NCBI GenBank assembly: GCA_021158245.1
Contig: JAGGVB010000181.1
Coordinates: forward strand, 1-59,903
Direction of reading: 5' to 3'
DNA length: 59,903 nt
DNA from: a bacterium
GTDB taxonomy: Bacteria > Zhuqueibacterota > QNDG01
Shown: piece by piece, positions 1 through 59,903 of the stretch
Numbering within the stretch: position 1 is the stretch's first letter
Layout of the letters: each line of letters opens with the position of its first letter
The notes under the pieces: generated by a model
What the model was told of the DNA's origin: nothing
The model's database searches: none
The model's input: the letters and a program-made list of their open reading frames with translations, nothing else
Translations under genes and position numbers: made by a program

Positions 1-1778
1 TACCCTGAGCCCGCATAATGGACTGAAATACCCATCTTTTTAAACTGCGGAATGTATTTTTCTATCACACTTATTGCGCTGTTTAATGCTTTGGAATTAT
101 CACTCTTAAGCTGGAATGTAAGGTTAGCGCTTCTGTATCCGTAATCAACAACCTTCCACAGATTATCAGGATCACCGGACATCTCATACAAAAGCAGATA
201 CTGGGCAATTAGATCCTGCGAATCGGGAATTCTGTTGAACTCCTCCTTATCCGCATGCATGACTTTGTTCATTCTCTTAAGATAATCGGTCAGTGCAAAG
301 GAATTCCCTACAACTGCAAGGGAGGAGTCAACATCACTCTGAAGTTTGTCAATAGCTCTTAAGACCTCCGGCTGTTTAAAAGTGTCATTTTCTTTTGATT
401 CAAAAATAACATTAAGGGTTGAAGTCCCTCCGAAATGCTCGTTTATAAATTTATCAGTCTGTACTATATCACTGTTTTCTTCAAATTTGTCGAGAAAACT
501 GGAATTTATCCACACCTTCTGAATACCGATAATTGATACGGCAATGACAATAGCTGTTGCAATAATAGTAATATATTTATACTTTAATAAATTACGGATA
601 AATTGTGAACTGAATTTATTCTGCTGTTTCTCCTTTTCTTTATCTTCTCTGTTTTTATCTTTCCATCCCGGAAGCCCGAACGCCATTATGCCTGCAGGCA
701 GAAGAACAAGAGAAAACACCATTGCCATCATCACTCCGAAAGCAGTGAATATTCCAAAGTATTTGATGGGATAGACCTGTGAAGTTAAAAGCGAGATAAA
801 CCCTACGGCAGTGGTAACTGAAGTCATGACAACAGGCTTCCACATCTCATGTATCATATTCATTACCACTTCTTTTTTGCCTGCCCCCGGATTATTCCTC
901 ATATAAAGATGCATGTGGCTGAAAATATGTATTCCGTCTGCAACGCCTATGGCTATAAGCATAACCGGTATCATTGTTGATACTGCATAAATCGGTACTT
1001 TTAGTAAAGCCATAAGCCCGAAAGTCCATACAGTGGCAAAAAGTACTACAAGTAATGTAAAAAATGTACTCTTAAAACTTCGCAGAACAGCAATCAGCAC
1101 AAAAATAATTACAAGTATGACAATGGGAACCATCCGCTTCATATCCTTTGGACCGAGATACGCCATTGTACCCTCAACAATAGGCCTGCCTGCCACGTAG
1201 AGTTTTTCAGGTCCTTCATATTTTTTTACCAGATTCAAAATTTCATGATAAAATTTCTGGGAAAAAACATCGTCGTTTATCTCTGCAATAATTACAGTAA
1301 CTGTTTCATCCTTGGAAACAAGCCTTCCGTAAATCATTTCATTACTTCGAACATTGTCTCTGATTTTATTCAGAGCTTCGGGAGATTCGGGGACCTTTTT
1401 ATAAAAGCTTTTTACGTCCATCCCGTCTTCTGTGCCGATAATATTATCCGCAGTGTAAAGGGAAGTAACATCGTCTTTGTTAATTTCCTTCATTTTTCCC
1501 AGAGTTTTTGTAAGATCCTTAACTTTTTTAAGTGTACTGTAATTGAAAACCCCCTCTTTGTTTTCAACAGCTATGATAATACCGTCCCGGATATTAAACT
1601 TTTCTTCAGCCTGATTGCTGTACACAAAAGCAGGATGTTTCTGCGGCATGTACTTATCAAGGTCTGTCTCCATTCTGCTCTGCTTTTTCATTACAACAAA
1701 AAATGCAATTGAAAATAAAAGAATCAGTACAAGAGCGAGATGCGGTTTTCCAAACAATTTTTTCAGCAGATTTTCCAT
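1..1778 (-). CDS. RND-superfamily (MMPL-type) exporter, N-terminal part
   Basis: The frame is open from the ATG at 1778 to the window edge (592 codons, C-terminus missing). An N-terminal membrane segment (about residues 13-30) precedes a large extracytoplasmic domain. A block of hydrophobic helices follows, including the short motif GVADGIHIFSHMH, and then a basic cytoplasmic linker rich in K and E. A second transmembrane and periplasmic unit begins after it. This is the layout of predicted RND exporters (COG1033/MMPL), which use proton motive force to move lipids or hydrophobic compounds. AAAGG lies about 8 nt before the ATG. It is the third gene of a TetR-cupin-exporter operon, 42 bp after the cupin gene, so the TetR protein probably controls it. 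Substrate unknown. Confidence 0.88.
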   Translation of the reverse strand, partial: MENLLKKLFGKPHLALVLILLFSIAFFVVMKKQSRMETDLDKYMPQKHPAFVYSNQAEEKFNIRDGIIIAVENKEGVFNYSTLKKVKDLTKTLGKMKEINKDDVTSLYTADNIIGTEDGMDVKSFYKKVPESPEALNKIRDNVRSNEMIYGRLVSKDETVTVIIAEINDDVFSQKFYHEILNLVKKYEGPEKLYVAGRPIVEGTMAYLGPKDMKRMVPIVILVIIFVLIAVLRSFKSTFFTLLVVLFATVWTFGLMALLKVPIYAVSTMIPVMLIAIGVADGIHIFSHMHLYMRNNPGAGKKEVVMNMIHEMWKPVVMTSVTTAVGFISLLTSQVYPIKYFGIFTAFGVMMAMVFSLVLLPAGIMAFGLPGWKDKNREDKEKEKQQNKFSSQFIRNLLKYKYITIIATAIVIAVSIIGIQKVWINSSFLDKFEENSDIVQTDKFINEHFGGTSTLNVIFESKENDTFKQPEVLRAIDKLQSDVDSSLAVVGNSFALTDYLKRMNKVMHADKEEFNRIPDSQDLIAQYLLLYEMSGDPDNLWKVVDYGYRSANLTFQLKSDNSKALNSAISVIEKYIPQFKKMGISVHYAGSG

Positions 1779-1820
1779 TTGATTTTCCTTTAATTTATGA
1801 ATATAATTTTATTCCGGATA

Positions 1821-2159
1821 TTAAAGCAGCCTTGTGGCCTTTTTCGGTTTTGGTACCTTTACAACAAGAACTCTTGCTCTGTTTTCCGTTGGATTGTAAA
1901 TACAGTGAGGAATATTTGCGGGGCTTTCGATTAGCATATCCGCTTTTACTGTTTCCCGCTCCTCTCCCACCATAATATCAGGAGTTCCCTCTAAGATATA
2001 GAAAAATACATCAACAGGAGTGATATGAGGTTTTAACTTCTCCCCTGGTTTTAGAGTAATGTGTACAGCAACTGCATGCTCAGTCTTATAGAGTTCTGAC
2101 GCTTTGACATTGTGAACATTTTCCATGGGCTGAACCTTTTTTGCATCAGCTATTTTCAT
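1821..2159 (-). CDS. Small single-domain cupin protein
   Basis: A 112-residue protein that is one cupin_2 beta-barrel. The first cupin motif is recognisable in GEKLKPHITPVDVFFYILEG and the second in the segment with PANIPHCIYNPT. One metal-ligand histidine of the usual HxH pair is replaced (HIT), so metal binding may be altered. A strong SD (AAGGAG, 7 nt spacing) supports the start at 2159. The gene overlaps the tetR stop by 14 bp and precedes the exporter, so it is translationally coupled. It may sense or modify the exported compound, but that is inference; no specific reaction can be assigned. Confidence 0.82.
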   Translation of the reverse strand: MKIADAKKVQPMENVHNVKASELYKTEHAVAVHITLKPGEKLKPHITPVDVFFYILEGTPDIMVGEERETVKADMLIESPANIPHCIYNPTENRARVLVVKVPKPKKATRLL

Positions 2160-2769
2160 AACTGCTCTCCTTGATCATCTCTGATATTGAATTCCAGACA
2201 ATCCCTCCCTTTTCTTCAAGATTAAATGAGAAATTTGACAGCCTCCACTTTGTAATTAAAAATCTCAGGGACCCTATTATAATTGTTGCCATCTGCTCGG
2301 CAGGGATATCATTTCTGATCTTTTTTTGTTCCTGTCCTTCTTTAATCAGTTTAAGTATTTTTTCCTCATTCTCATTCATTATTGAGAACACTTTTTCGGA
2401 AAGTCTTTTATCATTCTGAAAAATTTCTTCGGAGAATATTACTGCTGCCTGGGCGCTGTTTTCCGAAAAATACCTGACATGTGCCAAAAATATTTCCGTC
2501 AGGGCTGCTAAGGGAAATTTTTTGCCTTCAAGTGCAGAATGCAATTTTTTCGGAACTTTTGAGAAATAATCAAGAATACCAAGAAGAATATCTATCTTGC
2601 TTTCAAAATGTCTGTAAATAGCAGGCTCAGATAAACCCATACTTTTTGACAGATTTTTAATTGTAAGGTGCTGAATCCCCATATCCGAAATAATTTTTAT
2701 AGACTTATCAATTATTTCCGTCTGTCTTTCCGTATAGTTTTCCACCAAGCCCTCAATGTTAGTTAACAT
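2146..2769 (-). CDS. TetR/AcrR-family transcriptional regulator
   Basis: A 207-residue TetR-type repressor. The N-terminal helix-turn-helix spans about residues 35-58 (LTIKNLSKSMGLSEPAIYRHF), and a helical ligand-binding domain follows. It heads an operon with a cupin protein and an RND exporter, the classic arrangement of a ligand-relieved efflux repressor. The ATG at 2769 lies inside the operator and only about 2 nt after the predicted transcription start, so this start would be nearly leaderless. A GTG at 2745 preceded by GAGG (5 nt spacing) is an alternative that would remove eight residues and still leave a full TetR domain. Inducer unknown. Confidence 0.9.
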   Translation of the reverse strand: MLTNIEGLVENYTERQTEIIDKSIKIISDMGIQHLTIKNLSKSMGLSEPAIYRHFESKIDILLGILDYFSKVPKKLHSALEGKKFPLAALTEIFLAHVRYFSENSAQAAVIFSEEIFQNDKRLSEKVFSIMNENEEKILKLIKEGQEQKKIRNDIPAEQMATIIIGSLRFLITKWRLSNFSFNLEEKGGIVWNSISEMIKESSYENS

Positions 2770-2806
2770 TCACTAACATGATAAGAATTTTTTATCGCTT
2801 TGTCAA
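2756..2806 (-). promoter_or_regulatory. tetR operon promoter with overlapping operator
   Basis: On the minus strand TTGACA (2801-2806) and TATCAT (2778-2783) are separated by exactly 17 bp. The inverted repeat ATGTTAGT-N8-ACTAACAT (2756-2779) starts in the -10 box and covers the presumed +1 and the annotated ATG of tetR. This placement fits steric repression by the adjacent TetR protein (autoregulation). Confidence 0.8.
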
Positions 2807-3033
2807 GGTTTTTTTATTTATTGTGAATAAAGGGTACAGATTGTACATAAGGTTAAAATTTGCTATGCCAGCGAATCTTTGATTCTTCCACTAATCCGTC
2901 AAAAGCCGGACACAGTTGCACAAATTAGCACGAATTATTTTTATGCTTTTCTATATGAAGCATTTTTAACGTTTTCATACAGCCACGTAACTCGAGTCAG
3001 AGTGTAAATATTTTTCAAAATTAGTCAAATTTA

Positions 3034-3252
3034 TTATACAGCTTTTTCTAATATCAAATTTTCAGTTGAAATATTTAAAATATCTTCATTACTATATCGT
3101 TCTTTAGCACCTATTATTTCTAAACCTATAATTTTTCCATCCTCATCAAAATCAATATTAATGCCCTCTTCTAATTCTTTTGTTCGGGATACGACTTTTT
3201 CTTGAATTCTTATATATAAAGCATCTACTTCCTGATCGTATTCTATCTTCAT
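3034..3252 (-). CDS. DUF2283 family protein
   Basis: A 72-residue protein with the DUF2283 pattern: an N-terminal YDxExDALYIRI strand, then INIDFDEDGKIIGLEI and a C-terminal helix. AGGAG 8 nt before the ATG supports the start. It follows a DUF4258 gene by 11 bp on the same strand. DUF4258-DUF2283 pairs recur in many genomes and look like toxin-antitoxin modules, with DUF2283 in the antitoxin position; no activity can be read from the sequence. Confidence 0.8.
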   Translation of the reverse strand: MKIEYDQEVDALYIRIQEKVVSRTKELEEGINIDFDEDGKIIGLEIIGAKERYSNEDILNISTENLILEKAV

Positions 3253-3263
3253 CTCACTGTCTC

Positions 3264-3488
3264 CTATTTATTTTTATCTATTACAGTAATTATAATAAGT
3301 TTATCATCTTCTTTTTTAAAAGTTACTTTAATCCACTTTTCATTTATCTGCTTGTATGCATTTTCTCTTCCCTTTATAGCATTTTGTACATCTTCCGGAT
3401 CAAAAATTGTGCTTATAACATCTTCTTCAGAAACTTCCCTCCATTTCATCTGTCTTTTAGCATGCCTGCTAAAATATATCTTTTTCAA
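3264..3488 (-). CDS. DUF4258 domain protein (putative toxin-like partner)
   Basis: A TTG at 3488 is chosen because GAGGGGG lies just upstream; this gives 74 residues. An ATG at 3539 is possible but has no ribosome binding site and adds a poorly conserved extension. The protein begins with FSRHAKRQM and continues with EEDVISTIFDPE, the typical DUF4258 start, then a beta-strand series ending LIIITVIDK. The fold is related to the BrnT/RelE-like small toxins. It is paired with the DUF2283 gene directly downstream. Role inferred from pairing only. Confidence 0.75.
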   Translation of the reverse strand: MKKIYFSRHAKRQMKWREVSEEDVISTIFDPEDVQNAIKGRENAYKQINEKWIKVTFKKEDDKLIIITVIDKNK

Positions 3489-3694
3489 AAAGTCCCCCTC
3501 TTCTATTATTTCATAGCTACATATTAAACAGAGCAACATTCATTCTTATTAATCAATATCCCCGTTTTACCTCCACCTCTTTTGGAAACACTTCTTTTTT
3601 GTTGAACTGGGGCACAATATAAAGCATTTACCAGAGGAGCCAATTCTATAATAAATAGATTATACTTAAAAGTCAAGGTAAAACAATGAAATAT

Positions 3695-3733
3695 AAATTA
3701 AGGGGCACAGCGTATCACCATGCCCCTTAATTT
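3695..3733. terminator. Strong stem-loop terminator after the redox operon
   Basis: A 13-bp perfect stem (arms 3695-3707 and 3721-3733, core AAGGGGCA/TGCCCCTT) has a 13-nt loop and T-rich flanks on both sides. It lies downstream of the last gene of the redox operon (stop at 3813). A second short hairpin, CAGCAG-N8-CTGCTG, lies between them near 3772-3791. Confidence 0.75.
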
Positions 3734-3812
3734 TTCAATTAGGCCTCTATCTTTGAGAAAAAATCCTCACAGCAGATAAAATACTGCTGCGCACATTTTA
3801 CTCATATCTTTT

Positions 3813-4454
3813 TCAGCTTACAGAATTCACTACCTGCTCAACAAACTGAGGCTCCGGCAATGCACCCTCAAAGCTGTGATCTTCATTCATTACAATCTTC
3901 GGTACTCCCATGACTTCATACTTCTGCCCCATTTGCGGGAATTCGGAGACTTCAATTGTATCAGAAGTGATAAATTCATTCTCCATTGCAAGGAAATAAC
4001 CCATAATCGCAGCTCTCGGGCAATAAGGACACGTTGGCGTAACAAAAATCTGAATGTGCAGAGGTTTGTTAACTTTTTTAATCGCTTCCTTTGCATCATC
4101 TGAAAGCCCTGAGCTCCCTTCTGAAACTGCAAGAACCATTTCAAGAAGTGTGGCAAATTCATAGCCTGAAGGTATTCCGTAATAACGGATACCATAATCC
4201 TTTTCATTTCTGATTATTAAAGCCGGTATCTTATCAACATTATACTCTTCTTTAGCCTCTTTATCACTTACAAAACTAAGAACTTCCAGTTCAAGCTTAT
4301 CGGAAAGTTCTGTTACTTCATTAAGCAGAGTCTCAGTTTCCGAACAATATTGACATTCTGCTGCTACCTTCTGTGTAAAAAGTACCATTTTTACCGGATT
4401 CTTCATATCTTCCAGCCGTTTTCTTATCTCTACCTTATCTTCATCTCTTAACAT
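3813..4454 (-). CDS. Two-domain glutaredoxin-like protein (PDO family)
   Basis: 213 residues with two thioredoxin-fold halves, each carrying a CxxC motif: CQYC (34-37) and CPYC (142-145). The second half has the cis-proline segment MGVPKIVMN. This matches the protein disulfide oxidoreductase / 'glutaredoxin-like domain' family known from thermophilic archaea and various bacteria, which reduces or exchanges disulfides in the cytoplasm. No signal peptide. SD AGGAGG sits 5 nt before the ATG. It is the last gene of an operon starting with trxB, so the adjacent thioredoxin reductase is the plausible electron donor. Confidence 0.88.
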   Translation of the reverse strand: MLRDEDKVEIRKRLEDMKNPVKMVLFTQKVAAECQYCSETETLLNEVTELSDKLELEVLSFVSDKEAKEEYNVDKIPALIIRNEKDYGIRYYGIPSGYEFATLLEMVLAVSEGSSGLSDDAKEAIKKVNKPLHIQIFVTPTCPYCPRAAIMGYFLAMENEFITSDTIEVSEFPQMGQKYEVMGVPKIVMNEDHSFEGALPEPQFVEQVVNSVS

Positions 4455-4513
4455 TAAATCCTCCTGGGATATATTTATTATTTTAAAAAATTAAACGAAC
4501 TACTCACTAATTA

Positions 4514-5293
4514 TTAAAATTCACCATACTCTCCGCTACGCCTCTGTTCAAGCACAGGAAAATCTTTTCTATATTTATCGACTTCATCTATATCAATCTC
4601 GGCATGAAGAAGCACTTCATCCTTCGCTGCTTCAAGAATAACATCTCCCCGAGGGCCAATTAAAGCTGAAAAACCTAATTCTGTACTATCGGAAAGAGCC
4701 GCACTATTGCATCCTGCAACAAAGACAAGATTCTCAATTGCCCTTGCTTTAAGAAGTGTCCTCCAGTGTTCTAACCGCGGTTCAGGCCAGAAACCAGGCA
4801 CAAATACAATCTTTGCCCCGTCAAGAGTTATGCGTCTGAAAAGCTCAGGGAAACGCAGGTCAAAGCAAGTTGCCATGCCGGCTTTTGCCCACTCAGTACT
4901 AAAAACAGAATGCCTTGATCCTGCATAAAAATAGTCATTTTCATGCATTATATTAAAAAGATGCATTTTATGATATTTTTCTTTTAGCACACCATCTTTA
5001 TTATAATAAAAAGCAGTATTGTATACTCTTCCTTTCTCAACAGAGGGAGATGCTCCGATAATTGCAATTTTATTTTCTTTTGATATACGAGCCACTTCTG
5101 AAAATACGCCCTTATTAACAGGAGTAGCTAATCCTGATAATTTTCCCAGATCATAACCAGTAGCCCAGTATTCAGGAAGAATTAAAATATTACTTCCAAG
5201 GCCTGAAGCCTCTTTGGCCGCATGTTCCGCTTTGTCTAAATTTTTTTCAAGCACACCCTTTTCGGCCTGCATCTGAAAAATTGATATTTTCAT
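4514..5293 (-). CDS. Carbon-nitrogen hydrolase (nitrilase superfamily)
   Basis: 259 residues, a full-length single-domain amidase. The catalytic triad is visible: E41 (LPEYW), K109 (YHKMHLF) and C143 (ATCFDLRFPE). The closest functional relatives are omega-amidases and deaminated-glutathione amidases, which clean up amide by-products of thiol or transaminase chemistry. Its position between OsmC and a glutaredoxin-like protein makes a thiol-repair role attractive, but the substrate cannot be read from sequence. Confidence 0.88.
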   Translation of the reverse strand: MKISIFQMQAEKGVLEKNLDKAEHAAKEASGLGSNILILPEYWATGYDLGKLSGLATPVNKGVFSEVARISKENKIAIIGASPSVEKGRVYNTAFYYNKDGVLKEKYHKMHLFNIMHENDYFYAGSRHSVFSTEWAKAGMATCFDLRFPELFRRITLDGAKIVFVPGFWPEPRLEHWRTLLKARAIENLVFVAGCNSAALSDSTELGFSALIGPRGDVILEAAKDEVLLHAEIDIDEVDKYRKDFPVLEQRRSGEYGEF

Positions 5294-5308
5294 GGTTTAC
5301 AGAATCCT

Positions 5309-5725
5309 CTATTCCGGATTTATTTCAATTAACGGAATAATTTCAACACTGTTTTTTAGCATTGCAGATATAGCACAATATTTATTCTGTGAAAGATCCA
5401 CTGCCTTTGCTACCTTCTCAGGATCAATATCTTTACCGAAAAACTGGTAAGTTAAAGTTATTTTAGTGTAGACTTTCGGGTGCTCCGGAGCTCTTTCTGC
5501 ATCAATGCGCATTTCAAAATTATCAAGCTCAATATGCATTTTTTTTATAATTGATAATACATCCATACCTGTGCATGTTCCAAGAGCCATCAAAACCATC
5601 TCCATTGGACGTGCTGCGCCATCGCTGCCGTCAAGAGTTTCAACAGTATCAGCAACAACCCAATGGTTTGATTCACTTATTGCAGCAAGCGTCAATCCTT
5701 CAATACGCTTTATTCTGACTTTCAT
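5309..5725 (-). CDS. OsmC family thiol peroxidase-like protein
   Basis: 138 residues with the two conserved cysteines of the OsmC/YhfA group: C51 in LGTCTGMDV and C117 in NKYCAIS. OsmC proteins reduce organic hydroperoxides with these cysteines. SD GGAG is 7 nt before the ATG. It sits in a thioredoxin operon that could recycle the disulfide form. YhfA-type members have no proven substrate, so peroxidase activity is family inference. Confidence 0.9.
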   Translation of the reverse strand: MKVRIKRIEGLTLAAISESNHWVVADTVETLDGSDGAARPMEMVLMALGTCTGMDVLSIIKKMHIELDNFEMRIDAERAPEHPKVYTKITLTYQFFGKDIDPEKVAKAVDLSQNKYCAISAMLKNSVEIIPLIEINPE

Positions 5726-5820
5726 CTATTTTCTCCGTACATTTTATTGAACTAAAAGGACAAAGCACTTATTGCTATCTGTCCCTGCAGTTCCAATTTG
5801 ATATTTGCTATTCAATTATT

Positions 5821-6396
5821 CTACTTTAAATCAAGAAGATATTGGATATCATGCTCAAATTCACTTTTTGGGCGAAGCCCGATATATCTTTTCATTGCTT
5901 CACCTTTTTTGCTTATGATAAAAGCAGTGGGTATGGATCGAATCGGGCCGTATGCTTCTCCGACTTGCCTCGTAGCAACCGCAACTGGATAGTTCATTCC
6001 ATACTCTTTTGCAAAATCTTTAACTTTCTGTTCACCTTCCCTGCCAAAAGCAAGCCCGATAATTACAAGGCCTTTATCCTTATAATCATTATAAAGCTCG
6101 ATAAAAGCAGGAATTCCTCTGCGGCACGGCGGGCACCAGGTATCCCAGAAATCAATAATCACAACCTTGCCCCTGTAATCTGAAAGCGTAATTGTTTTTC
6201 CGTTAATATCTTTTAAGGAAAAATCCGGCGCTAAATTTTGAGCTGATGTCTCTTTCTGCGCTGTTTTTTCTGTCTGCTTAGTTTGTTTTACCTGCGTTGC
6301 TGCCTGCTTAGTGTTATTTTTCTGGCCACCATTGCAGTTAATACCTGCAACGCTTAAGAGAATAAGTCCTGCGAAAATAATTGCACTCTTTTTCAT
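5821..6396 (-). CDS. TlpA/ResA-like thioredoxin, membrane-anchored or lipoprotein
   Basis: The ATG at 6396 with AGGAG upstream is preferred over the upstream ATG at 6444, which lacks a ribosome site. The product has 191 residues: an N-terminal hydrophobic segment (residues 4-18) followed by INC (Cys21, a poor lipobox), a Q/K/T-rich linker, then an AhpC-TSA/Redoxin domain starting APDFSLKD with active site WCPPC (87-91). Such proteins act outside the cytoplasmic membrane as disulfide reductants, for example for cytochrome c maturation. Part of the trxB operon. Confidence 0.88.
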   Translation of the reverse strand: MKKSAIIFAGLILLSVAGINCNGGQKNNTKQAATQVKQTKQTEKTAQKETSAQNLAPDFSLKDINGKTITLSDYRGKVVIIDFWDTWCPPCRRGIPAFIELYNDYKDKGLVIIGLAFGREGEQKVKDFAKEYGMNYPVAVATRQVGEAYGPIRSIPTAFIISKKGEAMKRYIGLRPKSEFEHDIQYLLDLK

Positions 6397-6409
6397 AATA
6401 TCAAACTCC

Positions 6410-6577
6410 TTAATTTTTACCGCCGTATGCAAAAAGCCCGCCAACTACGGCTCCATATAGAATACTTATATAAGGGTTACTTGTTATAGGGCATGAACCT
6501 GAACGGCATCCCACGAATTTATAGTATAAAAAACCTGCAAGGCCGCCTATAATAACACCTATAAGCATATTAAGCAT
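6410..6577 (-). CDS. DUF6132 family small membrane protein
   Basis: 55 residues from the ATG at 6577, which has GGAG 10 nt upstream; an in-frame ATG at 6601 overlaps the trxA stop as TAATG and cannot be excluded. It has two short hydrophobic segments around a central GCRSGSCPITSNPY motif with two cysteines, the DUF6132 hallmark. The family is common beside thioredoxins in anaerobic bacteria; function unknown. The conserved cysteine pair suggests membrane thiol chemistry. Confidence 0.75.
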   Translation of the reverse strand: MLNMLIGVIIGGLAGFLYYKFVGCRSGSCPITSNPYISILYGAVVGGLFAYGGKN

Positions 6578-6600
6578 TTTCTTTTTTCTCCATTTTGCCA

Positions 6601-6924
6601 TTAAAGCGCAGCTTCAAGCTTTTTTACAACTACATCTTTCGGAACCGCACCGATAATTTGATCAACCGCTTTTCCGTCCTTAAAAATAATTGTAGTCGGG
6701 ATACTTATAACTCCGTATTCTCCGGTAATTTCCGGAGCCTCGTCTGTATTCAATTTCCCAATCTTTACGCGGCCGTCATACTCTTCTGCCAATGCTTCCA
6801 TAATGGGAATCATCAATCTGCATGGGCCGCACCAGGGCGCCCAAAAATCCACAACTACAGGAACATCAGACTCTATTACTTCATTTTGAAAATTACTATC
6901 ATCTAAGATTATTTCTGCTGCCAT
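6601..6924 (-). CDS. trxA: Thioredoxin
   Basis: 107 residues, the standard length, with active site WCGPC (31-35), the cis-proline segment ISIPTTIIF and the C-terminal family pattern. It is the general cytoplasmic protein disulfide reductant. SD AAGGAGG is 7 nt before the ATG. It lies two genes downstream of thioredoxin reductase in the same operon, giving a complete Trx system. Confidence 0.96.
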   Translation of the reverse strand: MAAEIILDDSNFQNEVIESDVPVVVDFWAPWCGPCRLMIPIMEALAEEYDGRVKIGKLNTDEAPEITGEYGVISIPTTIIFKDGKAVDQIIGAVPKDVVVKKLEAAL

Positions 6925-6950
6925 AAACCAACCTCCTTTTTACCTTTAAG

Positions 6951-7235
6951 TTATATCATTGAATCCAACAATTTCAGTACACAATCATTCTTAATCTTGT
7001 AACAAACCAGATGGCCCTCCCTGTGTGACTCAACAATCCCGAGATTTCTCAATATTGAAAGATGCTGTGAAACAGTAGGCTGAGCCATACCAAGCTCCTC
7101 TTCCATTGACCGGACACAAGGGCTTGTGTCTCTGATCAATTCCAAAAGCTGGAGCCTTGTCGGATTTGCAAGAGCTTTCAGCAATCTTGCACGTTCATTG
7201 TAATTTTGATTCTTCTTTTTTTTCTTGTTTACCAT
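6951..7235 (-). CDS. ArsR-family winged-helix regulator of the redox operon
   Basis: 94 residues from the ATG at 7235, one base after the trxB stop; an upstream in-frame TTG at 7253 is less likely. It shows the ArsR core LLKALANPTRLQLLELI, recognition helix MAQPTVSQHLSILRNLG and wing ESHREGHLVCYKI. Three cysteines (C40, C78, C85) are present. C40 sits where the first cysteine of the CVC metal box of ArsR/SmtB proteins lies, and C85 starts the last helix. A metal, arsenite, persulfide or disulfide signal is therefore plausible. Being second in the operon, it probably represses its own promoter (8209-8252). Confidence 0.9.
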   Translation of the reverse strand: MVNKKKKKNQNYNERARLLKALANPTRLQLLELIRDTSPCVRSMEEELGMAQPTVSQHLSILRNLGIVESHREGHLVCYKIKNDCVLKLLDSMI

Positions 7236-7236
7236 A

Positions 7237-8172
7237 TTACTCTTTTGAATCAATTAGCTTTATAGCATGTTCAACAGCCACAGTGCCTTCGCCGACCGCT
7301 GCTGTTATCTGTTTAATATTTCCCGCTCTTACGTCACCCGCTGCATAAACCCCCTTCACTGATGTTTCCATATTTTCATCTGTTTTAACATAACCCTGTT
7401 CATCCATATCAACTCTGCCTTCAAGAAAATGCGTATTAGGAATATATCCGATAAAAATAAATACTCCATCTACATCATAATCCTTTTTCTCTCCGGTTTT
7501 TATATATTCCATTGTCACAGAATCTACACGGTCGCTTCCTTTGATTGCAGTAAGCCTGTGATGCATAATAAACTCAAGTTTAGGTTCTGCCAAAGCCCTG
7601 TTAATAAGTATTTTTTCCGCCTTAAGCTCTTCCATTGTCTCGCGCCGCGAAATCAGCTTGACTGATCTTGCAAATTTTGTAATATAGAGAGCTTCCTGCA
7701 CGCTTGTACTTCCGCCTCCCACTACAAATACATTTTTATCCTTAAAAAATGGCGCATCACAAGTACCGCAGTAAGAAACTCCATGTCCTTTGAATTCTTT
7801 TTCTCCGGGGATTTCAAGCATCCTCGGCTCTGTTCCTGTTGTAATTATTACGCTTTTTGCAGAGTACTCCTTGCCCGCCGCTTTTACAATTTTATCCGGG
7901 CCCTTAAAATCCACTTCATTTACTTCTCCTGAAAGAACTTTTAAGCCGAATTTCCTTGCCTGTTTCTCCATGTTCTGTACAAGATCAAAACCTGCAACAC
8001 CATTTTCAAAGCCAGGATAGTTTTCAACCCAATCTGTCTGAGCTACCTGCCCGCCTGGAACGAGTTTTTCTACCATTGTAACATTCAATAGCGCTCTTCC
8101 GGCATAAATTCCCGCAGTCAGCCCTGCAGGGCCGCCTCCAAGGATTAAAAGATCAAAATCAGCCATTTTCAT
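7237..8172 (-). CDS. trxB: Thioredoxin-disulfide reductase
   Basis: The ATG at 8172 follows AAGGAG by 4 nt; the ATG at 8196 is upstream of that SD and rejected. 311 residues: FAD-binding GGGPAG (12-17), active-site CGTC (135-138), a second dinucleotide-binding motif GGGSTSVQEA and the C-terminal FAD motif GVYAAGDVR. The usual NADPH 2'-phosphate motif HRRxxxR is degenerate here (SRRETME), so the electron donor may be NADH or another carrier. It heads the redox operon. Confidence 0.94.
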   Translation of the reverse strand: MKMADFDLLILGGGPAGLTAGIYAGRALLNVTMVEKLVPGGQVAQTDWVENYPGFENGVAGFDLVQNMEKQARKFGLKVLSGEVNEVDFKGPDKIVKAAGKEYSAKSVIITTGTEPRMLEIPGEKEFKGHGVSYCGTCDAPFFKDKNVFVVGGGSTSVQEALYITKFARSVKLISRRETMEELKAEKILINRALAEPKLEFIMHHRLTAIKGSDRVDSVTMEYIKTGEKKDYDVDGVFIFIGYIPNTHFLEGRVDMDEQGYVKTDENMETSVKGVYAAGDVRAGNIKQITAAVGEGTVAVEHAIKLIDSKE

Positions 8173-8208
8173 TGTTCTCCTTAATATTACAGACATCTAA
8201 GTATTCGC

Positions 8209-8252
8209 ATATTCATATATCTGAATATACAAAGTATTCTCATATATAGCAA
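8209..8252 (-). promoter_or_regulatory. trxB operon promoter with ArsR-type operator
   Basis: On the minus strand TTGCTA (8247-8252) and TATATT (8224-8229) are 17 bp apart. The -10 box lies inside ATATTCA-N6-TGAATAT (8209-8228), which also reads ATTC-N8-GAAT. A second half-site pair GAATA-N7-TATTC overlaps at 8223-8239. The position fits repression by the ArsR protein of the operon. Confidence 0.75.
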
Positions 8253-8311
8253 GTGTTTTTTTATTAACGTGATATTTTATTATAGAATCAATCGGATGCA
8301 GGCAAAAATAA

Positions 8312-9187
8312 TCAAGATTTATTTTTTCTGTGCGTCTTTATACCATCAACAGTGTAGATTACAAGTGCACACCATACAAAAACAAATCCCGTTAATCTGT
8401 TCAAAGAGAAAGATTCATTATAAATTATAACTCCGACAAGAAATTGTAAAGACGGGGCTATATACTGTAATATTCCTATAGTGGAAAGAGGTATTTTTCT
8501 AAGCCCTTCTGTAAAGAGAACCAGAGGTATTGCAGTAGCAGCGCCTGTAAAAATCAGCAGCATCGTCTGAAAACCCGACACATGGCCAAATGCACCGGTA
8601 CCGTTACTCTCAAAAAAACCGAGAATAACAATAACAGGTAAAAGTAAAATCCCTGTTTCAACAAACAGCCCTTCCATAGAACCGAGAGGCCCTAATTTAT
8701 GTATAAGCCCGTAAAATCCGAATGTAAATGCAAGGATGATTGAAATCCACGGGAAACTTCCGTAAATAAAAGTCAAATACAAAACCCCGACAAACGCAAT
8801 ACCAATTGCAACCCACTGCGTTAAGCGAAGTTTCTCCTTTAAAATCAATACTCCGAGGAACACACTTATTAAAGGATTAATAAAATACCCCAGGCTTGCT
8901 TCAACAATGTAACCGGAATTCACGGCCCAGACATAGGTTGTCCAATTCAATGCAAGCATTAGTGCTGTTCCTGCATATAGAAATACATGAGATACTTTTA
9001 ATTCAGGCCGTATATCTTTAATTTTATTTTTGTAAAGCAGAGCGGCAAGAAGCAGTAAAAAAGACCAGAGGATTCTGTGGCAGATTATTTCGTACGCTCT
9101 TATATTCTGAATAGCTTTCCAGTAAATCGGGAAAAATCCCCACATAAGATATGCTGATACTGCATATAGTTTCCCTCTGTTCTTCAT
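8312..9187 (-). CDS. rarD: RarD-type EamA-family permease
   Basis: 291 residues, about ten hydrophobic helices, with the RarD signature at the start (YLMWGFFPIYWK) and NWTTYVWAVNSGYIVEASL in the fourth helix. RarD proteins are inner-membrane drug/metabolite transporters; the chloramphenicol link from other bacteria is not evidence of substrate here. Encoded alone between the redox operon and the flippase gene. Confidence 0.9.
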   Translation of the reverse strand: MKNRGKLYAVSAYLMWGFFPIYWKAIQNIRAYEIICHRILWSFLLLLAALLYKNKIKDIRPELKVSHVFLYAGTALMLALNWTTYVWAVNSGYIVEASLGYFINPLISVFLGVLILKEKLRLTQWVAIGIAFVGVLYLTFIYGSFPWISIILAFTFGFYGLIHKLGPLGSMEGLFVETGILLLPVIVILGFFESNGTGAFGHVSGFQTMLLIFTGAATAIPLVLFTEGLRKIPLSTIGILQYIAPSLQFLVGVIIYNESFSLNRLTGFVFVWCALVIYTVDGIKTHRKNKS

Positions 9188-9219
9188 GTTGCAAGTCTCC
9201 GGGGCAAAAGATGAAAGAG

Positions 9220-10680
9220 CTACATGGATCTTTTTAAGATACCTTTGATCCGCTCAATTTCTATGGGTTCATAAAATTTTAGAATAAAAAGCACTGCAGG
9301 AAAAATCAATACCAATAATGCCTTAAATATCAAATTGTAAACTGTTGCAAAATTTGCATATCCTGCAGCAGCGAAAAGCAGCAAACCGACAAACAGCATA
9401 ATAATCAACTTTTTATATTCGTATGAAATATGATAACCCCTGTTTGAAAGTACAAGAGTAACAATATACAGAAGAACAAAGGAGATAATTGTCGCCCATG
9501 CAGCTCCGAACATTTTAAATTTGGGAACTAAAATAAAATTAAGCACTATATTCAAAACTGCCGCACACACTGTTACAGTTGCAAGAGCAGATGTCTTTTT
9601 CTGCAACAGCAATCCTATATTAACTACCGAACGTGCTCCGCTAAAAATATATGCCAATATTATTAACGGGACAACTCTATAAGCAGGCCAATAATCAGAT
9701 GAACGTGCAAACAGATGTACAATCTCTCTGCTGAATACAGCCATACCAAGGCCTGCCCACAGGAGGATAAAAACGATATAAGTCATTATCTTGCTGTAAA
9801 ATCTTTTATCTCCCTTATGTCCGAAAATTTTATATGCGATCGGAAGAACGCTCAAAGAGAACGACTGAATAAAAACCATGTTAAGTACACCTGCAATCTT
9901 ATATCCCAAATTATAGAGGCCTACTTCCCTGTAATCAACTAAAATTTTAAGTACATATCTGTCACCCATATTCAGGATCATGCCTGCGAGAGAATTTATC
10001 ACAAGAGGCAGCCCGAACAGCATTGAAGCCTTTACAGGCGCGCTCAAAAATATTGCCTTCATGCTCTTTGCCACTACAGGCAAAAGAATAACAAATAAAA
10101 CAGCATCTCCAATGACCATTGAGTATAATATCCCGGTGACACCCAATTTTATAAAAGCTACAAAATAGATATTAAAGGATAGAGTTACTGTTAATTTCAG
10201 AACGTTGCTGATTACAAAAATTGAAGATCGTTCCTGCGACCGCAGCACGCTTAAAAACAGTGTCGTCAGCATCCTGAGGCCTATTACAATAAAAGCCAGG
10301 CGCAAATACAACAGCATCTGCGCATCATGGATAAAACTGCTCAGAAGCACTGTTCCGCCGGTATTAAGCACCAGGCCGACACTCAGAAGCAGCAGCGAAG
10401 AAGAAAACAGGAGTTCTTTTCTGTTCTCCTTATACTCTTCAGAATCATAGAAACGCATGTAAGCCTGATTCTGCCCAAGCATAAGAACCTGTGACATAAT
10501 CAGAATGGTGACTTCTACTATGCCAAGGACGCCATAATCCTTAAGAGTTATATGGGAAGTGTAGAGAGGAAGCAGAACAATGCCAATCAATTTTGCAGCA
10601 ATATTGCCAAAGCTGTAAATCACCGAGTGTTTCAAAGTTTTCTTCAGGAGCTGCAGCATAATGGTTTCTTTTCTATCCAT
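9220..10680 (-). CDS. Polysaccharide flippase (PST/Wzx-like, MATE fold)
   Basis: 486 residues with about 12-14 membrane helices, starting with SFGNIAAKLIGIVLLPLYTSHI, typical of Wzx/MurJ-fold exporters that flip undecaprenyl-linked glycans. Its ATG overlaps the stop of the sulfotransferase gene (TAATG), so the two are translationally coupled. The glycan exported may therefore be sulfated, or the sulfotransferase may act on the same envelope polymer (inference). Confidence 0.88.
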   Translation of the reverse strand: MDRKETIMLQLLKKTLKHSVIYSFGNIAAKLIGIVLLPLYTSHITLKDYGVLGIVEVTILIMSQVLMLGQNQAYMRFYDSEEYKENRKELLFSSSLLLLSVGLVLNTGGTVLLSSFIHDAQMLLYLRLAFIVIGLRMLTTLFLSVLRSQERSSIFVISNVLKLTVTLSFNIYFVAFIKLGVTGILYSMVIGDAVLFVILLPVVAKSMKAIFLSAPVKASMLFGLPLVINSLAGMILNMGDRYVLKILVDYREVGLYNLGYKIAGVLNMVFIQSFSLSVLPIAYKIFGHKGDKRFYSKIMTYIVFILLWAGLGMAVFSREIVHLFARSSDYWPAYRVVPLIILAYIFSGARSVVNIGLLLQKKTSALATVTVCAAVLNIVLNFILVPKFKMFGAAWATIISFVLLYIVTLVLSNRGYHISYEYKKLIIMLFVGLLLFAAAGYANFATVYNLIFKALLVLIFPAVLFILKFYEPIEIERIKGILKRSM

Positions 10681-11627
10681 TAATCAGCACTTAATTTATA
10701 CCCGTAAGTTAATGCCAGTTCTGTACAGATATCGGCAAGTTCTTTTTTTTGCAAATTACTCCAATCCTTATATTTTGGGAAATCTCCTGTTTTCTGGACA
10801 TTTACTTTTCTATTCATCTGTTTTTTAATACGAGAATGGGATATATCTGCACCTGCAAAATCAACAAGGCCTAAAATATTGGTTATATTGAAGTTTGAAA
10901 AATCAAGAGTGAACACTCTTTCCTGTCCTGTTCTCTTTTTAAAATTCTCAATAAACATATTTGTTTCACGCCACAGCCATGCATTTTTCTGAATCAAAGA
11001 ATACGACTGCCATTTTTTATAATCATAAGTACCGGGAAAGGGTTCCGGAAATGCAGGAGAACTCATATTATCCGACGTATACCAGCCTCTTCTTATTGCT
11101 GATCTTACAAATTCGCCGGGGTGCCGGTACACATGGACAAAAATGGAATCAGGTATCAACTGCGCAATTGCAGGAGCAAAAAAAGTCTGGTAGTGATTGG
11201 TTTCAACAAACCGCCTCTTTGTTTTGTAGCAGTATCTTAAATATTTTTCCCTTCCTGCAGTAAAAATTTCCTTCATTGCCTCCAACGCCAATTCTTCAGA
11301 TATCTCATTTGCATCTCCGGCAAGCGACAGAATCCTGCGGGCAAATTTATTTTGAAAAGCAAGATTCGGCTGAGGCTCATGAACTACTTTGAGGTTTTTA
11401 TCAAGACTCAAAAGAGCCTGGAACCAATTAGTACCGCACCTGCCTGTTGAAAGGAAAAATACCGGCCTGTTCAATTCTCCGAACGATGTCTCCCGCAAAG
11501 TAAAGATTGTCCCCATTCGCCGGGGAATGCCGAATTCAAAAATAAGGGATAAATTTTCAACTGATAAATCCCTTAAGAAAGTAACAGCCCTCCTGCCGAA
11601 TCCCATCTTTTCTATCTTGTCTGTCAT
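10680..11627 (-). CDS. Sulfotransferase family protein
   Basis: 315 residues. The 5'-phosphosulfate-binding loop is FFLSTGRCGTNWFQALL (near residue 60) and the 3'-phosphate-binding segment is VHVYRHPGEFVRSAIRRGW. These enzymes transfer sulfate from PAPS to hydroxyls of glycans or small molecules. No signal peptide, so cytoplasmic. It overlaps the flippase gene by the TAATG junction. No PAPS synthesis genes lie in the window. Acceptor unknown. Confidence 0.85.
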   Translation of the reverse strand: MTDKIEKMGFGRRAVTFLRDLSVENLSLIFEFGIPRRMGTIFTLRETSFGELNRPVFFLSTGRCGTNWFQALLSLDKNLKVVHEPQPNLAFQNKFARRILSLAGDANEISEELALEAMKEIFTAGREKYLRYCYKTKRRFVETNHYQTFFAPAIAQLIPDSIFVHVYRHPGEFVRSAIRRGWYTSDNMSSPAFPEPFPGTYDYKKWQSYSLIQKNAWLWRETNMFIENFKKRTGQERVFTLDFSNFNITNILGLVDFAGADISHSRIKKQMNRKVNVQKTGDFPKYKDWSNLQKKELADICTELALTYGYKLSAD

Positions 11628-11645
11628 TAACCCCTTCTATTAGCA

Positions 11646-11687
11646 GAAGAACAATTCCCTCTGCTACATACACTGGAATTGTTCTTC
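11646..11687. terminator. Long perfect stem-loop between small basic protein and sulfotransferase genes
   Basis: Arms GAAGAACAATTCC (11646-11658) and GGAATTGTTCTTC (11675-11687) pair perfectly over 13 bp around a 16-nt loop and extend by two more pairs past one mismatch. There is no clear T-tract on the minus strand, so it may be an intrinsic terminator of weak type or an mRNA 3'-end stabiliser. Confidence 0.55.
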
Positions 11688-11715
11688 CGCAGAAATCATA
11701 ACTATATTACAATGT

Positions 11716-12039
11716 CTAAATAGCTGCTTTGTGCAGAGTTCTTTTTAATCTTTTAATCCTGCTGCGTGCTTTTTTTGCAGTTTCAAGGTCTTTCTCCTTA
11801 AAAGCCTTGTCTCTGAGTGCTTTCAGTTTTTTGATATGAGCTTTAACTTCAGCCTTGTTAACTCCTATAACCTCATGATGCTCATGCATATCAATATTTA
11901 ATGCCTTGCACACTGCTTCAAGCAGATGGTCTTTATTAAGTTGTGTATATCCCTGAACAGCTTCATGATCAAGGTCTTTTGCAATCTCTTCAAGTTCTGC
12001 ATGAGTCTTTTTTTTCAATTCTCTGTATGTAAAAGCCAT
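11716..12039 (-). CDS. Small basic helical protein with Rho-N/SAP-like start
   Basis: 107 residues, rich in K, E and H. The N-terminal half (YRELKKKTHAELEEIAKDL) resembles the helix-extended-helix of Rho termination factor N-terminal or SAP-like nucleic-acid-binding domains. The C-terminal half is a charged coiled-coil-like helix ending RSRIKRLKRTL. It follows the M3 peptidase gene by 40 bp on the same strand with AGGAG upstream. I do not recognise a named family; a nucleic-acid-binding role is possible but unproven. Confidence 0.7.
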   Translation of the reverse strand: MAFTYRELKKKTHAELEEIAKDLDHEAVQGYTQLNKDHLLEAVCKALNIDMHEHHEVIGVNKAEVKAHIKKLKALRDKAFKEKDLETAKKARSRIKRLKRTLHKAAI

Positions 12040-12079
12040 TTTAATAGATCTCCTCTACAAATTAGAATGAAACATTTTA

Positions 12080-14182
12080 TTATTTAAGGCCCCTTCTCTC
12101 AAGCAGGGCATCTATCTTTGGTTCTGCACCTCTAAATCTCTTATATAAAACCATGGCATCTTCTGTCCCGCCTCTGGACAGCACGTTATCTCTGAATTTC
12201 TTTGCTGTTTTCTGATCAAACAGGCCGGCTTCCTTAAATGCTTCAAATGCATCAGCATCAAGTACTTCAGCCCATACATAACTGTAGTAGCCTGCCGAAT
12301 ATCCGCCTGAAAAAATATGGCTGAAATATGTACTTCTGTACCTGACAACTATCTGCGGAATGAGCCCTATTCTGTCCATAGAAGCTTTTTCAAATTCATT
12401 TACTCCGATTGTCACAGGTTTTGTTATTGTATGCCAGTCCATGTCAAGATAAGATGCAGCAAGGTATTCGGTTGTAGCAAAGCCCTGATTAAACGTCCCT
12501 GTTTTCTTTATCTTTTTTATTAATTTATCAGGAATAACTTTACCGGTCTTGTAGTGTTTTGCATACTCCTTCATTATAGAAGGTTCACGTGCAAAATTTT
12601 CCATAAACTGCGACGGCAGTTCAACAAAATCCTGTGCTACTGACGTGCCGGAAAGAGTTCTGTATGTACAGTTTGAAAGAAGGCCGTGAAGTGCATGTCC
12701 GAATTCATGGAAAAGCGTCTGTGCATCTTCATAACTTAAGAGAGATGGTGTATCCTTTGTTGGTTTGGCAAAATTGCAGACATTACATATCACAGGCGTT
12801 ACATTCTTGCTATTAATACGGTACTGTTTTCTGTATGCATCCATCCATGCACCGCCGCGTTTGCTCTTCCTGAAAAAATAATCAGTGTATAAAATCCCAA
12901 TATGAGATCCGTCTTTGTCTTTTACTTCAAAAACTTTCACATCATCGTTATATACCGGGATGTCATTACGTTCAACAAAACTTATTCCATAGAGATTGTG
13001 TGCTACTTTAAAAGCCTCTTTCCTTACATTCTCAAGCTGGAAATAGGGCTTAAGTTTGCTCTCATCAAGATCGTATTTGTCTTTCTTAAGTTTTTCAGCA
13101 TAATACCACCAATCCCACGGCTGAAGAGTAAAATGGTTTCCGTCTTTGCCTGCCATTTTTTGAAGCATTATCTCCTCTTTTTTGGCCTTGGCAAGAGCAG
13201 GTTTCCAGATTTTGTCAAGAAGTTTGTAAACATTAGCCGGATTTTTTGCCATATTCTCTTCAAGAACATAATCAGCATGAGTAGTATATCCAAGAAGGTT
13301 CGCCCTCTCTAATCTCAGATCAACTATCTCCTTAACTATTTTTTTATTATCAAGTTCATCGTTATGATCACCCTTGGTTATGTAGCCTTTAAACATCTTC
13401 TCTCTGAGATTCCGTTTATCAGAATACTGCAGGAAAGGAATCAAGCTTGGTTTATCAAGTGTGAAAAGCCACTTACCTTCGTATCCTTTCTCTTTTGCTG
13501 CATGGGCAGCAGCATCAATTACTGTCTGAGGCAAGCCGGAAAGGTCTTCTTTTTTATCAATTACCAGTTCAAACCTGTTATTCTCCTTAAGAATGTTATT
13601 ACCGAACTTCAATGAAAGAAGCGATAATTTTTTATTTATTTCACGGAGTCTTGTTTTTTCCTCTTCATTTAAATTCGCTCCGCCCCTGACAAAATTTTTA
13701 TATGTCTTTTTAAGAAGTGTTCTGTCTTCAGTAGAGAGATTAAGTTTTTCACGTTTTTCATATACTGATTTAATACGTTTAAATAACTTTTTGTTAAGCA
13801 TTACGTCATCTGAATGTTTTGACAGCAGAGGAGAGACCTCTTCTGCAACTTTCTGCAGCTCATCGCTAGTATTAGCTGCAAGCAGATTATAGAAAATTCC
13901 GCCGACTTTTGATAGAAGAATCCCGCTGTTATCAAGGGCTACAATTGTATTTTTAAAAGAAGGCTCTTCTTTATTTTCTGCAATTGTTTCTATCTCTTCA
14001 TTATGCTGATTAATGGCCTCCTTAAAAGCCGGCATATAATGTTTAACTTTTATTTTCCGGAAAGGAGGAGTTTGAAACGGAGTATTGAACTCCTGTAAAA
14101 GCGGGTTGCTGCTGTTTTGGGAACAGCCTGCAATAATCATCAACAGGACAACACCAACTGCTGTAAAAATTGAATATTTCAT
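12080..14182 (-). CDS. M3 family oligopeptidase (Dcp-like), predicted lipoprotein
   Basis: 700 residues, the usual length for oligopeptidase A/peptidyl-dipeptidase Dcp. Zinc-binding HEFGH lies in QTLFHEFGHALHG, and the downstream glutamate ligand region is FVELPSQFMENFA. The N-terminus is a lipoprotein signal ending IAGC, so unlike cytoplasmic Dcp this copy is probably anchored in the periplasm or on the outer membrane. It would cleave dipeptides or short peptides. Its own promoter lies at 14227-14254. Confidence 0.92.
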   Translation of the reverse strand: MKYSIFTAVGVVLLMIIAGCSQNSSNPLLQEFNTPFQTPPFRKIKVKHYMPAFKEAINQHNEEIETIAENKEEPSFKNTIVALDNSGILLSKVGGIFYNLLAANTSDELQKVAEEVSPLLSKHSDDVMLNKKLFKRIKSVYEKREKLNLSTEDRTLLKKTYKNFVRGGANLNEEEKTRLREINKKLSLLSLKFGNNILKENNRFELVIDKKEDLSGLPQTVIDAAAHAAKEKGYEGKWLFTLDKPSLIPFLQYSDKRNLREKMFKGYITKGDHNDELDNKKIVKEIVDLRLERANLLGYTTHADYVLEENMAKNPANVYKLLDKIWKPALAKAKKEEIMLQKMAGKDGNHFTLQPWDWWYYAEKLKKDKYDLDESKLKPYFQLENVRKEAFKVAHNLYGISFVERNDIPVYNDDVKVFEVKDKDGSHIGILYTDYFFRKSKRGGAWMDAYRKQYRINSKNVTPVICNVCNFAKPTKDTPSLLSYEDAQTLFHEFGHALHGLLSNCTYRTLSGTSVAQDFVELPSQFMENFAREPSIMKEYAKHYKTGKVIPDKLIKKIKKTGTFNQGFATTEYLAASYLDMDWHTITKPVTIGVNEFEKASMDRIGLIPQIVVRYRSTYFSHIFSGGYSAGYYSYVWAEVLDADAFEAFKEAGLFDQKTAKKFRDNVLSRGGTEDAMVLYKRFRGAEPKIDALLERRGLK

Positions 14183-14226
14183 ATCGCATCTCCTGATTTA
14201 GATTTAATAATTTTCTGATTAAATTA

Positions 14227-14254
14227 AATATAACAAAAAGAAGTAAAAAATCAA
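14227..14254 (-). promoter_or_regulatory. Predicted sigma-70 promoter of the M3 peptidase gene
   Basis: TTGATT (14249-14254) and TATATT (14227-14232) on the minus strand with 16 bp spacing, about 45 nt before the ATG at 14182. Confidence 0.5.
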
Positions 14255-14338
14255 TATTTTTAAATAGCAAATAATTTCATTTATAATATTGCTTGCGCTG
14301 TTTCAAACTTTTGTTTTAAAATCTCTATATTAGTAAAC

Positions 14339-14374
14339 AAAGAGGCTGTTCCTGTATTAAAGAACAGCCTCTTT
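14339..14374. terminator. Intrinsic terminator after the tRNA pair
   Basis: AAAGAGGCTGTTC (14339-14351) pairs with GAACAGCCTCTTT (14362-14374) around a 10-nt loop. T-rich sequence follows on both strands. On the minus strand it ends the tRNA-His/tRNA-Glu transcript. Confidence 0.85.
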
Positions 14375-14378
14375 TTGC

Positions 14379-14450
14379 GTCCCCAAGGGGAGTCGAACCC
14401 CTGTTGCAGGAATGAAAATCCTGAGTCCTGGGCCACTAGACGATGGGGAC
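14379..14450 (-). tRNA. tRNA-Glu (anticodon TTC)
   Basis: A 72-nt cloverleaf on the minus strand: acceptor GTCCCCA/TGGGGAC, D-arm with CTAGTGGCC, anticodon stem CAGGA/TCCTG with loop TTTTCAT (anticodon TTC) and T-arm GTTCGACTC. CCA is not encoded. It closely matches bacterial tRNA-Glu. Confidence 0.95.
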
Positions 14451-14475
14451 ATTTTATTTTCATTTTGGCCCTTTG

Positions 14476-14550
14476 GGTGAGTAACGGGATTTGAACCCGT
14501 GACCTCCAGGGCCACAACCTGGCGCTCTAACCAGCTGAGCTATACCCACC
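14476..14550 (-). tRNA. tRNA-His (anticodon GTG)
   Basis: Cloverleaf with acceptor GTGGGTA/TACTCAC plus the extra G(-1):C73 pair characteristic of tRNA-His. The anticodon loop TTGTGGC lies within stem CCAGG/CCTGG, and the T-loop is GTTCAAATC. It is transcribed just ahead of tRNA-Glu. Confidence 0.95.
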
Positions 14551-14634
14551 ATATCAATGAGAAAAGAATATAAAAAATGATTCTTTTTAAATCAAGCATA
14601 TTTTTTGTTTTTAATCTTTTTTTAAAGAAAAAGA

Positions 14635-15801
14635 CTAACTACTCTTTCCCCTCCCAATGATCTTTTCACCAAATTTTTCTTTAATTTTATCTACAACTAC
14701 TGCAGCTTTCTCCCTTTTATCACTTTTCTCAAAGGGCAATTTCTGCTGCACTGAGTCTGCTGAAACAAGCATTGTAATACCTACTCCCAATAAGCGGACT
14801 CTTTTCTCCGAAATATCTATTTCATCAAAAAGTATACAGGCCTCTGAATAAATATCATCTATTATACACACAGGATTATTTACAGTACGGTTTCTTACAA
14901 ATGTAGTAAAATCACTGAATCTTATTTTTAAATACACCGTACGTCCGCAATACCCCTGTTTACGCATGCGGAATGAAACTTTCTCAGATAAAAACAGCAG
15001 CTTTTCTTTTAAAAAACCTGTGTCATCAACATCATACTGAAAAGTTATCTCATTACTGACAGACTTTGCCTGAGAAGAATATTCAACAGGCCTGCTGTCA
15101 ATACCTCTGCTGGTTCGGTAAAGAAACATCCCCTTTGTTTTACCAAAACAGGAACAAATATCCTGTTCAGAAAGACGTACAATATCTTCAACTTTTTTTA
15201 TTCCGAGACTGTCAAGAATTTCTCTCGTCTTTATACCTACACCCCACAGCCTGCTCACTGGAAGGGGATTAAGAAAATCTTTTATCCCGTTTTGAGAGAC
15301 AAAAACAAGGCCGTCCGGTTTTTGGATGTCAGAAGCAATTTTAGCAACTAATTTATTAGGCGCAATACCAACAGAAGCTGTAATATTTTGTTCTCTCTTT
15401 ACTCTCAGTTTAATCTCTTCCGCTGCTTTTATCGGGTCTCCCAAAAGCCTTTTTGTACCTGTCATATCAAGAAATGCCTCATCAATGCTTACAGGCTCAA
15501 TAATCGGAGAAAAATCTCTGAGAATTGACATAATTTCTCTGCTGACTTCTTTGTATCTTTTCATGCGTACCGGCAAAAAAACAGCATCAGGACATAATCT
15601 ATAGGCTTTTGATATCGGCATTGCGGAATGGATTCCATACTTTCTCGCTTCGTAAGATGCAGCTGATACAACACCTCTCACCATGCCGTGCCCCGGATCA
15701 GCACCTACAACAACCGGTTTTCCCTTAAGCGAAGGGTTATCAGACTGCTCCACAGAGGCAAAAAATGCATCCATGTCTACGTGAAAAATAAGCCGTTCCA
15801 T
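14635..15801 (-). CDS. dinB: DNA polymerase IV (Y family)
   Basis: 388 residues. The catalytic motifs are [14 protein letters not shown] at the N-terminus and [11 protein letters not shown] in the palm, and the little-finger domain follows. Translesion polymerase. The ATG at 15801 lies 25 bp inside the end of the NUDIX gene, so it is co-translated as the last gene of the long rimP-to-dinB gene run. No beta-clamp-binding peptide is obvious except QQKLPF near the C-terminus, which fits the QxxLF-type clamp motif. Confidence 0.95.
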
Positions 15802-16265
15802 TGCTTTTTATCCGCTGTTAACTCTTTCCATTTAAAATAGTCATTAATAATTTTTAAATGGTCGAAAACAATATTATCCGGGAGATCTTCCTTATTTCTG
15901 AAAACAGCAGCATCTTTAGCATCATCAGCAGCAGATGGAATTCCTTCTGCTTTGGCCACAAAAACCGTTGAGATTGTATGCTGTCTAGGATCTCTTGAGG
16001 GATCGGAATACACACCCAGCACTGCAACCAGCTCAACGTCCAAAGAAGTTTCCTCTTTTGCTTCACGTTTTGCCGCTGTCGGAGCGGATTCTCCGTAATC
16101 TACAAAACCGCCGGGTATTGCCCACCCAAACGGAGCGTTCTGTCTGTCAATTAATACTATTCCGCCGTCAGTTTCAATTATAATATCAACCGTTGGTACG
16201 GGGTTTTTATAAACAATAATATCAGCCGAACAATGGGGGCATTGTATAACCCTTTTAGTAGACAT
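15777..16265 (-). CDS. NUDIX hydrolase with N-terminal CxxC
   Basis: 162 residues. The Nudix box is complete: [21 protein letters not shown] followed by the hydrophobic turn. The N-terminus [10 protein letters not shown] has a single CxxC pair, a remnant zinc-ribbon-like start seen in ADP-ribose pyrophosphatase-like enzymes. It probably cleaves a nucleoside diphosphate derivative; the neighbouring dinB makes nucleotide-pool cleaning attractive but this is inference. Confidence 0.9.
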
Positions 16266-16276
16266 GCATCAGCTCC

Positions 16277-16747
16277 TTATTTATGATACTTACTGCCGTG
16301 CAGAATTGAATTGGCACGATAAAGCTGTTCAAAAAGTATAAGCGGAACCATATCATGGGGGAAAGTCATAAGCGAAAAAGAAAGTTTATAATCTGCCCTA
16401 TTTATAACATTTTCTCCAAGCCCTGCAGCGCCTCCGATAACAAATATAGTCTCCCCAATACTTTTTCTCTGTAAATTATTTAATAAATTTGAAAATTCTC
16501 CGGAAGATAACATTTTGCCTTTTCTGTCAAGAGCGCACACATAACTATTATCAGGAATTCTTTTAAGTATCTCCTCGCCTTCCCTGTACATCAATGAATC
16601 AGGTTTAATATTTGAACCGGATTTTACAGGCTTAAGAAGTATCTGGGATATCTTCATAAAAGGGGTCAATCTTTTAAGATATTCTTGTTCAAGCCGCATG
16701 TACTCTTCGGCTCGTTTTCTCCCGATTGAAATGATTTTTACATTCAT
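16277..16747 (-). CDS. rlmH: 23S rRNA (pseudouridine1915-N3)-methyltransferase
   Basis: 156 residues, the family's typical length. Diagnostic SPOUT-fold motifs are IFVIGGAAGLGENV and LSFSLMTFPHDMVPLILFEQLYRA, and the C-terminus is YHK. It methylates pseudouridine 1915 of 23S rRNA in the assembled ribosome. It sits between a MerR-type regulator and a NUDIX hydrolase. Confidence 0.96.
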   Translation of the reverse strand: MNVKIISIGRKRAEEYMRLEQEYLKRLTPFMKISQILLKPVKSGSNIKPDSLMYREGEEILKRIPDNSYVCALDRKGKMLSSGEFSNLLNNLQRKSIGETIFVIGGAAGLGENVINRADYKLSFSLMTFPHDMVPLILFEQLYRANSILHGSKYHK

Positions 16748-16762
16748 GAATTAATATAAAGT

Positions 16763-17125
16763 TCAGGAATCTCTGCTGTCCAGAATTCTGACAATCTCTT
16801 GTAGTGTGGCAATTATTTCATGAACAGGCAATTCCCTCTCTTTGGAATAGTCGTAGCTTTTATCAACTTTCTCTACGGCCTCTGTTCCCTGTTTAAGAAG
16901 GAATTCAATACGGTCGTCAGTAAGTCCGTTTTTTTTAAAATCTATTATTTTTATTACAAGATTCAGGTCGGAAGGTTTGTATAGCCTTCTTCCTGTTTTA
17001 CTTTTAATCGGCTTTAGAAAACTGAACTTCTTTTCCCATGACCTCAGCAACTGAGTGTCAATGCCTGCTTTCTCACTAACGTCTCGGGTTGAATAGTAGA
17101 GGCGTTTGATTTTAGGGCCATCCAT
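16763..17125 (-). CDS. MerR-family DNA-binding protein
   Basis: 120 residues with a MerR winged helix at the N-terminus: STRDVSEKAGIDTQLLRSWEKKF, then the wing residues GRRLYKPSDL. The C-terminus is short and helical, without cysteines or a ligand domain. Such minimal MerR proteins are frequent in Bacteroidota-like genomes. It lies in the dinB-side operon; target unknown. Confidence 0.85.
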   Translation of the reverse strand: MDGPKIKRLYYSTRDVSEKAGIDTQLLRSWEKKFSFLKPIKSKTGRRLYKPSDLNLVIKIIDFKKNGLTDDRIEFLLKQGTEAVEKVDKSYDYSKERELPVHEIIATLQEIVRILDSRDS

Positions 17126-17164
17126 ACTGACCTCTTTAATCTTTATCCCCCGGGATTATCGGCC

Positions 17165-17953
17165 TTAATCTTTTATTGCAGGTTTTAAAAGCGCTGTACC
17201 ATGCGAGAAAAAATTTATCGCCCTGAGCTTTGCTTCTTCAATCCTGCCTGCAATACCATTCCCGAGTTTTGCCTGCATCATAAACCACGGATCAAACAGA
17301 TACCAGGCTCTTCTTCCCATAAGAAAAGGATTTTCTTTATCTTTTTTGTGTATCCAGTATGTGCACCCGCCTTTATAACCTGCCTTTACGCATAGATCAA
17401 TAACCTCAGTATTGTATCTGCCAAAAGGAAACGAAATAAATTTCACTTTATCTCCGGTTTTCCGCTCCAGTTCCTGTTTGGATTCAAATACTTCATTTTC
17501 TATCTCTTTACGGTTTATGCGTGTTAAATCAGAATGGTGGATTGTATGGGATCCTATCTCGAAACCCGCCTTTTTCAGGCTGTCAATCTGCGCCCACGAA
17601 AGATGTTTAAATCTCAGGCCTCCTAAATTCACGTCCCACTTATTTTCTTTTCCTACAAATCCTGTAATAATAAAAATTGTGCCTGTAAAATTAAACTCTT
17701 CAAGGACTGGCGCGGCATAATCTAAAATACTTTCGTAACCATCATCAAAAGTCAGGACAACTGGTTTTTCAGGCATAGAAACAGAATCCGTAAAAACATC
17801 ATCCAGACTTACAGTCTTATAACCGCAATCAGCAAGATTGGAAACAATTTTTCTGAACTGGCGGGGTGTAACCCTGGTAACTCCCCACTCAAAAGAAGGA
17901 TCAACTTTATGAAAAGTAATTATCGGTACAGGTTCAGCGTTTTTTTCATTCAC
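17165..17953 (-). CDS. Polysaccharide deacetylase (NodB homology)
   Basis: The start is taken as the GTG at 17953, preceded by AGGA and overlapping the aminotransferase stop. The ATG at 18019 would run 74 bp into that gene and add unrelated residues. 262 residues with TFDDGYES (catalytic and metal aspartates) and SHTIHHSDL (metal histidines). It removes acetyl groups from N-acetyl sugars of cell wall or surface glycans. No signal peptide is visible from this start. Confidence 0.86.
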   Translation of the reverse strand: MNEKNAEPVPIITFHKVDPSFEWGVTRVTPRQFRKIVSNLADCGYKTVSLDDVFTDSVSMPEKPVVLTFDDGYESILDYAAPVLEEFNFTGTIFIITGFVGKENKWDVNLGGLRFKHLSWAQIDSLKKAGFEIGSHTIHHSDLTRINRKEIENEVFESKQELERKTGDKVKFISFPFGRYNTEVIDLCVKAGYKGGCTYWIHKKDKENPFLMGRRAWYLFDPWFMMQAKLGNGIAGRIEEAKLRAINFFSHGTALLKPAIKD

Positions 17954-19157
17954 CAATTTTCCTGCGATTGTAAACCTCCAGTCCTTTTTCCAGGATCTCC
18001 ACGGCTCTATCAAGATCATCAGTATTTAACACATAGGCAATACGAGCCTCCTGCCCGCCTTTGCCTGGTGTTGCATAAAAACCCGGCCCTGGTGCAATCA
18101 TAGTTGTAGAACTATTTGCACGAAAATCCGTAAGAAGCCATTTTGCAAAATCTTCTATGTCATCAACAGGGAACCTTACCATCATGTAAAATGCGCCTTG
18201 AGGCTTTTTGCATTCAACTCCGGGAATTTTTGTTAATGCTTCGTAAACAAAATCACGCCTTATTTTATACTCCTCAATCATATCAGCAAAATATTTATCA
18301 CCTGTTGCGATTACAGCGCTTGCACCTACCTGTTCGAGTGTAGGAGGACATAGTCTTGCCTGCCCGAATTTCATAACAGTATCCATTATCTCTCTGTTTT
18401 TGCTTATTATGCATCCTATTCGGGCACCACACGCACTGTACCGTTTTGATATGCTATCCATTAAAACAGCATTTTTTTCAAGCTCGGGAAAAGATAGAAT
18501 ACTCGTATATTCTCCGTCAAATACAAACTCTCTGTATACTTCATCTGACAACACAAAAAGATTGTGTTTGAGTGCAATACTCTCAATTGTTTCCATCTCC
18601 TCTTTTCTGAGGACAGTACCTGTCGGATTATTCGGAGTGCATATTAATATGGCTTTTGTTTTCTGTGTTATTTTCTCTTCAATAATTTCCGCATCAGGCA
18701 GATGATAACCTGTTTCAGGGTCAGTACTGACAGGTACAAGCTTAACTCCTGCCATTGCAGCGAATCCATTATAATTTGGATAAAACGGCTCAAACACAAT
18801 GATCTCATCACCCGGCGAAGCAACAGCCATCATGGAAAAAACCACTGCTTCGCTTCCTGCAGTTGTAACCATGAGATCAGGTTCTCTGATGTGGCTGTAG
18901 CCGCAGTTATGATAATAATCAAGAAAGCTTTTACGAATTCGAGGAAGTCCGTTGGAAGGCCCGTAAGCAAGTACCTTTTGCGAATATTCCTTAACAGCAC
19001 TATAGAATTCAGAAGGTGTTAAAATATCAGGCTGTCCGATATTCAGATGAAACACCTTTACATTATCCTCCTCAGCTTTCTCAGAAAAAGGAGTTAATTT
19101 ACGAATAGGCGACCAGGGTGTAGCCGACCCGCGTTCTGAAACTCTCAGGCTATCCAT
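17946..19157 (-). CDS. Class I/II pyridoxal-phosphate aminotransferase
   Basis: 403 residues with the aspartate aminotransferase fold. The PLP-lysine lies in DSISKRYSACGARIG; the PLP-binding NNPTG and SDEVYREF motifs precede it, and R-containing ARIAYVLN follows near the C-terminus. The branch resembles AspC/ArAT-like enzymes; amino acid specificity cannot be fixed. Follows pnp by 40 bp. Confidence 0.9.
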   Translation of the reverse strand: MDSLRVSERGSATPWSPIRKLTPFSEKAEEDNVKVFHLNIGQPDILTPSEFYSAVKEYSQKVLAYGPSNGLPRIRKSFLDYYHNCGYSHIREPDLMVTTAGSEAVVFSMMAVASPGDEIIVFEPFYPNYNGFAAMAGVKLVPVSTDPETGYHLPDAEIIEEKITQKTKAILICTPNNPTGTVLRKEEMETIESIALKHNLFVLSDEVYREFVFDGEYTSILSFPELEKNAVLMDSISKRYSACGARIGCIISKNREIMDTVMKFGQARLCPPTLEQVGASAVIATGDKYFADMIEEYKIRRDFVYEALTKIPGVECKKPQGAFYMMVRFPVDDIEDFAKWLLTDFRANSSTTMIAPGPGFYATPGKGGQEARIAYVLNTDDLDRAVEILEKGLEVYNRRKIGE

Positions 19158-19197
19158 AATCTACTTTACCTTTCTAAGTAAAATTATATCAGATATC

Positions 19198-21282
19198 TTA
19201 TTTCTCTTCTGCCGCAACAGCTTTCATACTGAGATCGAGTTTGCCTTCAGGTGAAATATTCAGAAGTTTAACTTTTATTTCCTGTCCTACTTTCAAGTGA
19301 TCTTCAACACTGCGTACTCTGTGATCTGCAATTTCGGAAATATGAAGCAAACCCTCTTTTCCCGGAAGTATCTCAACAAATGCACCGAAATTTGTAATTT
19401 TCTTTACCTTACCGGTGTAAATCATGCCTCTCTCAGGCTTTTTAACAAGATTTTTTACCATTTCAATTGCAGCATTACATGCTGATTCGTCCTCAGCTGC
19501 AATCTGAATTGTTCCATCATCTTCAATATTAAGTTCAGCTCCTGACTTTTCAACAATCTCCCTTATCATCTTTCCACCCGGGCCAATAACAGTTCCGATA
19601 TCTTTGACATCAATATGCATATTCATAATACGGGGTGCATAGGGAGATGTATTTTCTCTTGGTTTACTTATTGCCTCATTCATAATGTCAAGTATCTTAA
19701 GGCGTGCAATCCTTGCTTTTTCAAGAGCTGTTTTCATTATTTCACTTGAAATACCTGCAATCTTGATATCCATCTGGAATGCATTTACACCATTTTTTGT
19801 TCCTGCTACTTTAAAATCCATATCGCCGAGATGGTCTTCATCACCAAGGATATCTGTAAGTATTACTGTTTCATCACCTTCTTTTATTAATCCCATGGCA
19901 ATACCTGCAACAGCATCCTTAACAGGTACCCCTGCGTCCATAAGGGACATTGAACCTGCACAGACAGTTGCCATTGACGATGATCCGTTGGACTCAAGAA
20001 TATCCGAAACTACTCTCAGAGTATAGGGAAAGACATCTTCGCTTGGTATAACAGGCTTAAGAGCTCTCTCTGCAAGATTTCCATGGCCTATTTCTCTTCT
20101 CGATGTACCGCGGAACATCTTGGCCTCACCAACACTGAAAGGAGGGAAATTGTAATGAAGCGTATAACTCTTCCATGAAGCTCCTTCAAGCCGCTCTATC
20201 TTCTGCTCATCGGATTTGGTGCCGAGAGTCGTAACTGTAAGGCTTTGAGTTTCACCTCTTGTAAACAGTGCAGATCCGTGTGTTCTCGGCAATACTGATA
20301 CCTCGCAGGTAATGGGGCGGATATCATCCCATCCTCTGCCGTCAATACGAACTTTCTTATTCACAATCTCATCACGGACAATCTCTTTTTCTATATTCTG
20401 TATAACTTCCGAGATAAATACTTCCTTATCAGGATACTCTTCAGCCAGGGCTTCCTGTACTTCATTTCCGATTGCACGCAGAGCAGCCTGTCTTTCCATT
20501 TTAGGTTTTATCTTCAGGGCCTGCGGAAGCTTCTCACCGGCAATACTGCGCACTTTTTCAACAAGGCTCTCATCTATTTCCGGCGGATCAGGAACAATTT
20601 TTTCCCTGCCTGCCTCTTTGACAAGTTCCTTCTGAATACCAATTATACCTTTAATTGCATCATGCCCAAAGGTCAACGCAGTCAGCATCTCCTCTTCTGA
20701 AATTTCGCCTGCTTCACCTTCAACCATTATAATTGAATCTTCAGAACCTGCAAGAACCACATCAATATCACTCTCTTCAAGCTGTGCAAAAGTAGGGTTA
20801 ATAATCAATTCTCCGCCTATGCGCCCTACTCTCACTCCGGCAACAGGCCCTGCAAAAGGTATGTCTGAAATTGAAAGCGCTGCTGATGCACCGGTTATAC
20901 CAAGTACATCCGCGTCATTCTCTTTGTCTGATGAGAGTACGGAAATAACAACCTGTACTTCATTATAAAATTCTTTAGGGAAAAGAGGGCGAATCGGGCG
21001 GTCAATCAACCGCGCACTTAATATCTCTTTTTCCTGAGGCCTTCCTTCACGTTTAAAAAAGCCGCCCGGGATCTTACCTGCAGCATAGGCCTTCTCACGA
21101 TATTCAACAGAAAGCGGGAAAAACCCTCTGTAATCAGCTCTCTTTTTTGATGCAACTGCAGTAGCAAGTATTACAGTTCCTCCGTACTGTACTACCACAG
21201 CTCCGTCAGCCTGTCTCGCCATACGTCCGGTTTCGAAGGTAAGTTCCCTGCCTCCGTGTTCAATACTTTTTCTTACTATCAT
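19198..21282 (-). CDS. pnp: Polyribonucleotide nucleotidyltransferase
   Basis: 694 residues, the standard length: two RNase PH cores (first with GGFFKREGRP, second with HYNFPPFSVGE and ILGDEDHLGDMDFKVAG), a KH domain with IGPGGKMIREI, and a C-terminal S1 domain starting MIYTGKVKKITNFGAFVE. It performs phosphorolytic 3'-5' RNA decay. It directly follows rpsO, the conserved rpsO-pnp order, with two hairpins in the leader. SD AGGAG is 6 nt before the ATG. Confidence 0.98.
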   Translation of the reverse strand: MIVRKSIEHGGRELTFETGRMARQADGAVVVQYGGTVILATAVASKKRADYRGFFPLSVEYREKAYAAGKIPGGFFKREGRPQEKEILSARLIDRPIRPLFPKEFYNEVQVVISVLSSDKENDADVLGITGASAALSISDIPFAGPVAGVRVGRIGGELIINPTFAQLEESDIDVVLAGSEDSIIMVEGEAGEISEEEMLTALTFGHDAIKGIIGIQKELVKEAGREKIVPDPPEIDESLVEKVRSIAGEKLPQALKIKPKMERQAALRAIGNEVQEALAEEYPDKEVFISEVIQNIEKEIVRDEIVNKKVRIDGRGWDDIRPITCEVSVLPRTHGSALFTRGETQSLTVTTLGTKSDEQKIERLEGASWKSYTLHYNFPPFSVGEAKMFRGTSRREIGHGNLAERALKPVIPSEDVFPYTLRVVSDILESNGSSSMATVCAGSMSLMDAGVPVKDAVAGIAMGLIKEGDETVILTDILGDEDHLGDMDFKVAGTKNGVNAFQMDIKIAGISSEIMKTALEKARIARLKILDIMNEAISKPRENTSPYAPRIMNMHIDVKDIGTVIGPGGKMIREIVEKSGAELNIEDDGTIQIAAEDESACNAAIEMVKNLVKKPERGMIYTGKVKKITNFGAFVEILPGKEGLLHISEIADHRVRSVEDHLKVGQEIKVKLLNISPEGKLDLSMKAVAAEEK

Positions 21283-21297
21283 TCTTTTCTCCTAACA

Positions 21298-21350
21298 GCA
21301 GTAGATAAAATATTTAACTACTGCTCTATAAACCTGATTTTTCTATCAGG
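21298..21350 (-). promoter_or_regulatory. Double stem-loop leader between rpsO and pnp
   Basis: Two hairpins lie in the 96-bp gap: CCTGAT/ATCAGG (21333-21338, 21345-21350) and GCAGTAG/CTACTGC (21298-21304, 21318-21324). The second ends just before the pnp SD. In E. coli a stem in this position is cleaved by RNase III and used for PNPase autoregulation; equivalent use here is inferred from position only. Confidence 0.5.
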
Positions 21351-21378
21351 ATACCGACAACAACTCTTGTAGCTAAAT

Positions 21379-21648
21379 TTAGCGTCGGAGTCCTAATTCT
21401 TTAATTACGGCTCTGTATCTCTCAATATCTTTTGTTTTGATATAATCAAGAAGCCTGCGCCGCCTGCCCACCATTTTTAACAACCCGCGGCGTGAATGGT
21501 TGTCTTTCTTATGCACTTTGAAATGTTCAGTCAGTTGATTGATTCTTTCTGTTAAAAGAGCAACCTGAACATCCGCTTTACCTGTATCGCGCTCATTATC
21601 ACCGAATTTTTTGATAAGCTCGCTCTTTTTCTCTTTAGTCAAGCCCAT
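21379..21648 (-). CDS. rpsO: 30S ribosomal protein S15
   Basis: 89 residues, exact family size, with [26 protein letters not shown] and the C-terminal [11 protein letters not shown]. It binds the central domain of 16S rRNA. Its ATG overlaps the ribF stop (TAATG), and its SD (AGGAGG) lies within the last ribF codons, so the two are coupled. Confidence 0.98.
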
Positions 21649-22589
21649 TAATACCTCCTACTGGTCTTCAATAAAATTGCTAATGATTTCTTTTTATCTT
21701 GTTCTATATTTTCTCTCAACTCGTCAACAGTTGAGAATTTTTTCTCCCCGCGAATTCGTTCCAGGAAAAAAATATCCAGTTCCGAATCATATAAATCACC
21801 CTTAAAGCCGTGCAAATGTACTTCTATTTTCTGCTCATTACCGTTAAGTGTAGGCCGATTTCCGATATATGCCATACCTCCGAACTCCTCATCCAGTGCT
21901 CTAACCCTTACTGCATAAACTCCATTTTCAGGAATAAGCTTCCCCTCTTTTTTAATTTTTAAATTTGCAGTAGGAAATCCAAGCTCACGGCCTAATTTCT
22001 TACCCTGCTCAACTTGTCCATGCATCAGAAATTCGTGCCCTAACATAGTGTCAGCACTTTTTATTTGCCCCTTTCTGACAAGTTCTCTTATACGCGTACT
22101 GCTTACAAATTCTCCATTAACTTTTACAGGATCAACCACATGAATGGAAAAATCATAATCAGAGCTCATACGCTGAAGAAGTTTCTGTGTCCCCTCAGCT
22201 CCTCTTCCAAATGTATGGTTATAACCAACAACGAAATTCAGAACACCTGTTTTTTCAACAACAACTCTTTTGATAAATTCTTCCGCTCCGGTTTTTGCCA
22301 CTTCTCTGTCAAAAGGAATTATACAAACAGCATCAACTCCTCTTTCTTCAATAAGACACAGCTTCTCATCAAGAGTCGTCAGTAATTCAGGTACTTCAGT
22401 GCTTCTGACAACTCTTTTCGGAATCGGATCAAAAGTAATCAGCACACTTCTTGAATCTGTACTTTTTGCAAGACTTACGATTTTGTCAATGATCTTTTTA
22501 TGCCCGAGATGAATCCCGTCAAAAGAACCTACTGTAACACAACTTTTCTTTTTATAGGGGACATCATTAAAAGTTTTATAAATTTTCAT
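21648..22589 (-). CDS. ribF: Bifunctional riboflavin kinase / FAD synthetase
   Basis: 313 residues. The N-terminal nucleotidyltransferase domain has [14 protein letters not shown] and [10 protein letters not shown]-like segments. The C-terminal riboflavin kinase domain has [11 protein letters not shown] and the GVYAVRV strand. It converts riboflavin to FMN and FAD. It sits between truB and rpsO, an order conserved in many bacteria. Confidence 0.96.
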
Positions 22590-22591
22590 AA

Positions 22592-23284
22592 TTATACTGC
22601 TAATGCTTCCCTGATCTCTTGCAGTTGATAAGAATCATCAACTTTGTAATCTCCGATCTTTGTTCTCCTTAGATAGCTTAAATGCCCCCCCGTCTCTAAC
22701 ATATCCCCTACATCTCGTGCCAGTGCCCTTATATATGTTCCCTTTGAACACCTGACAGTTAATTTTAAAAACGGCGGATCCCACTCATCAAGCAAAATTG
22801 AAAATATAACAACCTTCCTCGGGCTTCGCTCTATCACCTCGCCTTTTCTCGCAAGGCGGTATAACGGGCGTCCTTTAACTTTGATAGCTGAATACATCGG
22901 AGGAATCTGCTCTATCTCACCATTAAAATTTTTCAGTACATCTTCAATTACCTGCACTGGAAAAGATTCCACTTCTTTCTTTTCTATGATCCTGCCTTCA
23001 GCATCGTCTGTGTCTGTTTTAATCCCGAGTGTAATAATACCTTTATACTCTTTCTCCATACCTACAAGGCTGCTTACTCCCTTTGTTGCCCTGCCTGTAA
23101 CTACAAGCAGAACACCTGTAGCCATTGGATCAAGAGTACCTGCATGACCGACCTTCCTGCATTTTGTCCAGGCTTTTATCTTTTTAACAACACCGAATGA
23201 AGTTATTCCTTCAGGTTTATCAATATTTAATACTGCTCCTGCATTAAAATCCAAAGAACTTATTTTAACAGCTGCACTATTCAT
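22592..23284 (-). CDS. truB: tRNA pseudouridine(55) synthase
   Basis: 230 residues. The catalytic motif KVGHAGTLDPMATGVLLV contains the active aspartate; IPPMYSAIKVKGRPLY and CSKGTYIRALARDVG are further TruB motifs. Shorter than the E. coli enzyme because the C-terminal PUA domain is absent or reduced. It overlaps the upstream nrnA gene by one base. Confidence 0.96.
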   Translation of the reverse strand: MNSAAVKISSLDFNAGAVLNIDKPEGITSFGVVKKIKAWTKCRKVGHAGTLDPMATGVLLVVTGRATKGVSSLVGMEKEYKGIITLGIKTDTDDAEGRIIEKKEVESFPVQVIEDVLKNFNGEIEQIPPMYSAIKVKGRPLYRLARKGEVIERSPRKVVIFSILLDEWDPPFLKLTVRCSKGTYIRALARDVGDMLETGGHLSYLRRTKIGDYKVDDSYQLQEIREALAV

Positions 23285-24285
23285 TAAACAAATGATTCAA
23301 GTATTTTTATTAATTTTTCCTTTACCTCATCAGCTTTTCCGGCAACTCTGCACCCTGCTGCACGCTGATGGCCCCCACCCCCAAATTCTCCTGCAACTGC
23401 ATTCACATCTACATACTCTTTTGAGCGCAAACTTATCCGAAAATAATCGGGTTTTTCTTCAATCATAAAAAATTCTACTTCTGTCCCGTCAATAGCAAGA
23501 AGATAATCAACAAAACCTTCAGTATCAACATTACTGCCCTCAGATACAAATCCGTTTACAAGATACATGCAGCTAACCTTGCCATCGAAATGGAACTCAA
23601 GAGTGGACAGAGCAGAAGATAGTGCACGAAGAGTATCAGGAGAAGAACGCTGATAAAGCATTCTTGCAATAAACCCCGGATCCGCTCCGCAGCGGACCAT
23701 CTCTGCACATATATAAAGAGATTTATCTGTAGTATTTGGGAAGCTGAAACTTCCAGTATCACAGACAATCCCGTTATAAACATAAGTTGCCATTGCTTTT
23801 GTAACATCTATACCCAAAGCAGAAATCAACTGATAAACAATTTCAGACGTACTGCTTGCTTTTGGGTCCACAACATTAATTTTACCAAAATTAACATTGC
23901 TCGGATGGTGATCAATGCTTATTATAGTACTGTTGTCAGGAATTAAGCTGTTGACTCTGCCTATTCTCTCAAGATTTGAAGCATCAAGAACAACACAAAC
24001 TTCCGGAGTAAAATCGTAATCTATTTTCTCAAAAGAAACGATACTATCCACATCAGGCAGAAAATCAAATTTCCCGGGAACAGTATCATCAATACACATT
24101 AAAAACCGTTTACCAAGATGCTTAACAATTGACGCAAACAGAAGAATTGACGAAATCGAATCTCCGTCGGAATTAATGTGTGCTGTTATTAAAAAATCAT
24201 CTTTCTCTTTTAAAACCTGCGAAACCCTTGAAAAGCCTTTACTGATTTCATTATCCTCTTTATATTGCATCCTGTTTTCTGTCAT
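23284..24285 (-). CDS. nrnA: DHH/DHHA1 phosphoesterase (NrnA-like)
   Basis: 333 residues. DHH motifs are present: ITAHINSDGDSI, VVLDASNLERIG and SIDHHPSN, and the DHHA1 domain ends with GGGGHQRAAG. NrnA enzymes degrade short RNA and 3'-phosphoadenosine 5'-phosphate. Position between rbfA and truB matches the conserved cluster in Firmicutes and others. Confidence 0.93.
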   Translation of the reverse strand: MTENRMQYKEDNEISKGFSRVSQVLKEKDDFLITAHINSDGDSISSILLFASIVKHLGKRFLMCIDDTVPGKFDFLPDVDSIVSFEKIDYDFTPEVCVVLDASNLERIGRVNSLIPDNSTIISIDHHPSNVNFGKINVVDPKASSTSEIVYQLISALGIDVTKAMATYVYNGIVCDTGSFSFPNTTDKSLYICAEMVRCGADPGFIARMLYQRSSPDTLRALSSALSTLEFHFDGKVSCMYLVNGFVSEGSNVDTEGFVDYLLAIDGTEVEFFMIEEKPDYFRISLRSKEYVDVNAVAGEFGGGGHQRAAGCRVAGKADEVKEKLIKILESFV

Positions 24286-24291
24286 GTAAAG

Positions 24292-24654
24292 TCAGCCTAT
24301 AGTATCTTTATCCGAAGAATGTATCTCATTAAAAATTTCATTAATATGTTCCATGTAATCCAAACTCGTATCAAGAAAAAACTTAATCATAGGCAGATAA
24401 CGTAAACGAATACGGGTGCCGAGTTCACTTTGTATAAATGAAGTAGCTCCTTCCAGAATATGCATTGAAGCCGCCCTCTCCTCATCGCTGCCGAGTATAC
24501 TAACATATACTCTTGCATTACGCAAATCTGCAGACAAAGCAACTTGAGTAACTGTGACAAATCCCAGTCTCGGATCTTTCATTTTAGTCCTGAGTATCTC
24601 GCTTATTTCAAGCTGGATCATACCTGATACTCGTTTTTGTCTCTGGCCTGCCAT
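24292..24654 (-). CDS. rbfA: Ribosome-binding factor A
   Basis: 120 residues, KH-like fold with DPRLGFVTVTQVALSADLRNA and YLPMIKFFLDTSLDY. It binds immature 30S subunits near the 5' end of 16S rRNA. It lies in the infB-rbfA-truB order, separated from infB only by DUF503. Confidence 0.96.
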   Translation of the reverse strand: MAGQRQKRVSGMIQLEISEILRTKMKDPRLGFVTVTQVALSADLRNARVYVSILGSDEERAASMHILEGATSFIQSELGTRIRLRYLPMIKFFLDTSLDYMEHINEIFNEIHSSDKDTIG

Positions 24655-24668
24655 ATTACTTATTATCT

Positions 24669-24950
24669 CTATAGAATCTCAATAATATTATCTATCAGTT
24701 CAACACGATTATCTTTAATAATAGCATTCATGACCCTGGTAAAAACAGAATCAATAAATCTCCGGCTATTTGATACTGATGCAATACCGATACATGCCCT
24801 CTGCCACTTATCCTGATAATCCACTTCCGATACTGAAATATTAAAATTATTTCTTAAACGGGTAATTATGCTTTTCAAAATAAATCTCTTTTCTTTAAGA
24901 GACTGTGCACCGGAAATATGCAGCTCTACCTGCAAAGTCCCTACTAACAT
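24669..24950 (-). CDS. DUF503 family protein (YlxP-like)
   Basis: 93 residues with the family pattern LQVELHISGAQSLKEKRFIL, NFNISVSEVDYQDKWQ and a predicted ferredoxin-like fold. It is nearly always located beside infB or rbfA and probably assists translation or ribosome assembly; biochemical role not established. Confidence 0.9.
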   Translation of the reverse strand: MLVGTLQVELHISGAQSLKEKRFILKSIITRLRNNFNISVSEVDYQDKWQRACIGIASVSNSRRFIDSVFTRVMNAIIKDNRVELIDNIIEIL

Positions 24951-24953
24951 TTA

Positions 24954-27578
24954 TCAAAGCTCCCTGGCCTTCTCAATAATAATGTAAACCTCAAACATGT
25001 CACCTGCTTTTATATCTCTGAATCCCTCAAGAGTAATACCGCATTCATAACCGGCAGCTACTTCTTTAACGTCATCTTTAAAACGTTTAAGAGAAGATAT
25101 CTTTCCGTCATGAATTATCTCTTTATCCCGAATAACGCGTACCATGCTGTTTCTCAATACTTTACCGGAAAGAACATAGCAACCCGCTATCATGCCTACT
25201 TTTGAAGCTTTGAATATATCGCGGATTTCCACTTCTCCGGTTACTTCTTCGATAAGTTCCGGCTCCAAAAGCCCGGAAAGTGCAAGTTTAACATCATTTA
25301 CTACATCATATATAACTTCGTATAAACGGATATCAATATTTTCTGCCTTGGCGAGATCCACTGCTTTACCGTTCGGCTGCACATGGAAACCTATAATTAC
25401 AGCTTCAGACGCTTCGGCAAGAAGCACATCTGATTCATTAATAGCACCAACTGCTTTGTGAACTATACGAACACTTGCCATATCTGTTGCTAAATTCATC
25501 AAAGAATCACTTAACGCTTCAACAGATCCGTCCACATCTCCCTTGATAATAACTGCAAGTTCCTTAACAGTTCCCTCAGCAATATTCTTTGATATCTGAT
25601 CAAGAGTCAGGCGTTTTATCTGCTTGAAGCCCTGTTCACGTTTTAACTGCTGCCTCTTGTTGCTTATATCACGTGCTTCCTGTTCACTGTCAACAACTAC
25701 AAAAATATCTCCGGCCTGAGGCATACCTGAAAAGCCCATCACCTGCACAGGCGTAGATGGCCCTGCATGTTTAACTTTATTTCCCCTGTCATCAATCATT
25801 GCTCTGACTCTTCCATGGAAGGGGCCTGCAATGAAAATATCTCCAATATTTAAAGTACCTCTCTGGATTAATATATTTCCGATAATACCTTTGCCTTTAT
25901 CCTTACGCGCTTCAAGAATTACAGCCCTTGCCTTTGCCTCGTGATTGGCCTTAAGTTCAAGTATTTCAGATTCAAGAAGTATTATCTCCAGTAACCGGTC
26001 AATTCCTTCCCCTGTTTTAGCGGAAACTTCTGCACACTGAACCTTGCCTCCCCAGTCTTCAACAAGCACATTATGTTCGGAAAGCTGCTGCTTTATTCTA
26101 TCTATATTTGCACCTGATTTGTCAATTTTATTAATTGCAACAACAATAGGCACATTAGCAGCCCTGGAATGGTTAATCGCTTCAATTGTCTGAGGCATAA
26201 TACCGTCATCTGCCGCAACAACAAGTACAACCATATCAGTAACCTGTGCACCTCTGGCACGCATTGCAGTAAAAGCTTCATGGCCAGGAGTATCAAGAAA
26301 TGTAATTGCATTATCATTAGTTATTACTTCATAAGCACCAATATGCTGAGTGATGCCTCCTGATTCATGAGATATTATATTGCTTTCCCTAATAAAATCC
26401 AAAAGAGAGGTCTTGCCATGGTCAACATGGCCCATAATAGTTACTACAGGGGCTCTCGGATGAAGTTTGGACTCATCTTCTTCCTCTTCAAAAATTACCT
26501 GGTCTTCCGTATCTTCTCCAAACTCCGTAAGGAATACAACATCATACTCAAATTCATGCGCCACCATCATAATTATTTCACGGTCAAGACGCTGATTTAT
26601 AGTAACCATAAGGCCGAGAGACATACATGCTTTTATCACTTCATTTGCTTCAACATCTAATAAATTAGCGAGTTCTGATACTGAAGCAAATTCAGTAATC
26701 TTAATTACATTCTCTTCTGTTTCTTCAATTTCGTCTTTTATTTTATCCTTTTTATGCTTCCTCTTTTTGGTAGTATCACTCATCTTGGCTAGAGTTTCTT
26801 TTATGGAAGCATCTATCTCCTTCTCATCAATTTTAACCTGAGGCCCTTTTTTACGTTTTTTACGTTTTCGCCTCTTTTTATTCGAACTTTTTGACCCCTC
26901 TCCGCCTTCTGCAATAAAAGTCTCTTCCTGCTTTTTATGGTGATGCCTTTTTTGCGGAATTTCTTCTTCTACATCAGCCTGTTTTTTATGTTTCTCTTTA
27001 GAGCGGGTTCTCTCCTCTTCATTTTTTTCTTCATGATGTTTTCTTGCCGCTTTCTTTAACGAACGCTTCGGCTTTTCTACAGGAGGTATCTTATCAACAT
27101 CAATTACCTGTGCAGCACCATGCTTCTGGCCTGCACTTGTGGTTTCTGCTTTCTTCTCTTCTTTTTGGGCTACAGGCTCAGCTTTCGGTTTCTCTCTCGG
27201 CGGCTCTGTAACTTTAAGAGCTTTTTTTGCAGCCTCTTCAGAACGTTTCCTTGCCCTCTTTTTGCCAGTAGTTGAAACAGGTTCAAGTTCACTTCCTTTA
27301 GAGCGCTCAAGAATTTCATTTATCTCTTCACGAATAGTCTCTCTGCGCTTCTCCTCTTCAATCTTTTTTTCCTGTATTTTTTTTCTAAAATCAGGTTCTT
27401 TAGATTCAAGGTCTTCAGCTCTTTGAAAATTTTCATTAATCAGAGCATACATTTCGTCGCTCACCGGTGCCATGTGGTTCCGCACCTTAACGCCCTGTTT
27501 GTGCAAGAACTCAATAAGAGTCTCGTTCGACATGTTAAATTCTTTTGCTACGGAGTATACTCTTTTTTTACTAGTCAA
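24954..27578 (-). CDS. infB: Translation initiation factor IF-2
   Basis: 874 residues. The N-terminal IF2-N domain ([19 protein letters not shown]) is followed by a long K/E/R-rich linker (about residues 70-280), a second IF2-N-like unit, and the GTPase domain with [16 protein letters not shown] and NKID. Two beta-barrel domains and the C-terminal fMet-tRNA-binding part complete it. The linker is highly charged, as in Bacteroidota-type IF-2. Second gene after nusA, with 54 bp between them. Confidence 0.98.
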
Positions 27579-27632
27579 TGTTACCCTTTTTCCTGTTTTT
27601 AGCCTAAATTATCACTTTAAAACATAAGGCCA

Positions 27633-28889
27633 TTATTCGGTTTCGTCAGATTCTTCTTCATAATAAGAAGAAAGAATCTCAAATAACTTGTCAACTGTTT
27701 TACTGCCAAATCCTTTTATATCAGAAATCACGTCCTTACCGGCATCCAGTACTTCATCGGCATTTTCATAGCCGGCAGATGTAAGTTTATCATATATTAT
27801 CTTCGTCAGTTCAGGAATATCTTCAAGAAGAAGTTTTTCTTCCTCTGCATGTTCCGCATCCCACTCAGACTGTTTAACAGTTGTAATCTCATAACCTGTG
27901 AGCCTTGATGCAAGTTGTCTGTTCTGGCCGCCGCGTCCTATAGCAAGGGATATCTCATCATCAGGGAGCACTGCAACAGCACTCTTTTCATCTTCATTGA
28001 CAATTACCTGTACCGGTTTCGCAGGGCTTAAGGCCCGTGCAATAAAAATTTCAGGCTCACCATTCCAGTTAATAACATCTATTTTCTCGTTATTAAGCTC
28101 TTTAACTACAGCCTGAATCCTTACACCCTTAAGCCCAACACACGCTCCTACAGCATCTATTCTGCTATCATTTGAGGATACCGCAACTTTTGCCCTTTCA
28201 CCCGGGAAACGCGCGACACTTTTTATCTCTATAATACCATCATAGATTTCCGGTACTTCTATTTCAAAAAGCCCTATGAGAAGTTTAGGCGCAATCCGGG
28301 ACACAATAACCTCAGGCCCTCTGTTTGTTCTGGCTACATGCCTGATTACAGCTTTCAGAGTGTCGCCTCTATAATACCTTTCACTTGGTATCTGTTCGGA
28401 TTTAGGCAACGCCACTTCCATATTCTCTACAGAAATCAAAACTTCGTCTCTGCTGATCTGACGGATGTCACCTACAATAATTTCACCGACACGATCTTTA
28501 AACTCTTCGAACAAAATCTCTTTTTCGGCTTCACGGATTTTTTGCGTGAGTGTCTGTTTTGCAGACGTTATTAATCTTCTGCCAAATGCCGAAGGATCAA
28601 TAATTTCTACAAACTCATCACCCAATTCAAGGTCAGGTTCAGTCTTCTTTGCATCATCAAGAGCAATTTCAGATATAGGATCTTCTACCTCAGCAACTAT
28701 TGTTTTAATCTGGTATATCTCCACTTCACCTTTTTCCATGTTAACGAATATATCAAAATTATCCGTTTTTCCGTACTTCCGTTTAATCATTGAAAAAAAC
28801 ATGGACTCAAGAATTTCACTCACTGAGTCTTTTGAAATGTTTCTCTCTTTCGCTATTTGTGTTACTGCCTCAACAATATTTACATTCAT
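27633..28889 (-). CDS. nusA: Transcription termination/antitermination factor NusA
   Basis: 418 residues: the RNAP-binding N-terminal domain, an S1 domain (DRVGEIIVGDIRQISRDEVL), two KH domains (DAVGACVGLKGVRIQAV and ISLAIGRGGQNRQLASRL), and a single C-terminal helix-hairpin-helix segment (DIKGFGSKTVDKLFEIL). It lacks the acidic repeats of gammaproteobacterial NusA. It lies between rimP and infB, the near-universal order. Confidence 0.98.
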   Translation of the reverse strand: MNVNIVEAVTQIAKERNISKDSVSEILESMFFSMIKRKYGKTDNFDIFVNMEKGEVEIYQIKTIVAEVEDPISEIALDDAKKTEPDLELGDEFVEIIDPSAFGRRLITSAKQTLTQKIREAEKEILFEEFKDRVGEIIVGDIRQISRDEVLISVENMEVALPKSEQIPSERYYRGDTLKAVIRHVARTNRGPEVIVSRIAPKLLIGLFEIEVPEIYDGIIEIKSVARFPGERAKVAVSSNDSRIDAVGACVGLKGVRIQAVVKELNNEKIDVINWNGEPEIFIARALSPAKPVQVIVNEDEKSAVAVLPDDEISLAIGRGGQNRQLASRLTGYEITTVKQSEWDAEHAEEEKLLLEDIPELTKIIYDKLTSAGYENADEVLDAGKDVISDIKGFGSKTVDKLFEILSSYYEEESDETE

Positions 28890-28907
28890 TGAAGTTTATC
28901 CCTCAAT

Positions 28908-29366
28908 TTACCACTCTATTGCCCGTCTCGCTTTTAAAATAATTTTATACGGGATAGTCAAACTATCCATTTTATCAACGATCCTGATTTCCGTTTCAGA
29001 TACATCCTCAAGAAAGCCTTCAACTTTTTGCTTTGCCCCGTCCTCATCCCGAAATACTATCCTCAGCTTCTTCCCCATGTTCCTTAAAAAATCTTTCTTT
29101 TCCTTCAACGCCCTGTCAAGGCCGGGAGAAGACACTTCCACTCTATAGGAATCCGGGGCGGCAAGAGACTCTTTGTTAATAAGCGAATATATTTTCCGGT
29201 TTATCGTTGCACACTCGCCAACTGTAATCCCATTTTTGGTATCAACAAAAAATCTGAAAATTCTGTTCGAAGGCCCTCCGATAATTTCAACGTCTATCAG
29301 TTCAGCTTCTTCCTCCTCAATAACTGGAGTAACTGCACTAATTATCTTCTCTTTTAAACTGCTCAT
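28908..29366 (-). CDS. rimP: Ribosome maturation factor RimP
   Basis: The ATG at 29366 (152 residues, starting MSSLKEKI) is preferred: the in-frame start at 29411 lies upstream of the predicted transcription start of 29407. An ATG at 29378 is a weaker option. Motifs: LIDVEIIGGPSNRIFRFFVD, INRKIYSLINKE and YRVEVSSPGLDRALK. It helps assemble the 30S subunit. First gene of the rimP-nusA-infB operon. Confidence 0.94.
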   Translation of the reverse strand: MSSLKEKIISAVTPVIEEEEAELIDVEIIGGPSNRIFRFFVDTKNGITVGECATINRKIYSLINKESLAAPDSYRVEVSSPGLDRALKEKKDFLRNMGKKLRIVFRDEDGAKQKVEGFLEDVSETEIRIVDKMDSLTIPYKIILKARRAIEW

Positions 29367-29384
29367 ACAATATCCCATTAAAAA

Positions 29385-29405
29385 AAGTGGGTATTTGACC
29401 CACTT
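29385..29405 (-). terminator. Stem-loop with T-tract at the 5' end of the rimP operon
   Basis: AAGTGGGT/ACCCACTT (arms 29398-29405 and 29385-29392, loop 5 nt) is followed on the minus strand by seven T residues. It looks like an intrinsic terminator for the TPR gene upstream. Because it starts only 2-3 nt after the predicted +1 of the rimP promoter, it would also form the very 5' end of the rimP mRNA. Confidence 0.7.
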
Positions 29406-29413
29406 CAGCATAT

Positions 29414-29442
29414 AATATATGAAATATTTTCCTCTTTTGCAA
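29414..29442 (-). promoter_or_regulatory. Predicted rimP operon promoter
   Basis: TTGCAA (29437-29442) and TATATT (29414-29419) on the minus strand with 17 bp spacing, predicted +1 near 29407. Confidence 0.65.
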
Positions 29443-29477
29443 GGAAAATATACAGAAACAATAATCTTAACGCAGGA

Positions 29478-30155
29478 TCAGTTATGATTTAGAGTATTAA
29501 GTAAGAACGCAACTTCCGATTTATATTCAAATGACGGGTAGTTGTCAAGCAACGCCTGTAAAATTTCTTTTGCTTTAGCAGAATTACCTGCCTCTTCATA
29601 ACAGCGTGCAGCACTCTTTAAATAAAAAGGTGCTGAAAATAATTTTTCAAATTTGTTGGCAGCTTTTTCATACATTTCAGCAGCTTCTTTATATTTCTTC
29701 TGCATCTCAAGACAATCACCCATCCCCGCATAACTTGCCGGAGTATAAACAGGATCAGACGAAATCGTTTTTATACAAATTTGATAGTACTTTAAACCAT
29801 TATCATAATCCTTATTATCATAATAAGAGTTTGCAATAAAAAAAGCCGACTCTCCTGCTGCACGTGTACCTGCGTATTTATCAACAATGGCAGGCATTTG
29901 CTGAATTACACGGTCATAAGCTCCCTGATAGTAGTATTGCTCTGCAACACCCAACTGTCCTTCAGCAGCCATTTCCGCCCTTTTTTTGCTTTTAACTGAA
30001 AACAATACAATAAGCAGAATAACAGCAACAGAACCTATCACAATATTTATATATTTAGAATGCTTTCTCAAATATTTCTGAAAATTAACATAAAGAGTTA
30101 CTATCGGATCTTCTTTGATTTCCTTCTTCGCAATTCTCTTTCTCGGTTTCAGCAT
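29478..30155 (-). CDS. Membrane-anchored TPR protein (YfgM-like)
   Basis: 225 residues: a basic cytoplasmic start, one transmembrane helix (about residues 38-55, YINIVIGSVAVILLIVLF), then tetratricopeptide repeats in the periplasm (for example YYDNKDYDNGLKYYQICI and KKYKEAAEMYEKAA). The layout matches YfgM/DUF2133-like TPR proteins that attend secreted proteins. It follows the response regulator gene by 22 bp. Specific partner unknown. Confidence 0.85.
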   Translation of the reverse strand: MLKPRKRIAKKEIKEDPIVTLYVNFQKYLRKHSKYINIVIGSVAVILLIVLFSVKSKKRAEMAAEGQLGVAEQYYYQGAYDRVIQQMPAIVDKYAGTRAAGESAFFIANSYYDNKDYDNGLKYYQICIKTISSDPVYTPASYAGMGDCLEMQKKYKEAAEMYEKAANKFEKLFSAPFYLKSAARCYEEAGNSAKAKEILQALLDNYPSFEYKSEVAFLLNTLNHN

Positions 30156-30177
30156 AAATGCTCCATAAGTAATAAAA

Positions 30178-30555
30178 TTATTGTTTATATTCTCCGCTCA
30201 GTACTTCTTTTACAATCTTAGCTACAGTGGTCTGCAGATCCGCAGGTTTTGTAAAAAATGGGAACCCATGATCATGCTGCTGCTGAAGCACTTCCGCTTC
30301 ATCTGCATACCCTGTCATAAGTATTACTCTCTGTTCCGGGTTTCTTCTGCGTAATTCATTTGCAAGCTCAAATCCGGACATAGTGGGCATACGAATGTCA
30401 GTAATCACAAGATCCGGATGAAATCTCTCCCACTCAGACAGAGCATCTTCTCCGTTAAAAGCCATTCTGACATCATAGCCCTGACGCTCAAGAAATCGCG
30501 CATATACGCGGGCAATCGTATCCACATCATCAACAACAAGAATTTTTTCTTTCAT
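30178..30555 (-). CDS. Stand-alone response regulator receiver (CheY-like)
   Basis: The ATG at 30555 is chosen over a TTG 15 nt upstream because it is preceded by a GGGGG purine run at 5 nt. 125 residues, a lone receiver domain: acidic pair in LVVDDVDT, phosphoacceptor aspartate in LVITDIRMP, threonine in LMTGYA and lysine in FTKPAD. No output domain, so it acts by protein contact. No histidine kinase in the window. Confidence 0.93.
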   Translation of the reverse strand: MKEKILVVDDVDTIARVYARFLERQGYDVRMAFNGEDALSEWERFHPDLVITDIRMPTMSGFELANELRRRNPEQRVILMTGYADEAEVLQQQHDHGFPFFTKPADLQTTVAKIVKEVLSGEYKQ

Positions 30556-30704
30556 CCTGGCCCCCTTCAAAGGTATTAATTTACATATTATCGGGGTATC
30601 TCTAATTCTCTCCTGATTACTGTTCTTCTTAAAATAAACCTGTTTTTAAAAAGAACTACTCAGATGAAGAGCTTACAACAGCTGCACTTAAAAACCGCCT
30701 GAAG

Positions 30705-30777
30705 TACCCCAGGTAGGAATCGAACCTACGACACCCGGTTTAGGAAACCGGTGCTCTATCCCCTGAGCTACTGGGGC
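30705..30777 (-). tRNA. tRNA-Arg (anticodon CCT)
   Basis: Cloverleaf on the minus strand: acceptor GCCCCAG/CTGGGGT (first pair G-U), D-arm with CTCAGGGGATAGAGC, anticodon stem CCGGT/ACCGG with loop TTCCTAA (anticodon CCT), and T-loop GTTCGATTC. CCA not encoded. Confidence 0.93.
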
Positions 30778-30862
30778 AGCTTAAAACTACCTGTCAAATA
30801 ATTTATTAAACTTAGTTTAAAAAGGCAAGATTTTTTTAAAATAATAAATACTTTAAATCGGC

Positions 30863-30891
30863 TTGCTTTCCTGAATATTGTTTTGTATTAT
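30863..30891 (+). promoter_or_regulatory. Predicted promoter of the M20 peptidase-epmA pair
   Basis: TTGCTT (30863-30868) and TATTAT (30886-30891) with 17 bp spacing, 44 nt before the ATG at 30935. Confidence 0.6.
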
Positions 30892-30934
30892 TTAAAACAC
30901 GACAAATATCATTTCTGTTTTTGAGGAGGTTTTT

Positions 30935-32176
30935 ATGGATACAACTATTTTTAACAAAGTTTCAAAGAAAATAGACTCATACGAGGAAGAAGTAATAAAA
31001 ATCCAGAAAGGTTTAACTGCTATACCGGCTCTTAGCCCTGAAAACGGAGGTACAGGTGAAAAAGAAAAATCTGACTATATAAAATCACTTCTTACGGAAC
31101 TTGGGTTTGACTCAATTGAAGAAGTTGATGCTCCTGATGATAGGGTACCTGCAGGATACCGGCCAAATCTAATAGCAATTATGAACGGGAAAGACACAGC
31201 GCAGACAATCTGGATTATGAGCCACATGGATGTTGTACCAACAGGCGACAGGGAGAAATGGGATACCGAACCTTTTGAAGCTGTAGTCAAAGGAGACAAA
31301 ATATACGGAAGAGGCACAGAAGATGATCAGCAGGGTTTTGTTTCGTCCTTTCTTGCAGTAAAGGCTCTTATTGAAGAAGGTGTCGTACCTGAACATAACA
31401 TCGGCCTCGTTGTAGTAGCTGATGAGGAATCAGGATCAAAATACGGCATTCAGCATGTTATTAAAGAAAAGAAAGAAATTTTCAAACCTGATGATCTAAT
31501 CATCATTCCTGATGCGGGAGATCCTGAAGGTATCACAATAGAAGTAGCTGAAAAATCAATCCTCTGGGTAAAATGCGAGACACAGGGAAAACAGACCCAC
31601 GGATCAACTCCTGAAAAAGGGAAAAATGCCCACAAGGCTGCAGCACATCTTATTGTAAAGATGAATGAGCTTTATAAAAAATATGATAAAAATGATCCGC
31701 TTTACGATCCGCCGATATCAACTTTTGAACCGACACAAAAGGAAAAAAATGTTGATAATATAAATACTATTCCCGGTTCCGATGTATTTTATTTTGACTG
31801 CAGGATTCTTCCCGACTACTCAATAGAAGATATACAAAAAACAATCAGGTCGTGGGCAGATGATATTGAAAAGGAATTCGGTGTAACAATTACTCTTACA
31901 TATCCGCAATTGGAATCAGCGCCTCCTGCTACTCCTGCTGATGCTCCTGCTGCTGCAGCACTTAAAAAAGCTATAAAAGAACTGAGGTCAAAGGAACCTG
32001 TAACAATAGGGATAGGCGGAGGAACTGTTGCCGCCTACTTCAGAAGAGCAAATCTCCCTGCAGTATGCTGGTGTACTCTTGACGACACACTTCACGCTCC
32101 CAATGAATATTGCTCAATTAAAAATGTACTGGAAGATGCACGAATTTTTGCACACATTGCTCTTCAGACCTGGTAA
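30935..32176 (+). CDS. M20 family metallopeptidase (ArgE/DapE type)
   Basis: 413 residues. Metal and catalytic motifs: MSHMDVVPTGD (first His and Asp), YGRGTEDDQQG (bridging Asp) and VADEESGSKYG (catalytic Glu-Glu). The lid/dimerisation domain contains the family HGSTPEKGKNAHKAA. A strong SD (GAGGAGG) precedes the ATG. It hydrolyses a peptide or N-acyl amino acid; exact substrate unknown. First of two plus-strand genes, with epmA 13 bp downstream. Confidence 0.92.
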   Translation: MDTTIFNKVSKKIDSYEEEVIKIQKGLTAIPALSPENGGTGEKEKSDYIKSLLTELGFDSIEEVDAPDDRVPAGYRPNLIAIMNGKDTAQTIWIMSHMDVVPTGDREKWDTEPFEAVVKGDKIYGRGTEDDQQGFVSSFLAVKALIEEGVVPEHNIGLVVVADEESGSKYGIQHVIKEKKEIFKPDDLIIIPDAGDPEGITIEVAEKSILWVKCETQGKQTHGSTPEKGKNAHKAAAHLIVKMNELYKKYDKNDPLYDPPISTFEPTQKEKNVDNINTIPGSDVFYFDCRILPDYSIEDIQKTIRSWADDIEKEFGVTITLTYPQLESAPPATPADAPAAAALKKAIKELRSKEPVTIGIGGGTVAAYFRRANLPAVCWCTLDDTLHAPNEYCSIKNVLEDARIFAHIALQTW

Positions 32177-32189
32177 ACAATAATCAGCC

Positions 32190-33218
32190 ATGTCTGAAAC
32201 CAAAAAAAACTGGCAGCGTCTTGCAGATAATGATTTAAAATGGAAAATCTTTAAAAAAAGGGCCGAACTTATGCAGGCTGTCCGGTCCTTTTTTATAAAC
32301 AGGGATTTCCTTGAAGTCGATCCCCCAACTGCATCGCCGTGGCCTACCCTGGATTCAAATATTGATTCTGTTAAAGTAAGAATTCACGATATGAACGGGA
32401 ATCCTTCCGAACTTTTTCTTCATACTTCTCCGGAACACGCAATGAAAAAGCTTCTTGCAGCAGGGTCAGGGGACATTTTCTTCCTGGGAAAAGTTTTTCG
32501 AGATGCGGAAATAACAGAACTGCACAACCCTGAATTTACAATGGCTGAGTGGTACAAAAACGGAGCAGCCTACAATGAAATAATGGACGAAACAGAAGAG
32601 TTAATTATCTATTGTGCAGAAAAAGTAACAGGTTCACTTAACATTTCCTTTCAGGGAAAAAATATTGACCTGTCTTCACCCTGGGACAGAATTTCAGTTA
32701 AAGAACTGTTTTTAAATAAGGCAGGCCTTGATCTTGACAAATGCATGTCTCTTGATTTAATGCGGAAAGCAGCAGTAAAAACCTCTGTCTATTGTGAAGA
32801 TAATGACGACTGGGATACCATATTCTTAAGAATTTTTATGGAAAAAATAGAGCCTGAATTAGGACTTAAAAGGCCGGTTTTTGTAACAGACTATCCTGCA
32901 AAAAACCCTCTTATGGCAAAACTTAAAGCTTCCGACCCTGCTTACGTGGAAAGAGCAGAACTTTTTATCGCAGGAATTGAACTTGCAAACGGATACACTG
33001 AACTTACAGACGGGAAAGAACTTTTAAAAAGATTTAAAAAAGAGCAGCAATCAAGGCCGGGGAACCTGCCGATTGATACTGATCTGATTAAAGCACTAAA
33101 GACCGGCATGCCCGAATGCAGCGGAATTGCACTTGGTATTGACAGGCTGCTTATGCTTTTACTGGACAAAAAAAGTATAAATGATGTTATTCTGTCCCCG
33201 GTAAAAGAAATGATATAA
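32190..33218 (+). CDS. epmA: Elongation factor P lysyltransferase (GenX/PoxA type)
   Basis: 342 residues, a truncated class II lysyl-tRNA synthetase catalytic domain without the anticodon-binding domain. Motif 2 is FLGKVFRDAEITELHNPEFTM and motif 3 is CSGIALGIDRLLML. This is the EpmA family that attaches beta-lysine to EF-P. No efp or epmB lies in the window. It partners here with an M20 peptidase. Identity strong; beta-lysine use is assumed from family. Confidence 0.92.
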   Translation: MSETKKNWQRLADNDLKWKIFKKRAELMQAVRSFFINRDFLEVDPPTASPWPTLDSNIDSVKVRIHDMNGNPSELFLHTSPEHAMKKLLAAGSGDIFFLGKVFRDAEITELHNPEFTMAEWYKNGAAYNEIMDETEELIIYCAEKVTGSLNISFQGKNIDLSSPWDRISVKELFLNKAGLDLDKCMSLDLMRKAAVKTSVYCEDNDDWDTIFLRIFMEKIEPELGLKRPVFVTDYPAKNPLMAKLKASDPAYVERAELFIAGIELANGYTELTDGKELLKRFKKEQQSRPGNLPIDTDLIKALKTGMPECSGIALGIDRLLMLLLDKKSINDVILSPVKEMI

Positions 33219-33240
33219 TCAGGCAATAAAATCCGTGTTG

Positions 33241-33285
33241 AAAGTTATAAAGTTGTAAAGTTATAAAGTTGTAAAGTTATAAAGT
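33241..33285. repeat. 16-bp tandem repeat, 2.8 copies
   Basis: The unit AAAGTTATAAAGTTGT is repeated twice perfectly and a third time partly, directly after the epmA stop. The unit is itself two diverged 8-mers. Slippage-type repeat between two convergent genes; function unknown. Confidence 0.9.
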
Positions 33286-33308
33286 GCCCTGCCGCTGTCC
33301 GGGGGTTT

Positions 33309-33322
33309 AAGGCATCAGCCTT
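33309..33322 (+). terminator. Weak stem-loop between convergent epmA and fRMsr genes
   Basis: AAGGC/GCCTT with a 4-nt loop, followed by TTATT on the plus strand. Short stem, so only a tentative epmA terminator. Confidence 0.35.
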
Positions 33323-33342
33323 TTATTAAATCTGACAATTGT

Positions 33343-33798
33343 TTACAACCTTTTTGAAAAAAGCCCGGCAATCTTTTCAAGCCACTCTTTATCTACTCTG
33401 TCAAAACTGCCAAAGGAATCATCATCAACATCCAGCACTGCTTTTATATTAGCATTGGAATCAAACATCGGTACAACAATTTCAGATTTTGAACTCGGAT
33501 CACATGCAATATGTCCCGGAAATTTATTAACATCTTCAACAATTACAGTTTCACCAATTTTGACTGCTTCGGCACAGACTCCGGAATCAGCAGAAAGATA
33601 AACGCATGCAGGAGTCCCCTGAAAAGGGCCCAGCACAAGCCTGTTATCTTTAACAAAATAAAAGCCGGCCCAGAAATAATTCAGTCTCTTCTTTAAAACA
33701 GCAGCAGTGTTACCCAAATCGGATATAAGCTCACCATTCTTTTTCAGACGAATTTCTATCTCCCTGAAAGACGCCAGATACTTATCTGACTTTGTCAA
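33343..33798 (-). CDS. msrC: Free methionine-(R)-sulfoxide reductase (GAF type)
   Basis: 151 residues, one GAF domain. The family signatures LGPFQGTPAC and DVNKFPGHIACD are intact. The three redox cysteines C65, C75 and C99 keep the 10 and 24 residue spacing known from the yeast enzyme. It reduces free methionine-R-sulfoxide using thioredoxin. Encoded alone, convergent with epmA. Confidence 0.93.
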   Translation of the reverse strand: MTKSDKYLASFREIEIRLKKNGELISDLGNTAAVLKKRLNYFWAGFYFVKDNRLVLGPFQGTPACVYLSADSGVCAEAVKIGETVIVEDVNKFPGHIACDPSSKSEIVVPMFDSNANIKAVLDVDDDSFGSFDRVDKEWLEKIAGLFSKRL

Positions 33799-33907
33799 GC
33801 AGCACTCCCGATTGCATTAATTAAATCATGCACTAAATAAAACACAAATTATTTTTTACGGATTATCTCAGATTTAGATCCGGGCATAGTACATTTGAGT
33901 TTTTATG

Positions 33908-34882
33908 CTATCTTAAATCTTTCTGAAATGTTTCTCTTAAAATTCCTCTTGCACCGAAACTCTCTTTAAATTTGCCAAGCCCCCAATTAGGGTCTTCATT
34001 AACAGTAAAAATCCCGTAATCAAGAAATTTATACCCTTTTTCAATTGACCACTTGATAATCTCATAAAAAAGGAAATTAACGGGCCTGTATTTCTGGTAA
34101 TCTTCATCATGGCTGATGTAAAATGCAAGCACAACACGATCATTGCATAAAAAATTTGTCACACCTGCAATCATCTTGTCTTCAAGATATGCTCCGAACT
34201 GCAGGATTCTTTCAGGAAAGAGCTTTTTCAACCTCAGCAGTTCTTCCAGCGTATGGGTAGGATTTACATTGTGCCTTAATTTCAGATTCTTTTTAAGTAT
34301 TGGATAGAATTGGCTAAAATCTTCTTTTATTTTTATCTTGACACCTAATTTTTGTGATCTTCTTGTTGCTGTGCGGGCTTCAGGTTTAAACTGTTGGTAA
34401 ATATCCCCGGTGTTGAAATCCAGAGGGATTACACTTGAAACTTCTCGTTTTTTATATATAAATCCGTTTTTATAAAGGGCAAAATCAATATAGTTACTCG
34501 GCCGTGCAAGGTATATAAGAGGAGGCAGAGTCATCTCAATTCTGTCAATCTTCTCTTTTTCAGCATGTTCCAGCAAAGATTCAACGAGGTCAAAAGCAGT
34601 ACGTATCGACGTTTTTTCATCATACACAAAGCCTCCGTAAGAAGCTCCGCAGTGTGAAGAAAGCACTCTTTTACCGTCAATTACACGTAAAGCAGCAGGA
34701 AAGAGAGCGCAAGCCGTGCTACCCTCGGAAAAGATTAATGAGTGATCCTGAAATTTTCCTTCATCGTGGTATGAAAGGAATCTGCGGGTGTGGAACAGAG
34801 TACCGTTATTTGCTTTCCATACAAATTTATCCCACCACCCGCTTAAATCCCGATTGTATTTTTCAATTAAAATAATAGACAA
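33908..34882 (-). CDS. GNAT/FemAB-like acyltransferase
   Basis: 324 residues with two GNAT-like halves; the second has the GNAT_acetyltr_6/BioF2-like block (ARTATRRSQKLGVKIKI, then IAGVTNFLCND and KGYKFLDYGIF). Relatives add amino acids to peptidoglycan or modify exopolysaccharide. The start codon is a TTG at 34882, and AAAGG abuts it without spacing, so a nearby alternative such as ATT cannot be excluded. Three bases after argF; acceptor unknown. Confidence 0.82.
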   Translation of the reverse strand: MSIILIEKYNRDLSGWWDKFVWKANNGTLFHTRRFLSYHDEGKFQDHSLIFSEGSTACALFPAALRVIDGKRVLSSHCGASYGGFVYDEKTSIRTAFDLVESLLEHAEKEKIDRIEMTLPPLIYLARPSNYIDFALYKNGFIYKKREVSSVIPLDFNTGDIYQQFKPEARTATRRSQKLGVKIKIKEDFSQFYPILKKNLKLRHNVNPTHTLEELLRLKKLFPERILQFGAYLEDKMIAGVTNFLCNDRVVLAFYISHDEDYQKYRPVNFLFYEIIKWSIEKGYKFLDYGIFTVNEDPNWGLGKFKESFGARGILRETFQKDLR

Positions 34883-34885
34883 CCT

Positions 34886-35800
34886 TTATTTTTTCATTAA
34901 AGCAACCATTATTGCTTTCTGCATGTGAAGCCTGTTCTCTGCCTCATCAAATACAATAGAATGAATTCCGTCAACAACTTCATCTGTAATTTCGTCGCCT
35001 CTGTGAGCTGGCAGGCAGTGCATAACCTTTACATCATCCTTTGCCAGATCAACAAGTTTCTGGTTCACCTGAAAAGCAGCGAACACCTTTTTACGCTTTT
35101 CAGCTTCTTTCTCCTGCCCCATACTTGCCCAGACATCCGTATAAATTACATCAGCATCTTTTACCGCATCAAGAGGGTCACGAATTATGTTAATCTCGCT
35201 GATTCCCGCTTTCCTGCCATCTGCAAGAATTTTCTGGTCAGGATCATACCCTTCCGGGATTGCAAGATTTAAAGTCATAGGAATACGTGCAGCCATATTA
35301 ATCCATGAATTTGCAAGATTGTTTCCGTCACCCACAAATGCAAGTTTTAATCCGTCAAAATTACCCCTGTGCTCAAGAACTGTCAGCATATCGCCCATAA
35401 CCTGACATGGATGAAGAAGATCAGTCAAACCGTTAATAACAGGAATAGTCGCATTCTCAGCAAGCTCAATAATATGTTCATGCCCGAAAAGCCTGGCCAT
35501 AATTCCATCATTGTATCTTGAAAACACCTGAGCAATATCTTTTACAGCTTCACGTTTACCTATCCCTATATCATTGGGGGAAAGATACAGTGCATGCCCG
35601 CCAAGCTGGAACATACCTACTTCAAATGAAACCCTTGTTCTTGCAGACGGTTTCTGAAAAATCATTGCCAGGGTCTGGCCTTCAAGCACGTGAAAAAACT
35701 GGCCTTTTTTCAGCTTTGTCTTAATATCAATTGCAAGCTTAAACATTTCATGAATTTCTTCCGTTGTAAGATCAGTAATCGCAAGAAAATCCTTCTTCAT
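34886..35800 (-). CDS. argF: Ornithine carbamoyltransferase
   Basis: 304 residues. Carbamoyl-phosphate site KPSARTRVSFE (A replaces the T of the more common STRT), HPCQVMGD, and ornithine-site HCLPAHRG. It makes citrulline from ornithine and carbamoyl phosphate in arginine synthesis. SD GGAGGAGG precedes the ATG. No other arginine genes adjacent; promoter at 35863-35891 with a palindrome in the leader. Confidence 0.95.
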   Translation of the reverse strand: MKKDFLAITDLTTEEIHEMFKLAIDIKTKLKKGQFFHVLEGQTLAMIFQKPSARTRVSFEVGMFQLGGHALYLSPNDIGIGKREAVKDIAQVFSRYNDGIMARLFGHEHIIELAENATIPVINGLTDLLHPCQVMGDMLTVLEHRGNFDGLKLAFVGDGNNLANSWINMAARIPMTLNLAIPEGYDPDQKILADGRKAGISEINIIRDPLDAVKDADVIYTDVWASMGQEKEAEKRKKVFAAFQVNQKLVDLAKDDVKVMHCLPAHRGDEITDEVVDGIHSIVFDEAENRLHMQKAIMVALMKK

Positions 35801-35826
35801 ACCTCCTCCATATTATTTTTTAACGT

Positions 35827-35891
35827 TTCCCTTTAAGGGAACACTCCAATTCATTTGAGATGATATTAACTCTTTTATTTTAAAAAGTCAA
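35827..35891 (-). promoter_or_regulatory. argF promoter and downstream palindrome
   Basis: TTGACT (35886-35891) and TAATAT (35863-35868) on the minus strand, 17 bp apart. A near-perfect palindrome TTCCCTTTAAGGGAA (35827-35841) lies in the leader between promoter and SD. It could be an operator or a 5' mRNA hairpin; it does not look like a canonical ARG box. Confidence 0.6.
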
Positions 35892-35902
35892 GCAATCTTT
35901 AA

Positions 35903-37309
35903 TTAAAGAATATACTTTGAAAGGTCTACATCTTCTACAATATCGCTCAGGCACTTTTTCACATCTTCAGCAGCAAGCTTAACGCTCTTCATATTTTCAT
36001 CAGGGATATTAAAGAGTATCTCCTCAAGAAGCGTACTCATAATAGTCTGAAGCCTTCTCGCCCCTATATTTTCCGCCCTTTCATTTACTTTTGTTGCGGT
36101 TCTTGCAATCTCTTTTATAGCACCCCTCGTAAAAACGACCTTTACTCCCTCAGTTTCAATTAATGCAGTATACTGTTTGACAAGGGCATTTTCAGGTTCT
36201 GTTAAAATACGAATAAAATCTTCCGTTGAAAGTGTATCAAGCTCAACACGTATTGGGAATCTGCCCTGAAGCTCGGGAATAAGATCTGACGGTTTGGATA
36301 CATGGAATGCACCCGATGCAATAAAGAGCACATGATCCGTACGAACCATTCCATATTTTGTCACTACATTGGTACCTTCAACAACAGGCAGAATATCTCT
36401 CTGTACGCCCTGCCTTGAAACATCTATTCCGCTGCCGTCCTCTTCTCCTGCTATTTTATCGATTTCATCAAGGAAGACTATGCCGGACTGCTCCACCCTC
36501 GAGATGGCATCTTCAATTACCTTCTCCATATCTATCAGCTTTTGAGTCTCCTCTGCAATCAGCACCTGCCGCGCCTCTGCAACTTTCATTTTCTTCTTTT
36601 TCCTCTTCTTCGGCATCATGCCTCCAAAGAGGTCCTGAATGTTGAGGCCCATCTCTTCAATGCCTATTGGAGAAAATATCTGCATCATGGGGTGTGAATC
36701 AAAATTAGTAGTAATTTCTACTGTTCTATTCTCAAGTTTTCCTTCTTCAAGCTGTTTTTTTAACTTTTCCCTGGTTCTGCTGAATCTTTCCTCATCCTTC
36801 CTTTCAGAATTCTCTTCTGAAAAAACATCCTTTGAGAAATCTATTGCTTTTTCATCGGCTGTATTATCTGTCGGAAAAAGTATATCAAGCAGCCTCTCCT
36901 CAGCAGCCTCCTTTGCCTTGCCCTGTACCTTAAGTGTGTGTTCTTCCTTTACCATAGAAACTGCAAAATCAGTCAGATCACGGATAATTGATTCAACATC
37001 CCTTCCGACATATCCCACTTCGGTAAATTTTGATGCTTCTACTTTGATAAAAGGTGCACCTGCCAGCCTTGCAAGCCTGCGTGCTATCTCTGTTTTACCC
37101 ACTCCTGTAGGGCCTATAAGGATTATATTGTTAGGCATAATCTCATCACGAAGGTCATCTTTTACCTGCTGTCTTCTCCAGCGGTTTCTCAGGGCTATTG
37201 CAACCATCTTTTTGGCGTTATCCTGGCCAATTATGTATTTGTCAAGTTCTGCAACAATCTCTCTCGGAGTCATACAGAAATTTGCATTATCCTTATTCTG
37301 CCTTTTCAA
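35903..37309 (-). CDS. hslU: ATP-dependent protease ATPase subunit HslU
   Basis: 468 residues, TTG start with GAAGGG 7 nt upstream. Walker [16 protein letters not shown], Walker [10 protein letters not shown], a charged I-domain (about residues 150-250) and sensor-2 motif GARRLQTIM. It unfolds substrates for HslV in the cytoplasmic ClpYQ protease. It follows hslV by 15 bp. Confidence 0.98.
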
Positions 37310-37324
37310 TATAAAACCCTTCTG

Positions 37325-37861
37325 TTATAAAACTTCCACATTAATTTTATCATTTGTATATATGCATATCTTTGATGCGATTTTCAGCGACTCACGGACA
37401 AGTTCCTCAGCGTCAAGCTCACTGTATTTAACAAGTGCTCTAGCAGCAGCAAGAGCATATGGCCCTCCTGAACCAATTGCAACTATGTTATCATCAGGCT
37501 CAATTACATCACCGGTTCCGGAAATTATCAGCATATTTTTCTTGTCAGCAACCGCAAGAAGAGCTTCAAGCTGCCTAAGATACTTGTCAGTCCGCCACTC
37601 TTTTGCAAGTTCCACTGCTGCTCTCGGCAGATTGCCGTTCCACTGTTCAATTGCCTTTTCAAATCTGTCAAAAAGAGCAAATGCATCTGCTGCAGCTCCT
37701 GCAAATCCTGCAACCATAGTATCATTATAAAGCTTTCTGACTTTGAGAGCCTTCTCTTTCATGACATAATCGCCGAATGTAACCTGGCCGTCGCCTCCGA
37801 TTGCTACAGTTGCTCCTTTTTTTACACCTAGTATTGTTGTTGCATGAAAAACTGTTTCCAT
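37325..37861 (-). CDS. hslV: ATP-dependent protease peptidase subunit HslV
   Basis: 178 residues. The proteasome-type N-terminal threonine is within [22 protein letters not shown], after a six-residue propeptide. It forms the double hexamer cut by HslU caps. A perfect TATAAT (37880-37885, minus strand) with a weak TTTCGT -35 at 17 bp lies just upstream. Confidence 0.97.
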
Positions 37862-37974
37862 AGAATTCTCTGCTTTTTTATTATAATATGTTCTCTATAA
37901 GTACGAAACCTTTAAAAATTTGTTCCCTGTACTGGAAAAACTCTGACAATTTTTCAAAATTCCGCTATTTCTTT

Positions 37975-38910
37975 TTATTTAATTCTCTTCAGATACTTAA
38001 AATAATCCGACTTTGTCGTCAAAATTAGTGTTGAAGCCGAATCAATTGATGTTTTGTAAGTTTCAAGAGTTCTCAGAAATGCAAAAAAATCGGGATCGGA
38101 ATTATATGCCCTAGCATAAATTTTTGTTGCCTTTGCATCTGCATCTCCCTGAATCTCCTTTGCCTTTTTGTATGCTTCCGAAGTAATTCTCTGCATCTCT
38201 TTTTCTCTTAATCCCTGAATCTCTGCCATCTGCCCCATACCTTCTGAACGGTATCTCTCTGCAATACGTTTGCGCTCAGAGATCATTCTCTCATACACCT
38301 TTTTCCTTACCTGCTCAACATAATTGATTCTCTGAATCCTTACATCTACAAGTTTAATGCCGTATTTTTCAACCTGCTCTTTTGCATTCTCGAATATCTT
38401 TCTTGTTATAACATCTCTTCCCAAATTTATAGAGCTGACAGTCATAGTGGAATCACCAAGTAATTCAGTATCATTAGCCTCAAATTCACGATTTGAATTC
38501 CGTACGATTTCAACTAATAAATTATCAGACACGAAATCTCTGGTTACCGCATCAATTATATCATCAAGCCTGCCGTGAGCACCTGTTTCATTGCCTACAG
38601 ACTGCAGAAAAGTCAACGGATTTATAATGCTCCATCTTGCCGTAAGATCAACCCAGATGTATTTTTTATCTTTTGTGGGAATCTGATTCGGATCGCCGTC
38701 CCATGCCATAACTCTCTTTTCAAAAAAATGAGCATCCTGTATAAAAGGGGACTTCCAGTGCAGCCCTGCTTCTGTAACTGCACCGCCTATGGGTTTGCCG
38801 AACTGTGTAATAACTACCTGCTGAGTTTCAGAAACAGTGTAGAACCCATTAAAAAGAACCAGAAGGAAAATAATTCCTGCTACTGTGAGTATAATATTTC
38901 TCTTCTTCAT
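37975..38910 (-). CDS. hflC: HflC, SPFH/prohibitin membrane protein
   Basis: 311 residues: N-terminal transmembrane helix (about 7-24), then the SPFH domain (VSETQQVVITQFGKP) and a coiled-coil region (YRSEGMGQMAEIQGLREKEMQR). It pairs with HflK to form the periplasmic cage that modulates FtsH. Its ATG overlaps the hflK stop as ATGA. Confidence 0.95.
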   Translation of the reverse strand: MKKRNIILTVAGIIFLLVLFNGFYTVSETQQVVITQFGKPIGGAVTEAGLHWKSPFIQDAHFFEKRVMAWDGDPNQIPTKDKKYIWVDLTARWSIINPLTFLQSVGNETGAHGRLDDIIDAVTRDFVSDNLLVEIVRNSNREFEANDTELLGDSTMTVSSINLGRDVITRKIFENAKEQVEKYGIKLVDVRIQRINYVEQVRKKVYERMISERKRIAERYRSEGMGQMAEIQGLREKEMQRITSEAYKKAKEIQGDADAKATKIYARAYNSDPDFFAFLRTLETYKTSIDSASTLILTTKSDYFKYLKRIK

Positions 38911-39908
38911 TTTACTCCCCCTTTCTGTTCCTTCTGTAAGTCAAGGAAGGGCAATATACCTTTTTGGTCTATATCAATAATATATTTTTTATTAACACGG
39001 GGCAGGACCTCAGTTAAAGTTTCAAGGTAAAGTCTTTTACGTGTTACATCTTTTGCATTCCTGTAGGCTTTCCAAACAGCAATGAAATTAGCAGCATCTC
39101 CCTGTGCCCGGTTAATTCTATTCAAAGCATACCCCTCTGCCGCCTGAATTCTCTGTTTTGCCTCACCTTTAGCCTGAGGTATCGCTTTGTTATACGCCTG
39201 CCATGCCTGATTAATCATTCTCTCTTTTTCCTGCCTTGCTTCATTAACATCATTAAATGCAGGCTTTACAATATCTGGAGGGTTAACATCCTGCAGTTTT
39301 ACAGTTACAATATTAATACCTGATTTATAATAATCAAGTATTGACTGTAACCGCTCCTCAACTTTGTTTGCAATATCTATCCTGCCTGTCGTTAATACTT
39401 CCGTAACACTATGATCACCCACCACTTCTCTCATAACAGCTTCGGAAATATCTCTCAGAGTTTCATCTGCGTTCCTTACATTAAAGATATAATCTCTTGC
39501 ATCTTTAACTTTAAACTGAACAATCCACTCTACAACTGCAAGGTTCAAATCACCTGTCAGCATTAAGGATTCATCTGTATACTGTTTGTTAGAATAGATT
39601 GTACGTACTCCTGCTTTAAGTGTACGGAATCCGAACTCCTCCTTAAACACATATTTTACCTTTACTTTTCTGACGCTTTCAACTCCAAAAGGCATTTTCA
39701 TATGCAGGCCGGATTCAGTTGTTCTTGTATATTTGCCAAATCTCTGAATCACCCCCTGTTCATCCGGCCCGACAGTATAAAATCCCGAAAACAGAAGAAT
39801 TAATCCGATAATTATCAGTACTGCAATAACTCCGTTTTTTCTGTTAAATGCCATAGGAAGCTCAACTTCTTCTCCCCCTACATTGAATGTTCTTTTCTTT
39901 AATACCAT
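38907..39908 (-). CDS. hflK: HflK, SPFH/prohibitin membrane protein
   Basis: 333 residues. One transmembrane helix near residues 28-46, SPFH domain starting FYTVGPDEQGVIQRFGKY, and the coiled-coil with QEKERMINQAWQAYNKAIPQA. No long glycine-rich N-terminus. It overlaps hflC by 4 bp and follows rpoN by 20 bp, so it probably belongs to the LPS/rpoN transcription unit. Confidence 0.95.
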   Translation of the reverse strand: MVLKKRTFNVGGEEVELPMAFNRKNGVIAVLIIIGLILLFSGFYTVGPDEQGVIQRFGKYTRTTESGLHMKMPFGVESVRKVKVKYVFKEEFGFRTLKAGVRTIYSNKQYTDESLMLTGDLNLAVVEWIVQFKVKDARDYIFNVRNADETLRDISEAVMREVVGDHSVTEVLTTGRIDIANKVEERLQSILDYYKSGINIVTVKLQDVNPPDIVKPAFNDVNEARQEKERMINQAWQAYNKAIPQAKGEAKQRIQAAEGYALNRINRAQGDAANFIAVWKAYRNAKDVTRKRLYLETLTEVLPRVNKKYIIDIDQKGILPFLDLQKEQKGGVK

Positions 39909-39928
39909 AACTTCCTCCTGCTTTCAGT

Positions 39929-41326
39929 TTAAATTTTTCTTCTCAACCGGGCAACAGGTATCATCATCTGCTCTCTGTATTTAGCAACTGTTCTCCGTGC
40001 TACTCTGTATCCGTCTTCTTTTAACATCTCTGATATTTTTTGGTCATTAAAAGGTTTTTTAGGATTTTCTTTTTCAATTATCTCCTTAATTCTCGACTTT
40101 ATAAGTTTATTTGATACACTTTCACCTGAATCGGTCTCAAGGCGTTCACTGAAAAAATATTTCAGTTCAAAGATACCAAAATCCGTCTGTACATACTTAC
40201 CGCTCGTAACCCTGCTGACAGTTGAAATATCAAGACCTACTTCCTCTGCAATGTCCTTAAGAATCATTGGCCGCAGATATTCTTTGCCCTTATCAAAAAA
40301 CGCTCTCTGATGATTAAGGATTGATTCCATGACACGCAGGATTGTAGAACGCCGCTGATAAATCGAATTAATCAGCCATCTTGCAGACTCCAGTTTCTGG
40401 CGTATATAATCACGCGTATCTTTGCTTACATTCTTTTTATCCCTCAGCAGATTTTTGTAAGTATTATTTATCCTGAGCCGTGGAATATTATAATCATTTA
40501 ATGAAATTGTAAATTTACCGTCTTCTTTCTTAACTATAACGTCAGGTATTATATAACTTTCAGATTCAGAAATATATCTATACCCTGGTTTGGGGTTTAA
40601 TTTGGCGACAAAATCCATTATCCTTTTAACTTCATTTAAAGGAATTTCAAGTTTTTTGGAAATCTTTTCAAATCTTTTATTCGTAAAATCTTCAAAATAT
40701 TCAGCAACCATCTTTATTGCAAGTTCATCTGCATCCTTCTTTTCCCTGAGCTGAATCAGCAGACACTCCTGAAGATTTCGTGCAGCAATTCCCGGAGGAT
40801 CAAATTTTTGAATAACGCTAAGGACTTTTTCAACCTTGTCCGGAGTTATTTCAAAATTTTCGGCTATTGCTTCAATATCGCATACAAGATAACCGTCATC
40901 ATCAAGGCACCAGAGTATGTATTTTCCTATCTCTTTGCCTTTATCGTCAAGAGGCGCAAGATAGAGCTGGTCCATAAGATAATCCATAAAAGTAACCGGA
41001 GAGGGCTCTATTCTGTTCTGTTCTTCATCCGGGCGTTCTCTCGGAGACTTGATTTCATAGTTATCTTCATCATTAAGTATCTCATCCCAGTCAATTTCCT
41101 CTTCTTCGGGTTCCTCTTCTTCTGAATCTTCCTTTTCTTCAGTATCCTCATTCATATCAACAATTTCTTCAATATCAAGATCTTCTTCCAACAGAGGATT
41201 CAGCTCAAGCTCCTGTGTAATACGCTGCTCAAGCCTTAGAACAGGAAGCTGTAAAAGGGATGACAATAAAACTTGTTGAGGGCTCTGTTTCTGCTGTAAA
41301 TAGAGCCGTTGGCTCATTTGAATCAT
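39929..41326 (-). CDS. rpoN: RNA polymerase sigma-54 factor
   Basis: 465 residues. Region I is Q/L-rich (MSQRLYLQQKQSPQQVLLSS). Region II is a very acidic linker (residues about 60-100). The core-binding domain and HTH (DISTVSRVTSGKY) follow, and the C-terminal RpoN box is VARRTVAKYREQ. It directs -24/-12 promoters with enhancer ATPases, none of which lie in the window. lptB-rpoN adjacency is the same as in E. coli. Confidence 0.97.
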   Translation of the reverse strand: MIQMSQRLYLQQKQSPQQVLLSSLLQLPVLRLEQRITQELELNPLLEEDLDIEEIVDMNEDTEEKEDSEEEEPEEEEIDWDEILNDEDNYEIKSPRERPDEEQNRIEPSPVTFMDYLMDQLYLAPLDDKGKEIGKYILWCLDDDGYLVCDIEAIAENFEITPDKVEKVLSVIQKFDPPGIAARNLQECLLIQLREKKDADELAIKMVAEYFEDFTNKRFEKISKKLEIPLNEVKRIMDFVAKLNPKPGYRYISESESYIIPDVIVKKEDGKFTISLNDYNIPRLRINNTYKNLLRDKKNVSKDTRDYIRQKLESARWLINSIYQRRSTILRVMESILNHQRAFFDKGKEYLRPMILKDIAEEVGLDISTVSRVTSGKYVQTDFGIFELKYFFSERLETDSGESVSNKLIKSRIKEIIEKENPKKPFNDQKISEMLKEDGYRVARRTVAKYREQMMIPVARLRRKI

Positions 41327-41350
41327 AAACTATTCTACTCCGTTTGCCTG

Positions 41351-42115
41351 TTACCTGTTCAGTTTAAATTCTTTCCCAAGGTATATCCTTCTTGCTTCAT
41401 CATCCTCAGCAAGTGATTCGGAAGATCCGGCTTTCAGGATCCTGCCTTCGTAAAGGAGGTATGACCTGTCTGTTATTGAAAGAGTTTCATAAACATTATG
41501 ATCCGTTATTAAGACGCCAATACCTTTATCTTTTAAGTGTATTACAATATTTTTAATATCTTCAATTGCAATTGGATCAATACCGGCAAATGGTTCATCA
41601 AGAAGCATATAATCAGGCCTTGTCACCAGTGCCCTTGCAATTTCAACCCTGCGTCTTTCTCCACCTGACAGGGTATAGGCTTTTTGCGATGCAATGTGTG
41701 TTATGGAAAGATCCTCAAGAAGCTGCCTGAGCCTTTCTGCCCGTTCTTCTTTATCTATTTTTAAAGTCTCAAGAACAGCCATAATATTCTCTTCAACTGT
41801 CAGTTTCCGAAAAACCGATGCTTCCTGGGGCAGATAGCCAATGCCCATTCTCGCTCTCTTGTACATTGGCAGATTTGTTATATCCATGCCTTTATAAAAT
41901 ACCCTGCCCTCGTTGGGACGAATCATACCTGTTATCATGTAGAACGTTGTTGTTTTACCTGCTCCGTTCGGGCCAAGAAGGCCGACAATCTCGTTTGGAT
42001 TTACTTCAATGGACACCCGGTTTACAACACGCTTCCCTCTGTAAATCTTTACGATATTTTCAGTCCGTATAGTTTGCTTATCTGTTTTCTCTTTATGTTC
42101 CACACTTAATTCCAA
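41351..42115 (-). CDS. lptB: LPS export ABC transporter ATP-binding protein
   Basis: 254 residues from a TTG at 42115 (a GTG at 42103 is equally plausible). Walker [18 protein letters not shown]-loop LPQEASVF, signature [15 protein letters not shown], Walker [14 protein letters not shown] and H-loop DHNVYET. It powers LPS extraction together with LptFG, which are not in the window. 69 bp after lptA. Confidence 0.96.
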
Positions 42116-42184
42116 AATTGATTACTTCCGATAAAAATTCTTCATACAACAATATAACAATTATTCACCAAAAAACTACGCTCC

Positions 42185-43354
42185 CTAAAAAACTTTCTCC
42201 CGTTTCTTCATCTTTTTAATCGCTTTTGTACTGATCTTTCTGCTGCCTGCAGCTTCCGGAGAATATTTTCCCGAACATACTCCCGGACTGCTTAAAATCA
42301 GTACCCGCTCCAGTTTCTGCTTTGAATCAAAATAGAGCTCAATCCTGTCACCTGTTACATTGTTAACCCCCGGTTCACCCTCTTTATCAGTCACATGGTA
42401 GATGCTGACCGCCTGATGCCGAATGTCCAGTTTTTGAATAGTATCGTTCTCAGCCTCTATAAATATCGTATCTCCGCTCATAAAATCATTCTTTTCGGAA
42501 ATTGAATCTTTAACAGTTATTTCAGCATTGCCTGTAACCACACCGCCCTGAAAAGAAAGGCCTTTAAGTCTGAGTAAAATCTCTTCTCCTTTAAGGCGTT
42601 GATTCTCCACCCACACAACAGGTTTCTCAGAAAGCTTTAAAGAAGGCGGGTCATCTGTGTAACATGCACTGCCGCATACAGCTCTCAAATTATTTCTTAT
42701 GATACTTACACTGTCAGAAATAACAATCTGTTTTTTATCCTCCCAAGCTTCTGCACTTTTTCCATTAATCAGGATTGTATCGCCGGCAGCTGAATCCGTT
42801 TTTACGACATTTACCCCCCCCCACAGCGAAGCATATTTCTTTTCTCTATAATACTTTGCCTTTCTGCCGGAAAGAATAATGCCCTTAATTATATCCTTAA
42901 TTGTAACAGTATCATAAACGCTTACAACCTTATCTTCCTGATTATATTCAAGGTATGGAGTACTCAGCTTTTTGCTTCCCATTAGAAGCTCGGCATTGCC
43001 TCTCGCTGTTTCCACGTGTGTTATACCGTTATAGAAAACAAAATCAGCTTTCAGAGTTCTTTCTCCGTCAAATATTGTGACATTATTCTTAAGTTCAGCA
43101 GTCTGTTTCTTGTCATTAAACCTTGCATTATCACAAGTAATCAGGGCTTCCCCCTGAATTAGTTTTACTTTACCAGTTAAGATGGTTATTGTCTCTTTAC
43201 CTTTTGTGATACTTACAAGGCTGTCTGCTGAAACAAGTTTTATCCTGTCGCTATTGCTGCCTTGCCTTTGCTGTGCAATGGAAACAGAACCTGATGTTAA
43301 AATAAGAGAAAGAACAATAAAATTAAATACACGGGCAACCATTTTCGGCCTCAT
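42185..43354 (-). CDS. lptA: LptA/OstA-family periplasmic LPS bridge protein, long form
   Basis: 389 residues, about twice the E. coli LptA. Signal peptide at the N-terminus (VLSLILTSGSVSIAQ). Repeated beta-jellyroll-type OstA strands run throughout (GKVKLIQGEALITCDNARF, RGNAELLMGSKKL, then further blocks about every 60-70 residues). It probably forms more of the transenvelope bridge per subunit. It overlaps lptC by 4 bp. Confidence 0.88.
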   Translation of the reverse strand: MRPKMVARVFNFIVLSLILTSGSVSIAQQRQGSNSDRIKLVSADSLVSITKGKETITILTGKVKLIQGEALITCDNARFNDKKQTAELKNNVTIFDGERTLKADFVFYNGITHVETARGNAELLMGSKKLSTPYLEYNQEDKVVSVYDTVTIKDIIKGIILSGRKAKYYREKKYASLWGGVNVVKTDSAAGDTILINGKSAEAWEDKKQIVISDSVSIIRNNLRAVCGSACYTDDPPSLKLSEKPVVWVENQRLKGEEILLRLKGLSFQGGVVTGNAEITVKDSISEKNDFMSGDTIFIEAENDTIQKLDIRHQAVSIYHVTDKEGEPGVNNVTGDRIELYFDSKQKLERVLILSSPGVCSGKYSPEAAGSRKISTKAIKKMKKREKVF

Positions 43355-44001
43355 TCCGATTGTTCCCGTTTTAAAACACCGGCTGAAGTATCTGCATTTT
43401 CAGGTTTGGCAAACTCTTTTTCAACCCTGCTTAAATCCACACGCCTGTTGCCCACACCCCACGGTTTTGTAATTACTCTTCTGCTCAAATCCGCATTCGA
43501 TTCAAATCCCACACCCCATATTGTGTCTGCCTGAGGAGTTGTTATCATAACAAGTGTATCGGAAATTATCTTTCCTTTTCTGTTATCCCACCTAAGCCTC
43601 TCGGTATAAAGAGTAATCCCGCTGTCTGATTTTACAATAACACTGCCGATAGCCATAACATCCTCAGTATCTTCGTTATATCTTCCTCCTGCAGAGGACA
43701 AGCGGGATACATGGCTGCCGTCCCTGTTATAAAAATCCACTTTGATTTTCCTGTCAAAATCCACATATGCAGTGGAATCATACTTAACCATATGACCGTA
43801 CCAGACAACAGCCTGCCTGTTTCCCTCCCTTGTAACATAGAGCCGTGAATTCCACCCTTCCTGAACAGGAATTCTTTTTTCTGAAATGGTCGAGACATCA
43901 GATTCGCTCTTTTTACTGCATCCTACTGAAACCACAGCAGATAGTACAGTAAGCAGAATAAAAATGACTGCTTGCGAAAATTTTTGTCTGACACTCCTCA
44001 T
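43351..44001 (-). CDS. lptC: LptC-like LPS export protein, predicted lipoprotein
   Basis: 216 residues. The N-terminal hydrophobic segment ends VSVGC, a lipobox-like site, so the protein may be lipid-anchored instead of the transmembrane form of E. coli. LptC-type strands include VKYDSTAYVDFDRKIKV and RYNEDTEDVMAIGSV. It is translated just before lptA with a 4-bp overlap. It receives LPS from the ABC complex. Confidence 0.88.
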   Translation of the reverse strand: MRSVRQKFSQAVIFILLTVLSAVVSVGCSKKSESDVSTISEKRIPVQEGWNSRLYVTREGNRQAVVWYGHMVKYDSTAYVDFDRKIKVDFYNRDGSHVSRLSSAGGRYNEDTEDVMAIGSVIVKSDSGITLYTERLRWDNRKGKIISDTLVMITTPQADTIWGVGFESNADLSRRVITKPWGVGNRRVDLSRVEKEFAKPENADTSAGVLKREQSE

Positions 44002-44002
44002 G

Positions 44003-44965
44003 CTAAGCTAATCCCGCTTTCAATAAATCATGAATGTGGACCATGCCGACCGGATTATCATCTCCATCTGTAACAATCAGTACATTTATTGAATTGCCTT
44101 CCAGCACATTAAGAGCTTTTGCAGCAAGTACACCTGAAGATATACAGATGGGATTCCTGCTCATAATATCCTTTGCCTTGAGATGCCAGATATCATGATT
44201 CTGTTCAATTAGCCGCCTTAAATCCCCGTCAGTAATAATCCCGCATAAATTATTTTCTTTATTAATCACACAGGCAGCGCCCAGGCGCTTTGATGTAATA
44301 GTAAGAATGACATGTGTCAGTGTATCTTCTTCAGCTACAAAAGGGATATCATTGCCGGTACGCATTACATCATCAACCCTCAGAAGAAGATTCTTACCTA
44401 TATTCCCGCCCGGGTGATACATGGCAAAATCTTCCACACTGAACCCGCGTTCCTGAAAAAGGGCAAGAGCAAGGGCATCTCCCATTACGAGAGTGGCTGT
44501 AGTACTTGCAGAAGGTACAAGGTCAAAGGGGCAGGCTTCCTCTTTTACGCTGACATTAAGGACAATATCGCTTCGTCTTGCTATCTCGGAATTCATGTTG
44601 CCTGTAAGAGTAATAATCGGCACGCCCTGGCGCTTGAACATAGGCATAATCCGCATAATCTCTTCTGTATTACCGCTTTTTGATATACATATCACTACAT
44701 CACCTTTAAGAACCGCACCAAGATCACCATGTACTCCCTCGGCAGGGTGAAGAAAAAATGCAACTGTGCCTGTACTGGTCATAGTGGATGCAATCTTGTT
44801 TGCAATGATTCCAGACTTGCCGATACCTGTAATTATCACACGGCCTTTGCAGTTTAAGAGGATTTCCACCGCTTTCCGGAAATTCTCATCAATACTGTTA
44901 ATCAGGCCCTTTACTGCATCAGCTTCGATTCTTACGACATTTTTCCCGGTCTCAATAATCGTCAC
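44003..44965 (-). CDS. kdsD: D-arabinose 5-phosphate isomerase (KpsF/GutQ)
   Basis: A GTG at 44965 overlapping the fsa stop (GTGA) and preceded by AAAGGCGG is chosen over the ATG at 44992. 320 residues: N-terminal SIS domain (GKSGIIANKIASTMTSTG, VVICISKSGNTEEI) and two C-terminal CBS repeats (MRTGNDIPFV and IMSRNPICIS). It converts ribulose 5-phosphate to arabinose 5-phosphate, the first step of KDO synthesis. Confidence 0.95.
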   Translation of the reverse strand: MTIIETGKNVVRIEADAVKGLINSIDENFRKAVEILLNCKGRVIITGIGKSGIIANKIASTMTSTGTVAFFLHPAEGVHGDLGAVLKGDVVICISKSGNTEEIMRIMPMFKRQGVPIITLTGNMNSEIARRSDIVLNVSVKEEACPFDLVPSASTTATLVMGDALALALFQERGFSVEDFAMYHPGGNIGKNLLLRVDDVMRTGNDIPFVAEEDTLTHVILTITSKRLGAACVINKENNLCGIITDGDLRRLIEQNHDIWHLKAKDIMSRNPICISSGVLAAKALNVLEGNSINVLIVTDGDDNPVGMVHIHDLLKAGLA

Positions 44966-45618
44966 TTCAAGTCCGCCTTTGCTTTTTCCCAATCATCAAG
45001 AAATCGTTTTATTCCGATATCAGTAAGAGGATGTTCTGCCATCTGTTTTATAACTTTAAGAGGGACTGTAACTCCGTATGCCCCGAGGAGCCCGCTCTCA
45101 ACAACATGGTTTGGGCTGCGCACACTTGCCACAATAACCTCTGTAGAAATATCAAGATAATTTGAGTATATCTCAACAATCTCACTTATCAGATCCATAC
45201 CGCTGCTTGACATATCATCAATTCTTCCAACAAAGGGGCAGATATAGTCTGCTCCTGCTTTTGCAGCAAGGATTGCCTGGGTTGCTGAAAAAATAAGTGT
45301 AAAAGCTGTTTTAATTCCTTCCCCACTTAATATTCTTACTGCTTCCAGTCCCTGTGTGGTTATTGGAATCTTTACTACCACATTTTCTCCCCAGCCTGCA
45401 AACTCTCTTCCCTCTTTGACAATGCCCTCTCTGTCCCGACTAATAACTTCCGCAAGAACAGGCCCCTCTACAATTTTTACGATATCCCGTATTGCCTCTT
45501 CCAGCCCTCTTCCGGATTTCATAATTAAAGTAGGGTTAGTAGTAACTCCGTCAGCCAATCCAAGAGCCTTTGCCTCTTTTATCTGATCTATATCTGCAGA
45601 ATCAACAAAAATCTTCAT
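44962..45618 (-). CDS. fsa: Transaldolase / fructose-6-phosphate aldolase (small type)
   Basis: 218 residues, the short TalC/FSA class. Starts MKIFVDSADIDQIKEA; the Schiff-base lysine lies in VVKIPIT and the strand TAFTLIFSATQA follows. Whether it acts as transaldolase or F6P aldolase cannot be told. Sandwiched between kdsC and kdsD, it may feed the pentose phosphate pool that supplies ribulose 5-phosphate (inference). Confidence 0.92.
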   Translation of the reverse strand: MKIFVDSADIDQIKEAKALGLADGVTTNPTLIMKSGRGLEEAIRDIVKIVEGPVLAEVISRDREGIVKEGREFAGWGENVVVKIPITTQGLEAVRILSGEGIKTAFTLIFSATQAILAAKAGADYICPFVGRIDDMSSSGMDLISEIVEIYSNYLDISTEVIVASVRSPNHVVESGLLGAYGVTVPLKVIKQMAEHPLTDIGIKRFLDDWEKAKADLK

Positions 45619-45674
45619 TAATCCTCCTGAAATATTATTAATTTAAATTTACAAATACTTATTCGCCCTGATAT

Positions 45675-46199
45675 TTAAAACCCGGAAGATGTACGCTGCC
45701 ATTTTTTCTGAATTTTTAAAATTTTCTCGACAACTTCTCTTATCGCTCCTCTTCCTCCTGAAGCCTTTGTTACAAAATCGGCTTCTCTCTTAACATAGTC
45801 TCTTGCATCTGCAACTGCAACTCCCACACCTGCAAGCCTGATTACTTCCAAATCCAGGAGGTCATCGCCTATATAGCAGACCTCTTCAGATGAAACACCG
45901 AACTGCTGCTTCATTTTCCGGAATGCGTCTCTCTTTCTCTTTGCACCCTGGAACAAAGCGTCAAATTTCAGTTCTCCTGCTCGCTTCGTAACTGAATCAG
46001 ATGACCTTCCGGTTATTATAGCGGTTTTAAGCCCGGCCATTCGGGCAAGAGTAATTCCCATCCCGTCCTGGACATTAAAGCTTTTGTACTCATTTCCGCC
46101 ACTGCCCAGAATTATACCGCCGTCAGTCAGTACTCCGTCAACATCCATTGCCAGAACTTTAATTTTCAAGAACTTTTTTCTGATTCGCAGGGGGTTCAA
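45675..46199 (-). CDS. kdsC: 3-deoxy-D-manno-octulosonate 8-phosphate phosphatase
   Basis: 174 residues, TTG start with GGAG upstream. HAD-superfamily motifs: VLAMDVDGVLTDGGI with the nucleophile aspartate, TGRSSD and CYIGDDLLDLEV. Lacks a cap domain, as in KdsC. It releases KDO from KDO-8-P in the pathway made up with kdsA and kdsB nearby. Confidence 0.95.
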   Translation of the reverse strand: MNPLRIRKKFLKIKVLAMDVDGVLTDGGIILGSGGNEYKSFNVQDGMGITLARMAGLKTAIITGRSSDSVTKRAGELKFDALFQGAKRKRDAFRKMKQQFGVSSEEVCYIGDDLLDLEVIRLAGVGVAVADARDYVKREADFVTKASGGRGAIREVVEKILKIQKKWQRTSSGF

Positions 46200-46211
46200 T
46201 CTCTCTCCGTT

Positions 46212-47057
46212 TTATATTTTAAGAAATATTTCCTGCTGGCTCCGCCTCACCTTGTCAATTTCAACAATCTGAGACAGCAGATGATCCAGAAGATTGAGGG
46301 GCCACATACTTGCAGCATCACACAAGGCATTTTTACAGTCAGGATGAGTTTCAATAAAAATCACATCAATACCTGCTGCTACAGCAGCCCTGGACAGGCC
46401 TGGCACAAACTGCGGGGCTCCTCCTCTTGCATCCGCACTTGATATTCCGTAAATACGTATTGAATGTGTGGGATCAAATACAACCGGATAGCCGAAGCTG
46501 CGCATTATCTGAAAAGAGCGCATATCAACAACTAAATTCCTGTAGCCGAAGCACGCGCCTCTTTCAGTCAGCATAATGTTGCTGTTTCCTTCTCCTTCAA
46601 TCTTACCGATTATATTTTTCATATCTTCAGGATGGAGGAACTGTCCCTTTTTAACATTAATCACCTTACCTGTTTTTGCTGCTGCGACACTCAAACTTGT
46701 CTGCATTGAAAGATAAGCCGGTATCTGAATTACATCCAGAACCTCAGCTGCAGGCTTTACCTGACTCTCCTGATGTACATCTGAAAGAACAGGAATGCCT
46801 ACCTCTCTCTTTACCTTATCAAGTATTTTCAACCCCTTATCAAGCCCCGGGCCCTGATAACTATCAGTTGAAGATCTGTTATCCTTAAGAAAAGATGATT
46901 TGAAAATCAGCGGCATATCATACTTTGATGCAATTTTCTTTATCTTTTCCGCAGTGGATAACACAAGGCTTTCCTCTTCTATTACACAAGGCCCTGCAAT
47001 TAATGCAAGGGGATTTCCGCCTCCTATTTCAAATGAATCAATTTTAATAGTTCTCAT
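46212..47057 (-). CDS. kdsA: KDO-8-phosphate synthase
   Basis: 281 residues with the DAHP/KDO8P synthase barrel: ALIAGPCVIEEE, FKSSFLKDNRSS, GKVINVKKGQFLHPEDM, DPTHSIR. It condenses arabinose 5-phosphate with PEP. Presence of MDNRS-type KDNRSS and a cysteine in LIAGPCVIE places it near the metal-dependent class (inference). Confidence 0.96.
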   Translation of the reverse strand: MRTIKIDSFEIGGGNPLALIAGPCVIEEESLVLSTAEKIKKIASKYDMPLIFKSSFLKDNRSSTDSYQGPGLDKGLKILDKVKREVGIPVLSDVHQESQVKPAAEVLDVIQIPAYLSMQTSLSVAAAKTGKVINVKKGQFLHPEDMKNIIGKIEGEGNSNIMLTERGACFGYRNLVVDMRSFQIMRSFGYPVVFDPTHSIRIYGISSADARGGAPQFVPGLSRAAVAAGIDVIFIETHPDCKNALCDAASMWPLNLLDHLLSQIVEIDKVRRSQQEIFLKI

Positions 47058-47068
47058 CTATTCCCCTT

Positions 47069-48694
47069 TTACTTTGTCTCTTCCTGATAATCAAGAGCCG
47101 CTTTTACAAAAGATTTAAAAAGCGGATGCGCTCTTAATGCCCTGGTTTTAAACTCCGGATGAAACTGTCCTGCAAGAAACCACCGTTTTGAAGGCAGTTC
47201 AACCATCTCAACAAGCATGTTATCAGGTGAGGTTCCGCTTATTACCATCCCATGTTTTTCAAGACAGTCTCTATAATTATTGTTAACTTCAAATCTATGC
47301 CTGTGACGCTCGCTTATCTGCGGTACCTGATAAATTGAGCGGGCAAGTGTACCCTCTTTTAATACGCACGGATACGCGCCAAGCCGCATTGTTCCGCCCT
47401 TGCGTGTAACTCCGACCTGCTCTTCCATAAAATCTATAACAAATTCATCACAATTCGGATTAAACTCCCGGCTGTTTGCATGCTCAAGCCCGCAAACTGA
47501 CCTCGCGAATTCAATAACAGCACATTGAAGGCCGAGACAAATTCCGAAGAAAGGGAGATCATTCTCTCTTGCATACTTGATTGCACTTATCTTCCCTTCA
47601 ATCCCTCTGTCTCCAAAGCCTCCGGGAACTAACAGACCTGATACATCTTTCAGTAAATCTTCCGCTTTGCCGTGTTCAACTTCTTCCGAATCCACCCATA
47701 AAAGTTCCACAACCGCCTTATTTGCCACGCCTGCGTGAATAAAGGATTCAATTATACTTTTATATGCATCTCTCAATTCAACATATTTTCCGGTAACAGC
47801 TATTCTTACTTTTTTTTCAGGATGCTTGATATGAAAAATCAGGTCTTTAAGCTCTTTAAGGTCAACTTCCTTTTGATTAAGTTTCAGAAGGTCAATAACC
47901 TGTTTTGCCAACCCCTCCTCTTCAAAAAGAACAGGAACTTCGTAAATAGATTCGGCATCCCTTGCTTCTATAACAGCCTCGCTACTAACATTGCAGAAAA
48001 GCCCTATTTTGCGCCTTGCTTCATCCGGCAAAGCACGCTCTGTTCTGCAAAGGATTATATCCGGCTGGATACCAATCTCTCTCAGCTTCTGAACACTGTG
48101 CTGAGTAGGTTTTGTTTTAATCTCACCGCTTGTTTTTATGTATGGGACAAGAGTCAGATGTAAGTTAATTACATTATCTCTGCCCTTGTCAAGTTTATAC
48201 TGTCTGATTGCTTCAAGAAAATGAAGCCCTTCAATATCACCTACCGTACCTCCCAATTCTACAATCAGGACATCCAAATCCTCAACAGAAGATGCAGCTC
48301 TGTCTATTGCTTTTCTTATTTCATCTGTAATGTGAGGAACTACCTGAACAGTTTTCCCAAGATATTCGCCTTTGCGCTCTCTTTCTATAACATTATGGTA
48401 AATCCTGCCTGTTGTGGAATTGTTGTTCTGACTCAGGTTAATATCAAGGAAACGTTCGTAATGCCCCAAATCAAGATCAGTTTCAGCTCCGTCCTCAGTT
48501 ACAAAAACCTCTCCGTGCTGGTACGGGCTTAGCGTTCCAGGATCAACATTAAGGTAAGGATCCAGCTTAAGAATTGTAACCCGAAGCCCCCGCTGTTTAA
48601 GAAGCAGCCCGAGTGATGATGAAGCAATCCCTTTTCCGAGAGATGAAACTACTCCACCTGTAATAAATATCGTCTTTACTGTTTTATTGGACAA
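47069..48694 (-). CDS. pyrG: CTP synthase
   Basis: 541 residues. Synthetase domain with TGGVVSSLGKGIASSS, KLDPYLNVDPGTL and GEVFVTEDGAETDLDLGHYE; glutaminase domain with the catalytic FGICLGLQ cysteine and QFHPEF histidine. It aminates UTP with glutamine. It lies between kdsB and kdsA; CTP is the co-substrate of KdsB. Confidence 0.98.
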   Translation of the reverse strand: MSNKTVKTIFITGGVVSSLGKGIASSSLGLLLKQRGLRVTILKLDPYLNVDPGTLSPYQHGEVFVTEDGAETDLDLGHYERFLDINLSQNNNSTTGRIYHNVIERERKGEYLGKTVQVVPHITDEIRKAIDRAASSVEDLDVLIVELGGTVGDIEGLHFLEAIRQYKLDKGRDNVINLHLTLVPYIKTSGEIKTKPTQHSVQKLREIGIQPDIILCRTERALPDEARRKIGLFCNVSSEAVIEARDAESIYEVPVLFEEEGLAKQVIDLLKLNQKEVDLKELKDLIFHIKHPEKKVRIAVTGKYVELRDAYKSIIESFIHAGVANKAVVELLWVDSEEVEHGKAEDLLKDVSGLLVPGGFGDRGIEGKISAIKYARENDLPFFGICLGLQCAVIEFARSVCGLEHANSREFNPNCDEFVIDFMEEQVGVTRKGGTMRLGAYPCVLKEGTLARSIYQVPQISERHRHRFEVNNNYRDCLEKHGMVISGTSPDNMLVEMVELPSKRWFLAGQFHPEFKTRALRAHPLFKSFVKAALDYQEETK

Positions 48695-48709
48695 CTATCC
48701 CCTCCTCGT

Positions 48710-49468
48710 TTAATTCACATCCAGATATTCTCGGGCCCTGCTGAGATCTTCAGGAGTATCCACACTTAAGGGTTCATTGTTTGTTTCTGCAACTTTTATT
48801 GTAAAACCGTTCTCCAGAACCCTTAACTGCTCAAGCTTTTCAGTCATTTCCAATGAAGAAGGTCCGATCTCACTCAATCTGATTAAAAATTCTCTGCGAT
48901 AGCTATATATTCCTATATGTTTTAAATACTTATATTCTTTAATCTGTTTCGATACATCCCGGCAGTCCCTGTAGAATGGTATGGGGCTTCTGGAAAAATA
49001 AAGCGCCCTGCTGTTCTTGTCTGTAATTACTTTGACTGTATTAGTGTCATTCAGCTCTGAACTTAATTGAATTCTTTTTACAAGTGTACCCATATCAGCA
49101 TCTGAATCATTAACTAGAATCATAGCGACCCGGTCAATATCAGCAGGGGAAATAAACGGTTCATCACCCTGTATGTTTACAAAAATATCCGCTTCTCTTT
49201 CACGCGCAATATATGCTGCTCTGTCAGTTCCCGACGGAAGATCCGAAGGCGTCATAACTGCTTCGCCTCCTGCCTGCTCAACAGCAGCAATAATCCGCTC
49301 ATCATCAGTAGCAACAATAACCCGAGACAGGTACTTTGATTTCCTTACCTGATCCAGCACCCTGACTATCATTGGCTTACCGCCTATATCAACTAGAGGT
49401 TTGCCCTGAAGCCTCGTGGAACCATATCGTGCTGGTATTATGCCTGCAATTTCAGGTTTTTTATTCAT
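48710..49468 (-). CDS. kdsB: CMP-KDO synthetase
   Basis: 252 residues. GIIPARYGSTRLQGKPL is the nucleotide-binding loop; IVATDDERI and FVNIQGDEPFI are further signature motifs. It activates KDO with CTP for lipid A decoration. First gene of the KDO-pyrG unit, with a good sigma-70 promoter about 185 bp upstream. Confidence 0.96.
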   Translation of the reverse strand: MNKKPEIAGIIPARYGSTRLQGKPLVDIGGKPMIVRVLDQVRKSKYLSRVIVATDDERIIAAVEQAGGEAVMTPSDLPSGTDRAAYIAREREADIFVNIQGDEPFISPADIDRVAMILVNDSDADMGTLVKRIQLSSELNDTNTVKVITDKNSRALYFSRSPIPFYRDCRDVSKQIKEYKYLKHIGIYSYRREFLIRLSEIGPSSLEMTEKLEQLRVLENGFTIKVAETNNEPLSVDTPEDLSRAREYLDVN

Positions 49469-49651
49469 CTCCGAAACCTTCGGCTTTTAAAATAAAAAAT
49501 AAGCACTGATTTCTCTTAATCTTGCTCACAGATTCATATTCACCAAGCATTGCAGTACTGTATAATTTTTCATATCCGGATAATATTATCAATATTTTCT
49601 TCATCTCAACTTTTGTTTAAGGCATATGAAATATGTATTAACAACACGTTT

Positions 49652-49680
49652 AATATACAGCATCACCCTCATATTGTCAA
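49652..49680 (-). promoter_or_regulatory. Predicted promoter of the kdsB-pyrG-kdsA operon
   Basis: TTGACA (49675-49680) and TATATT (49652-49657) on the minus strand with 17 bp spacing, giving a leader of about 175 nt before kdsB. The 422-bp gap between kdsB and the metallophosphoesterase gene (49469-49890) otherwise holds only the two plus-strand promoter candidates below. Confidence 0.7.
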
Positions 49681-49693
49681 GCTTTAATGAAAT

Positions 49694-49710
49694 CTGGCAC
49701 GCTATTTGTA
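49694..49710 (+). promoter_or_regulatory. Candidate sigma-54 promoter
   Basis: CTGGCACGCTATTTGTA matches the -24 element TGGCACG perfectly with correct spacing; the -12 element reads TTGTA instead of TTGCA. Upstream of a plus-strand metallophosphoesterase; rpoN is in this window. Needs an enhancer ATPase not seen here. Confidence 0.45.
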
Positions 49711-49801
49711 CAGGGGGGATTGATTCAATTTACTTTATACTGTGTAGCACTGACAAAGCAGCCGCTGACTCTGTCAGAAGTTCATTTTATTTAAAATTTT
49801 A

Positions 49802-49830
49802 TTGACAAATGACTAAATAATTCATACAAT
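49802..49830 (+). promoter_or_regulatory. Predicted sigma-70 promoter of the metallophosphoesterase gene
   Basis: TTGACA (49802-49807) and TACAAT (49825-49830), 17 bp apart, 60 nt before the ATG at 49891. Confidence 0.75.
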
Positions 49831-49890
49831 AATACATCATTATTCACATATTACTCAACCGATTAAATTTACAAAAAAGGATATTTTACA

Positions 49891-51066
49891 ATGAGAAAAA
49901 CAGCAGCCATTTTTATTTTTCTATCCATTGCATGCTCCCTTAATGCCAGGACTGACGCTCCAGGAGATACTTTGGGCCAAATCCATTTCGGTTCAAAAAA
50001 TTCACCTCTTAAAGGGCTGACAATAACATGGCGAAGCCCGGGACAAACCGACAGTATTAAGTGGGGATATACTGAGACATTCGGCAAAGGAACATTTTGC
50101 GGAAAAGTTAATTCCCATTATCATTTAAACCTTTTTAGTTATACTTTTCCGGATTTGCTTCCTGACACATCAATTTACTATTCAATATATAACTCTTTCC
50201 AAAGGCACTGGGCTGACAGAAAAAAATTTATTACTGCAGCTGCATCTGGAAATAAGCATTTTACCTTTACTGTTCTCGGAGACAGCAGAACCCATCTGAA
50301 TGACTGGCATAGCTTATCGTCTGCTGTTTGCCCTTCGGATTTTTCAATATTTGTTGGCGACATAGTTTCAAAAGGGGGAAGTATCCAAAAATGGGATAAC
50401 TGGTTTAATTACGGTAAAAAATATTTGAGCCAGAACCTCGTTTATCACACACCAGGAAATCATGAATATTACGGAGACCCTCATAATGATAATTATTTAA
50501 ATCTGTTTACTTTTCCAGGAAATTCCGATAATGATGACTTTTATTATTCATTCCATTTCGGAAAAGTAATTTTTATCTGCCTGAACAGTGAAGATGCACA
50601 AGATTCAACTCAATACAAATGGCTCATAAGAACACTGGAAAACAATAAATCCGTAAAATGGAAATTTGTATGGTTCCACAGGCCTTTTTATACAAGCCCG
50701 TCTCACGAAGGTGAAATGGATAAATACTTCGGCACATGGTGGAAAGCATTTGATGATTACGGTGTGGATTTAATTTTCAACGGACATACTCACAACTATC
50801 AGAGGACAATTCCCATTAACCGGAATATCTCTTTTACAGAAGGTGTGGATTCCTATGGAAGTTTACCCTACCAGGGCAGATGCCAGATAGTTACCGGCGG
50901 TGCAGGCGCTCCCTTAGATAAAGCCGGCACAGGCTGGTTTATTGATACAAGCTACAGCGGATTGCACTATGTTCTCGTTGAGGTTTCAGGAGACACTCTT
51001 AATATAAAAGCTTTAACTCAGGATAATTCGGTAATTGATAAATTTTCTATTGTTAAGAAACATTAA
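49891..51066 (+). CDS. Secreted metallophosphoesterase (purple acid phosphatase-like)
   Basis: 391 residues. Signal peptide (about 1-20, cleavage after LNA), a fibronectin-like N-terminal domain (LKGLTITWRSPGQTDSIKWG), then the calcineurin-type site: VLGDSR, FVGDIVSKGG, TPGNHEYYGD, WFHRPFYT and NGHTHNYQR. It releases phosphate from organic esters in the periplasm. Its own promoters precede it; no phosphate-regulated box was recognised. Confidence 0.92.
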   Translation: MRKTAAIFIFLSIACSLNARTDAPGDTLGQIHFGSKNSPLKGLTITWRSPGQTDSIKWGYTETFGKGTFCGKVNSHYHLNLFSYTFPDLLPDTSIYYSIYNSFQRHWADRKKFITAAASGNKHFTFTVLGDSRTHLNDWHSLSSAVCPSDFSIFVGDIVSKGGSIQKWDNWFNYGKKYLSQNLVYHTPGNHEYYGDPHNDNYLNLFTFPGNSDNDDFYYSFHFGKVIFICLNSEDAQDSTQYKWLIRTLENNKSVKWKFVWFHRPFYTSPSHEGEMDKYFGTWWKAFDDYGVDLIFNGHTHNYQRTIPINRNISFTEGVDSYGSLPYQGRCQIVTGGAGAPLDKAGTGWFIDTSYSGLHYVLVEVSGDTLNIKALTQDNSVIDKFSIVKKH

Positions 51067-51159
51067 GCAGGATATTATTGAATGACTCTCCGGTTTGTTT
51101 TAGTATTAAGCAGAAGGATTACCGGCATCTGCAAATCTCCGCCCGAAAATGCGATGTAG

Positions 51160-51299
51160 GGGGCTGTGTCAAAAGCCCTAACCCTGTCATTGCGAGCGTC
51201 TTTTTGCGAAGCAATCTCTTCAATTCGTGCTCAATTCCTGAGATTGCCATGTCGCTTTGCTCCTCGTAATGACTTCAAATCGACTTTTGATACAGCCCC
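51160..51299. mobile_element. 140-bp MITE-like element
   Basis: 16-bp terminal inverted repeats (GGGGCTGTGTCAAAAG, 51160-51175, and its complement with one mismatch, 51284-51299) flank a non-coding core. The core has the outward-symmetric segments GTCATTGCGAGC and CGTAATGAC, a pattern found in widespread small interspersed repeats. No transposase. It and short T- and G-tracts fill the 51067-51424 gap before vapB. Confidence 0.75.
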
Positions 51300-51350
51300 T
51301 CAGCAGCCGGTATTTTTTTTGGGGGGGTGCCAGATTTTATGTAAAAACGC

Positions 51351-51379
51351 TTGATTAATTTGTATGATTTACATAGATT
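51351..51379 (+). promoter_or_regulatory. Predicted vapB promoter
   Basis: TTGATT (51351-51356) and TAGATT (51374-51379), 17 bp apart. The following 40 bp hold several TATGATTTA-like half repeats that may be AbrB-type binding sites. Confidence 0.45.
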
Positions 51380-51424
51380 ATATATGATTTATTAAATATC
51401 GTATGAAATAATCAGGAGGCTGTT

Positions 51425-51658
51425 ATGTCTATTGCAACTGTCGGTGCGCGATATCAAATTGTAATTCCGGCAAAGGAAAGAAAACGTATCGGATTAAAAC
51501 CTAATCAGAAAGTTAATGTAACAGCTGACCGGGATTGTATAATTGTCGAACCTATAGGTTCACAATCACTCCGCGGTATTACCCGGGAACTTAATGACGG
51601 AACTGATGCTGCAGCTTATATTAATAAATTAAGAAATGAATGGAATACGCGCCGATGA
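51425..51658 (+). CDS. AbrB-type antitoxin (VapB)
   Basis: 77 residues. SpoVT-AbrB N-terminal DNA-binding fold: TVGARYQIVIPAKERKRIGLKPNQKV. The C-terminal half, which should wrap the toxin, is acidic and helical. SD AGGAGG 6 nt upstream. Its stop overlaps the toxin ATG (ATGA). It is on the opposite strand to all other TA genes of the right end. Confidence 0.9.
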   Translation: MSIATVGARYQIVIPAKERKRIGLKPNQKVNVTADRDCIIVEPIGSQSLRGITRELNDGTDAAAYINKLRNEWNTRR

Positions 51659-52098
51659 AAATCCCCGAAGGTCTGCAAAAACGGGACGGTGTAGTGATTG
51701 ATACCACTGTCTTTATTTATCTGTTTGAAGATCATCCCCGATATGGCCTGATTGCCGAATATATTATTGAACAGATTGAAAATAATATTTTTAAAGCTGT
51801 AATAACACCTGTTACTGTTGCTGAAATTATTGTTAAGCCATTATCTCTTAACCGGCCGGATTTAGCCGACAGGTGCCGCAATGCACTGCACAGGTTTAAA
51901 AATATTACAATAGTTGATTTTTCATATAAAGCAGGTGAACTTGCAGGTGCTTTAAAAGCAGCGTATAATCTTCCTTTGCCGGATATGATTCAAGCGGCAA
52001 TTTCCATGCAGTACTCATCACCTGCCCTGATTACAAATGATAAAGCCATGGCCCGTATTAAAGAAATTGATGTTTATCAATTAAATATGTTCATATAA
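51655..52098 (+). CDS. PIN-domain toxin (VapC)
   Basis: 147 residues from the ATG at 51655. PIN acidic residues: D in GVVIDTTVFIY, E in TVAEIIVKP and D in PLPDMIQAAI, then TNDKAM. VapC toxins are Mg-dependent RNases. It is coupled to the AbrB antitoxin by a 4-bp overlap. A perfect stem-loop follows the stop codon. Confidence 0.9.
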   Translation: MKIPEGLQKRDGVVIDTTVFIYLFEDHPRYGLIAEYIIEQIENNIFKAVITPVTVAEIIVKPLSLNRPDLADRCRNALHRFKNITIVDFSYKAGELAGALKAAYNLPLPDMIQAAISMQYSSPALITNDKAMARIKEIDVYQLNMFI

Positions 52099-52104
52099 CC
52101 GCTG

Positions 52105-52139
52105 CAATTTTCTGAATTGTGCACGAATTCAGAAAATTG
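52105..52139. terminator. Perfect 14-bp stem-loop after vapC
   Basis: CAATTTTCTGAATT (52105-52118) and its exact complement (52126-52139), loop GTGCACG, followed by TTTCTTT on the plus strand. Likely transcription end of vapBC. The next 160 bp hold no gene I can support. Confidence 0.7.
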
Positions 52140-52298
52140 TTTCTTTGGGCAAGCCGGAATCACAATGGCAGGTTTGTGTATTTTGATGCAGCCGAGGCAG
52201 AAAACCCCGGCGAAGAAAAACCTCCTGAGAAGGCAATTCCGCAGCTACATTCCCATGAAGAGTTCTCTAATAAATTCCAACAAACTTTTAATAAACAT

Positions 52299-52673
52299 TT
52301 AATTATTATCTAAAAGCGTGAACAGCAGCGGAACACTTGTACCTCTGCCTTTTTTCAGATTTGCCATTCCGATTTGTGAAAAGTTGTTAAAATCTCTGGC
52401 AACAGGCCTTTCTGATGCCAATTCCTCTTCTGATAACTTCACAGCACCTGCTTGCGGAAAAGAAACAGTAACCTTGTTTGATAAAGTATTATAAGAGATA
52501 TTCCGTCCTCTGATCATCTCTTCAAAATACTGAGTCCCTGTCAGTACTGCGCTGCTGCGAACCGGTATAATTCTGATTGTGATTGTCTGGCTTACCGATT
52601 CCTGCGAAAATAAATTTCCCCTTGCACCAAGCAATGTTAAAATTATCAGACATGCTGCAAAACACTTTCTCAT
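52299..52673 (-). CDS. Hypothetical secreted protein
   Basis: 124 residues from the ATG at 52673 (an upstream in-frame start lies before the AGG ribosome site). Signal peptide ending near LFSQ; the rest is predicted beta-rich (TITIRIIPVRSSAVL) with a glycine-containing C-terminus. I do not recognise a family; it could be a small surface or chaperone-usher-like domain. It is expressed from the promoter at 52762-52789. Confidence 0.65.
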   Translation of the reverse strand: MRKCFAACLIILTLLGARGNLFSQESVSQTITIRIIPVRSSAVLTGTQYFEEMIRGRNISYNTLSNKVTVSFPQAGAVKLSEEELASERPVARDFNNFSQIGMANLKKGRGTSVPLLFTLLDNN

Positions 52674-52734
52674 TTTTCTCTCTCTACCTTTTTGAAACAG
52701 ATGTTTTGACTGCACTATCCAATTGACAATAATA

Positions 52735-52789
52735 TGACAAAATTGTCACTAATTTTATAAAGTATTAACATTTTTTACATGAATGTCAA
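52735..52789 (-). promoter_or_regulatory. Promoter and operator-like palindrome of the secreted-protein gene
   Basis: TTGACA (52784-52789) and TAATAC (52762-52767), 16 bp apart, minus strand. TGACAA-AA-TTGTCA (52735-52748) is an inverted repeat just downstream of +1. Confidence 0.5.
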
Positions 52790-52903
52790 GGAAATTATCA
52801 AAATTAGGCGGGTTTATTTATAAATCAGGCAGCAGCTTTCACCCGAGTACATGGCAACCTTCGGCCGGAATACGCATAAAATTATAATTCTAATCAAAAA
52901 CAC

Positions 52904-53004
52904 ATCTAAGGGCATAGCATAATCGGTAAACCTGAATTGACACTGGCCTTGCCATGCAAGGGCTGTGACAAGCGGGTTTATCCGAGTTCATGCGATGGTT
53001 ATAA
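52904..53004 (-). other. attC-like site 1 (after DUF6364-PIN cassette)
   Basis: A 101-bp imperfect inverted repeat starting 8 bp after the toxin stop. Outer boxes are TTATAAC (52998-53004) and CTTAGAT (52904-52910, one base from GTTAGAT). Inner arms pair over CAT-GCAT-CGG-TAAACC with extra unpaired bases on one arm, and the core closes on CCTTGC/GCAAGG. The shape is that of an attC hairpin; the unequal arms explain a tRNA-like look. Confidence 0.6.
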
Positions 53005-53012
53005 GGTATTAT

Positions 53013-53438
53013 TTATTCCGGCTTTGATGCCCATATTTTCAAATATTCTTCGGCAGTACAAATAGGGATTTTACTCTTTTTATAATCTTGAGTGTTTCTT
53101 GTAATAAGAAACTTTATTTCATTTGCTTTTGCAGTATAATATTGAATAGCATCTTCAAAATCAGTAAAGTTGGAATCTAAAGCTAATTCGATAATTTTTT
53201 CAGTAACAGGCAAGATTGATATTAATGATTTTAATTTGCGAAGACTCTGAAGAGCATATTCATTAGAAGTTTTTTTGGTAAGGATATAATGAATATTAGA
53301 AAAAACAATTGGAGATGTAAAAGCTAATATTTGTTCTTGATCAATTAAGGTAAATAATTTCGCTGCGGAGTTATAAAATGGTTTTCTTTGAGCCAATACA
53401 TCCAAAATTATATCTGAGTCTAAAAATATTTTGTGCAT
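53013..53438 (-). CDS. PIN-domain toxin (VapC-like)
   Basis: 141 residues. PIN signatures: KIFLDSDIILDVLAQRKPF, the middle acidic block DFEDAIQYYTA and C-terminal FLITRNTQDYK. It is expressed after a DUF6364 antitoxin (one-base overlap) from its own promoter. RNase activity is inferred from family. First (most distal) cassette of the array. Confidence 0.9.
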   Translation of the reverse strand: MHKIFLDSDIILDVLAQRKPFYNSAAKLFTLIDQEQILAFTSPIVFSNIHYILTKKTSNEYALQSLRKLKSLISILPVTEKIIELALDSNFTDFEDAIQYYTAKANEIKFLITRNTQDYKKSKIPICTAEEYLKIWASKPE

Positions 53439-53686
53439 TATGAATATTTTTCCATAATATGTTTTTTATACTCTGACTTTGAATCATAATTGTCTTCTAA
53501 TTGAATGACACCTGAAATCTCTTTTATATTTTGTGATACTTCAATATCATCAATATTTTGACTCTCTGTCAAATAAGTAAAATAATTCTGAACTAGTCCT
53601 GATAAACTTTGTTTTTTCAATTGAGCGTAATGTTTTGCTTTTTCAATCACATCATGATCAAGTTGTAATGTCAATTTTGAATTCAT
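53438..53686 (-). CDS. DUF6364-type ribbon-helix-helix antitoxin
   Basis: 82 residues starting KLTLQLDHDVIEKAKHYAQ, the family's RHH segment, with an acidic C-terminal tail that would bind the toxin. It is almost always paired with PIN toxins, as here. SD GAGGAGG before the ATG. Confidence 0.88.
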   Translation of the reverse strand: MNSKLTLQLDHDVIEKAKHYAQLKKQSLSGLVQNYFTYLTESQNIDDIEVSQNIKEISGVIQLEDNYDSKSEYKKHIMEKYS

Positions 53687-53701
53687 GCTAACCTCCTCTT
53701 T

Positions 53702-53740
53702 GTACGTATAAATTTAACACATAGACTACGTACTTGTCAA
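53702..53740 (-). promoter_or_regulatory. Promoter and operator of the DUF6364-PIN cassette
   Basis: TTGACA (53735-53740) and TTAAAT (53712-53717), 17 bp apart, minus strand. GTACGTA (53702-53708) and TACGTAC (53727-53733) form an inverted repeat spanning the -10 region. Confidence 0.6.
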
Positions 53741-53768
53741 GGGGAAAGTTGTAATTTATTCATTAACC

Positions 53769-53818
53769 TTATAACCCATAAACCCCGCAGTTAGCCGTCC
53801 GGTGGAAGGCATTGTTAT
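53769..53818 (-). other. attC-like site 2 (after lipoprotein cassette), weak
   Basis: The first box AATAAC overlaps the lipoprotein stop codon; the last box is GTTATAA. Between them lie GCCTTCCACCGGACGGC and GGCTAACTGC, typical of attC arms, but the arms pair poorly. It is called mainly by position. Confidence 0.35.
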
Positions 53819-54522
53819 TTTATAGTGCCGACCTTTTCTACGATGATCCCTTTAAAAGGCAGCTCGGCAATACCGGATAGGGTCTTTTTCATTTCCAATA
53901 GGAAAGGTTTCTCTGTATTCTTATCCCCGTTTTTCATCTTACTTCGTAAAGTTAGAAAACCTGCCGGATAAACGCCGTTTTCCCCTTCTTTGACCTGAAA
54001 GAATAGTACCAGGTTGTTGGTGAAGGTAATTTCATACCAACTGTCCTCGATGGTTAGATCTTTGGGTGAGGTCGCTTTATCACCGTTTCTTTTCTCAACT
54101 ACTATTTTTTCTGCTGGTATTTCAAGGTCACCGATCTCGCCGTTTAGTTCCCTGTCTGAAAAAAACTCATAGGGACCGTCTGTATTCCAGCCGGTTCGTA
54201 TGCGCTTGACCTCATACGTTCGGAACACATTATCTTCCCAGGCTTGTGTGGCCAGCTGAGACACGCGGAAACACACAGCCTGGCAGAGACATTTATTTTC
54301 TTTTTTCGTCCCTTTGTTTTCAATTATGGCATCCGCAAATTGTAATGTCTCAATTTTGCTATTGGGCTTTTTCTGAATCTTCAGTGTGTTTGACTTGACG
54401 ATATTTGTGACTGCAACACAGTCAGTTGGCAATAAAAACCTCTTCTTCGAAACAAGATGGAAACACCCAGTGAAGAAAACCGCAGAAATAAGAATCCCTA
54501 TAGTGATTTTTTGGTAAGACAT
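53815..54522 (-). CDS. Hypothetical lipoprotein, lone non-TA cassette
   Basis: 235 residues from the ATG at 54522 with AGGAGGAG upstream. A signal peptide ends FTGC (lipobox). The mature part has two cysteine pairs and no family I recognise. Base composition is richer in GC than its neighbours, which fits a transferred cassette gene. Confidence 0.7.
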   Translation of the reverse strand: MSYQKITIGILISAVFFTGCFHLVSKKRFLLPTDCVAVTNIVKSNTLKIQKKPNSKIETLQFADAIIENKGTKKENKCLCQAVCFRVSQLATQAWEDNVFRTYEVKRIRTGWNTDGPYEFFSDRELNGEIGDLEIPAEKIVVEKRNGDKATSPKDLTIEDSWYEITFTNNLVLFFQVKEGENGVYPAGFLTLRSKMKNGDKNTEKPFLLEMKKTLSGIAELPFKGIIVEKVGTIK

Positions 54523-54663
54523 CACTCCTCCTATTCGCAATTACCATATGCAAAAATAACTGCAAAATCACCAGTAAAAACAACCGACAACCAAACGGAA
54601 CACCGGAAAAGAATGAACTTGAAAGAAAGCACTACACCCAATTGAAGCAATTGACATCAACGC

Positions 54664-54739
54664 CCTTAACATGCGTTGGCCGAATTGAAAAGTGAAAATA
54701 GAAGCAAGCGTTTTCATTTAGTGCATTTTTGGGTTAGCA
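54664..54739 (-). other. attC-like site 3 (after mazEF)
   Basis: TGCTAAC (54733-54739) begins right after the mazF stop and GTTAAGG (54664-54670) closes the site 76 bp on. Inner arms pair through TGAAAA/TTTTCA. Confidence 0.45.
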
Positions 54740-54740
54740 A

Positions 54741-55082
54741 TTATTCATCATAAATAATTGCATCAAGAATAGAGAGTGCTTCATTTAGTACTCCTATAGG
54801 TGCTTTATCTATAAATTTTACCTTTCTTGATCTGTAATCAACTGATTTCATCTGATCTACCATAATAACACCTGAGATAATACCATCTTCAGGAATTTTA
54901 ACATGTAAAGGGATATTACGATTGGTGTTTGTTATTGGACAAACAAATGAAAGTCCCGTTTTTTGATTGAAGATTGTATTAGAAACTACAAGAGCAGGCC
55001 TTCTGCCTTTTTGTTCATGTCCGGATTGAGGATCAAATGTTAAGGCGATAAAATCTCCCTTTTTCGGTATATATTGTTCCAT
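54741..55082 (-). CDS. mazF: MazF/ChpB-type endoribonuclease toxin
   Basis: 113 residues from the ATG at 55082, overlapping mazE as TAATG. PemK/MazF core: KKGDFIALTFDPQSGHEQ, KGRRPALVVSN and VCPITNT. ACA-type mRNA interferases have these motifs. The toxin is neutralised by the upstream MazE. Confidence 0.95.
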   Translation of the reverse strand: MEQYIPKKGDFIALTFDPQSGHEQKGRRPALVVSNTIFNQKTGLSFVCPITNTNRNIPLHVKIPEDGIISGVIMVDQMKSVDYRSRKVKFIDKAPIGVLNEALSILDAIIYDE

Positions 55083-55330
55083 TACCAAACTTCTCCTCCA
55101 ACTGGTTTGCCCCAATCAATTTCTTCTGGCCTATAGTCTTCAGGCATTTGAGAAAGAAGACTTTTTAATTTATATTTTCCACGATTTACAGTTGTCGGTT
55201 TTACAACAATTTTACCATTATGTATAGAAATATCTACATCATCACCGATTGCTACGTGTACTTTACGAAGAATATCTTTAGGAAAACGAACTCCCTGGCT
55301 ATTACCCCATTTTTGTATTTTAGTAATCAT
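55082..55330 (-). CDS. mazE: MazE antitoxin
   Basis: 82 residues: AbrB-fold start ITKIQKWGNSQGVRFPKDIL, the MazE signature, and an acidic C-terminus containing a W and RPEE that fits MazF binding. Promoter at 55367-55395. Confidence 0.95.
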   Translation of the reverse strand: MITKIQKWGNSQGVRFPKDILRKVHVAIGDDVDISIHNGKIVVKPTTVNRGKYKLKSLLSQMPEDYRPEEIDWGKPVGGEVW

Positions 55331-55366
55331 AATATTTCCTCTTTAGACAATTAGCAGTATATCCAA

Positions 55367-55395
55367 AGTATATACAACAAAAACAAAAAAGTCAA
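55367..55395 (-). promoter_or_regulatory. mazEF promoter
   Basis: TTGACT (55390-55395) and TATACT (55367-55372), 17 bp apart, minus strand, beginning 14 bp inside the cassette after the attC core. GTATAT/ATATAC half-sites overlap the -10 box as a likely MazE operator. Confidence 0.75.
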
Positions 55396-55408
55396 GTATA
55401 ATTATTTT

Positions 55409-55502
55409 GCTAACATTTGGCTCTGAGGTGCGGCCAACTAATGCCATCCAGAAGCCATGTTTGATGTAAGAATAAAGGTACGATAATGTCCGCACAGTTA
55501 TT
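55409..55502 (-). other. attC-like site 4 (after AbrB-PIN), weak
   Basis: GTTAGC (55409-55414) ends the site; AATAAC near 55497-55502 is the best partner box. Only TGCGG/CCGCA of the inner arms pairs well. An extra 100 bp, with a GACGG/CCGTC hairpin, lies between it and the vapC stop at 55604. Confidence 0.35.
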
Positions 55503-55603
55503 CTTTTCATGGACGGCGAAAACCGTCAAAAGCAGATGAAAAATGGGAAAAAACCGTTACAGCCGCATCCGGCAGCAGCCATGGGGATATGCCAGCCCTT
55601 TAT

Positions 55604-55975
55604 CTACTTGGCAAAATAATTTACTCTTGGCATATTTTGAAAATCATTATCTTGTGTCCAAACTATAGCTTCAAATTTATTTGCTGTTGCCAGAATAATA
55701 CTATCTGCCATTGGGATTTTATTTCTTAAACTAATAACAGCTGCGGACATTGCAATTTCTAATGTTAGATCAACAATTTGCCCTTGTTTCATTAAAGCAA
55801 TACCTTGAAGTGCACTATTTTCATCTTTTTCACGAAGAATGACTTTGAATACCTCATAGATAGTAATTGAGGGAACAATTAATGACTCTACATTTGAAAG
55901 TGGTTCTTCAAACTGACTTGCATTTTTACCACCAGAGAAATACTCAAGCCACCCAGATGAATCTACAATATTCAC
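55604..55975 (-). CDS. PIN-domain toxin (VapC)
   Basis: 123 residues, GTG start overlapping the antitoxin stop by 4 bp. NIVDSSGWLEYF (first acidic Asp), SITIYEVFKV (Glu) and PMADSIILATA (third Asp), ending VWTQDNDF. Typical VapC ribonuclease of a TA pair. Confidence 0.92.
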   Translation of the reverse strand: MNIVDSSGWLEYFSGGKNASQFEEPLSNVESLIVPSITIYEVFKVILREKDENSALQGIALMKQGQIVDLTLEIAMSAAVISLRNKIPMADSIILATANKFEAIVWTQDNDFQNMPRVNYFAK

Positions 55976-56184
55976 ACTCTATCCCCTTCTCTTTCGAAAT
56001 TGATGTCAATTCCTTTTAAAAAACCCTTCATATCAGTTATCTTTCTAACGGGGATAAGTTCAATTCTGTCTTCATATTGCATGACTTGCATTCGTTGGCC
56101 AGGAAGCAACTTTAATGATTCTCTCACATTCTTAGGTATTACGACTTGAAATTTGGGTGAAATTTTTACTGCTTCCATTTTCAA
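55972..56184 (-). CDS. AbrB-type antitoxin (VapB)
   Basis: 70 residues. SpoVT-AbrB domain: ISPKFQVVIPKNVRESLKL, then GQRMQVMQYEDRIEL. Short acidic C-terminus. AAGGAG precedes the ATG by about 8 nt. Confidence 0.92.
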   Translation of the reverse strand: MKMEAVKISPKFQVVIPKNVRESLKLLPGQRMQVMQYEDRIELIPVRKITDMKGFLKGIDINFEREGDRV

Positions 56185-56272
56185 TCTCCTTATTAAAGCC
56201 CTTGTCGTAATACGTTAATACTATCGATACTAAAAATCAACTTCTTTTTGGCTATCGTCAAAAAATATAGGG

Positions 56273-56399
56273 GTATAACGGTGCGGTTCAGTGAGTGCAA
56301 AAGCCAAGAGAAATCTCGACAACTGAAGTGATTCCACTGAGCTCTAATAAACCTAAAAACCGGTGCGCTTTTGCATCCACTGCAACCGCATGGTTAGCA
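56273..56399 (-). other. attC-like site 5, best preserved
   Basis: 127 bp starting 9 bp after the Phd stop. Outer boxes TGCTAAC (56393-56399) and GTTATAC (56273-56279) share TAAC/GTTA. Inner arms TGCGGTT-G-CAGTG and CACTG-AACCGCA pair with one extra unpaired G on one arm, then TGCAAAAGC/GCTTTTGCA pairs further in. The loop is variable. This is the standard attC plan: R''-L''-loop-L'-R' with an extrahelical base. Confidence 0.78.
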
Positions 56400-56407
56400 G
56401 GAATTTA

Positions 56408-56629
56408 TTAATTGCCGCGTCTCACTTCTTGCAAGATGTCAATGATTTCTTCTTTCGAGATATCTATCTTTATTCCTTTAACATTAAGAGGAGAAGTTAT
56501 TTTCTTAAAAGGTTTTACAATAAACGACGATCCATCTTTTCTTTTTATTAATACCTCACCTTCAATTTGTGCTTTATTTAAAATAGAAGCAAATTTTTGT
56601 CTGGCCTCTGAAAAAGTATATACTATCAT
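56408..56629 (-). CDS. Phd/YefM-type antitoxin
   Basis: 73 residues. The Phd fold start is MIVYTFSEARQKFASILNKA, followed by a beta-strand IKRKDGSSFIV. It is the downstream gene, overlapping the PIN toxin stop as ATGA, the reverse of the usual antitoxin-first order. Confidence 0.85.
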   Translation of the reverse strand: MIVYTFSEARQKFASILNKAQIEGEVLIKRKDGSSFIVKPFKKITSPLNVKGIKIDISKEEIIDILQEVRRGN

Positions 56630-57024
56630 GGCTCAACCTCGATCGTTTTTATATTTAAAGTCTTTGAAATTGTTTTTAATTTATCATCAAGTGTTAATAG
56701 TGCGGCTTTTTGCCTGATAGCACACTCAATAAAATATGCATCATAAGCATAGATATTATTTTCATATGCAATTGACAGGGCATTTTTTAAATCAATATCA
56801 AGGAATCTTATTGGTATCTTCTGATAGTAATCAATAGCTGTTCTTGCCTGGCTTAATGTTAATCTGTTCCTTTTAAACATCGCAGAAAAGGCATTACTAA
56901 TTTCCCAGTGCAAAGATTGTGGTGCAATCAATTCACATCCGATCGTGTGCTGAATTAATTTATTTTTATGCTTTTCATTTGTGATTACTGCTATGACAAC
57001 AGATGTGTCGATTACGATTAGCAT
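56626..57024 (-). CDS. PIN-domain toxin (VapC-like), toxin-first
   Basis: 132 residues. IVIDTSVVIAVITNE, HWEISNAFSAMF and AYDAYFIECAI carry the PIN acidic residues; C-terminus LLTLDDKLK. Transcribed before its antitoxin, so its expression relies on the operator at 57043-57056. Confidence 0.88.
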   Translation of the reverse strand: MLIVIDTSVVIAVITNEKHKNKLIQHTIGCELIAPQSLHWEISNAFSAMFKRNRLTLSQARTAIDYYQKIPIRFLDIDLKNALSIAYENNIYAYDAYFIECAIRQKAALLTLDDKLKTISKTLNIKTIEVEP

Positions 57025-57042
57025 TTACGTTCACACTCCATG

Positions 57043-57088
57043 TGTACAATTGTACAACTAATTTAATTCATACTACATGCATTGTCAA
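57043..57088 (-). promoter_or_regulatory. Promoter and palindromic operator of the PIN-Phd cassette
   Basis: TTGACA (57083-57088) and TAAATT (57060-57065), 17 bp apart, minus strand. A perfect 14-bp palindrome TGTACAATTGTACA (57043-57056) covers the start of transcription. Confidence 0.65.
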
Positions 57089-57101
57089 GTATTTTTTACC
57101 T

Positions 57102-57741
57102 GCTAACAATTCTTATCTTAAATAAACCGAAATTTACTTGAAAAAGTGCCTTTCCATCTGCAAAATGATAATACCCTTATTTTCATTTATTTGATTGAAA
57201 GGAGAATACTATGAAACTCCAAAATCTCGAGATGCCTGTCCCGAGTTTTATACGGGGAAAAGGCACTATATCTCCGATAAATTCGTTATTGGTATTGACC
57301 CGGCTAAAAACAAACACCAGGCCATGGTTCTTGATCCCAAAGGAATTCCTGTCGGGAAATCCTTTTCTTTTCAAAGTTCTTACAACGGTTTCCATTTCAA
57401 ACTCATTCCCTTTCCTGGTTCTTCCTGACTAGCGAATCTATAAATTAGTCGGGCCGAATAATTAGAATCGGCAGCGACGAAATAAAGTCGGGCAGGGAAG
57501 TTTAAACAACCGGGACGGTACTTTGAGACTGCAATAGGTGAAGTGCGTCCGGACTTGAGGGAAAGGTACAAGCTTCTTGAGCTTAAAAGTGACCGTTGTC
57601 AAAGAACGATAATCAATTTAAAGATATACTTTTTACTTGACTTTCAGCAAGTAGACCAAGCTCACCAGCGGTAATGGAGCGTCTCGCACTGAGCCTGTCG
57701 AAGTGCAGCGGAATAGCGGTCAGGTGGAGTGTCTTGTTAGC
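57102..57741 (-). other. attC-like site 6 (after hicBA), split by an IS110 derivative
   Basis: GCTAAC box of R'' (57736-57741) starts 3 bp from the hicA stop; R' GTTAGC is at 57102-57107, so the two boxes are exact complements. L'' contains CTCCACC and L' contains GGTGAG, paired with one extra C. Without the insertion the site would be about 93 bp. The IS remnant sits between L' and R', next to the GTTA core. Confidence 0.7.
57108..57654 (+). mobile_element. IS110-family remnant A (internally deleted)
   Basis: About 547 bp. The left half (frame from 57195 to 57428, stop after the deletion) encodes the IS110 N-terminal DEDD start: FVIGIDPAKNKHQ then VLDPKGIPVGKSF. The right half, in another frame, encodes the C-terminal ETAIGEVRPDLRERYKLLEL block. 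An internal deletion and frame breaks make it non-coding. Right end carries the ACTTG/CAAGT subterminal hairpin. Two shorter copies share the same ends. Confidence 0.75.
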
Positions 57742-57744
57742 GAA

Positions 57745-57972
57745 TTATAATTTTTTCAAGAAATCATTTACTGTTATCCTTGCTTGTTTTAATATATGTG
57801 AAAGGGTTGACCGCTTTATCGGCTTATGCGCCGGAACTATAATTTTTAATACCTCATTTTCAATATGTTTTTGCAACCTTATATGCGAACCTTTTTGTCG
57901 AACTATTACCCACCCATCCCTTTGTAACGCTTTGATGACCTTGTCGTAATTTAAACTCGGCACCTTGCTCAT
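57745..57972 (-). CDS. hicA: HicA-type mRNA interferase toxin
   Basis: 75 residues. dsRBD-like HicA with the catalytic His30 in RQKGSHIRLQKH and the C-terminal TLSHILKQARI. It cleaves mRNA and tmRNA in known relatives. Overlaps hicB by 4 bp (ATGA), hicB first. Confidence 0.92.
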   Translation of the reverse strand: MSKVPSLNYDKVIKALQRDGWVIVRQKGSHIRLQKHIENEVLKIIVPAHKPIKRSTLSHILKQARITVNDFLKKL

Positions 57973-58172
57973 ATCGATAATTCCACTTCTTCAGCGTGGG
58001 TAGCTTTGAAAGTATCATCTGCTACCGGTTCTAAATAAAGTTCAATTGCCTCACGAATATTTTTTAATGCTTCTTCTTTCGTATCGCCTTCTGAAATACA
58101 TCCCGGCAGAGAAGGCACTATAGCTGTATATCCTCCATCATCGCTTGGTTCCAAATAAATTTTCAGTTTCAT
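57969..58172 (-). CDS. hicB: HicB-type antitoxin, short form
   Basis: 67 residues: the degenerate RNase H-like fold with YTAIVPSLPGCISEGDTKEEAL. The usual C-terminal DNA-binding segment is missing or minimal, so transcriptional control may lie elsewhere. Starts only 24 nt after the attC R' core, with AGAGG upstream. Confidence 0.9.
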   Translation of the reverse strand: MKLKIYLEPSDDGGYTAIVPSLPGCISEGDTKEEALKNIREAIELYLEPVADDTFKATHAEEVELSI

Positions 58173-58197
58173 ATCTATCCTCTTATTTCTATTTCTC

Positions 58198-58650
58198 GCT
58201 AACGATTCTTATCTTAAATAAGCCGGAATTTACTTGATAAAGTGCTTTTCCGTCTGCAAAATGATAATACCCTTATCTGATTGAAAGGAATATACTATAA
58301 AATTACAATATTCCGGGATAAAAGGCAATTTATTTCCGATAAATTCATTACATCCCTGCCGGGAAATCTTTTTCTCTTCAAAATCTGTGCAGCGGTTTTC
58401 ACTTTAAACTCTGGCAGGGAAGTTTAAACAACCGGGACGGTACATTCGCAATGACTTTGAGACTGCAATAGCCAAGGTGCGTCCGGAGTTCAGGAAAAGG
58501 TACATGCTTCTTGAGATTAAAGAAGAGCGTTTTCAAGAACAAATTCAAAATTATCTTTTATTTTTCTTTTGCTTTTCAGCAGGCAGCCGCGCTTAACCAG
58601 TTGGGTTGAACCTGAGTGAACTCCAGAATCTAATTCCAGGAGCTAAGGTT
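58198..58650 (-). other. attC-like site 7 (after AbrB-PIN), degraded and split
   Basis: R' GTTAGC is at 58198-58203 next to the IS remnant. A second core-like GTTAAGC lies at 58591-58597, followed by GAACCT/AGGTTC arms; the R'' box is lost at the toxin stop. Called from context and one good core. Confidence 0.35.
58204..58585 (+). mobile_element. IS110-family remnant B
   Basis: About 382 bp with the same left end (ATTCTTATCTTAAATAA) and right region (NDFETAIAKVRPEFRKRY) as remnant A, with a larger internal deletion. Non-coding. It occupies most of the 58173-58650 gap. Confidence 0.7.
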
Positions 58651-59064
58651 CTATAGTTGCTCCGGGCAGATCAGCTTTACTGTTGGAAAATATGTTTTGT
58701 ATCTATTTACATCTCGTGTAATTAAGTCCAGTCCAAGTACTGCTGCATGTGCTCCAATATAGAAATCGGGTAAGGGGGATCTCTTTATCCCTTTATTCTT
58801 TCTATACTTTAGATAAACTTTACCGGCCAGAAAAAGAGCTTCTTTAGGAATTTCCAGCATCTGGAATCCACCTTTATGGATGGCTGATTCCAACTCCTCA
58901 ATCTTTCCAAAACCTATAGAGACTTCTGTGTACACAATTGAGTTAATATAGAGCGTTTCGTAAAGGCTATAATTTGCCAATACCGATTCAGACCAATCCG
59001 CCCAATTTGGGTCATCAAGAAAAATGTCCAAAATAACGTTTGAGTCAACAAGAAGGCCCTTCAC
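58651..59064 (-). CDS. PIN-domain toxin (VapC)
   Basis: 137 residues, GTG start, 4-bp overlap with the antitoxin. GLLVDSNVILDIF, YTEVSIGFGK and PLPDFYIGAHA hold the acidic PIN residues; C-terminus LDLITRDVNRYK. Belongs to the last complete TA module. Confidence 0.92.
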   Translation of the reverse strand: MKGLLVDSNVILDIFLDDPNWADWSESVLANYSLYETLYINSIVYTEVSIGFGKIEELESAIHKGGFQMLEIPKEALFLAGKVYLKYRKNKGIKRSPLPDFYIGAHAAVLGLDLITRDVNRYKTYFPTVKLICPEQL

Positions 59065-59288
59065 CTATCCTCCCTTGTTAATGCCATAATCTCATCTGTC
59101 GTCATTTTAACATCTGCAATGCCGCGTAATTTTGCAAATTTACGGGTTGCAGCTTTTTTCCCTTTTAATTTCACTAAAAAGACGCGGCCTTCTTCCTCAA
59201 TAAAATCAACTTCTGTTGCCGGGGTTATCCTTAATTTTTCACGAATGTGCTGGGGAATTGTTACTTGACCTTTTGTAGTTACTCTCAT
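59061..59288 (-). CDS. AbrB-type antitoxin (VapB)
   Basis: 75 residues. TTKGQVTIPQHIREKLRI is the SpoVT-AbrB signature. The C-terminal half has KKAATRKFAKLRGI and acidic residues for toxin contact. SD GGAGG upstream. Promoter and operator at 59299-59349. Confidence 0.93.
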   Translation of the reverse strand: MRVTTKGQVTIPQHIREKLRITPATEVDFIEEEGRVFLVKLKGKKAATRKFAKLRGIADVKMTTDEIMALTREDR

Positions 59289-59298
59289 TATGTGACCT

Positions 59299-59349
59299 CC
59301 AGTACTAAGTATTACTGGTAATAATAATACATTATACAGCCAAAGTCAA
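59299..59349 (-). promoter_or_regulatory. Promoter and operator of the VapBC cassette
   Basis: TTGACT (59344-59349) and TATTAT (59321-59326), 17 bp apart, minus strand. CCAGTA (59299-59304) and TACTGG (59313-59318) form a perfect inverted repeat at +1. The remainder of the 59289-59634 gap is attC/IS sequence. Confidence 0.75.
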
Positions 59350-59366
59350 TATCAATTTATAGAATT

Positions 59367-59628
59367 ATTTAACGATTCTTATCTTAAATAAACCGGAATT
59401 TACTTGATAAATTGACTTTCCTAAACAACCGGCACAGCACATCCGCAATGACTTTGAGACTGCAATAGGTGAAGTGCGTCCGGACTTGAGGGAAAGGTAC
59501 ATGCTTTTTGAGCTTAAAAGGGACAGTTTTCAGAGAACAACTTTAAGATTATCTTTTATTTTTCACTTGCTTTTCAGCAAGTAGGTTTGGCTTCATCCGG
59601 CTGCGTCTGCTATAGACCCGGGTTATTA
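59367..59628 (-). other. attC-like site 8, split by an IS110 derivative
   Basis: R' GTTAAAT (59367-59373) is a perfect GTTRRRY core next to the IS. The other half, TAATAACCCGGG with GTC/GAC and CCGG arms, starts at 59628, 7 bp after the stop of the terminal gene. Confidence 0.4.
59374..59584 (+). mobile_element. IS110-family remnant C (shortest)
   Basis: About 211 bp: same left end as A and B, then a junction at AAACAACCGG and the right coding remnant with VRPDLRERYMLFELK. The right end carries the ACTTGCT/AGCAAGT hairpin. Confidence 0.7.
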
Positions 59629-59634
59629 TAAATT

Positions 59635-59871
59635 TTACAATTTATCAAATTGTTCTGGTTCGATATCTGGAAGTTTCGACAAAATTTCTCTGAATTTATT
59701 AGAATTTCCATATTTACCCCGCTCTTCAAGATATCGTCCAGTTTCAAGTGCTGATATTTTTTCAGCCAGTGCAAAGGTGATAAATTGATTTATTGATATT
59801 TTATCTTCCGATGCTAATAGTTTTACTCTATTATGTAACGATTCAGGTATTCGTAAACTCAATGTACTCAT
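59635..59871 (-). CDS. HicB/CopG-like RHH antitoxin
   Basis: 78 residues. N-terminal STLSLRIPESLHNRVKLLA then SINQFITFALAEKISAL is a ribbon-helix-helix antitoxin of the HicB-family type that pairs with PIN toxins. TGAGG precedes the ATG. A partner toxin, if any, would be upstream beyond the window edge. Confidence 0.82.
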   Translation of the reverse strand: MSTLSLRIPESLHNRVKLLASEDKISINQFITFALAEKISALETGRYLEERGKYGNSNKFREILSKLPDIEPEQFDKL

Positions 59872-59903
59872 TGTTAAACCTCAGAAAGCGGATTTATTCT
59901 CAA

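Follow-up and report, generated by a model that had tools for sequence, protein, structure and literature searches.

Cassette array at the contig end

The window, which is the whole of contig C181 (59,903 bp), belongs to a 3.21 Mb MAG of 233 contigs that is 95% complete. From 52.9 to 59.9 kb, running up to the contig end at 59903, it holds eight consecutive modules, all on the minus strand. The layout of open reading frames bears out the sequence-only reading of eight successive minus-strand modules, and Pfam gives toxin-antitoxin (TA) genes in seven of the eight, in keeping with the assignment of all but one to TA pairs of PIN, MazF and HicA types. The sole non-TA module is an orphan ORF for which a Pfam search returned no family. 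The modules (TA genes named by Pfam) and the attC sites that can be delimited are, from the contig end leftwards:

59635..59871, minus: HicB/CopG-like antitoxin ORF of the first cassette (Pfam HicB, 34.9 bits), cut by the contig end
58651..59288, minus: MazE-like antitoxin (59061-59288) and PIN toxin (58651-59064); cassette start GTT at 59373
57745..58172, minus: HicB (57969-58172) and HicA (57745-57972); start 58203 GTTAGCGA, R'' 57743 TCGCTAAC
57654..57743, minus: 5' part of an attC (CGCTAACAAGACACTCCACCTGACCGC...GGTGAGCTTGGTC), with mini-element e3 lying between it and its R' (57107); read from the sequence and the list of element left ends
56408..57024, minus: PIN toxin (56626-57024) and Phd/YefM antitoxin (56408-56629, Phd match slightly below the Pfam cut-off); start 57107 GTTAGCAG, R'' 56400 CTGCTAAC
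56273..56400, minus: intact long attC, R'' TGCTAAC ... R' GTTATAC, palindrome score 15.5
55604..56184, minus: MazE (55972-56184) and PIN (55604-55975), the second MazE-PIN cassette; start 56279, own attC degenerate
54741..55330, minus: MazE (55082-55330) and MazF/PemK (54741-55115; PemK 84.8 bits); start 55414 GTTAGCAA, R'' 54740 TTGCTAAC
53815..54522, minus: orphan lipoprotein-like ORF; start near 54618 (GTTCATT), degenerate attC
53013..53686, minus: DUF6364 (53438-53686) and PIN_3 toxin (53013-53438); start 53775 GTTATAAG, R'' 53005 CTTATAAC
52907..53005, minus: last attC-like site, at the left array end, with R' decayed to CTTAGAT; read from the sequence

A stabilising role in sedentary integrons is commonly ascribed to TA cassettes that bring their own promoters. 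Promoters had been placed about 15 bp after the next core; strong promoter-like matches, to the consensus only, are present past four cassette starts (59349, 57088, 55395 and 53740), at a distance of 18-35 bp.

Cassette closure

In the free circle, a single attC supplies both the first bases of an integron cassette (G/TTRRRY, the slash marking the crossover) and the R'' box behind the cassette's gene, which makes the two complementary. Four modules are closed in this way by exact complementarity: HicBA over 8 nt (58203/57743), PIN-Phd over 9 nt (57107/56400), MazEF over 8 nt (55414/54740) and DUF6364-PIN over 10 nt (53775/53005). Mismatched combinations of start and R'' reach at most 7 nt, and 8-nt matches arise by chance 1-2 times per strand across the remaining 52 kb of the contig. 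The same comparison found no matching R'' for the MazE-PIN and second MazE-PIN cassettes; the orphan cassette lacks one by eye, no AATGAAC following its stop codon to answer its start GTTCATT.

Scans for the attC structure itself returned little. A relaxed palindrome scan scored a single site in the array (56273-56399), with a count not above that of shuffled sequences, and a strict palindrome-only attC scan was nearly empty at the loci of relatives. Searched against Rfam with relaxed E-values, the region yielded nothing over threshold, neither attC nor any other RNA family. The sequence-only reading had an attC-like palindrome behind every module, which is too strong, since the sites other than those of the four closed modules are degenerate. 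The cassette array is real but less regular than first claimed: four closed cassettes share one polarity and have boundaries at G/TT, alongside degenerate boundaries elsewhere. Given the degenerate state of several attC sites, some of the array may have been immobile for a long time.

Repeats that interrupt attC sites

What is most unusual about the locus, and absent from the sequence-only reading, is a set of repeats that split attC sites. A repeat of 210-546 bp interrupts three attC sites of the window, before 59373, 58203 and 57107, and has matches at about 20 places on twelve contigs of the MAG. The window copies are:

59374..59583, plus (the strand on which the former transposase was read): short-form mini-element e1, lying between an attC half and the cassette start GTTAAAT
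58204..58585, plus: mini-element e2, medium form, abutting GTTAGCG
57108..57653, plus: mini-element e3, longest form, with a truncated IS110 transposase ORF at 57195-57428 (plus)

The transposase remnant of e3 matches PF01548 at 14.7 bits, and its N-terminus is 36-45% identical to IS110 transposases of other genomes; only the N-terminus is left in the window (13-15 bits). Read in cassette orientation, the repeat begins with CTACTTGCTGAAAAGCAAG, often behind ...GAGCTTGGTC, and ends with ...TTTATTTAAGATAAGAATC right before the cassette start. GTT directly follows the right end in 13 of 18 cases (binomial p ~3e-20 against 1/64, an overstated value because some right-end queries included the G or more of the GTT). 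Arms of attC resembling TGARCTYRRTC precede five of the twelve element left ends. Both the position of the elements, just 5' of the G/TT crossover, and their orientation, with the transposase remnant antisense to the cassettes, are fixed. Clear subterminal inverted repeats are absent from the window copies.

The repeats are internally deleted IS110-family elements. The deletion form of e1 recurs at C212:3809-4030 and C209:4530-4758, and that of e2 at C3, C160 and, diverged, C194. Copies without a transposase gene thus share the short structure (C181, C212, C209) or the medium one (C181, C3, C160) at independent sites with unrelated flanks, as in MITEs or mini-IS elements. The recurrence of two deletion forms at unrelated attC sites suggests that the mini-elements were probably mobilised in trans.

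Independent decay is a less probable account, though one to be taken seriously: full-length IS110 elements would have entered attC sites and had their middle parts deleted afterwards, with no movement of the mini-forms as such. All copies are diverged, no recombinase is left in the MAG and assorted truncations of the element are present in other genomes, as this account would have it. Separate deletions would hardly produce short and medium junctions common to unrelated attC sites, however, whereas gene conversion could.

The short-form copies look old, being 79-86% identical to each other. No transposase over cut-off was found in the MAG, and current mobility of the mini-elements there is unsupported. 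Cassettes behind elements on other contigs showed no start/R'' match of at least 6 nt, and those arrays are therefore taken to be more decayed. A guide RNA encoded by the mini-elements themselves was considered and dropped: RNAalifold on their 3' part gave weak conserved RNA structure, none of it convincing.

Integrase and sister species

A TIGR02249 search of the MAG found no intact intI (nothing over 265 bits), returning only XerC/D-type proteins and decayed N- and C-terminal pieces of IntI at C131:465-578 and C31:2840-2980. A recombinase at the end of C166 and start of C15 was considered as intI and rejected, being XerD-type by eye. Among 79 relatives, IntI exceeds the cut-off in 34, including several genomes of the same order, which makes an integron ancestry natural; intI may sit on an unassembled stretch. 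The claim of a TA-rich, integron-type array in an FCB-type lineage is supported.

A complete, active integron, with intI and attI just to the right of the contig end, is nevertheless unlikely. The contig does break within the array, pieces of the array lie on about twelve contigs and same-order relatives carry full IntI, but the 95%-complete assembly has no IntI over cut-off and its decayed pieces lie elsewhere. An intI with the additional domain beside an attI was not found in the MAG. Because only decayed pieces of the integrase are present, the locus is best called a CALIN in this assembly, and to that extent the suggestion of an integrase-less cluster holds.

The locus was also compared with that of a sister species (G001, a genome only 80% complete). 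Only the MazE-PIN cassette is shared (copy at G001:C221; 82% identity in DNA, 87% in the PIN protein), with other neighbours, which argues against a block inherited as a fixed unit. In the sister species, too, this cassette is flanked by mini-element ends.

Autonomous relatives and candidate guide RNAs

Scanning a genome collection with the transposase N-terminus gave twelve loci, hosted by Bacteroidetes, Neomarinimicrobiota, KSB1, Calditrichota, Kryptoniota, Ignavibacteriales and other MAGs. Autonomous members encode transposases of 439-454 aa that score 151-155 bits against NF033542, the model of IS110 RNA-guided (DEDD) transposases (cut-off 140), and PDB matches to IS621 and ISCro4 mark them by sequence as IS110 recombinases. 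The left ends of these members, as well as those of members that a contig end truncates, adjoin cassette starts such as GTTATACC, GTTAGCC, GTTATGCC and GTTAGATT, and a truncated transposase start abuts GTTAGG both in G042 and in the sister species. In G003, a genome of the same order with an intact IntI, three element ends lie at attC-like sites, and about 140 nt at the right end are 61-67% identical to the window copies. The more distant transposases of L132 and L134, from the same phylum, are not at attC. Searching plasmids with the L091 transposase gave only IS110 relatives below 60% identity (best 25-31% among the matches listed), none of the listed matches being marked as inside an integron.

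The element at L091 sits at an attC-like half site, where it breaks a glycosyltransferase gene; joining its flanks restores the reading frame exactly, and there is no target duplication. This insertion bears on the improbable alternative that an integrase spread the element within cassettes, as an attC with a long insert, in place of RNA-guided insertion. The elements do sit inside attC, between a gene and the next cassette start, and in both species element ends enclose the MazE-PIN cassette, as integrase spread would have it. Interruption of the glycosyltransferase gene needs transposition, however, and the autonomous members possess both a transposase and guide-like hairpins.

These hairpins lie downstream of the transposase gene. 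In L087 and L091 a non-coding region of about 400 nt forms a long hairpin that contains an internal loop, as do shorter stretches in L088, L086 and G003. One of the loop strands, CGCCTAAC (L087), CGTCTAAC (L091), CGACTAAT (L088), GAATAAC (L086) and TGACTAAC (G003), resembles the complement of R' (RYYYAAC, the R-box complement). In L088 the flank reads ATTATAG in place of GTT, and the loop CTAAT in place of CTAAC. At the non-attC site of L132, an 8-nt loop match is present, with CAAAGCTT opposite the element's own flank AAGCTTTG. Loop-to-flank matches of the attC members, at 4-6 nt, are short and do not clearly exceed those of mismatched pairings, as expected if all attC members share one target. 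By likeness to seekRNA and bridge RNA (PMC11187229, PMC11208160), we infer a guide role for the hairpin RNA, and targeting by such an RNA is most likely. The hairpin is apparently not retained in the window copies.

Interpretation of the locus

Taken as a whole, the locus is explained with a probability of about 0.82 as a CALIN of TA cassettes whose attC sites were invaded by non-autonomous IS110 derivatives, the cassettes thereby becoming fixed. The array would be a sedentary one, nearly all of TA cassettes, that lost or became separated from its integrase. IntI would have captured the cassettes at attC, as the complementarity of four of them suggests. Short IS110 derivatives targeting the R' end of attC would then have invaded three or more attC sites of the window, along with others on eleven further contigs. 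In the autonomous relatives, the hairpin RNA with its loop resembling the R-box complement most likely guides this targeting; the mini-elements, with no transposase and apparently no guide hairpin, would have moved in trans, as their shared deletion forms suggest. Since an insert of over 200 nt separates R' from the rest of the attC, the attC hairpin is predicted to be unable to fold, and the insertions would freeze the host cassettes in place. The fuller scenario, in which guide-less, trans-mobilised, attC-specific IS110 mini-elements overran the TA array and locked it into a fixed island while the guide RNA of their autonomous relatives in several FCB phyla mimics the integron's R box, stands in our judgement at even odds. 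An ordinary TA cluster of the chromosome, or a genomic island, in which the palindromes arose by chance would suit the palindrome count and the degenerate boundaries, but is very improbable, being contradicted by the four closed cassettes and by a mobile element family that inserts attC-specifically at the same points.

The locus resembles TA-rich sedentary integrons and CALINs in that its small TA cassettes, which bear promoters and attC sites, form a polar array and the assembly has no integrase; it differs in being broken by IS110-family mini-elements and in its host. The IS1111-attC group (ISKpn4, ISPst6, ISPa25, ISPa21) targets one attC end through an RNA from the non-coding region downstream of the transposase gene (PMC11187229), and ISPa21 in attC has been suggested to immobilise cassettes in blaGES-5 integrons (PMC11616780). 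The IS110-family elements here likewise insert at one attC end, in fixed position and orientation (for ISKpn4 the likeness is by description, not base by base). They differ in their 439-454 aa autonomous members with short, imperfect subterminal repeats (TGTTACA in L091, 7 nt, by eye), in their FCB-group MAG hosts and in the window's having internally deleted forms only. Because the 11-13 bp subterminal inverted repeats of that group are lacking, we do not file the elements as IS1111 proper. With IS621 and other bridge-RNA IS110 elements they share the recombinase, by sequence, and a guide-like hairpin with an internal loop, whereas here the hairpin lies downstream of the transposase gene and the target is attC. 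Like MITEs and mini-IS elements, the window copies are short, repeated, transposase-less deletion derivatives with preserved ends; unlike them, they have no clear terminal inverted repeat pair and are attC-specific. Elements of the IS1111 type that target attC are already known; what is new here is the non-autonomous mini-forms of an attC-targeting IS110 family in a TA-rich CALIN. Among the papers listed by literature searches, none is described there as reporting an IS110-derived MITE in attC.

Bridge-RNA transposons and integrons, two systems guided by RNA or DNA structure, meet at this locus. Should the mini-elements fix cassettes, the immobility of sedentary TA arrays may be due to transposons rather than to selection by itself. 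L087 and L091, from FCB-group bacteria, are candidate attC-programmed recombinases distant from ISPst6, ISKpn4 and ISPa21, the Pseudomonas and Klebsiella members on which attC targeting has reportedly been described. The window's host is of an uncultured KSB1/Calditrichota-type lineage; of the relatives in its GTDB phylum, G064 is deposited as candidate division KSB1 and G042 as Calditrichota.

Left flank of the array

A short way outside the cassette array lies a plus-strand MazE-PIN toxin-antitoxin pair (window 51425-52098), bracketed by imperfect inverted repeats of 40 nt with 75% identity (window 51208-52143). The pair and the repeats that enclose it may constitute a separate small mobile unit. 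A segment of 60 nt close to the array's left end (window 52731-52790) has an 88% match in the sister species (G001:C78:7372-7431).

Integrase, recombinase and IS110-type sequences elsewhere

Decayed remnants of an integron integrase, comprising N- and C-terminal pieces, are found on two other contigs of the same MAG, C131 (locus L036, 465-578) and C31 (L037, 2840-2980), and the start of a HicB-like antitoxin comes after the C31 piece. In two related genomes, attC-like palindromes are located close to an intact IntI gene (G062, L105 16945-19647; G049, L114 8992-12590). Adjoining array-like contigs of the MAG is a tyrosine recombinase, apparently split across the end of C166 (L031 3001-3205) and the start of C15 (L029 1-227), which looks to be XerD-type.

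Long ORFs are present on contigs that carry the IS110-family repeat or, for C131, an integrase piece (L036, L032, L030 and L025), and by eye these look like putative restriction-modification genes. A related IS110-type element in another genome (L132, G024:C168) is inserted at a non-attC site, and the loop of its hairpin contains an 8-nt complement to the element's own flank.

Follow-up and report, generated by a model that had tools for sequence, protein, structure and literature searches.

The question raised by this locus is whether the hairpin near the end of the window (the whole stretch of 59,903 nucleotides that was analysed, which is an entire contig) is an attC recombination site, and in what state the integron around it now stands. 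A preliminary description made from the letters had proposed a near-canonical attC hairpin with a visible extrahelical base at 56273-56399, quoting TGCTAAC and GTTATAC boxes, arms TGCGGTT-G-CAGTG and CACTG-AACCGCA, and a further stem, all of which are present. With a probability of about 95%, this segment is the attC site in which a vapC-antitoxin cassette ends, the cassette belonging to a sedentary integron array on the chromosome of a bacterium from the KSB1 phylum. In this genome (G000) the array is probably a decayed leftover without an integrase of its own or else one cut by the contig end.

The segment was folded as single-stranded DNA with DNA parameters, on both strands, and compared with 200 dinucleotide shuffles. 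The plus strand folds at -24.1 kcal/mol (z -4.94) and the minus strand at -22.7 kcal/mol (z -3.69), with 0 of 200 shuffles as good in either case. On both strands TAAC faces GTTA, an arrangement on which the preliminary description had made its proposal depend, and the fold stacks three stems, 7, 5 and 9 bp long, with a single base bulged out. As the genes and the family model described below both run on the minus strand, this is the top (gene-sense) strand; the bottom strand, which is the one used by integron integrases, is therefore the plus strand, and the extrahelical base is there a C in the 3' arm. The bottom-strand fold has the expected features, an unpaired CA/CC spacer and an L stem of 7+5 bp with one extra base.

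The AAC/GTT core is present in R'' and R', the two copies lying opposite each other in the fold, whereas outside this core TGCTAAC and GTTATAC deviate from the textbook RYYYAAC/GTTRRRY consensus (typical, not required), just the inner four of their seven bases pair, and a scan of the window for the strict motif gave 0 sites. The visible extrahelical base was confirmed as the extra G of the L'' arm, but the A of the neighbouring GA faces a C, so that the other usual extrahelical base, the first, sits within a 2x2 internal loop. The site is thus well formed but lacks one usual extrahelical base. This base, the non-textbook R boxes and the presence of a single match to the family model in the window are counted against the attC reading.

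Table. Features of the attC site and its surroundings, in window coordinates; parts of the site are listed from R'' to R'.
Feature	Position	Strand	Basis
attC site, 127 nt	56273..56399	minus	fold and independent covariance model (66.3 bits, E 4e-16)
R'' box TGCTAAC	56393..56399	minus	sequence; aligns with R'' box of 50 other sites
CA spacer between R'' box and L'' arm TGCGGTT		minus	sequence
L'' arm TGCGGTT-G-CAGTG	56378..56390	minus	fold; TGCGGTT 56390-56384, CAGTG 56382-56378
Extra G, second extrahelical base	56383	minus (= bottom-strand C)	fold; bulge column of family alignment
GA between CAGTG and inner stem 5' arm		minus	sequence
Inner stem 5' arm TGCAAAAGC	56375-56367	minus	fold
Variable terminal loop, 62 nt	56305..56366	minus	alignments
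Inner stem 3' arm GCTTTTGCA	56304-56296	minus	fold
CT between inner stem 3' arm and CACTG		minus	sequence
L' arm CACTG-AACCGCA	56282..56293	minus	fold; CACTG 56293-56289, AACCGCA 56288-56282
CC spacer between AACCGCA and R' box		minus	sequence
R' box GTTATAC	56279-56273	minus	GTTAT- R' boxes common in related family
VapC-type PIN toxin gene, cassette ending in the attC site	56629..57024	minus	Pfam PIN 1.3e-8
Phd/YefM-like antitoxin gene	56408..56629	minus	Pfam PhdYeFM 1.8e-6, under curated cut-off
GTTAGCA box, upstream boundary of vapC cassette, adjoining IS110-type remnant	57102..57108	minus	sequence
Next cassette, AbrB/MazE-type antitoxin and PIN toxin	55604..56184	minus	Pfam
Second, shorter attC-like site (GTTAGCA box)	55405..55475	minus	83% identity over 58 nt with C212
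MazE/PemK (MazF) toxin-antitoxin pair	54741..55330	minus	Pfam
HicB/HicA toxin-antitoxin cassette	57745..58172	minus	Pfam
MazE/AbrB-type antitoxin and PIN toxin cassette	58651..59288	minus	Pfam
IS110-type remnant beside R box	57102..57654	plus	repeats; weak DEDD_Tnp_IS110 match
IS110-type remnant beside R box	58198..58586	plus	repeats
IS110-type remnant beside R box	59368..59584	plus	repeats

A layout scan across the 60-kb window gave the site its best score, 17.5, ahead of a runner-up of different layout at 13.8. BLAST searches with the cassette against 82 genomes of the phylum then recovered a hairpin in an order-mate (G007, contig C103) that is 86% identical over 77 query bases, stands behind a different gene pair and at its R' end runs into a truncated gene. 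From weaker matches, three more hairpins were reached in G007 (C209, C98 and C234) and one in G050 (C286). Because the C103 copy is truncated at its R' end, a six-sequence alignment that included it blurred the outer stems. The covariance model, R1, was seeded from the other four hairpins (L131, L132, L133 and L136). BLAST had led to these from the window site, so they were picked for some likeness to it; even so, the score of the window site lies far beyond chance level, and its sequence played no part in deriving the structure.

R1 matches the window hairpin end to end (positions 1-123 of 123), and its score there falls within the span seen for copies in the G007 arrays; elsewhere in the 60-kb window nothing was convincing, the next matches of 14.5 and 12.3 bits being at chance level. 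Across 12 genomes of the order the number of sites reaches 63 in G007, several of them in tandem at spacings of about 0.8 to 1.6 kb (on contig C142, for example, at 1725, 3297, 4166, 5077 and 9283). The genome of the window has three, the others lying on C160 and C118, and six further genomes of the order have 1 to 8 (G006, G008-G011 and the genus-mate G001, whose sole match is weak). A stretch of the terminal loop with GTGGAATCACT is common to the window site and G007 sites in the alignments. Among 51 R1 matches 92.0% of pair cells keep a standard pair and 239 cells carry two-sided changes. Covariation in the alignment scores 0.567; shuffled alignments give 0.132 and slid partners 0.030-0.061, a gap that is still large given that the 51 rows were fitted to a model that favours the structure and that two of them are the reverse strand of another. 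Structure is kept across the family while sequence varies.

Family sites also hold a characteristic position relative to genes. The median distance from the preceding same-strand ORF stop is 20 nt, with 65% within 50 nt, compared with 402 nt and 9% for random positions and 788 nt and 7% for an opposite-strand mirror control. A strongly folding hairpin placed after an ORF stop might also be a transcription terminator or regulatory RNA element following the toxin-antitoxin operon, but this explanation is already contradicted, and we consider it highly improbable, since the loop is some 60 nt long, the R-box ends are kept throughout the family, and such sites form arrays whose spacing is roughly that of cassettes and whose unpaired bases are conserved. 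Rfam at gathering scores returned only tRNAs in the window and no family in 56273-56399.

From 59871 down to 53013 every gene with a recognisable family is encoded on the minus strand and is part of a toxin-antitoxin system, in the order RHH antitoxin, MazE-type/PIN, HicBA, PIN/Phd, AbrB/PIN, MazEF and DUF6364/PIN (Pfam). The antitoxin ORF of the vapC cassette stops 8 nt before the R'' box, the attC site is in gene orientation, and the next ORF starts 88 nt past it. Canonical attC sites occur on the stretches that carry relatives of this vapC in Chloroflexota, Chlorobiaceae, Thiosymbion, Planctomycetota and Fermentibacteria; the relative in Kouleothrix (Chloroflexota) is flanked by two nearly identical attC copies. 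These associations with attC sites in other phyla argue against a REP-like or MITE-like palindrome unrelated to integrons, as do the single copy found in G000 by BLAST, the divergence of sequence with retention of structure, and the fixed polarity relative to genes; other palindromic repeats do occur nearby (51150-51300 and 57690), yet such an origin has only a very slight chance of being correct.

Those repeats, at 51150-51300 (GTCATTGCGAGC...) and 57685-57705 (CACTGAGCCTGTCGAAGTGC), are probably ordinary intergenic repeats. Another hairpin follows a toxin-antitoxin pair at 52905-53008 (CTTATAAC...GATTATGC; -16.2 kcal/mol); it has no R1 match and could be the decayed form of another type of attC.

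Identification of the window hairpin as an attC site, as the preliminary description had read it, is thus upheld by its sequence and fold, an independent covariance model with compensatory changes across the family, its orientation and its position just 8 nt after a stop, as well as by tandem family arrays in an integrase-bearing relative and a homologue of the hairpin that follows an unrelated pair of genes. The plus strand, once single-stranded, would fold into the hairpin, and an integron integrase would bind the R and L boxes of the folded strand, with the extrahelical base setting polarity. Cutting in the R' box would then lead to excision or insertion of the cassette.

The extrahelical bases of the family show one mild surprise. 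In 49 non-redundant family sites the bulge column has a base with nothing opposite in 42, these being G in 31, C in 5, T in 4 and A in 2 on the top strand; counted over all 49, the second extrahelical position is a top-strand G in 38, and the first is a top-strand A in every site. In the family consensus one arm carries both extrahelical bases, separated by six nucleotides and reading T-N6-C on the bottom strand, so that the second base is mostly C rather than the usual G. T and G six nucleotides apart is the form excised by tested integrases, with some exceptions for VchIntIA; G is found in most sites, and blaVIM-2 was the one site known there to have C, even though with C several integrases excised better (PMC3053210). 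On our reading of their sequences, C also seems to be present in a few attC sites from other phyla, and a bottom-strand C may be common outside clinical integrons.

Whether the site could still recombine depends on an integrase, for which we took the TIGR02249 cut-off as the criterion. In seven of the 12 order genomes an integron integrase passes this cut-off, G007 having two, but none was found in the G000 assembly (233 contigs, 95% complete) or in its genus-mate. G000 does contain two short intI-like fragments, one N-terminal and one C-terminal part, of 38 aa on C131 (locus L010, 459-572; 66% identity) and 47 aa on C31 (locus L012, 2840-2980; 60% identity) relative to an order-mate IntI, the latter with stops in the open frame; we take them to be remains of a lost intI. 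A functioning integron in G000 is therefore not supported. Since the window is an entire contig, an intI beyond its end is possible.

Among the 82 genomes, IntI was not significantly more frequent in those with R1 sites (9/18) than in the others (26/64; Fisher p 0.59). Incompleteness of the genomes and the narrowness of the model may lie behind this result, which is still counted against the attC reading. No attC was found beside the intI genes of order-mates, on contigs that end near intI. At several of these loci intI is followed by a small conserved ORF (about 100 aa, starting MK..LxPGExGT), and the contigs often end shortly after it.

Insertion elements may have had a part in a decay of the array. 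The three IS110-type remnants in the window each start at a TAAC box, on the strand opposite to the toxin-antitoxin genes, and G000 has 31 matches to such remnants in about 30 places. Most of the remnant ends examined begin exactly at TAAC, after R-box-like triplets such as GCC, GTA, GCA and TGC, with decayed flanks; joining the flanks of the three window remnants gave just weak hairpins. The remnants look as if attC R boxes had been their targets. On C212 the counterpart of the shorter attC-like site carries a remnant of this type, and contigs C212, C3 and C209 may be further decayed cassette arrays. A passage of PMC11187229, citing Tetu and Holmes (2008), describes IS1111-attC elements as a known group targeting attC ends. 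The window remnants resemble this group in lying at one end of attC-like sites, but they are decayed remnants, and the likeness is suggestive only.

These observations bear on the possibility that the hairpin is a former attC, no longer recombining, in a decayed cassette cluster without integrase (CALIN), persisting only for want of anything that removed it; this would refine the main reading as to present function and not as to identity. We regard this as somewhat probable: no IntI exceeds the cut-off, IntI-like fragments remain on two contigs, IS110-type remnants adjoin three neighbouring boxes with many more in the genome, and one expected extrahelical base has been lost. On the other side, the stems are nearly perfect, the model score is like that of G007 array copies, and an integrase may lie past the contig end or act in trans. 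Compared with CALIN as defined in PMC9024848 (attC sites clustered without an integron integrase), the locus likewise has cassettes and attC with no integrase on the contig. R1 recognises a single attC in the window, below the default of two, next to which there is the shorter attC-like site, and the contig end may hide an integrase.

Compared by description with VCR-type attC sites of sedentary chromosomal integrons, for example those of the Vibrio cholerae superintegron, the KSB1 family shares a length of about 125 nt, R and L boxes, one-sided bulged bases and a long loop of variable sequence; in both, every cassette is followed by one site, the arrays are large and toxin-antitoxin cassettes are present. 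The KSB1 family differs in phylum, in R' boxes that are mostly GTTAT- and in a bottom-strand second extrahelical base that is mostly C. The attC sites of mobile integrons (aadA and dfrA cassettes) have the same architecture, with two extrahelical bases six nucleotides apart as in the KSB1-family consensus, but the KSB1 family has a longer loop and T-N6-C in place of the usual T-N6-G (PMC3053210).

A list of integron-bearing taxa (PMC8618304) does not name KSB1, and none of the papers searched brings integron, attC and KSB1 together; the window attC adds this candidate phylum to the taxa with integrons. It is conceivable, if a little short of probable, that KSB1-phylum bacteria carry large chromosomal integrons whose attC sites are mostly of the reportedly better excised T-N6-C form, and that in the lineage of the window the arrays were dismantled by an IS110-type element inserting at the R box. 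With a model and an array at hand, the attC family offers a natural comparison for the role of the second extrahelical base, and within the window the attC site pins down one boundary of a cassette and accounts for the succession of toxin-antitoxin pairs.
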